26,560 nucleotides of DNA from a virus, in IMG/VR virus record IMGVR_UViG_3300048021_000334, positions 1 through 26,560 of that record; one strand, given 5' to 3'. The notes under the pieces were generated by a model. That model was not told where the DNA came from. It did not search any database and saw nothing but the letters and a program-made list of their open reading frames with translations. Below are positions 1 through 26,560 of the stretch, one piece after another (position 1 is the first letter of the stretch; each line of letters begins with the position of its first letter). Position numbers and translations under genes: made by a program.

Positions 1-715
1 GCTTAACACTTTCAGTAGATCCTGCTACTGCTAATTGCAAGCATTTTTCATAATCATATTCTTTTGTAAGGGCATATACAAAGGCAGCTATAAAACAATC
101 TCCAGCTCCAGTGACATCTGATACTTCGACATTTTCTACAGGAATCTTAAACTGCTCATTGTCTATTGTAGCATCTACTGTATGTCCTGCATCAGTAGTA
201 ATAATATTACCTTGCCATTCGTCAAACTCAAACTTAGTGTATTCACTGTTGTTTGGTTTAACTATCCAAGCACCTTCATAATTGAATGCGTAACGTTTTG
301 GATCTACAATTACTTTAGGTCCTTGACTGTTAATGTGTGCAATAATTTGTTTCGCATTGTCTAGTACACCTTTGTCGTAATCACTTAGAATAACATAGTT
401 ATACTCAGAGAAATCACTACGTAATACATTTGCTAGTACTGCATTTGAATCTGCATCTCTATCATCATCTATACGTGTAATATAATGTCCGTCACAAACA
501 ATACGTGTCTTTACACTAAGTGGTTGTTTTGTTTCAAACAGTGTAACGTCTACACCTAAACTTTTTAAATTTTTGTATACAAGTCCAGCGCCGCCTAGTG
601 ATTCTTTTTCTTCTTGATAAGTTACAACAGGCACAGGCGCTTCGGGACTAATTCTTGAACTAGTACCATACACATATTTGTCAATTATGACGTCACCTAA
701 AACTAATACTTTCAT
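1..715 (-). CDS. hldE: Heptose-7-phosphate kinase-like protein (HldE N-terminal / RfaE1 type), partial
   Basis: This ribokinase-fold sugar kinase is open to the left window edge, with 238 codons visible. Near the N-terminus it has LGDVIIDKYVYG followed by SRISPEAPVPVV. That pairing is characteristic of the kinase domain of HldE, which phosphorylates D-glycero-D-manno-heptose-7-phosphate for ADP-heptose synthesis. A GGAG motif lies near residue 41. The catalytic DVTGAGDCF motif lies near residues 200-208, where PfkB-family kinases carry the anion hole and base. The C-terminus is off the window, so a fused nucleotidyltransferase half cannot be excluded. However, a separate nucleotidyltransferase is encoded at 23342. 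The ATG at 715 has its own sigma70-like promoter. The family is secure; heptose as substrate is inferred from the motif and could be another sugar phosphate. Confidence 0.82.
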   Translation of the reverse strand, partial: MKVLVLGDVIIDKYVYGTSSRISPEAPVPVVTYQEEKESLGGAGLVYKNLKSLGVDVTLFETKQPLSVKTRIVCDGHYITRIDDDRDADSNAVLANVLRSDFSEYNYVILSDYDKGVLDNAKQIIAHINSQGPKVIVDPKRYAFNYEGAWIVKPNNSEYTKFEFDEWQGNIITTDAGHTVDATIDNEQFKIPVENVEVSDVTGAGDCFIAAFVYALTKEYDYEKCLQLAVAGSTESVK

Positions 716-722
716 ATCTTAT

Positions 723-751
723 ATTATACTTTCTTTTGGACTATTAGTCAA
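723..751 (-). promoter_or_regulatory. Sigma70-like promoter for the heptose-kinase gene
   Basis: On the minus strand the -35 TTGACT (751-746) and a perfect -10 TATAAT (728-723) are separated by 17 bp. The -35 lies in the last codons of the Nudix gene. The -10 ends seven bases before the ATG at 715, so transcription should start at or next to the start codon. No Shine-Dalgarno sequence stands at a useful distance. Confidence 0.7.
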
Positions 752-1178
752 GTAAATTTATGACATCAAAAACAGTTTTTAATTTTGTAAGATTTACTTT
801 TTTGCTTAGTGTATTTTGTAGGCCGAAATGTAACGGCTTTGGCCATTTGCTAAAACTACACCAGCTGTAGCCATCGTGTTCAGAATTTAATTTAGGAATA
901 AACTCTTTGTCGACTAAACAAAGATATGTATGAAATTTAAATCTAGTATCGTTAGATACAAAGGTTTCTAACGGAATAGTTTTTTTGATTTCAACTTTTC
1001 CTATTTCTTCTTCAATTTCTCGTCTAAGGCCTTCCCACGGTGTTTCAATACCTTCGTTAGTGCCACCAACCAAACCCCATACATCTTTGTGCTTCCCGTT
1101 TGCGCGATGCAAAAACAAGAACCTTTTAGAATCAAGAGAATATAATAATGCTCCACTGCATATGATTTGATTGTTCAT
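744..1178 (-). CDS. Nudix hydrolase
   Basis: This 144-residue protein has an almost canonical Nudix box: G39, five residues, E45, seven residues, then R53-E54 and E57-E58 with G60. The box binds the metal ions that hydrolyse nucleoside diphosphates linked to another moiety. The substrate cannot be read from the sequence. Dinucleotides, oxidised dNTPs, ADP-ribose or nucleotide-sugars are all possible. The gene lies 13 bp after gp15 and just before the heptose-kinase gene on the same strand. A role in nucleotide-sugar turnover is therefore possible but unproven. There is no clear Shine-Dalgarno sequence, so it is probably translated from the gp14-gp15 late transcript. The length is typical of a stand-alone Nudix domain. 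Confidence 0.88.
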   Translation of the reverse strand: MNNQIICSGALLYSLDSKRFLFLHRANGKHKDVWGLVGGTNEGIETPWEGLRREIEEEIGKVEIKKTIPLETFVSNDTRFKFHTYLCLVDKEFIPKLNSEHDGYSWCSFSKWPKPLHFGLQNTLSKKVNLTKLKTVFDVINLLD

Positions 1179-1191
1179 ATATGTAGTTATA

Positions 1192-2622
1192 TTAGAAGTT
1201 TAAACTCCAAGTGCCGTTTGGATATTCGCCTTCGAACGAAAGTAACCAGTCATTACCATCAAACTTGTATTGCACTCCGGTGTTTAAATTTGTTGTGTAT
1301 AATGTACCGTATACACTAAGGTCAACGTCTGCATCAAATATAATAGTCCATTTAGATCCATCCCATTCAACTATATCATTAGCATTTGCTATAAAGTCTG
1401 TATTGTCAGAATTTTTCCAAGCATCAGAGCCGTCGTTGTTTTTGGCATCTCCAATATCGCCTAATAATAATATTCTAGGATTGCCTGATAGTCCTAATGA
1501 TTGTGGATTTGATTTTGTAGGATCTATAATATAATCAATTTTATTTCTAGCACCTACTTCACTTGTTATTAGTGAATCTGTTGGGATAGTATCTTCATCC
1601 CAGGAAACTGTAGCTTCTGTTTCGTCTAGTGGATTAATTGCAAGCGAACCAATAACATCAAAAGCCATATCTGCTCTAGTGAGCCTTACTTGTGTAATTC
1701 CATCTACAAACTTTTGAGGGAATGCTAATAAAAATTCGGGCCAAGATTTGCCGCCAACATTTCCCTTGTCAATTAATTTAATTGAATTATTAAGAACTAA
1801 TAGGCTTGTATTTTTGTAGTTAGTTGGGCCAACACTTAGTCTAGTTTGTGTAGTTTCCCAATATGCTTCTGTTTTTCCTCTTTGCAGATCACCGTTTTCG
1901 TCAACATAAATCTTTGTACTAATATTAGCTGCATCATCAAGGTCGTCAATTTCACCACCTTGGAATACTCTACTAATAACATCAGTAACAATACCTAAAC
2001 GTTTAACTTTAGTAGGTGGACTAATATAAATTGGTGTTGTAAAAGTTAATGAACCTACATCAATCTCTGAATCAGTTCCTGTAGGAATACTTCTTGAACT
2101 CCAAGAAATGGTATCTAAATTAACAACACTTAAACTGGTCCAGTCAAGATAATTATCAGTAGTTTGTATTTCTAAACTTGGATTAAACAACATTAGAACT
2201 TGTTCCATAATTTGTAACTTTTGTTCTGTATTTGTAGTCCAAATATCAACATTTACTGATAACGTATACGGAGTAGGCATTAATCGTTCAACAGTATAGT
2301 TTTTACCATCTGTATTTAGGTACTCGTTATTTTCTTCGTCATATGCTCTTTCTCTAATATGTGCTTTACTAACATAACTAGAGTCGCTTGTACGACTTCT
2401 GTCCATTTCTAAACCAGTAACATAAATTCCCATTCTTGGCGCACTAGGAATTTTATTTTCAGAATTGTCTCTTAAAATACTTCCAACTTGCCTAGTAATA
2501 TCACCGTACGTTATAGGAACTGTTGTTAATTGTCCTTTGCCGTCTTGGTAAGAAAACCCGCTCATCATTCTAATCATTTGAGTAAGGTAACGTCTTATTT
2601 GTCCATCATAAAAATGTTGCAT
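1192..2622 (-). CDS. gp15: T4 gp15-like tail completion and sheath stabiliser protein
   Basis: This 476-residue protein has a first half that follows T4 gp15. It starts MQHFYDGQIRRYLTQ (T4: MFGYFYNSSFRRYA). It then has VPITYGDI, a PRMGIYVTGLE segment, MPTPYTLSVNVDIWT and a QIMEQVLMLFNP segment, in the same order as T4. In T4, gp15 forms the ring that caps the sheath and tube and joins the tail to the neck. The protein is much longer than T4 gp15 (about 270 residues). Its extra C-terminal half carries small Trp/Gly modules near residues 416-428 and 438-465 (for example YKFDGNDWLLSF) that resemble segments in gp14 and gp18. The ATG overlaps the gp14 stop in a TAATG junction, implying translational coupling. 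Confidence 0.88.
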   Translation of the reverse strand: MQHFYDGQIRRYLTQMIRMMSGFSYQDGKGQLTTVPITYGDITRQVGSILRDNSENKIPSAPRMGIYVTGLEMDRSRTSDSSYVSKAHIRERAYDEENNEYLNTDGKNYTVERLMPTPYTLSVNVDIWTTNTEQKLQIMEQVLMLFNPSLEIQTTDNYLDWTSLSVVNLDTISWSSRSIPTGTDSEIDVGSLTFTTPIYISPPTKVKRLGIVTDVISRVFQGGEIDDLDDAANISTKIYVDENGDLQRGKTEAYWETTQTRLSVGPTNYKNTSLLVLNNSIKLIDKGNVGGKSWPEFLLAFPQKFVDGITQVRLTRADMAFDVIGSLAINPLDETEATVSWDEDTIPTDSLITSEVGARNKIDYIIDPTKSNPQSLGLSGNPRILLLGDIGDAKNNDGSDAWKNSDNTDFIANANDIVEWDGSKWTIIFDADVDLSVYGTLYTTNLNTGVQYKFDGNDWLLSFEGEYPNGTWSLNF

Positions 2623-3995
2623 TATAAATCTGCCTTAGGCCTAAGCACATTGCTGAGGCTTTGTCGTTGCGCTTCTCTGTTGTTATACAATATAACTTCC
2701 CATTGTCCTGTATATTTAACTGTAGATTGTGCACCGTTTACAACAGGCAAATTAATTACAGCCTTACCATTGCCATCATCAGTTATCATATCAGGATAGT
2801 CTGCAATTACAAATCCGTCTTCAACTACTTTATATTTTAATACTAGATATAATGCAGTAACCGGATAATCAAATTCTGTAGTAAATGTAGTATCACCTTC
2901 TGTAAGAATTTTAAAATCACTAATGACTCTTTCATTATATGTGAAAGCAGTATTATTTACAAAAGAAGTTTTCTGTGTTAATCTATCATTACTATTAGTC
3001 ATTGTCATACGTACTGCATCCTGTACTTTAACCCATCTAGTGCCGTCATATCTAAACATACGTTTAGGTAAAAAGTCAGTGCGTAAAAAGTAATCTCCAA
3101 CACCAGGACTATTTGGAAATTGTATTCCGTGACCAAACGATTCACCATTAGGTGCACCGTCTTCGCCTAATAAGTATCCGTCATATCCAGGTTTAGCAGG
3201 ATGTGTTGTAACAGTTTCGCTACCTACCTTCTCAACTTCAACATTACCGTCGGTGTCTGTATTAAGGGTATAATAGTGTCCTACATCATAACCACTTTTT
3301 CCAGCATCTGCTTCTGCTTGTTCTAAAACTGCATCATTAATTTGCATTTCTTTTTCGTATGTAGAAAGTAAGTCTCTTAATGTTGTGCCGTTGTCGTTAT
3401 CTTCTTCTGCAGGTAAATCTAATATTTCTTTAAATTCTTGTGAATCTACTATTTGTTTTAATTTTAATCTATACAAGTGTGGATACCAAGTGGGTGAAAA
3501 TCCTTCACTAGCACGATTGACATCTTCAATTACATAAAATCTTTTTAGTGCTAGTGCATAATCATTAGCAGCATATTCATCTTTTTGATGCGGCAATTCA
3601 ATAACATCACCGCTCATAATTTTTCTACCAAGCGTTTTTACACTACTATTAATAGGAATAGTCATAAACAATGTGTCATTATCTAAAAACATACCAAACT
3701 GTGATAGGTTAAAATCAACGTCTTGCACATTATAAATTCCACGCATTGTGTAAATGTTTGGATCATACTTTCTATCTCTGTTTTCTAAAAACAACAAATC
3801 TTGTATGTTAGTTTCTTTTACAGCGTCATAGCGAGGCTGATCAGCAGTTGCTGATGCTTCGTCTGGGTTTTCAGGACCTAAGTACTTGTGAATATTAATA
3901 TCAGTACCACCAACGGTAAACATTTCTGTGATCTGTCGATCTAGAAATTCATAATCCTTACCCTTTTCTGGTTTATATAAACTTAATCTTGGCAT
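2622..3995 (-). CDS. gp14: T4 gp14-like neck protein
   Basis: This 457-residue protein starts at MPRLSLYKPEKGKDYEFLD. Similarity to T4 gp14 is spread in order: LLFLENRDRKY, a FNLSQFGMFLDNDTLFMTI segment, GRKIMSGDVIELPH and RFYVIEDVNRASEGFSP. These match the gp14 pattern of LIFGEDLKNKF, FFSNFGMQVQD and GDLIYFP. In T4, gp14 works with gp13 to complete the neck. A C-terminal insertion near residues 295-325 contains GVGDYFLRTD and RYDGTRWVKV, a module also seen in gp18. The start at 3995 is chosen because it lies exactly five bases after a minus-strand TAAATA. Upstream in-frame codons would run into gp13. An ATG at 4001 is two codons earlier but overlaps the promoter. Confidence 0.82.
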   Translation of the reverse strand: MPRLSLYKPEKGKDYEFLDRQITEMFTVGGTDINIHKYLGPENPDEASATADQPRYDAVKETNIQDLLFLENRDRKYDPNIYTMRGIYNVQDVDFNLSQFGMFLDNDTLFMTIPINSSVKTLGRKIMSGDVIELPHQKDEYAANDYALALKRFYVIEDVNRASEGFSPTWYPHLYRLKLKQIVDSQEFKEILDLPAEEDNDNGTTLRDLLSTYEKEMQINDAVLEQAEADAGKSGYDVGHYYTLNTDTDGNVEVEKVGSETVTTHPAKPGYDGYLLGEDGAPNGESFGHGIQFPNSPGVGDYFLRTDFLPKRMFRYDGTRWVKVQDAVRMTMTNSNDRLTQKTSFVNNTAFTYNERVISDFKILTEGDTTFTTEFDYPVTALYLVLKYKVVEDGFVIADYPDMITDDGNGKAVINLPVVNGAQSTVKYTGQWEVILYNNREAQRQSLSNVLRPKADL

Positions 3996-4000
3996 ACACA

Positions 4001-4021
4001 TATTTATCGAAACGATAAATA
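4001..4021. promoter_or_regulatory. Palindromic divergent late promoter pair between gp14 and gp13
   Basis: A perfect 9-bp inverted repeat, TATTTATCG AAA CGATAAATA, puts the same CGATAAATA element on both strands. TAAATA is the core of the T4-type late -10 box (TATAAATA), read by a gp55-like late sigma. The plus copy (4013-4021) leaves an 18-bp gap with an AGAGGA Shine-Dalgarno before gp13. The minus copy ends five bases before the gp14 ATG at 3995, with no Shine-Dalgarno. Confidence 0.7.
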
Positions 4022-4039
4022 CTATACAGAGGAACGTAT

Positions 4040-4795
4040 ATGACACTAGCAACGCAAAAACAAGAAATATTTGATTACGTACATACCTTCTTAGGCGGTG
4101 GTATGGTTGACGTTGAACTTGACCCCGTACATTATGAAACAGCTTTAACAAAGGCATTAACTCGTTTTAGACAGCGTAGTGATAATTCAGTTGAAGAAAG
4201 TTACTTGTTTATGCCAACAGTGCTTGACCAGAACACATATACATTACCAAACGAAGTTGTAGAGGTTCGACAGATATTCCGTAGGTCAATAGGCTCACGT
4301 AGTGGAGGCGGCGATGGCGGCACATTATTTGAACCATTTAATATGGCATATACAAATACGTATTTGTTAGCAAGTTCTAATCTAGGAGGACTAGCAACAT
4401 ATGATATGTTCAGTCAATACCAAGAACTAGTAGGAAGAATGTTTGGATCGTTTATTGAATTCAAATGGAATACTTCTACAAAGCAATTAACAATTCTACA
4501 GCGACCAAGAGCAGAAGAAAATCTTATGCTGTATTGCTACAATTATCGTCCTGATACTGAACTATTAAATGATTACATTGTTAAGCAATGGATTAAAGAT
4601 TATACCTTAGCAGCTTGTAAATTTATGCTAGGTGAAGCACGTTCAAAGTTTGCTACTATTGCAGGTCCACAAGGTGGGTCAACACTAAATGGCGACAGTC
4701 TGAAAGCAGAAGCACAAAGTGAAATGGAAAAACTAGAACAAGAAGTAAGTCAACAAGTTACAGGCGGAGTTGGCTACGGATTTACAATAGGCTAA
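4040..4795 (+). CDS. gp13: T4 gp13-like neck protein
   Basis: This 251-residue protein strongly resembles marine T4-like gp13. It opens TLATQKQEIFDYVHTFLGGG, continues VDVELDPVHYETALTKAL, RFRQRSDNSVEESY and LPNEVVEVRQIFRRSIG, and ends in a Gln/Glu-rich helix followed by a Gly-rich tail. With gp14 it forms the collar that closes a DNA-filled head and receives the tail. The start is supported by AGAGGA at 4028-4033, six bases before the ATG. It is transcribed divergently from gp14, its structural partner, out of one palindromic promoter, which would keep the two proteins co-expressed. It is shorter than T4 gp13 (about 309 residues), as is usual for marine relatives. Confidence 0.9.
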   Translation: MTLATQKQEIFDYVHTFLGGGMVDVELDPVHYETALTKALTRFRQRSDNSVEESYLFMPTVLDQNTYTLPNEVVEVRQIFRRSIGSRSGGGDGGTLFEPFNMAYTNTYLLASSNLGGLATYDMFSQYQELVGRMFGSFIEFKWNTSTKQLTILQRPRAEENLMLYCYNYRPDTELLNDYIVKQWIKDYTLAACKFMLGEARSKFATIAGPQGGSTLNGDSLKAEAQSEMEKLEQEVSQQVTGGVGYGFTIG

Positions 4796-4825
4796 AAACC
4801 CCACACGTTAACGCTAACTTTTTAT

Positions 4826-4838
4826 TATACTGTAAATA
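4826..4838 (+). promoter_or_regulatory. Possible promoter (TATACT/TAAATA) before the small gene at 4865
   Basis: TATACT (4826-4831) overlaps a short run into TAAATA (4833-4838) in the gap after gp13. No convincing -35 hexamer lies at normal spacing, so a late-type element is more likely than a sigma70 site. The promoter call is weak. Confidence 0.35.
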
Positions 4839-4864
4839 CATATACAGCAATAGGAGGTCCCACA

Positions 4865-5119
4865 ATGTGCAGTCCATTTGTACGTAAAGAAGCCAACAGA
4901 TACTTTTGGATAGTCAAAGGTCATCTCATCCCCCGACAAGAGCCAGATCATATTGTAGAAAGTTATTATGATAACTATTTCAAACGTTTGTGGAATAATG
5001 AATCAGGATGTATAGAACTATATGAAGCAGGCTTTGAAAAGGCTTGGAAAGAACGTGAAGCAGAAATTTTTAACGAAGATATCAAAAAAGTTGCTGTTTT
5101 GGGCGGACACTACGATTAA
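4865..5119 (+). CDS. Hypothetical small protein, 84 aa
   Basis: I do not recognise this family. The protein is 84 residues, rich in charged and aromatic residues (YFWIVKGH, ESYYDNYFKRLW, EKAWKEREAE), with a predicted helical middle and no signal peptide, membrane segment or metal motif. It is supported as a real gene by a near-perfect Shine-Dalgarno AGGAGGT at 4852-4858, six bases before the ATG. It also fits neatly between gp13 and the promoter of the nucleotide kinase. It could be a small early or late regulator, but nothing in the sequence shows function. Confidence 0.6.
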   Translation: MCSPFVRKEANRYFWIVKGHLIPRQEPDHIVESYYDNYFKRLWNNESGCIELYEAGFEKAWKEREAEIFNEDIKKVAVLGGHYD

Positions 5120-5122
5120 CGG

Positions 5123-5151
5123 TTGACAACCACTACAAACTACGCTATACT
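5123..5151 (+). promoter_or_regulatory. Sigma70-like promoter for the P-loop kinase gene
   Basis: A consensus -35 TTGACA (5123-5128) and -10 TATACT (5146-5151) are separated by exactly 17 bp and lie 28 bp before the GTG start at 5180. This looks like an early promoter read by host RNA polymerase, set inside a region of late genes. Confidence 0.8.
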
Positions 5152-5179
5152 ACACATAAAATCTATTAAGGAGTAATTT

Positions 5180-5740
5180 GTGTTACCAAAGCTATTAGTT
5201 GTAGGCCACGGCCGTCACGGCAAAGATACTGTATGTGAGATGTTAGAAACATATGGTTATAAATTTAAATCGTCATCAAAATTTTGTTCAGAACTTTTTA
5301 TTTTTAATGATCTAAAAGACCAATACGGTTATGCCGATGAAGAAGAATGTTATGCAGATAGACATAATCATCGGTCTGAATGGTACAATATGATACACGG
5401 TTATTGCAGTGACGATTTAGCTAAACTAGGACGCAACTTGTTTGCGAAACACGATATCTATTGTGGTCTAAGAAATAGACGAGAATTTTTTGCAATGCAA
5501 AATGAAGAAATTTTTGACTATGCTATTTGGGTAGACCGGTGCGATCATTTACCTACAGAAGATCCTAGTTCAATGAGTATTGAGCAATGGATGTGTGATT
5601 ACACAATTGACAATAATGGCGACTTGGTCCGTTTAGAAAAAAATGTAGATATACTAATTAAAACTATTTTTAAAAATCAGGGACTAGGTCTCCCTGTTTC
5701 CACGCAACTCCCTCTTTTTGAAGAGTTCGCTGACAGTTAG
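5180..5740 (+). CDS. P-loop (deoxy)nucleotide monophosphate kinase-like protein
   Basis: This 186-residue protein has an N-terminal P-loop, G9-HGRH-G14-K15-D16-T17, preceded by the hydrophobic strand LLVV. GKDT after a beta strand is the signature of small phage nucleotide kinases of the T4 gp1 (dNMP kinase)/adenylate-kinase-like group. These supply dNTP precursors. The segment GRNLFAKHDIYCGLRNRREF could serve the lid and base-binding region, and VDRCDHLP follows a later core strand. The exact nucleotide cannot be assigned. Translation starts at GTG 5180, backed by AAGGAG at 5168-5173, six bases upstream. The sigma70-like promoter fits early expression. The 3' end overlaps the convergent HNH-like gene by 71 bp. 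Confidence 0.72.
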   Translation: MLPKLLVVGHGRHGKDTVCEMLETYGYKFKSSSKFCSELFIFNDLKDQYGYADEEECYADRHNHRSEWYNMIHGYCSDDLAKLGRNLFAKHDIYCGLRNRREFFAMQNEEIFDYAIWVDRCDHLPTEDPSSMSIEQWMCDYTIDNNGDLVRLEKNVDILIKTIFKNQGLGLPVSTQLPLFEEFADS

Positions 5741-6005
5741 CACAAATAGTTTTTAAATTATTAGGCCGACAATTATTTAAATCTCCGTCTATGTGAAACA
5801 CATTAAACTGTTCAGGGTGCCTACTATGGTACCCGCATTTTTCACAAGCGTCTTTTTTCTCGTATCCTTTTTGTTTCCACTTAGGAATACCGTGCCCTAG
5901 GCCTTTACGTAAACAAGTTTCACATAGTCTACGATAGTAAGTTTTCTTACCTTTTTTATAGTTTACAGCGGCAGGACGTTGTCCGCACTTGCATAATGGT
6001 CTCAT
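5670..6005 (-). CDS. Small zinc-binding HNH-like protein
   Basis: This 111-residue protein has paired cysteines C5/C7 and C28-x2-C31, then C54-x2-C57 and C88-x2-C91. The middle FHIDGDLNNCRPNNLKTIC is the His-Asp...Asn-Asn...Asn-Leu pattern of an HNH or HNH-like fold with H71 as candidate catalytic residue. Very similar small proteins are common in marine T4-like phages. They may be free-standing nicking endonucleases or non-catalytic zinc proteins. A minus-strand GCTAAATA ends four bases before the ATG, and there is no Shine-Dalgarno sequence, so it seems to be its own late unit. It converges on and overlaps the kinase gene. Confidence 0.75.
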   Translation of the reverse strand: MRPLCKCGQRPAAVNYKKGKKTYYRRLCETCLRKGLGHGIPKWKQKGYEKKDACEKCGYHSRHPEQFNVFHIDGDLNNCRPNNLKTICANCQRTLQKEGVAWKQGDLVPDF

Positions 6006-6009
6006 ACTG

Positions 6010-6017
6010 TATTTAGC
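6010..6017 (-). promoter_or_regulatory. Late-type promoter element GCTAAATA before the HNH-like gene
   Basis: Read on the minus strand, GCTAAATA (6017-6010) is followed by four bases and then the ATG at 6005. The same GCTAAATA variant precedes gp18 and gp19. Confidence 0.5.
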
Positions 6018-6072
6018 TCACCTTTTTGGCCCCTTTTTTAGGTGGTTAAACACCCCAATTCTTTCATTGCCT

Positions 6073-6080
6073 GCTAAATA
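6073..6080 (+). promoter_or_regulatory. Late-type promoter element GCTAAATA for gp18
   Basis: GCTAAATA lies 40 bp before the gp18 ATG. The predicted leader carries an AGGAG Shine-Dalgarno (6108-6112) eight bases from the start codon, as expected for a highly translated sheath gene. Confidence 0.6.
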
Positions 6081-6120
6081 CAAGTAGCAAAATTACAATC
6101 GTAAACTAGGAGAACGACAA

Positions 6121-9100
6121 ATGGCATTAACATCACCAGGAGTAGAAGTTAAAGTAATTAACGAATCATTCTACACTCCGGCAGAGCCTGGCACGACCCC
6201 AATGATCTTTGTTGCATCTGCTTCTAACAAGCTAAATGCAAGTGGAACAGGAACAGCACAGGGTACACTAAAGGCAAACGCTGGTAAACCATACTTATTA
6301 ACATCACAAAGAGATCTAGCAGATACCTTTGGCGATCCGTTGTTTTATACAGACAACAACAATAATCCAATTCACGCTGGCGAACTTAACGAGTACGGCT
6401 TACAGGCTGCATATTCGTATTTAGGTGTAAGCAACAGAGCGTGGGTAGTAAGAGCTGATATTGACTTAGCAGAAATTAGTCCTTCAGCAGATGCACCGGC
6501 GGCAACTCCGGCAGCTGGAACTTACTGGGTTGATACACAAACTTCAGAATTTGGCATTCAAGAATGGAATGGCGCAGGCGTAACCACAACAGGTGGTCAA
6601 TCGTTTACTACTAAAACTCCAATTGTAATTACAGATTCAACACAACTAACAGACGGATCACAGGTAGCAAACGGTACTACTGGAAAAATGCCAAAAGCAA
6701 CTGTCGGCGCAATTGGTGACTATGCAGTAGTATTTGGGTCAACTGTTGTTAGATTATTTTACAGAAACGCATCAGGCGTTTGGGTACTAGTTGGTTCAGA
6801 TGCGTGGACATTAAGTTGGGCAACAGTGCGCGGCACTAAGTCAAACCCAAGTTTTTCACAATCTTCTGCAACATTTACTATTAACGGAACTACAGTTACA
6901 GTAGCACAATCAGACATTATTAGTGATGTTTCAGCTAATATTGTAAGTTTATTTCCACTAGGTAACATTAGTGCAAAAACAGTTGATGGACGTTTAGAAA
7001 TTTACAGTGACGGTACAGACAGCGCAGCAGCTGATTCAAGTGCGGTTGGATCAATTGAAATTGTTGGTGATGCAACATTACTAGGTGAACTAGGAATTGC
7101 AGCAGCTACATATTATCCACCAGAATTACATATTGACAAGCACACTAGAGTTCCATCATTCAAAACAAGCGACACATATTCACGCCCAACAGGTAGTGTA
7201 TGGCTTAAAACAACTGAACCAGGTGCAGGCGCACGTTGGAGAGTTAAAGTTTGGAACGATGCAACTAAATTATGGGACGCTGTTTCAGCACCATTATACA
7301 AGTCAAACGAAGAAGCACTTAATAGTTTAGATAAACTAGGCGGCGGTTCAAATATTGCAGCAGGCGATGTTTACGTTCAAGCAAACGTTGCTGGAGATGC
7401 ACAGCCATTAGCAACGTTTAAAGTATTCAAACGTAACGCTGTTGCACCTACTACAATTATTGGTTCGTCAATTGGCTCAGGTGGCATTACTGCTGATACT
7501 TACAATTTTGGTATTCAAGCAACTGCTCCTAACTCAAGCATACTAAGCACTATTGTTGTAGCAGAGATTACAACAACTGGCGCAGCTTCAGATGCAGACT
7601 TAGTTGCAGCGGCAATTACAAATGCTGGTGTACCACACGTGAGTGCAGAAGTTACAACAGGTAACAAAGTTGTTATTAAACACGCAAAAGGCGGAGACAT
7701 TAAATTAACAGATGATGGCTCAGACGCAGTGTTAGGCTCAATGGGCTTTGCACACTTTGCAAACGTTAACAATGGAACTCCTAACTTGTATTACGAAGCA
7801 GGAACAGATGGCGATACAGCTCCATTACAATTACGTGCTACACTTTGGAAAGCAACTACAAACTCTTCAGGAACTGAAGTAGCATTTTATACTGCATCAG
7901 ATGATCCAGTTACAGCACTAACTAATGATGGTGCATTATGGTACAATTCAATTGTTGACGAAGTTGACGTTATGATCCATAATGGTACTACTTGGGTAGG
8001 TTATCATAACTTTAGTGCAGCATATGCTGATTGTGATCCAAATGGTCCAATTGTAAGTGCAAGCACACCGTTATTACAAAGTGATGGTACTGCATTAGTA
8101 ACAGGCGATCTTTGGATTAGTACAGCTGATTTAGAAAATTATCCTGCAATTTACAAGTATAATGCAGAATTGCAAAATACACCAATTGCAAATCGTTGGA
8201 TTTTATTAGACAAAGCAGATCAAACATCAGAAGATGGTATTTTGTTTGCAGATGCACGTTACAACACAGCAGGCGCAAACAGCGGCACAGCTGGTGATAT
8301 TGACACATTATTAACAAGCGATTACTTAGATCCAGATGCACCGGATCCAGCATTATATCCAAAAGGTATGTTGTTATGGAACCTAAGACGTTCTGGCTTT
8401 AATGTTAAAAAGTTTGTACGTGATGCAATTGATATTAATTCAGACAACGAAAGAGCCGGCGACGAAGCTATGGGTGCTTACTATCCACACAGATGGGTAA
8501 CAGAGTCAGGCAACCAAGCAGATGGTTCAGGTAGCTTTGGACGTCACGCACAGCGTAAAGTTGTTGTACAAGCATTACAAGCAATGGTTAACTCAAACGA
8601 TGACATTAGAGATGACGAATCAAGAATCTTTAACTTGATGGCAACTCCAGGTTATCCAGAGCTAATTGGTGAAATGATCACACTAAACTATGACAGAGGC
8701 CTAAGTGCATTTGTTATTGGTGACACACCAGCAAGACTTGCTTCAGACGCAACTTCACTAAACAACTGGGCAACTAACCAAGCATTAGCACCAGAAGATA
8801 ATGATGATGGCTTAACTAGCCGTGATGAATACTTTGGTATCTTTTATCCTTGGGGCTTTACAAGTGACAATGCAGGTAACAACGTAGTTGTTCCTCCAAG
8901 TCATATGATGCTACGCACAGTTGCACTAAGTGATCAAGTTAGCTATCCTTGGTTTGCTCCGGCAGGCACAAGACGTGGTGGTATTACTAATGCAACATCA
9001 ACAGGATTTGTAAATGCAGAAGGCGAATTTGTAACAGTAGCGTTGAACGAAGGTCAACGTGATACATTATACGCACAAGCAATTAACCCAATTACGTTTA

Positions 9101-9480
9101 TTAGTGGCGCAGGACTTGTTAACTATGGACAGAAAACTCGTGCAAGAGGCGCAAGTTCATTAGACAGAATTAACGTAGCACGTTTGGTAATTTACTTACG
9201 TTCACAGTTAAATCAGTTAGCTAAACCATATATCTTTGAACCAAATGATAAGATTACACGTGATGAGATCAAACAAGCAGCAGAGAGTTTAATGCTTGAG
9301 CTAGTTGGTCAAAGAGCACTATATGACTTCTTAGTAGTATGTGATGAATCAAACAATACGCCAAGCAGAGTTGATAGAAATGAACTATACTTAGACATTG
9401 CTATTGAACCTGTAAAAGCAGTAGAATTTATTTACATTCCGCTAAGACTTAAAAACACTGGAGAAATAGCAGGATTATAA
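6121..9480 (+). CDS. gp18: Tail sheath protein gp18, greatly enlarged
   Basis: This 1119-residue contractile tail sheath subunit starts ALTSPGVEVKVINESF, like T4 gp18 (TLLSPGIELKE). It ends with the conserved sheath C-terminal domain: FLVVCDESNNTPSRVDRNEL followed by KAVEFIYIPLRL. Between these, YGLQAAYSYLGVSNRAWVVRAD is the usual domain that follows the N-terminal arm. T4 gp18 has 659 residues, so about 450 are extra. They lie mainly in residues 120-700 and include four related Trp/Gly segments near 129-153 (GTYWVDTQTS), 356-391 (GSVWLKTTEPG), 601-631 (GALWYNSIVD) and 659-700 (GDLWISTADL). The insertions are probably surface decorations on the sheath. A strong Shine-Dalgarno and a late promoter fit abundant late expression. 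Confidence 0.93.
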   Translation: MALTSPGVEVKVINESFYTPAEPGTTPMIFVASASNKLNASGTGTAQGTLKANAGKPYLLTSQRDLADTFGDPLFYTDNNNNPIHAGELNEYGLQAAYSYLGVSNRAWVVRADIDLAEISPSADAPAATPAAGTYWVDTQTSEFGIQEWNGAGVTTTGGQSFTTKTPIVITDSTQLTDGSQVANGTTGKMPKATVGAIGDYAVVFGSTVVRLFYRNASGVWVLVGSDAWTLSWATVRGTKSNPSFSQSSATFTINGTTVTVAQSDIISDVSANIVSLFPLGNISAKTVDGRLEIYSDGTDSAAADSSAVGSIEIVGDATLLGELGIAAATYYPPELHIDKHTRVPSFKTSDTYSRPTGSVWLKTTEPGAGARWRVKVWNDATKLWDAVSAPLYKSNEEALNSLDKLGGGSNIAAGDVYVQANVAGDAQPLATFKVFKRNAVAPTTIIGSSIGSGGITADTYNFGIQATAPNSSILSTIVVAEITTTGAASDADLVAAAITNAGVPHVSAEVTTGNKVVIKHAKGGDIKLTDDGSDAVLGSMGFAHFANVNNGTPNLYYEAGTDGDTAPLQLRATLWKATTNSSGTEVAFYTASDDPVTALTNDGALWYNSIVDEVDVMIHNGTTWVGYHNFSAAYADCDPNGPIVSASTPLLQSDGTALVTGDLWISTADLENYPAIYKYNAELQNTPIANRWILLDKADQTSEDGILFADARYNTAGANSGTAGDIDTLLTSDYLDPDAPDPALYPKGMLLWNLRRSGFNVKKFVRDAIDINSDNERAGDEAMGAYYPHRWVTESGNQADGSGSFGRHAQRKVVVQALQAMVNSNDDIRDDESRIFNLMATPGYPELIGEMITLNYDRGLSAFVIGDTPARLASDATSLNNWATNQALAPEDNDDGLTSRDEYFGIFYPWGFTSDNAGNNVVVPPSHMMLRTVALSDQVSYPWFAPAGTRRGGITNATSTGFVNAEGEFVTVALNEGQRDTLYAQAINPITFISGAGLVNYGQKTRARGASSLDRINVARLVIYLRSQLNQLAKPYIFEPNDKITRDEIKQAAESLMLELVGQRALYDFLVVCDESNNTPSRVDRNELYLDIAIEPVKAVEFIYIPLRLKNTGEIAGL

Positions 9481-9488
9481 GGTACTAA

Positions 9489-9514
9489 TTAGGCCCCTGA
9501 AATATGGGGCCTAA
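9489..9514 (+). terminator. GC-rich hairpin after gp18, no U-tract
   Basis: A perfect 9-bp stem TTAGGCCCC / GGGGCCTAA encloses an 8-nt loop (9498-9505), nine bases after the gp18 stop. It is followed by AATATGC rather than a T-run. It may be a weak terminator, an RNA 3'-end stabiliser or a processing site. Confidence 0.55.
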
Positions 9515-9518
9515 ATAT

Positions 9519-9526
9519 GCTAAATA
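9519..9526 (+). promoter_or_regulatory. Late-type promoter element GCTAAATA for gp19
   Basis: GCTAAATA lies 23 bp before the gp19 ATG, with CAGGAGA as Shine-Dalgarno in the predicted leader. A second TAAATA (9512-9517) lies on the edge of the preceding hairpin. Confidence 0.6.
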
Positions 9527-9549
9527 CTTGCAACAGGAGATAAAATAGA

Positions 9550-10176
9550 ATGGCAATTTCAACACTATCAAAAATTACAGTTCCATTAGCAACTGGGGAC
9601 AGCGCAGCAGCTCAAGGCTTATTGATGCCTAAGTTACAGTACCGTTTCCGTGTTACTTTGGAAAACTTTGGTGTATCAACACCGACAACAGAATTAACAA
9701 AACAAGTTGTTGACGTAACTCGTCCAACAGTAAGTTTTGAAGAGATTCCAATTGAGGTTTACAACTCACGTGCATACCTAGCAGGTAAGCATACTTGGGA
9801 AGCAATTACGCTGAACTTACGTGAAGATGTAAACAACAACGTACAAAAACTAGTAGGCGAGCAGTTACAGAAACAATTCGACTTCTACGAGCAGTCAAGT
9901 GCAGCATCAGGACAAGATTATAAATTTACTACACGTATTGAGATCTTAGATGGTGGTAACGGTGCTAACACACCAAATGTACTAGAAACTTTTGAACTAT
10001 ATGGTTGCTTTGTACAGAATGCTGCTTACAACTCATTAGCTTATAGTGCTAACGAGCCAGTAACAGTAACGCTTGCAATTAGATACGACAACGCAATCCA
10101 AACTCCAGAAGGTACTGGAATTGGTACAGCAGTTGGACGTACAACAAATACTTTAGTTACAGGCGGCGGCGTTTAA
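9550..10176 (+). CDS. gp19: Tail tube protein gp19
   Basis: This 208-residue protein follows the sheath gene, as in other T4-like phages. Recognisable segments are LQYRFRVTLENFG at the first beta strand, VVDVTRPTVSFEEIPIEVYN, AGKHTWEAITLNLREDVNNN and FELYGCFVQNAAYNSLAY. Together these give the beta-barrel tube fold shared by myovirus tubes and Hcp. Hexameric rings of it form the inner tail channel. It is longer than T4 gp19 (163 residues), with a Gly/Thr-rich C-terminal extension. The start is supported by a Shine-Dalgarno (CAGGAGA) about a dozen bases upstream and by the late element at 9519. The gene is flanked by a hairpin upstream and an intrinsic terminator downstream, so it is probably a monocistronic late unit. 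Confidence 0.93.
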   Translation: MAISTLSKITVPLATGDSAAAQGLLMPKLQYRFRVTLENFGVSTPTTELTKQVVDVTRPTVSFEEIPIEVYNSRAYLAGKHTWEAITLNLREDVNNNVQKLVGEQLQKQFDFYEQSSAASGQDYKFTTRIEILDGGNGANTPNVLETFELYGCFVQNAAYNSLAYSANEPVTVTLAIRYDNAIQTPEGTGIGTAVGRTTNTLVTGGGV

Positions 10177-10203
10177 TAAACTCCTTTAAGCCATTCGTTA
10201 TAG

Positions 10204-10230
10204 AGAGGGAGCCGCAGAGCTCCCTTTTTT
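10204..10230 (+). terminator. Rho-independent terminator after gp19
   Basis: A 7-bp stem AGGGAGC / GCTCCCT (10206-10212 with 10219-10225), extendable by two weaker pairs, has a 6-nt loop and ends in an unbroken T-run to 10230. It isolates gp19 from the next late unit. Confidence 0.9.
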
Positions 10231-10255
10231 ATTATATACGCACATAATTTGTAAA

Positions 10256-10263
10256 GATAAATA
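10256..10263 (+). promoter_or_regulatory. Late-type promoter GATAAATA, five bases before an ATG
   Basis: GATAAATA is followed by TTAGT and the ATG at 10269. No Shine-Dalgarno sequence lies upstream. By T4 spacing the first transcribed base would be the A of the start codon. Confidence 0.65.
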
Positions 10264-10268
10264 TTAGT

Positions 10269-11549
10269 ATGAGCAAGTTCAACGGATTTTTAGATAATAT
10301 AGCAAACGGCATTTTAAGTCCAAAAGGTAATATGGCCGATTGGCAACACGCCTCACGATTGTATATTACTGATACACAAAAACACGCACCTAAATTATCT
10401 TTTTCATATCATATAACTTTTTATCTTACAGAACAAGCAAAAGCTATAATACAAGAAGTTGACCAATACAAACACGAAATTGGTATGCTTGTTAAACAAG
10501 CTGACTTACCTAAGTTTCAAGCTACAGTTGAAACTAAAAACAAATATAATCGTAAAAAGAATGTACAAACACGTATAGATTATAGCCCAATAAACATTAC
10601 ATTTCACGATGATAATTACGGTGCAACAACTGCACTAATGGAAGCATATTATAGGTACTATTATGCAGACGCAAACCATTCATTAAATAGTGGAGCATAT
10701 GGCAACCGTCGTACAGGCGACACATTATATGATGGCCCTGGCACAAACACATTTAAGTTTGGTATGGATAATAATATTCCAAATGTGCCATTTTTTGACC
10801 GTATTGAAATTGCACAAATGGCTCGTAAGAGTTATACAAAATATACATTAGTAAATCCTATTATATCTGACTGGTCACACGATTCTGTACAAAATAGCGA
10901 AAGCAATCCTTTAGAAAATAGAATGACTATTAATTACGATAGTGTATTTTATGATAGAGGACACGTAGAAGCAGGTAACAACGGCGAACCAGCAGGATTT
11001 GGACAAACAGATCATTACGATACAACACCTAGTCCTATTACACCATTAGGCGGCGGACAATTAGGCATTGACGGCATCTTTGGCACTGGCCTTGATCTAT
11101 ATGAATATATTACACAAGGCAAAAACTTTAGCAATCCTTTAGAAGCAGGTATTGCAACAGTTAACTTAATTAATAGTGTTAGAAACAACGGCACTGATGG
11201 TCTTAGACAAGGTGGTATGAGAATACTTACAGATGTAATTGGCAGCGCAGCTGGTATAGATGTTAGTGGAGTATCTCAAACATTCTTTCCTAAAAGTTCA
11301 GGTAGTGGCGGCGATGCAGGAAAACTATTACTTGCAACAGCAGCCGTTGCAGGAGTTTCAGCTGTAGTATCTAATAGTAGATCAAATACATCAACTACAA
11401 CAGGTGACACAAATCCTGTATCCCAGGATGATGCAAGATTCCAAAACTTCTTGGGTAAATATCAAGCAGATGGTGGCACTGGAGGAATCAATGGTGCAAG
11501 GCAAAGTTACGATGCATTATCAACTGTAGCAAAGTCAGCATTTGATTAA
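10269..11549 (+). CDS. Tail-tube-like virion protein
   Basis: This 426-residue protein of a family widespread in marine T4-like phages directly follows gp19. The N-terminal half contains KLSFSYHITFYL, EIGMLVKQADLPKF, TKNKYNRKKNVQT and YSPINITFHDDNYG, then TKYTLVNPIISDWSHDSVQN. This is the strand order of the tail-tube fold. It is therefore probably a tube relative at the tail terminus or baseplate, comparable in role to T4 gp48 or gp54, but the assignment is not resolved. The C-terminal third is Gly/Ser/Asn-rich with one hydrophobic stretch near residues 351-368 (LLLATAAVAGVSAVV). The gene starts five bases after a late element and ends 11 bp before the next gene. Confidence 0.72.
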   Translation: MSKFNGFLDNIANGILSPKGNMADWQHASRLYITDTQKHAPKLSFSYHITFYLTEQAKAIIQEVDQYKHEIGMLVKQADLPKFQATVETKNKYNRKKNVQTRIDYSPINITFHDDNYGATTALMEAYYRYYYADANHSLNSGAYGNRRTGDTLYDGPGTNTFKFGMDNNIPNVPFFDRIEIAQMARKSYTKYTLVNPIISDWSHDSVQNSESNPLENRMTINYDSVFYDRGHVEAGNNGEPAGFGQTDHYDTTPSPITPLGGGQLGIDGIFGTGLDLYEYITQGKNFSNPLEAGIATVNLINSVRNNGTDGLRQGGMRILTDVIGSAAGIDVSGVSQTFFPKSSGSGGDAGKLLLATAAVAGVSAVVSNSRSNTSTTTGDTNPVSQDDARFQNFLGKYQADGGTGGINGARQSYDALSTVAKSAFD

Positions 11550-11560
11550 GGAAAAATATT

Positions 11561-11929
11561 ATGTCAAGTTTACCACAAGATAAACCAACCAACTTTGATG
11601 ACAAAGGTGTTACTAAATTTTTTGATACATACTTTTCAAAAAAACTTAGCTTTCCAACAACGCAAGTTGATGCTGTAGTTACATTCTTTACCAAAAGAGG
11701 ATTTGATAAAACAGCAGCAATTAGTGTTTCGACTACGTTGTTGCAACAGGCTAAGATTGACGAAGTTAATGTATTCAAATTACTAGACACATTAAGTGGA
11801 TTAACTGAAGTACAATTAAGTGCAATCGTTACAGAAGTATTAAATTACAATAGGCCTAAAACAAGTACACTAGGTTTTAAAAGAACCGAATCAGCAGATA
11901 AAATCGAAAAACGAAATATTGTAGCGTGA
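11561..11929 (+). CDS. Conserved small protein of marine T4-like phages, 122 aa
   Basis: This all-helical protein contains VDAVVTFFTKRGFDKTAAIS, VFKLLDTLSGL and VQLSAIVTEVLNYNRPKTS, ending EKRNIV. I recognise close relatives in other marine T4-like genomes in the same place between the tube genes and gp4, but no function is known to me. It has no signal peptide or metal motif. The start is backed by AAGGAA just after the previous stop. The stop at 11929 is separated by one base from the gp4 ATG, so the two are co-translated. The position suggests a virion or assembly role, which is inference. Confidence 0.75.
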   Translation: MSSLPQDKPTNFDDKGVTKFFDTYFSKKLSFPTTQVDAVVTFFTKRGFDKTAAISVSTTLLQQAKIDEVNVFKLLDTLSGLTEVQLSAIVTEVLNYNRPKTSTLGFKRTESADKIEKRNIVA

Positions 11930-11930
11930 T

Positions 11931-12368
11931 ATGGCTAGATTTGCTCAGGGAAAGTTTACACCAAAGCAACCTGAAAAATACATAGGTACTAGAACACCTA
12001 CATATAGATCAAGTTGGGAATTTCATTTTATGAAGTTTTGTGACGAGCATCCAAGTGTTGCAAAATGGGCAAGTGAAGCAATACGTATTCCATATAAAAA
12101 TCCACTAACAGGAAAACATACAATTTATGTTCCTGATTTCTTTATTGCGTATGCAGATAAAGGTGGAAAACAAAAAGTTGAATTAATTGAAGTTAAACCT
12201 GCTAATCAAGCAATAAGAGAAAAAGTAGGGCGTAGCAGAGTTAATCAAGCAAGTTATATTGTTAATCAAGCTAAATGGGCCGCTGCATATGCTTATTGTA
12301 AGCAAAAAGGTATTACTTTTAGGATTATAACTGAAAATGATATTTTTCATAATGGCAAAAGACGATAA
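11931..12368 (+). CDS. gp4: Head completion nuclease-like protein gp4
   Basis: This 145-residue protein parallels T4 gp4 in order: a short basic N-terminus, TYRSSWEFHFMKFCDEHP (T4: TYRSNWEKFFFEWLDKNP), WASEAIRIPY, YVPDFFIAY, ELIEVKPA, then NQAKWAAAYAYCKQKGITFR and the ending TENDI. D69 with E87-V-K89 forms a PD-(D/E)xK-like nuclease core. In T4, gp4 is needed to complete packaged heads before tail joining. It is the same length as T4 gp4 (150). No Shine-Dalgarno sequence is evident. Translation probably depends on coupling with the gene ending one base upstream. Confidence 0.9.
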   Translation: MARFAQGKFTPKQPEKYIGTRTPTYRSSWEFHFMKFCDEHPSVAKWASEAIRIPYKNPLTGKHTIYVPDFFIAYADKGGKQKVELIEVKPANQAIREKVGRSRVNQASYIVNQAKWAAAYAYCKQKGITFRIITENDIFHNGKRR

Positions 12369-12371
12369 ATA
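12364..12371 (+). promoter_or_regulatory. Late-type promoter GATAAATA for gp16
   Basis: GATAAATA overlaps the gp4 stop codon and lies 24 bp before the gp16 ATG. The leader contains an upstream ATG at 12385 that opens a four-codon frame (MEVQ) whose TGA overlaps the gp16 start. Confidence 0.5.
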
Positions 12372-12395
12372 ATAGTAGCATATAATGGAAGTCCA

Positions 12396-12887
12396 ATGAC
12401 CAAAAAACTAGAAGAATTATTAAATTTGCCTGATTCTAAAGAAATTATCGATGATGCAAAACAAGAAGATAAAAAGAATACAGCAGTTGTGCAAGCTCAA
12501 GAAACACAACGTGATATTCACGAACTTGATAAAATAGCTAGTGCGTTACCTAGAGTAAAGGGACTTGGAGATAAAGCAGATAGCGAACTTGAAGACATTG
12601 CAAAGAAAGCATTAGACGCATATGATGATTTAATGGATTTAGGAATGAATGTTGAATCACGTTACGCAAGCAGAGTATTTGAAGTTGCAGGCGGAATGCT
12701 TAAAACATCATTAGATGCCAAGGTTGCTAAAATGGACAAGAAACTAAAGATGATTGATCTGCAACTTAAAAAAGAAAAAATGGACAAAGATGGCATAAAC
12801 AATGATGGCAATGTTGTAACCGGTGAAGGCTACGTAGTTACAGATCGCAATAGTTTAATGGAAAAACTCAAGAATATTGATAAATAA
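12396..12887 (+). CDS. gp16: Terminase small subunit gp16
   Basis: This 163-residue, highly charged helical protein has almost the length of T4 gp16 (164). Its central segment ESRYASRVFEVAGGMLKTSL, then KVAKMDKKLKMIDLQLKKEK, matches the gp16 pattern of a residue-SPR-type turn followed by a long coiled coil. The C-terminal VVTDRNSLMEKL matches the T4 ending around FMGSPTELMDEI. gp16 forms a ring that recognises phage DNA and stimulates the gp17 motor. Unlike T4, where gp16 and gp17 overlap, three small genes separate it here from gp17. Translation initiation looks weak (GGAAG only four bases before the ATG) and may involve the MEVQ mini-ORF. Confidence 0.82.
   Translation: MTKKLEELLNLPDSKEIIDDAKQEDKKNTAVVQAQETQRDIHELDKIASALPRVKGLGDKADSELEDIAKKALDAYDDLMDLGMNVESRYASRVFEVAGGMLKTSLDAKVAKMDKKLKMIDLQLKKEKMDKDGINNDGNVVTGEGYVVTDRNSLMEKLKNIDK
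12879..12886 (+). promoter_or_regulatory. Late-type element GATAAATA before the gene at 12908
   Basis: GATAAATA overlaps the gp16 stop region and lies 21 bp before the next ATG. It could drive the downstream packaging genes, but an AAATAA stop context makes chance occurrence easier here. Confidence 0.4.
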
Positions 12888-12907
12888 TACAAAGCGGGAA
12901 AATAATT

Positions 12908-13465
12908 ATGAAAAATTTTACAGATTATCTAATAGAATCAAAAAAGACATACGATTTTAAAATTGGAGTAGCAGGCGACTATGCAGAAGCGTGTAAACAA
13001 CACCTTGAAACTGCATTAGGCAGATTTGGCTTAGTTAAAGTTACAGATGGCAAAAGAGTTCCAATTTCAAAACGTCCATTAGATTTTCCACAGTTAGAAA
13101 ATATTGATGTTACTTACTTTGAAGCAGAAGTTACGTACCCTACTACTACACAAGTATTACAAGAGTATTTAGGTAAGAGTTGCGATATCCCGCAAAGCAA
13201 CATTATCGTACGTGATCCACTTGCTCCACAAGAAGATTATCAAGAAGAAAAAGAAACCAAACCATACGAATCAATGCTAAACACAGAAGAACTAGGCGGC
13301 GAAAGCGCACAAGAATCTGTAGCAGGAAATAGAGTAATGGATCTATTGAAAGAGCTAGAAGTTGCTCGCAAAGAAAGAGAAGTTGACCCAGTAATGGGCA
13401 CTCCAAAAGGCGAGTCTAAAGACATTGATGAATCAGAAAACACCAAAGCAGTCGTAGGAGGCTAA
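12908..13465 (+). CDS. Conserved protein upstream of terminase, 185 aa
   Basis: No named family is assigned. Residues 1-110 form a compact alpha/beta region: YDFKIGVAGDYAEACKQHLE, then ALGRFGLVKVT, NIDVTYFEAEVTYPTTTQVL and IPQSNIIVRDP. Related proteins occur in other marine T4-like phages near the terminase genes. The remaining third is acidic and probably disordered (QEEKETKPYE and VMDLLKELEVARKEREVDP). The gene has no strong Shine-Dalgarno sequence (GCGGGA) and is followed four bases later by the next gene. A role in head assembly or as a prohead core component is possible from position and composition, but it is not shown. Confidence 0.7.
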   Translation: MKNFTDYLIESKKTYDFKIGVAGDYAEACKQHLETALGRFGLVKVTDGKRVPISKRPLDFPQLENIDVTYFEAEVTYPTTTQVLQEYLGKSCDIPQSNIIVRDPLAPQEDYQEEKETKPYESMLNTEELGGESAQESVAGNRVMDLLKELEVARKEREVDPVMGTPKGESKDIDESENTKAVVGG

Positions 13466-13469
13466 TACA

Positions 13470-14180
13470 ATGGATATGAAAAAAATCTTAGAAAATATGG
13501 ATTCGGCGGCAGCAGGCGATAAGCCATCAGTAGCAGGATCAAACGTTAACGATATGAAAACTATTTTAGAGTCAATTCAGCAAGTAGAAGAATGCGGAAT
13601 GGGAGAAGGCGGTATGCCAATGGATATGCCATCAGAACCAGAAGATAAAATGTCAATGAATGTTTCATTAAATGCAAGAGGCGATGCAGTTGAAGACTTA
13701 ATTAAATTAATGGGTGGCGCAATTGCACCACAAGATGCTCCAGTATCAATGCCAATGCCAATGCCATCAGCGGGTCTAGACACACACGACCACGAAATGG
13801 GCGATATGAAAAAGATGATGAAACTTGCTAGTGATGCTGATATGGAACCAGATGCACCAGCAGATGAACCAGAAATGGAAGACTGGGATAATTCACCAGA
13901 AGAAGAATATAGCGATACTAAGACAATGACTAAAGACTTGTCAGGTGGTATTAACCGTGAAAAGAAAATGCATAAGCCAGCAGCAGATGGAGATAATCCT
14001 ATTGCAGTTGAAACATCAATCAAAGAACAGCTTTGGGCAGCATTAAACGAAAAAATGACAGCTGAGGGGCGCGGACGTGGTAAGAAGAAAACATTAAAAG
14101 CATCACGCGGTAACGAAGACATCCAAACAACTGAGGGCTCTAGAGGTAAAAAGAGTCGTGGTAAGAAGTCAAGAGGTTAA
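13470..14180 (+). CDS. Acidic Met-rich low-complexity protein with a basic repeat tail
   Basis: This 236-residue protein is mostly disordered, rich in Met, Asp, Glu and Pro. A short motif recurs three times: DMKKILENMD (2-11), DMKTILESIQ (28-37) and DMKKMMKLAS (112-121). A segment DLSGGINREKK followed by DGDNPIAVE is shared with head-region proteins of other marine T4-like phages. The last 38 residues are strongly basic and contain repeats of RGKKS ending SRGKKSRGKKSRG, like a DNA-binding tail. AGGAGG lies ten bases before the ATG. Position near gp16/gp17 and composition suggest an internal head or prohead protein; this is inference. It overlaps the next gene by 23 bp. Confidence 0.65.
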   Translation: MDMKKILENMDSAAAGDKPSVAGSNVNDMKTILESIQQVEECGMGEGGMPMDMPSEPEDKMSMNVSLNARGDAVEDLIKLMGGAIAPQDAPVSMPMPMPSAGLDTHDHEMGDMKKMMKLASDADMEPDAPADEPEMEDWDNSPEEEYSDTKTMTKDLSGGINREKKMHKPAADGDNPIAVETSIKEQLWAALNEKMTAEGRGRGKKKTLKASRGNEDIQTTEGSRGKKSRGKKSRG

Positions 14181-14508
14181 TTGGGAAGAATATTTCCAAC
14201 GCATAAAACCTGTATGTCCTTGGAGCGGCGCAGCTCTTAAAAAAGGCGAATTAAAAATTACACAATGGTCTGGAGAGATTGAGCCGCTAGGCAACAACCA
14301 GGCCATTGTTTACATTTGTCCAGGCTACAATCGTAGACGACTAAAAAAACTACATAAAAAAATTGATACTGGCGAATTTGAACTGCTTTGGAGTGAGCCT
14401 ACTAATGGACCTAATGCATCGCCGGTGCCTATTATTATACAACAGGATAAACGTAAGTTATTTGATCTAAGATTCGATACTGGATTTTATGACGATATAA
14501 TTGGTTAA
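14158..14508 (+). CDS. Conserved small protein preceding gp17, 116 aa
   Basis: The recognisable core is NWEEYFQRIKPVCPWSGAAL, AIVYICPGYNRRRLKKLHKK and FELLWSEPTNGPNASPVPII. Relatives sit directly before the terminase large subunit in other marine T4-like phages, but their function is unknown to me. The only in-frame start upstream of the conserved core is GTG at 14158, inside the repeat-coding tail of the preceding gene. An AGAGG about 15 bases upstream is poorly spaced. The real start is therefore the least certain part of the call. The conserved Trp and Cys residues suggest a folded domain, and a packaging accessory role is possible. Confidence 0.65.
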   Translation: MVRSQEVNWEEYFQRIKPVCPWSGAALKKGELKITQWSGEIEPLGNNQAIVYICPGYNRRRLKKLHKKIDTGEFELLWSEPTNGPNASPVPIIIQQDKRKLFDLRFDTGFYDDIIG

Positions 14509-14511
14509 ATA
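14504..14511 (+). promoter_or_regulatory. Late-type promoter GTTAAATA, five bases before gp17
   Basis: GTTAAATA overlaps the previous stop codon and is followed by GTATT and the gp17 ATG. No Shine-Dalgarno sequence is present, so a leaderless transcript is predicted. Confidence 0.6.
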
Positions 14512-14516
14512 GTATT

Positions 14517-16097
14517 ATGGCAGCATCATTAGACGGCGTCTTAATTAAGAAGGCAAATAAACAAGAAACATTTACTGAAGATCAAATGCAAGACCTTATG
14601 GCTTGTATGGATCCTGATCTTGGATATTTGCATTTTGCAAAACATTTTTCTTATATTCAACACCCAGTAAAAGGAAAACTTTTATTTGATCCGTTTGAAT
14701 ATCAGCTACGCTTAATGGATAGTTATCATAGCTATCGATTTAATATTAATATGATGCCTAGACAAACAGGCAAAACTACGTGTGCTAGTATCTATCTAGC
14801 GTGGTATGCTATGTTTAATCCAGACCAAACTATCCTAGTAGCAGCACACAAGTATACAGGCGCACAAGAGATTATGGCACGTATACGTTACGTATACGAA
14901 ACTTGTCCAGATCATATTAGAGCAGGTGTTACAAGTTACAACAAAGGTAGTATTGAATTCGAAAATGGTTCACGTATTGTAGCACAAACTACAACAGGCA
15001 ACACAGGACGTGGTATGTCCATATCATTACTATACTGTGACGAGTTTGCATTTGTGCAACCTAATATTGCTGAAGAGTTTTGGACATCAATATCACCTAC
15101 ACTAGCAACAGGTGGTCGTGCTATTATTACTAGCACACCTAACTCGGATGAAGATACATTTGCTACTATTTGGAAACAATCTCAAGACAAGTTTGATGCA
15201 CACGGCAATGAAAATGAACTGGGTATAAACGGATTTCACGGATTTGTTGCAGAATGGCACGAACATCCTGACAGAGACGAAAAATGGAAAGAAGAAGAAA
15301 TTGGACGTATCGGTGAAGAAAAGTTCCGTCGTGAATACGGCTGTGAATTCTTAGTATTTGACGAAACACTTATTAGTTCAATTAAACTTGCAACTATGGA
15401 AGGCAAAGCACCAACACTCAATATGGGGCAAACACGTTGGTATAAAAAGCCTTCGCCCAGTTATACATATGCTATTGCACTTGACCCTAGTATGGGCACA
15501 GGTGGCGACAACGCCGCAATACAAGTCTTTGAATTACCTACATATGAACAAGTAGCAGAGTGGCAACACAATCAAACTGCAATACCGGGGCAGATTAGAG
15601 TACTTGCTGACATATGTAGATATATTGAAACACAAACAAATAACCCGCAAGGAATTTACTGGAGCGTGGAGAACAATGGACTAGGTGAAGCTGCCCTTAT
15701 CGTTATAAACGACTACGGCGAAGAGAACATTCCGGGTTTGTTCGTCAGTGAGCCTATCCGAAAAGGACACGTTCGTAAATTCCGCAAAGGCTTTAACACT
15801 ACACACGGTACAAAAGTTACAGCTTGCAGCAGACTAAAAACTATGATTGAAAATGATAAAATGATTATCAACAGTAAACCATTTGTATCTGAGCTAAAAG
15901 GTTATGTTGCAACAGGATCAAGTTTCCAAGCAAAAGTAGGAATGACTGACGATTTAGTAAGTTCAACGCTACTTGCTATAAGGATGATGGCTGTACTTAA
16001 AGACTGGGATCCTAGAATTTATGATTCCTTTAACCAAGCAGAAAAAGATGAGGATTATGAGCCGCCAATGCCGATATTCATTAGCAGCAATTATTGA
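14517..16097 (+). CDS. gp17: Terminase large subunit gp17 (packaging ATPase and nuclease)
   Basis: This 526-residue protein contains Walker A PRQTGKTT (K86), preceded by the usual adenine-binding region with LFDPFEYQ. It has Walker B LLYCDEFAF with D175-E176 and the coupling segment ITSTPNS. The C-terminal RNase H-like nuclease includes a first acidic strand AIALDPSMGTGGDN (about residues 319-332), a middle GIYWSVENNGLGEA and late acidic residues near VGMTDDLVSS. gp17 docks on the portal, pumps DNA with ATP and cuts concatemers to headfuls. It is shorter than T4 gp17 (610) but complete. The ATG is placed five bases after a late element. Confidence 0.95.
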   Translation: MAASLDGVLIKKANKQETFTEDQMQDLMACMDPDLGYLHFAKHFSYIQHPVKGKLLFDPFEYQLRLMDSYHSYRFNINMMPRQTGKTTCASIYLAWYAMFNPDQTILVAAHKYTGAQEIMARIRYVYETCPDHIRAGVTSYNKGSIEFENGSRIVAQTTTGNTGRGMSISLLYCDEFAFVQPNIAEEFWTSISPTLATGGRAIITSTPNSDEDTFATIWKQSQDKFDAHGNENELGINGFHGFVAEWHEHPDRDEKWKEEEIGRIGEEKFRREYGCEFLVFDETLISSIKLATMEGKAPTLNMGQTRWYKKPSPSYTYAIALDPSMGTGGDNAAIQVFELPTYEQVAEWQHNQTAIPGQIRVLADICRYIETQTNNPQGIYWSVENNGLGEAALIVINDYGEENIPGLFVSEPIRKGHVRKFRKGFNTTHGTKVTACSRLKTMIENDKMIINSKPFVSELKGYVATGSSFQAKVGMTDDLVSSTLLAIRMMAVLKDWDPRIYDSFNQAEKDEDYEPPMPIFISSNY

Positions 16098-16103
16098 TAA
16101 ATA
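16096..16103 (+). promoter_or_regulatory. Late-type promoter GATAAATA, five bases before an ATG
   Basis: GATAAATA overlaps the gp17 TGA stop (16095-16097) and is followed by ATATT and the ATG at 16109. No Shine-Dalgarno sequence is seen. Confidence 0.6.
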
Positions 16104-16108
16104 ATATT

Positions 16109-18160
16109 ATGAAGAGTCTTGATAACATAGCAGAAGATCTGTTTAACAAAATACGTGGTCGATTTCCTAGCGTTACTATTGGTGACGAAAAAGGTAAAGT
16201 AACAATGGACCCGCTAACCGCCCGCTTCTTTGATTTTGATTACAAAGAAGGCGCAAAAAATGTAGGCAAAGTAAGTATTAGCGTTACCGAAGATAAAATT
16301 TCTGTAATGTATAGCAATAGTTTTGTAGAAAATGAAGATACATTAACTAGACAGAATTGGTATAATTTCTTAAAAGAATTACGTGTTTTTGCTAAGAAAA
16401 GACTGCTACAGTTTGATACTAGAGATATCACAAAATCAAACTTAGATAAAAGAGATTATAAATTCCTAGCACAGAAAAACTTCGGAGAAGACACAATGAG
16501 CGAGTCTAAATTATACGGCACAAGCAAAGTAAGTTACCAAAATGTTGGTAATGCAAGATTAACAATTAAACATACTGAAAGTGTTAATCAAGAATTAGCA
16601 GCAGGTAGAACACAAAAAATTGGTGCTATATATGTTGAAAACACTGAAGGTGAAAGATTTAAATATCCGTTTAAGCATTTGAATGGTGCTAGAGCAATGG
16701 CAAGACACGTTGCAGAAGGCGGCAAGCCATACGATGACTTTGGCAAACATATTACAGGACTATCTGAAGAACTAGCTAACTTACGTAAATTCAAAACATA
16801 TATGAATCGCTCAAGCGTAATGGCTGAAGGTCTATCAGGCTATATGGAAGCAGTTGTTGAAAGACTAGATACTATTAAAAAGACAGTGTCCGGATTACAA
16901 AAAGAGTCTTATTACAAAACAGCATTTGAGTCATACGAAGTTCCAATGATGGAAGATGTGCCAAGTGATGTTGCTGAAAACTGGATTGACGAATTAACTA
17001 TTAGACAGTTTAACGAAGACTTAAAAGATGTATTTCCGTTTGTATATAAACTAGTAGGCGAAGCAACTAAAGCACAAGAACTTACACCAGAAGATATGCT
17101 AGGTGAAAAAATGTCTAAAATTGATGCAAGTAAGTATACTTGTGAAGATTGCGGATGTCAAATGCATAACTGTAAGCCAGACTGTGATTGTTCACACGAT
17201 TCACACGATGAAACAGGTAGCTGGTGGAAAGACGAAAACGGCAACGGTGTTCCAGATATTATGGAAAGCACAAGCGATGTTTGTGAAGATTGCGGTAACC
17301 CAAGTTGGCGTACATTTACTGAAGGCGAAAAGCGTTGGAAGCAAACTTCAATGGATCCAAAAGATGCAATAGCAAAATTTGGTAAAGACAATGTAAAGAT
17401 TAAAAAGGGTGGCCTTAACAACGGCGACGATATGATTGAAATCTTAGTTGACAGTGTTGAGGAAGGCGAACAGCACGGCAACAGCAGTACGTACGATAAA
17501 TGCTGGAAAGGCTATTCAAAAGTACCAGGCAAAAAGCGTGGCGAAAAAGGTAGCTGTAAAAAGAACGAATCAGATGATCCGTTATCAGATGCATTAGACG
17601 ATGTGATGGGACAATTTTCAGATAAGCCACAATCAGAACCAAAGTTAGAGCCAAAGAAACCACAAACTCCTGTAACAGAGTTTATCTTGTCATTATTTGA
17701 TAGAGAAACAGGACAATTTCCAAAAGGCGAAACAGCAGTACTAACAGCAATTGAAAAAGACTATGGTGAGCAGTATATTAATCCTGCAAAAGCATTTATT
17801 GAAGCAATTGGTGCAAAGTATAAACAATTTAAAGATCCTGATTTAGAAGAAGGTGATTACGAAGAAGATGATTTGTATACTGTACGCAAAGGCGACACTG
17901 TATATAGTTTATCACAATACTCAGGCACACCAGTAGGTGACATTATTGAAATTAATGGATTGGACGATGATGCCAAAATTCAAGTAGGACAGCAATTAAG
18001 AGTCCCAGGCATTAACCAAATTGGTGCGAGCCCTGCAACGCCAGGAGCAACTAGAGGTATTGATCCAAGAGATAATTATAGTAAAGACGACTTCGAAAGA
18101 CTTGTAAACCAAGGAAAGAACGAAGAGTATAACGATATTAAGAGATTAGCAGGGCTATAA
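16109..18160 (+). CDS. Large mosaic protein with Cys-rich, calcium-loop and LysM segments
   Basis: This 683-residue protein starts MKSLDNIAEDLFNKIRGRFP. Residues 1-330 form a folded region (for example ARFFDFDYKEG, FLKELRVFAKKRLLQFDTRD, YPFKHLNGARAMARHVAEGG) known from other marine phages without a function I can name. Near 344-396 there is a cluster of Cys, His and Asp residues (CEDCGCQMHNCKPDCDCSHD) that could bind zinc. It is followed by DENGNGVPDIME, which fits a dockerin- or thrombospondin-type calcium loop. Then come KCWKGYSKVPGKKRGEKGSC, an acidic linker and, near 589-633, a clear LysM domain (YTVRKGDTVYSLSQ to VGQQLRVPG), which in other proteins binds peptidoglycan or chitin. It may be a virion-associated cell-wall-binding or head-region protein. 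A TTG at 16094 is an alternative start but lies before the late element. Confidence 0.75.
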   Translation: MKSLDNIAEDLFNKIRGRFPSVTIGDEKGKVTMDPLTARFFDFDYKEGAKNVGKVSISVTEDKISVMYSNSFVENEDTLTRQNWYNFLKELRVFAKKRLLQFDTRDITKSNLDKRDYKFLAQKNFGEDTMSESKLYGTSKVSYQNVGNARLTIKHTESVNQELAAGRTQKIGAIYVENTEGERFKYPFKHLNGARAMARHVAEGGKPYDDFGKHITGLSEELANLRKFKTYMNRSSVMAEGLSGYMEAVVERLDTIKKTVSGLQKESYYKTAFESYEVPMMEDVPSDVAENWIDELTIRQFNEDLKDVFPFVYKLVGEATKAQELTPEDMLGEKMSKIDASKYTCEDCGCQMHNCKPDCDCSHDSHDETGSWWKDENGNGVPDIMESTSDVCEDCGNPSWRTFTEGEKRWKQTSMDPKDAIAKFGKDNVKIKKGGLNNGDDMIEILVDSVEEGEQHGNSSTYDKCWKGYSKVPGKKRGEKGSCKKNESDDPLSDALDDVMGQFSDKPQSEPKLEPKKPQTPVTEFILSLFDRETGQFPKGETAVLTAIEKDYGEQYINPAKAFIEAIGAKYKQFKDPDLEEGDYEEDDLYTVRKGDTVYSLSQYSGTPVGDIIEINGLDDDAKIQVGQQLRVPGINQIGASPATPGATRGIDPRDNYSKDDFERLVNQGKNEEYNDIKRLAGL

Positions 18161-18180
18161 TAGTCCTGTTATAAGTTTTT
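18151..18180 (+). terminator. Possible terminator at the end of the LysM gene
   Basis: AGGGCTA (18151-18157) pairs with TAGTCCT (18161-18167), including one G-U pair, across a 3-nt loop. The first arm lies in the last codons. A TTTTT tract follows after nine bases rather than directly, so termination may be weak. Confidence 0.45.
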
Positions 18181-18203
18181 ATGTTTTTTCTTTAAAAAAA
18201 GAC

Positions 18204-18232
18204 TTGACAATGTTAGCAGATCAGTGTATTAT
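18204..18232 (+). promoter_or_regulatory. Sigma70-like promoter for gp32
   Basis: Consensus -35 TTGACA (18204-18209) and -10 TATTAT (18227-18232) are separated by 17 bp, 65 bp before the gp32 ATG. This would start early expression of the gp32-uvsX-uvsY block from host polymerase. Confidence 0.8.
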
Positions 18233-18297
18233 TATAACTGTGCTGCAAAACAAAGGCACAAAGGCTATAAGGCAATTACAATTAGGAGGCATATATT

Positions 18298-19263
18298 ATG
18301 GCATCATTAGCAGAAATCCGAGCAAAGCTCAAAGAGCAAGAAGCAGGTAACAACAACCGTCAATCAGGCGGTGGTGACAACAGCATTTACCCATTTTGGA
18401 ATATTAAAGAAGGCGAGAGCGCAACTCTACGTTTCCTTCCAGATGGCAATGCAGATAACACTTTCTTTTGGCAAGAACGTTTAGTAATTAAACTGCCATT
18501 TGCAGGTGTAACAGGACAAACTGATTCACGTCCTGTACAAGTACAGATCCCTTGTATGGAAATGTACGGCGAAACTTGTAACATTCTTAACGAAGTTAGA
18601 GGCTGGTTTAAAGATCCTTCATTAGAGGATATGGGTCGTAAATATTGGAAGAAGCGTTCATATATCTTCCAAGGATTTGTAACTGATAATCCACTTACAG
18701 ATGATCAAACTCCAGAGAACCCAATTCGTAGGTTTATTATTGGTCCGCAAATTTTCCAGATCATTAAGGCAGCACTTATGGATCCGGATATGGAAGAATT
18801 GCCAACTGATTACACAGGTGGTGTTGACTTCCGTCTTAACAAAACAAGTAAAGGTGGATATGCAGACTATTCAACATCTAACTGGGCACGTAGAGATCGT
18901 CCATTAGGTGATGCAGAAATGGCTGCTGTTGATGCACACGGCTTGTTTAACTTAGGCGATTTCCTACCTAAAAAACCAGGTGCAGTTGAACTTAAAGTAA
19001 TGCAAGAAATGTTTGAAGCGTCAGTAGACGGTGAAGCATTTGATATGGATCGTTGGGGTCAATATTTCCGTCCAGCGGGAATGGCGCAACGTACAGGCGA
19101 TCCAGTAGCAACGCCAAAAGCAACAACTCCTGCACCAGCACCTGCGGCAGAACCTGCTCCAGTAGCAGAGGCAGCACCGGCAGCACCAGCAGCCGAAGCG
19201 GCACCAGCAGGCGGTGGCGATGCAAATGACATTTTAGCAATGATCAGAGCACGTCAGTCTTAG
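18298..19263 (+). CDS. gp32: Single-stranded DNA-binding protein gp32
   Basis: This 321-residue protein opens with the basic helix ASLAEIRAKLKEQE, comparable to the cooperative-binding B region. An OB-fold core follows: YPFWNIKEGESATLRFLPDG, IPCMEMYGETCNIL, RGWFKDPSLEDMGRKYWKKR, IIGPQIFQIIKAAL. It resembles cyanophage gp32 closely. The T4 zinc site (one His and three Cys) is not clearly complete: only C86 and C94 stand in the expected area. The tail is Ala/Pro-rich and ends DANDILAMIRARQS instead of the long acidic T4 tail. gp32 coats ssDNA in replication and recombination and works with UvsX and UvsY encoded next. AGGAGG lies eight bases before the ATG. Confidence 0.92.
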   Translation: MASLAEIRAKLKEQEAGNNNRQSGGGDNSIYPFWNIKEGESATLRFLPDGNADNTFFWQERLVIKLPFAGVTGQTDSRPVQVQIPCMEMYGETCNILNEVRGWFKDPSLEDMGRKYWKKRSYIFQGFVTDNPLTDDQTPENPIRRFIIGPQIFQIIKAALMDPDMEELPTDYTGGVDFRLNKTSKGGYADYSTSNWARRDRPLGDAEMAAVDAHGLFNLGDFLPKKPGAVELKVMQEMFEASVDGEAFDMDRWGQYFRPAGMAQRTGDPVATPKATTPAPAPAAEPAPVAEAAPAAPAAEAAPAGGGDANDILAMIRARQS

Positions 19264-19272
19264 TAACACATT

Positions 19273-19356
19273 ATGACAGCTATTAACAAAACCGAAGCAG
19301 AGATTCACGGTTTACCTGTCAACACTTCAAACGTTAATAGCTGTCGAGCTTTTTAG
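19273..19356 (+). CDS. Possible 27-residue peptide inside the gp32-uvsX structured element
   Basis: An intact frame runs from ATG 19273 to TAG 19354-19356 (MTAINKTEAEIHGLPVNTSN, then VNSCRAF). It spans almost exactly the 13-bp inverted repeat. No good Shine-Dalgarno sequence precedes it. It may be a small protein, a leader peptide coupling translation to the fold, or a chance frame within a structured RNA. Confidence 0.3.
   Translation: MTAINKTEAEIHGLPVNTSNVNSCRAF
19275..19354 (+). other. Structured RNA candidate between gp32 and uvsX
   Basis: GACAGCTATTAAC (19275-19287) and GTTAATAGCTGTC (19333-19345) form a perfect 13-bp stem. Inside the 45-nt loop, AAACCG (19289-19294) and CGGTTT (19308-19313) form a second 6-bp stem. 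A TTTTT run follows at 19350-19354. It fills nearly all of the 106-bp gap. It could act as an attenuator or terminator between gp32 and uvsX, a small RNA 3' end, or an RNase III-type processing site. Confidence 0.6.
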
Positions 19357-19369
19357 ATAGGAGAAAAAT

Positions 19370-20464
19370 ATGGCGAACAAATCGTTTGACCCAACCAAGT
19401 TCCGTAAGGACTTAACAAAATCCATTACTGGTATGAGTAGCGGATTTAATGATCCGACTGATTGGATCAGCACAGGCAACTATGCACTAAACTATCTTAT
19501 TAGTGGCGACTTTAACAAAGGTGTGCCATTAGGCAAGGTAACTGTGTTTGCTGGTGAATCTGGTGCAGGTAAAAGTTATATCTGTTCAGGTAACATTGTA
19601 AAGGCAGCACAGGATCAAGGTATCTTTGTAGTATTAATTGACTCAGAGAATGCACTTGACGAATCGTGGCTACAAGCATTAGATGTAGACACATCAGAAG
19701 AAAAACTACTAAAACTTAATATGTCAATGATTGACGATGTAGCAAAAACTATGTCAACATTTATGGCAGATTACAAAGCAATGCCAGAAGAAGATCGTCC
19801 TAAAGTATTGTTTGTAGTTGATAGTTTAGGTATGTTATTAACACCTACTGATATTGATCAGTTTAACAAAGGTGATATGAAAGGTGATATGGGTCGTAAG
19901 CCCAAGCAGTTAACATCGCTTGTTCGTAACACAGTTAATATGATTGGTAGTTACAATGTAGGACTAGTATGTACTAACCATACATATGCATCACAAGATA
20001 TGTTTGATCCGGATGACAAGATCAGTGGTGGACAAGGCTTTATCTATGCATCTTCAATTGTTGTTGCAATGAAGAAGATGAAGTTAAAAGAAGACGAGGA
20101 TGGTAACAAGATCAGTCAAGTTATGGGTATCCGTGCTGGCTGTAAGGTTATGAAAACTCGTTATGCAAAACCGTTTGAAGGCGTACAAGTAAAGATTCCA
20201 TACGAAACAGGTATGAATCCTTATAGCGGCTTACTTGAACTGTTTGAAGCAAAAGACATCATTAAAAAGCAAGGCAACAGACTTGCATACACTACACTCG
20301 ACGGTGAAGAAATTTTAGACTATCGTAAGAAATGGGTAGGAGAAAATCTCGATAAAGTTATGTCAGATTACTTGGTAAAGCAAGCCGAAGTGGTAAATAC
20401 CGAGGAACTAGAATCAAGTGATCTAGACTTACAAGATAACGAGCTTACACTAACAGAGGAGTAG
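19370..20464 (+). CDS. uvsX: Recombinase UvsX
   Basis: This 364-residue RecA/Rad51-family protein has Walker A GESGAGKS at 62-69. Walker B is the strand VLFVVDSLGML. An FVVLIDSENALDESWLQ segment carries the catalytic Glu region. GLVCTNHTYAS and KISGGQGFIYASSIVV match the DNA-binding loops and polymerisation core. It catalyses strand exchange on gp32-coated ssDNA, driving recombination-dependent replication. The length is close to T4 UvsX (391). AGGAGA (19360-19365) supports the ATG. It lies behind the structured element and is followed by a small gene and uvsY, the same order as in marine T4-like phages. The acidic C-terminus (SSDLDLQDNE) is typical. Confidence 0.95.
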   Translation: MANKSFDPTKFRKDLTKSITGMSSGFNDPTDWISTGNYALNYLISGDFNKGVPLGKVTVFAGESGAGKSYICSGNIVKAAQDQGIFVVLIDSENALDESWLQALDVDTSEEKLLKLNMSMIDDVAKTMSTFMADYKAMPEEDRPKVLFVVDSLGMLLTPTDIDQFNKGDMKGDMGRKPKQLTSLVRNTVNMIGSYNVGLVCTNHTYASQDMFDPDDKISGGQGFIYASSIVVAMKKMKLKEDEDGNKISQVMGIRAGCKVMKTRYAKPFEGVQVKIPYETGMNPYSGLLELFEAKDIIKKQGNRLAYTTLDGEEILDYRKKWVGENLDKVMSDYLVKQAEVVNTEELESSDLDLQDNELTLTEE

Positions 20465-20469
20465 GGTTT

Positions 20470-20700
20470 ATGGACGAACGTCAAGTAATTGATATTTGGA
20501 TGATGTTTAAAGAATATATGGACAAAAAACACGTAGAAATAGCGGCAGAACGATACATTGATTTGTGTGCTGATTACGGTGTTAGCGATGAAGCATTAAA
20601 AGATGCACTTGGTAATGACGGTGCATTAGATTATGCTATTAATTATTATCTAGATCTTGATGATGTAGATGTCCTTGATGAAGAAATAGATTGGGATTAA
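20470..20700 (+). CDS. Conserved small acidic protein between uvsX and uvsY, 76 aa
   Basis: The protein has two helical blocks, QVIDIWMMFKEYMDKKHVEI and AERYIDLCADYGVSDEALKD, then a very acidic tail (DLDDVDVLDEEIDWD). Similar proteins occupy the same place between the recombinase genes of cyanophages. No function is known to me. Position suggests an accessory to the UvsX/UvsY presynaptic complex, or a DNA-mimic-like acidic partner, as inference only. GAGGA at the end of uvsX serves as its Shine-Dalgarno, and four bases separate it from uvsY. Confidence 0.75.
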   Translation: MDERQVIDIWMMFKEYMDKKHVEIAAERYIDLCADYGVSDEALKDALGNDGALDYAINYYLDLDDVDVLDEEIDWD

Positions 20701-20703
20701 TTT

Positions 20704-21159
20704 ATGGGTTGGTATAGCGAAGTTTCACGTGATGTAAGCAAGATACCTCAAGCAGTTGCGTACTTTGATAATGAGCTTTCACAAGCTCGTACTGAAGTAA
20801 AACTTTCAGGTAACGTTGAACGTGCTTCGGCAGAGATGCCTGGTATTGTTGAACATCGCTTTAATCAATTACAAGAAATTGAAGCTATACTAAACTATCT
20901 CAATATCGAGCTACGTAGGTTGCGTAGCTCGTATTTCAAAAAATACCTAGAAAACTATCAACGAGCTCTGTCTAGTCGCGACGTAGAAAAATACGTTGAC
21001 GGCGAGGCAGACGTTGTTGACTATGAAAAGATTATTAACGAGTTTGCACTAATGCGTAACAAGTGGTTAGGTCTACTTAAAGGACTTGATCAAAAGCAAT
21101 GGCAGATAACAAACGTAGTTAAACTTAGAGTAGCGGGTATGGAAGATGCAACCTTGTAA
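20704..21159 (+). CDS. uvsY: Recombination mediator UvsY
   Basis: This 151-residue, mainly helical protein has the marine UvsY pattern SKIPQAVAYFDNELSQARTE, then MPGIVEHRFNQLQEIEAILN, IELRRLRSSYFKKYLE and VEKYVDGEADVVDYEKIINE. It is slightly longer than T4 UvsY (137). UvsY hexamers load UvsX onto gp32-coated ssDNA. Its place after uvsX agrees. The 3' end overlaps the following glycosyltransferase gene by 14 bp, linking the recombination block directly to the sugar island. A 9-bp perfect inverted repeat lies within the coding sequence at 20907-20931. Confidence 0.9.
   Translation: MGWYSEVSRDVSKIPQAVAYFDNELSQARTEVKLSGNVERASAEMPGIVEHRFNQLQEIEAILNYLNIELRRLRSSYFKKYLENYQRALSSRDVEKYVDGEADVVDYEKIINEFALMRNKWLGLLKGLDQKQWQITNVVKLRVAGMEDATL
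20907..20931 (+). repeat. Perfect inverted repeat inside uvsY
   Basis: CGAGCTACG (20907-20915) and CGTAGCTCG (20923-20931) form a 9-bp GC-rich stem with a 7-nt loop, in A/T-rich surroundings. It encodes the IELRRLRSS segment. A regulatory function is not shown. Confidence 0.5.
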
Positions 21160-21781
21160 CATTCTTATAGGTTGCGACCAAGTATATTATACTGAATGGG
21201 CTGTACCTTTATTAAAAAGTATACAGCGACATAACCCTTGGATTGATTTACATTGTCATATTGTAAATCCAACAGTTGAGAATTCTTTAGATAACGTTAG
21301 TATTACTACTGAAAAACGAGAATTTATAAACGATGAATCAAAAATTTCTTATTTACAGTGTGTTAGATTTTTAGCTGTTGCTAGAAAATTTAAAAATAAT
21401 GAACCTGTAATTACGCTTGATGCAGATTCAGTATGCACTAGACCTATTGGTCAAACAGCAACACAGCGTTTATTTGAAGCCCAACACGTATTAAAACATC
21501 ATAAAGAATCTAGATACTTAGCGGGATTTGTTGCATTTAACAGCAATGGATTTCGTCAAGAATATTATAAAGAATTAATGTCTGAACCTGTTAACGATTG
21601 GAAATGGGGAAGAGACCAAACTATATTAAATAATTTAGCAGACAAATATAAATTTGAAGACTTAGATCGCCTATGGATGGCAATTGGTAAAAATAGAACT
21701 AACAGTGCATTTTTAACATTAAAGGGCGAACAAAAAAGAACTGACAAATATTTGAATGTATATAAAAACTATTTAAAATAA
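21146..21781 (+). CDS. GT-A-type glycosyltransferase-like protein
   Basis: This 211-residue protein starts with a nucleotide-sugar-binding strand (CNILIGCDQVYYTEWAVPLL). The donor/metal motif D92-A-D94 lies in VITLDADSVCTRPI. The later segments YLAGFVAFNSNGF and NDWKWGRDQTILNN resemble the acceptor side and the catalytic acid region of GT8-like enzymes. It would transfer a sugar from a nucleotide-sugar donor. The acceptor, whether host surface glycan, phage protein or DNA, cannot be read. It begins within the end of uvsY without a clear Shine-Dalgarno sequence, so translation is probably coupled. It converges on the sulfotransferase gene with one base between stops. Confidence 0.7.
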   Translation: MQPCNILIGCDQVYYTEWAVPLLKSIQRHNPWIDLHCHIVNPTVENSLDNVSITTEKREFINDESKISYLQCVRFLAVARKFKNNEPVITLDADSVCTRPIGQTATQRLFEAQHVLKHHKESRYLAGFVAFNSNGFRQEYYKELMSEPVNDWKWGRDQTILNNLADKYKFEDLDRLWMAIGKNRTNSAFLTLKGEQKRTDKYLNVYKNYLK

Positions 21782-21782
21782 A

Positions 21783-22373
21783 TCAAAATTTGTATTCAAA
21801 ATAATCTATAATAAATTTAGAATGATCAGCAACTATCTGTTTAGTTTCTTCAGTATACATTGATTGATATTCTTTGTTTTTTCTAACGCCGCCCTTTTTA
21901 AATGTTGTTAATAATTCTCCATTATAAGGTATTGGCAGTTTAAGAAATTGCTCGTGCAAATCTTCGTATTTAATAATCTTATCTACTTTAATAGTTTCTT
22001 GATCTAAATAAAGTCTAGTGTCAACAACTTTTAATTTATCTAAATTTTTAATAAAGTGTTCAAACCCATTTTTTACTTTCTTAGGCTTTGTGTGTTTATA
22101 CCAATAGTACATACTTACATATTTGTCCCAAGGATTTCTTTCAATAGTAAATTTAAAATAGTTATCAAATTCATCTTTAAAGTTTTGTTGTACAAAGTTC
22201 CAACCCTTATGTCCATTAATTTCTGTTGTATTAATCTTAGGAGTACCATCACCTGGACTTCCTGTGCAAACATCACTTTTTCCTAAGTACGGAAATAGAT
22301 AACTTTCTACACTAGAACCTGCTGTTTTTCTTGTTTTAATAAAAATAAATTTGTGTTCATAGCTTATGATCAT
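21783..22373 (-). CDS. Sulfotransferase family protein
   Basis: This 196-residue protein shows both PAPS-binding signatures of cytosolic/Golgi-type sulfotransferases. The 5'-phosphosulfate loop is K13-TRKTAGSS near the N-terminus, after the strand HKFIFI. The 3'-phosphate site is R79-NPWDKYVS87. The FKFTIERNPWDKYVSMYYW-type segment is typical of the Sulfotransfer_2-like group found in bacteria and marine phages. It would move sulfate from PAPS to a hydroxyl, probably of a sugar given the neighbours. It is the only minus-strand gene in the island and starts five bases after a full TATAAATA element. It looks more A/T-rich than the virion genes, which fits recent acquisition. Confidence 0.82.
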   Translation of the reverse strand: MIISYEHKFIFIKTRKTAGSSVESYLFPYLGKSDVCTGSPGDGTPKINTTEINGHKGWNFVQQNFKDEFDNYFKFTIERNPWDKYVSMYYWYKHTKPKKVKNGFEHFIKNLDKLKVVDTRLYLDQETIKVDKIIKYEDLHEQFLKLPIPYNGELLTTFKKGGVRKNKEYQSMYTEETKQIVADHSKFIIDYFEYKF

Positions 22374-22386
22374 ATAAATATTTATA
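22373..22386. promoter_or_regulatory. Overlapping palindromic late promoters (TATAAATA on both strands)
   Basis: The perfect palindrome TATAAATATTTATA carries the full T4 late consensus TATAAATA on each strand, the two copies overlapping by two bases. The minus copy ends five bases before the sulfotransferase ATG (22373). The plus copy gives a 25-bp leader with AGG before the ATG at 22406. Both polymerases could not occupy it at once. Confidence 0.7.
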
Positions 22387-22405
22387 AGAATTAACAGGTA
22401 GTTTA

Positions 22406-23320
22406 ATGATTACAAATAAAGATGCTCAAGTTTTTGGTATTAAAGAAATGTATAGGAATCACCCTATGCCCAATCTGCCCAACTTTAAATTAGTATCTTT
22501 TAAAGATAAAGAATTACTTGCATCTGCAGATGCTTACATACAACATAATATACTTGGACAGAAAAGACGCAGTCTTAACAAGTACTATAAGTATATCTTA
22601 GACAGCAATAAACCGTTCATAGTAGCTGAGAGCGCAGTATTTAGACGTAATATGTTACAGCCTCCAAACCCAATGGCATATCACAGATACAGTTGGACTA
22701 GTTACTTCCAAAACGAAGGAAACTACTGTAATGAAAATTGTCCGTCAGATAGATGGCACAGAATACAAGCAGAACAAAATATAGAAATTAAGCCTTGGCG
22801 CACTACAGGCGATTATGTATTATTAATCTTACAGCGTCCTGGTGATAGTAGTTTACGCAACTTACTGGCCAAACATAAAACGTATGAAAATTTTGTAACC
22901 TATACAATTAATCAAATTAAAAAGTATACAGATAGACCCATTAGAGTGCGTATGCATCCTTTAAGACAACAACAGCAATTAGAAATATTACAAAAGTTTG
23001 ACGTTGAAATAAGCACTAACACACACGGCGCCGGCTTGCTAGAAGGTGGTGACGGGCTATACGAAGATTTTAAAAATGCATACGCTGTAGTAGGATTTAA
23101 TTCTAATGCACTAACTGAAAGTATATGCGAAGGTATTCCTACATTTAGTATGTGTGCTAGTTCAATGGCGTGGCAGTGTAGTAACAAAAATTTAAAACGT
23201 ATCGAAAATCCAACATTTTTTGCTAGAGAACAATGGCTATACAATCTAGGTTATTGTCAGTGGCGTGAGGATGAAATAGCACAAGGTGCTCCCTGGTTTC
23301 ATCTTATTATGTCAAAATAA
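22406..23320 (+). CDS. Capsule-synthesis-like GT-B glycosyltransferase
   Basis: In this 304-residue protein the C-terminal half has the pattern DYVLLILQRPGD, YTDRPIRVRMHPLR (near residue 183) and AVVGFNSNALTESICEGIPT (near 232). A nucleotide-binding strand, a basic R-x-HP motif and an NS...GxP loop mark GT-B enzymes of the capsule-polysaccharide (KpsC/KpsS-like) kind. It aligns along its length with the protein starting at 25794 and, in its second half, with the C-terminal domain of the protein at 24107, so the three are paralogues. Donor and acceptor are unknown. It starts divergently from the sulfotransferase, with AGG in the leader. Confidence 0.65.
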   Translation: MITNKDAQVFGIKEMYRNHPMPNLPNFKLVSFKDKELLASADAYIQHNILGQKRRSLNKYYKYILDSNKPFIVAESAVFRRNMLQPPNPMAYHRYSWTSYFQNEGNYCNENCPSDRWHRIQAEQNIEIKPWRTTGDYVLLILQRPGDSSLRNLLAKHKTYENFVTYTINQIKKYTDRPIRVRMHPLRQQQQLEILQKFDVEISTNTHGAGLLEGGDGLYEDFKNAYAVVGFNSNALTESICEGIPTFSMCASSMAWQCSNKNLKRIENPTFFAREQWLYNLGYCQWREDEIAQGAPWFHLIMSK

Positions 23321-23328
23321 ACTACGTA

Positions 23329-23336
23329 TATAAATA
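23329..23336 (+). promoter_or_regulatory. Late promoter TATAAATA, five bases before an ATG
   Basis: The full T4 late consensus TATAAATA is followed by TTGCT and the ATG at 23342. No Shine-Dalgarno sequence is present. Confidence 0.7.
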
Positions 23337-23341
23337 TTGCT

Positions 23342-24106
23342 ATGAGCATAGTTTTAGTCACAGGTGGCTTTGATCCACTACATTCCGGTCATATAGAATA
23401 TTTCAAACAAGCCAAACGCCTTGGTAGCAAACTCATTGTTGGTGTAAACTCAGACGAATGGCTTACACGCAAAAAGGGAAGACCCTTTATGTCGTTTGAC
23501 GAACGTATGGCATTGATACGAGAAATGGAAGTTGTTGATAAAGTAATTGGTTTTGATGACAGTGACGATAGTGCTTGTCAAGCAATATTCCATACTATGT
23601 CAACTAACACAGGTAAAATTATTTTTGCAAACGGTGGCGATAGGACAAATACTACAACACCTGAATATACTACGTATGGTGATCATCCACAAGTGCATTT
23701 TGAATTTGGTGTAGGCGGCGAACATAAAATGAATTCAAGTAGTTGGATACTCGACGAGTGGAAAACACAAAAGACAGAACGTGATTGGGGGTACTGGCGT
23801 GTGTTAGATCATAAACCAGAAAAAGGTTATAAGGTAAAAGAACTTGTAATTTATCCAGGTAAATCATTAAGTGATCAAAAGCATTTCAAACGTTCTGAAC
23901 AATGGACTGTACTTGAAGGACAAGTTAAAATGGATACAGAATGGAACGGTATTCAGAGCTCATTAGTATTACAACAACACAGCAGGCCCTATGAAATTGG
24001 CATAGAGGTATGGCACAAAGCAAGCAATCCTAGCAATGAAAATGCTCATATATTAGAAGTACAATGGGGCGATTGTTACGAAGAAGATATCGAAAGAAGA
24101 GACTAA
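23342..24106 (+). CDS. HldE C-terminal-like nucleotidyltransferase fused to a ManC-like cupin
   Basis: In this 254-residue protein, residues 1-140 are a cytidylyltransferase-fold domain with TGGFDPLHSGH (the HxGH nucleotide-binding motif, H14/H17). It also has KLIVGVNSDEWLTRKKGRP, FANGGDRTNTTTPE and a late NSSSW resembling the ISSxR-type motif. The best match by eye is the nucleotidyltransferase half of HldE/RfaE. Residues about 145-254 form a cupin of the mannose-6-phosphate isomerase type II/ManC tail kind: DWGYWRVLD, LVIYPGKSLSDQKHFKRSEQ, WTVLEG. The pair suggests nucleotide activation of a sugar phosphate plus isomerisation or epimerisation. With the kinase at 1-715 it could rebuild ADP- or other NDP-heptose synthesis. 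The gene ends directly at the next ATG. Confidence 0.78.
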   Translation: MSIVLVTGGFDPLHSGHIEYFKQAKRLGSKLIVGVNSDEWLTRKKGRPFMSFDERMALIREMEVVDKVIGFDDSDDSACQAIFHTMSTNTGKIIFANGGDRTNTTTPEYTTYGDHPQVHFEFGVGGEHKMNSSSWILDEWKTQKTERDWGYWRVLDHKPEKGYKVKELVIYPGKSLSDQKHFKRSEQWTVLEGQVKMDTEWNGIQSSLVLQQHSRPYEIGIEVWHKASNPSNENAHILEVQWGDCYEEDIERRD

Positions 24107-25807
24107 ATGGAACCATTAAGAATATATGTAGGCTGGGACAGCAGAGAAGACATTGCATATCAAGCGTGTAGGCAAAGTTTAAAAGATACAGCATCAGTAC
24201 CAATCAAAGTTATTCCGTTAAAGCAAAATGCGTTAAAGAAGGAAGAAATGTACTGGAGAGAAAAGGATCAACTTGCCAGTACAGAATTTACATTTACTAG
24301 ATTTTTACTTCCTGAGCTTACAAATTTTAATGGGTGGGCTTTGTTTATTGATTGTGATTTTATTGCACTAGACGATGTTAAAAAGTTATTTGATCAAAGA
24401 GACAACAAGTATGCATTAATGTGTGCCCAACACGATTACACACCTAAAGCAGGAACTAAAATGGACGGGCAACAACAGCACAACTATCCACGTAAGAACT
24501 GGTCAAGTATGATGTTAGTTAACTGTGGACATCCAAGTAATAGATTGTTAACAAAAGAATTAGTTAACGATCCTAAAGTTGATGGCAAGTACTTACATAG
24601 ATTTAGTTGGCTAGAAGATAAAGAAGTAGGTAAATTAAGTCACGAATGGAACTGGTTAGTTGGTTGGTATAAAGAACCCGAAGATGGTAAGCCTAAGTTT
24701 TTACATTATACAGAAGGCGGTCCTTGGTTTGAAAAATATAAAGATTGCGAATATAATTTAGAATATTATAGAGCTGAACGCAAATACCTATCACAAGAAG
24801 TTCAAAATTTATATAGTAAAATGTCACAAGATAGAAATGTACCTAAAGTATCAGAAACTCTATCATATGCAGATATAACAAAAGATCCTATTGTAGCATT
24901 GTCATATGCACTAATAGATCCAACAGGAAAATATTATGGCTATTCTAAAGGAGAAGCAATGAAGATAATACAAAACAAATTTGCAGAAGGAAAAACTTCT
25001 AAAGTAGCTGCAATTTTTAACGATGCTTTAAATTATGATAAAAATGAAGACTACGTTTTTGACGAGTATTTACAATCATTTGTTTATGGCTGTGGCGGAA
25101 CTTTAAGTAGTTTCGACGATGAAAAAACTACCTCTGGGCCTTTGCTTATGCGTGGTGTTGGCAAAGCAACAAGAGAAGCTGTACAGCATTGCTGGGATAC
25201 TGGTAGACAGTTTTACTATATTGACACAGGATATTTTGGTAATGCAAAAAGTAAATCAAAAGGCTGGCATAGAATTACAAAAAATAATCTACAAAACTTA
25301 GGACCTATTATAGAACGTCCAACAGATAGATTACTTAGATGGAAATTTAAAAAGTTTCGTCCAGGAAAGAAAATTTTAATTTGTCCTCCTAGTGAAAAAG
25401 TTATGATGTTGTTTAATCAACCATCACCTGCAGAATGGACAGAACAAGTTGTTAAACAATTAAAAACACTTACTGATAGGCCAATAGAAGTACGAATGAA
25501 GCCTAATAGAACACAACGTATCTCAAATAATAGTCTTGAAGATGCGCTAGACGACGAAGTGCATTGCTTAGTTACATATAATAGTATTGCTGCCTTAGAA
25601 GCATTAATGCACGGTAAGCCGGCAATTGCACTAGGACCAAATTGTGCAACAATGGTATGTAATACAAATTTAAATCAAGTTGAAGACCTACACATTCCTG
25701 ACAAAGATGAAATGACAGCACTAATGGCTCATTTAAGTTATGCACAATTTTCAAGAGAAGAAATGATGAACGGGTATGCTTGGGAAATTGTAAATGAAAG
25801 TAGTTAG
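24107..25807 (+). CDS. Two-domain glycosyltransferase (GT-A plus GT-B)
   Basis: In this 566-residue protein, residues 1-230 match a bacterial GT-A family: IYVGWDSREDIAYQACRQSL, DQLASTEFTFTRFLLPEL, the D82-C-D84 motif in FIDCDFIALDD, HDYTPK, YPRKNWSSMMLVNCGHP, and WNWLVGWYKEP with HYTEGGPWF. The middle and C-terminal part (about 260-566) has KKILICPPSEK, TDRPIEVRMKPNR and LVTYNSIAALEALMHGKPAI, the same GT-B pattern as its two neighbours. It could add two successive sugars. It starts immediately after the preceding gene without a gap and overlaps the next gene by 14 bp, so these are one translation unit. Confidence 0.75.
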   Translation: MEPLRIYVGWDSREDIAYQACRQSLKDTASVPIKVIPLKQNALKKEEMYWREKDQLASTEFTFTRFLLPELTNFNGWALFIDCDFIALDDVKKLFDQRDNKYALMCAQHDYTPKAGTKMDGQQQHNYPRKNWSSMMLVNCGHPSNRLLTKELVNDPKVDGKYLHRFSWLEDKEVGKLSHEWNWLVGWYKEPEDGKPKFLHYTEGGPWFEKYKDCEYNLEYYRAERKYLSQEVQNLYSKMSQDRNVPKVSETLSYADITKDPIVALSYALIDPTGKYYGYSKGEAMKIIQNKFAEGKTSKVAAIFNDALNYDKNEDYVFDEYLQSFVYGCGGTLSSFDDEKTTSGPLLMRGVGKATREAVQHCWDTGRQFYYIDTGYFGNAKSKSKGWHRITKNNLQNLGPIIERPTDRLLRWKFKKFRPGKKILICPPSEKVMMLFNQPSPAEWTEQVVKQLKTLTDRPIEVRMKPNRTQRISNNSLEDALDDEVHCLVTYNSIAALEALMHGKPAIALGPNCATMVCNTNLNQVEDLHIPDKDEMTALMAHLSYAQFSREEMMNGYAWEIVNESS

Positions 25808-26560
25808 TTACTATAATGTAGTTCCTAGCAAGAATCGTAGTCAAGAAAAATTTGACATACTAACTAAGTTTGTTCAAGGTGTCAATGCAATCGGCGATCA
25901 AGGAGTATTACATAAAGGGTATGGACTGCTCGAAGCAGATGTTGGAGTTATCCAAGGCTGGCAACACTCTGTAGGTAAAGATGCACCACATCTCAAATTA
26001 AGACAAGCAGTTATGGATCGAACAGCAAATAAGCACGTATGCGCTGTTGATGCAAACTTGTTCTTGTATGCTAACAAGACAAATCAACCACATCATTATT
26101 TGCGTTATAGTTTTAACGGCATATTTCCAAATACAGGCGAGTACTTTGATAACAATCCTGATCCATCACGCTGGTCTCAAATATCTAAAGATTTAGATAT
26201 AAAATTAGAAGATTATAAAACAAATGGTAGGCATATTTTAATTTGCGCACAACGCAATCAGGGCTGGAGTATGGGAGATACTAGTTTAGACAAATGGTTA
26301 GTAGACACACTAACACAAATACGAAAACATACTGACAGGCATATTATTGTAAGATTACATCCAAAAGATAATCAAACTAATAGACGGGCAAATGATATTG
26401 CAAAGTTGTGTTATCAGTTTAAAGGTGTAGGGTTAAGTCGTAATAGAGATTCTATTGATTTAGATTTAATTAATTGCTGGGCTGTAGTAAATCATAACAG
26501 TAGTAGTGTTGTAGGGCCAATTATTAAAGGCTATCACGCTTATATTACTGATCCTAAAAC
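25794..26560 (+). CDS. Capsule-synthesis-like GT-B glycosyltransferase, partial
   Basis: This frame starts at ATG 25794 inside the end of the previous gene and stays open to the window edge (255 codons). It begins MKVVSYYNVVPSKNRSQEKF. The segment YLRYSFNGIFPNTGEYFDNN followed by RHILICAQRNQGW, TDRHIIVRLHPKD and WAVVNHNSSSVVGPIIKG parallels the protein at 22406 from end to end, so the two are paralogues. The 3' end is off the window. Function is as for that gene: a probable sugar transfer for a surface or virion glycan, substrate unknown. Confidence 0.7.
   Translation, partial: MKVVSYYNVVPSKNRSQEKFDILTKFVQGVNAIGDQGVLHKGYGLLEADVGVIQGWQHSVGKDAPHLKLRQAVMDRTANKHVCAVDANLFLYANKTNQPHHYLRYSFNGIFPNTGEYFDNNPDPSRWSQISKDLDIKLEDYKTNGRHILICAQRNQGWSMGDTSLDKWLVDTLTQIRKHTDRHIIVRLHPKDNQTNRRANDIAKLCYQFKGVGLSRNRDSIDLDLINCWAVVNHNSSSVVGPIIKGYHAYITDPK

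Follow-up and report, generated by a model that had tools for sequence, protein, structure and literature searches.

The window, the whole 26,560-nt record of an uncultivated marine virus of bacteria, carries a gp32-like gene for a single-strand DNA-binding protein, a uvsX-like recombinase gene and a uvsY homologue (Table 1). A tail sheath gene is also present. Judged by terminase, with about 54% of amino acids identical, the PA5oct group of Pseudomonas jumbo phages comes closest among named phages. The gap from gp32 to uvsX spans 106 nt. An earlier note on this DNA had called it the only sizeable gap in the recombination operon, but 137 nt lie upstream of gp32 (18161-18297) and further gaps of 60 to 115 nt occur in the window. 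The promoter candidate upstream of gp32 is a consensus match only, and such sites are rarer in this region than in shuffles. Elsewhere in the window, strong hairpins stand 3' of the tail sheath gene (9481-9549) and 3' of the next gene (10177-10268, with a T-run typical of a terminator), and a small HNH-endonuclease-like frame, recognised by eye on the minus strand (5670-6005), overlaps the end of the gene at 5180-5740.

Table 1. Features at and around the gp32-uvsX junction, in window coordinates
Feature	Position	Strand	Evidence or remark
Sigma-70-like promoter candidate TTGACA-17-TATTAT, upstream of gp32	18204..18232	+	11/12 consensus
gp32-like single-strand DNA-binding protein gene, upstream neighbour	18298..19263	+	phrog_1192, E 2.9e-60
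27-codon ATG-TAG frame, judged incidental	19273..19356	+	start in 24/46
P1 outer stem, 5' arm GACAGCTATTAAC	19275..19287	+	13/15 aligned pairs double-changed; 100% of cells paired, 33 sequences
J1, A-rich joining strand AAAACC	19288..19293	+	complementary to GGUUU of tip; alternative pairing without covariation support
P2, 5' arm GAAG	19294..19297	+	covariation
Core GATTCACGGTTTACCTGTCAA, near-invariant tip	19302..19322	+	18-21/21 identity; at least 119 viral stretches
P3 mini-hairpin CA-(Y)-GG-UUUA-CC-UG	19306..19318	+	G-C to U-A double change at pair 39-48, three rows
P2, 3' arm CTTC	19325..19328	+	covariation
P1 outer stem, 3' arm GTTAATAGCTGTC	19333..19345	+	covariation, shuffles
T-run	19350..19354	+	as CTTTTTAG before AGGAG in plain-hairpin relatives of one clade; not general
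uvsX Shine-Dalgarno AGGAG, outside hairpin	19359..19363	+	sequence
uvsX-like recombinase gene, downstream neighbour	19370..20464	+	phrog_97, E 5.1e-69
uvsY homologue	20704..21159

The perfect 13-bp stem reported for this gap is present, as is the TTTTT run after it. None of 1000 dinucleotide shuffles contained such a stem, the longest reaching 10 bp, and the 26.5-kb window holds no second perfect stem of at least 11 bp with a loop of up to 61 nt. The minimum free energy of the element has a z of -3.8. The internal 6-bp stem that had also been proposed, AAACCG/CGGTTT, finds no support, its covariation (0.160) being that of shuffles (0.161). The inner stems that are supported are P2 and P3.

Covariance of the paired arms lends strong support to the earlier suggestion that the gap between gp32 and uvsX contains a regulatory RNA element. 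Across 33 distinct relatives, P1 and P2 show strong covariation; double changes occur in 19 of 24 pairs, and overall covariation is 0.490, against 0.177 in shuffles and at most 0.126 with the partners slid; sliding by 1 to 3 columns leaves only 27-41% of positions paired. P1 varies from 8 to 15 bp and is 100% paired in the 33 distinct elements, with double changes at 13 of 15 pairs; picking its arms as the best inverted repeat next to the tip biases the result somewhat towards P1, but arm choice alone cannot explain 8-15 paired positions in every case. P2 changes in concert on both sides (GAAG/CTTC, GGAG/CTCC, GGAAT/ATTCC, AGAG/CTCT and GCAT/ATGC), and P2 and P3 alone give a covariation of 0.324 versus 0.149 in shuffles. 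These counts are conservative, since MAFFT misaligns relative L008 and the bulges of P2. G-U pairs are tolerated in P1 and the element has the same orientation in 47 of 47 uvsX contexts, as expected of RNA. The hairpin is a conserved RNA element and not a coding feature.

The complete 27-codon frame that runs through the hairpin does exist, and it had raised the possibility of a leader peptide whose translation is sensed. An ATG opens this frame at the same place in 24 of 46 distinct elements, as opposed to 1 of 46 for each other frame. That ATG, however, belongs to the paired foot of P1; it is missing from the other 22 elements, some of which lost the start by point changes, and the frame has no Shine-Dalgarno sequence. 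In addition, L008 has a 2-nt insertion in the tip, and L034 and L121 swap the G and P of the peptide for C and H while the RNA pair is kept. Neither the start nor the frame is conserved, and a translated leader peptide is scarcely credible. Reading the tip as the peptide IHGLPVN was also dropped.

Unlike the stems, which change freely, the tip is nearly frozen. Phages that agree at only 53-76% of the four-fold sites of uvsX share 18 to 21 positions of the 21-nt sequence GATTCAYGGTTTACCTGTCAA. Within the sample collected through uvsX alone, all 21 positions agree among the window, L002, L004 and L029, and 18 of 21 agree with L034. A scan with the tip pattern GATTCAYNGTTTACNTGTCAA, which left P1, P2 and the pair at two N positions free, found at least 119 viral stretches, although the invariance of the tip in this set is partly by construction because the pattern fixes most of it. 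The free P3 pair is G-C or U-A, except in L008, which has a longer, rebuilt hairpin; relaxing the pattern gave mostly chance matches in coding sequence, the true elements having only those two pairs. No degenerate or intermediate copy of the core occurs in the uvsX samples, where it is either present or absent. Nearly fixed on changing stems, gained and lost repeatedly, and present also in a probable large RNA of other viruses (see below), the tip is probably an undescribed regulatory binding site. The operator hairpin bound by MS2-type coat proteins has a single 5' bulge two pairs below a four-nucleotide loop. The tip resembles it in this arrangement but differs in its pyrimidine bulge and UUUA loop, and the likeness does not imply a relative of the coat protein.

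The position of the element is more widely conserved than its core. Among distinct gp32-uvsX gaps, 100 of 105 contain a hairpin with a fold z below -2 (41 of 44 with the core and 59 of 61 with a plain loop), so that a hairpin at this junction is conserved across these relatives, as in intercistronic hairpins of T4-like phages; only a subset of these hairpins carries the first core. Named phages with a hairpin in the slot are Ettore (Pseudomonas), XaC1 (Xanthomonas), a Vibrio phage and Hallingskeid (Erwinia). About 9 nt separate the gp32 stop codon from the stem and about 22 nt the stem from the uvsX start, alike in core and plain loci, and a Shine-Dalgarno-like motif follows the stem in all 55 core loci. 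When 80 uvsX relatives were fetched without regard to the gap, six of them, the window apart, held the same long-loop element, and one of the six (L001) is identical to the window in gp32, uvsX and the gap. The remainder had a plain hairpin, apart from a few in which gp32 was not next to uvsX. Further uvsX scans for a core-independent sample yielded largely contigs already in the set.

In a tree built from 133 uvsX rows, the label core or plain changes 16 times, with at least nine of the changes forced by well-supported branches; the label is nonetheless clustered (16 changes versus a shuffled mean of 42). L003 has a plain hairpin despite a uvsX 94% identical to that of the window. Together, these swaps and L003 indicate that the slot persists while the hairpins in it trade caps, probably through recombination around gp32 and uvsX. 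Because L003 lacks the core, the core is dispensable, and a binding step cannot be essential at this site; its absence from close relatives implies that it tunes rather than enables.

One possibility is that the hairpin is an intrinsic terminator or attenuator that lowers transcription of uvsX relative to gp32. The T-run of the window would fit, plain relatives such as L015 and L003 resemble textbook terminators, and a T-rich tail, defined as at least five T in the 8 nt after the stem, follows 31 of 55 core hairpins. Such a tail is, however, absent from the other 24 core hairpins and from 55 of 78 plain ones (23 have it). In the window, the stem is A+T-rich (5/13 GC), the loop is 45 nt long and the T-run begins 4 nt past the stem, so that the G+C-rich stem, short loop, directly following T-run and conservation of an intrinsic terminator are not found together. 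The T-run is part of a CTTTTTAG-AGGAG stretch before uvsX in one clade and is missing from many others. Since many of the hairpins lack a U-rich tail, termination is not the function they have in common; attenuation of uvsX, as the earlier note had proposed, is optional at most, and a terminator is an unlikely account of the element.

The first core is not the only one to occupy the slot. A few relatives carry a second, unrelated frozen loop, AGTTCCGGCAAAAACCTCCATNCGGTAAYCAGCGAGGTCT, on a changing stem at the same junction; its loop CCGGCAAAAACCTCCATNCGGTAAYCAGCGAGGT lies between gp32 and uvsX in L063, L064 and L358, and it also occurs in L366-L390. A scan placed the second core in 25 viral stretches. 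Of 11 distinct stretches that were read, nine precede uvsX, as judged by the pattern used; in L368 the core precedes a more distant recombinase-like frame and in L389 it lies elsewhere. The two cores never occurred together in the gaps examined. A possible third long-loop type (CACCCCCCAGGCTT...AGCTCAATACCGGGGGGTTACTT) was seen at the same junction in L010 and L055, whose inner hairpins differ from each other.

The first core also occurs away from uvsX. In L121, L132 and L206 it stands, with its own P1 and P2, between phasin-like and methyltransferase-like frames, and in L189 it directly follows the end of a gene. The former three contigs have aminolevulinate-synthase-like frames in addition to the phasin-like ones (all these frames were assigned by eye). 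L206, which comes from a Flavobacteriales bin, has a glutamine riboswitch at 87-140 on the minus strand. In a further 14 contigs (L108, L109, L113, L125, L160, L174, L187, L194 and L212-L217), the tip lies in ORF-free stretches, 1.3-2.6 kb long where the contig end does not cut them, which have blocks of sequence in common. There, P2 is again a changing helix of 4-5 bp (CCUAC/GUAGG, CUUAC/GUAAG, CUUGA/UCAAG), and both settings have the same geometry of helix, three nucleotides, tip, one nucleotide and helix. Three of these regions lie near tRNA-Glu, and those that were read end in a strong hairpin with a T-run. A search of the ORF-free regions against Rfam returned nothing except a tRNA near one copy. 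These regions are probably a large, undescribed non-coding RNA outside Rfam, and finding the tip again in another RNA setting is consistent with a binding module that is portable.

An alternative is that the element controls uvsX as a ligand- or protein-driven switch: the nested P2-P3 fold would alternate with one in which J1 (AAACC) pairs with the GGUUU of the tip and makes a pseudoknot with P2. Complementarity of J1 and tip is kept in 92% of cells, the minimum-energy folds of relatives differ between the two pairings, and an H-type pseudoknot (CCG/CGG with ACCTC/GAGGT) can be drawn for the second core. The J1-tip pairing nevertheless covaries no more than shuffles do (0.160 versus 0.161), the change from G-C to U-A favours P3, and the large-RNA copies have no clear AAACC partner. 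A switch is therefore quite unlikely, although J1 and the tip may form an alternative or tertiary contact.

It could also be argued that the hairpin acts in DNA, as a mobile or recombination element such as an integration site or homing target, given its repeated gain and loss at one site and its presence in unrelated contexts. Searches of whole records turned up no more than one copy of the core in each, no enzyme is encoded in the gap, and the G-U pairs and the fixed orientation and spacing to the reading frames speak for RNA, making a DNA-level element very unlikely. 

A reading that takes in both settings, which we advance tentatively as somewhat short of an even chance, is that marine T4-like jumbo phages use the gp32-uvsX junction as a slot into which different RNA cassettes can be set. 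Sister phages would exchange two or more unrelated frozen cores there, on freely changing stems, and the first core would be re-used in an undescribed 1-2-kb non-coding RNA of other viruses.

For the junction itself, sequence comparison points to an intercistronic RNA acting in cis within the gp32-uvsX message of T4-like jumbo phages, in which the boundary between gp32 and uvsX is capped by an exchangeable, putative binding module; we consider this interpretation evenly balanced. By blocking exonuclease, and in some cases by terminating transcription, the hairpin would form the 3' boundary of the gp32 message, such that gp32 is made in excess over uvsX and flow into uvsX is limited, and it would leave the uvsX Shine-Dalgarno sequence free just downstream. 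The tip may be where a partner acting in trans docks, an RNA-binding protein being the likeliest candidate; once docked, the partner would tune either decay or uvsX translation. In favour of such a boundary we count the hairpins after the tail sheath gene and the gene that follows it, both with products that are probably made in large amounts. The gene 32 transcripts exceed all other T4 mRNAs in stability and are cut near the stop codon (PMC3014915), which lends supporting context to a 3' boundary after gp32.

In T4, gene 32 is autoregulated through a pseudoknot that lies in its 5' leader, next to the ribosome site and 67 nt before the start (PMC3014915). The analogy with gp32 autoregulation drawn in the earlier note applies insofar as both are structured RNAs tied to a gp32 mRNA in a T4-like phage, but it does not carry over directly, as the element here lies 3' of gp32 (19275-19345), before uvsX, and has another fold.

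Intercistronic stem-loops and terminators of T4-like phages include UUCG-capped ones. The present element shares their intergenic position, and plain relatives L040, L043, L057 and L070 have UUCG loops, but its own loop, 45 nt long, is a conserved and structured module that plain loops can replace. The core recalls the large ornate RNAs GOLLD and ROOL (PMC12286853) in that it also occurs in long ORF-free viral regions, three of them near a tRNA gene, whereas the gp32-uvsX element is only about 70 nt long. L125 (1-1500) matched neither RNA in Rfam at E up to 10, and the other large-RNA loci had no GOLLD match at the gathering score. The window has no match in Rfam 15 at the gathering threshold and only noise at E up to 10, and the relatives have none at the element. 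BLAST of the element against named phages gave short chance matches only, with no named phage carrying the core at the sensitivity used. No description of the element was found in a limited literature search, and an earlier one is possible.

These observations give a group of uncultivated viruses a structured RNA family that is well supported and not represented in Rfam 15. Its natural variation, with changing stems, a nearly fixed tip and sister phages with and without the core, makes its function directly testable by swaps. Through the tip that it shares with the element, the probable large phage RNA gives a way into asking what such giant RNAs bind. If the junction is a slot for RNA cassettes, the core would be a portable RNA module with a common partner, and its family would be a new one, reaching from mRNA control to giant RNAs. 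If the hairpin marks the boundary of the gp32 message, the balance between single-strand binding protein and recombinase would be guarded by RNA structure across this group of phages.
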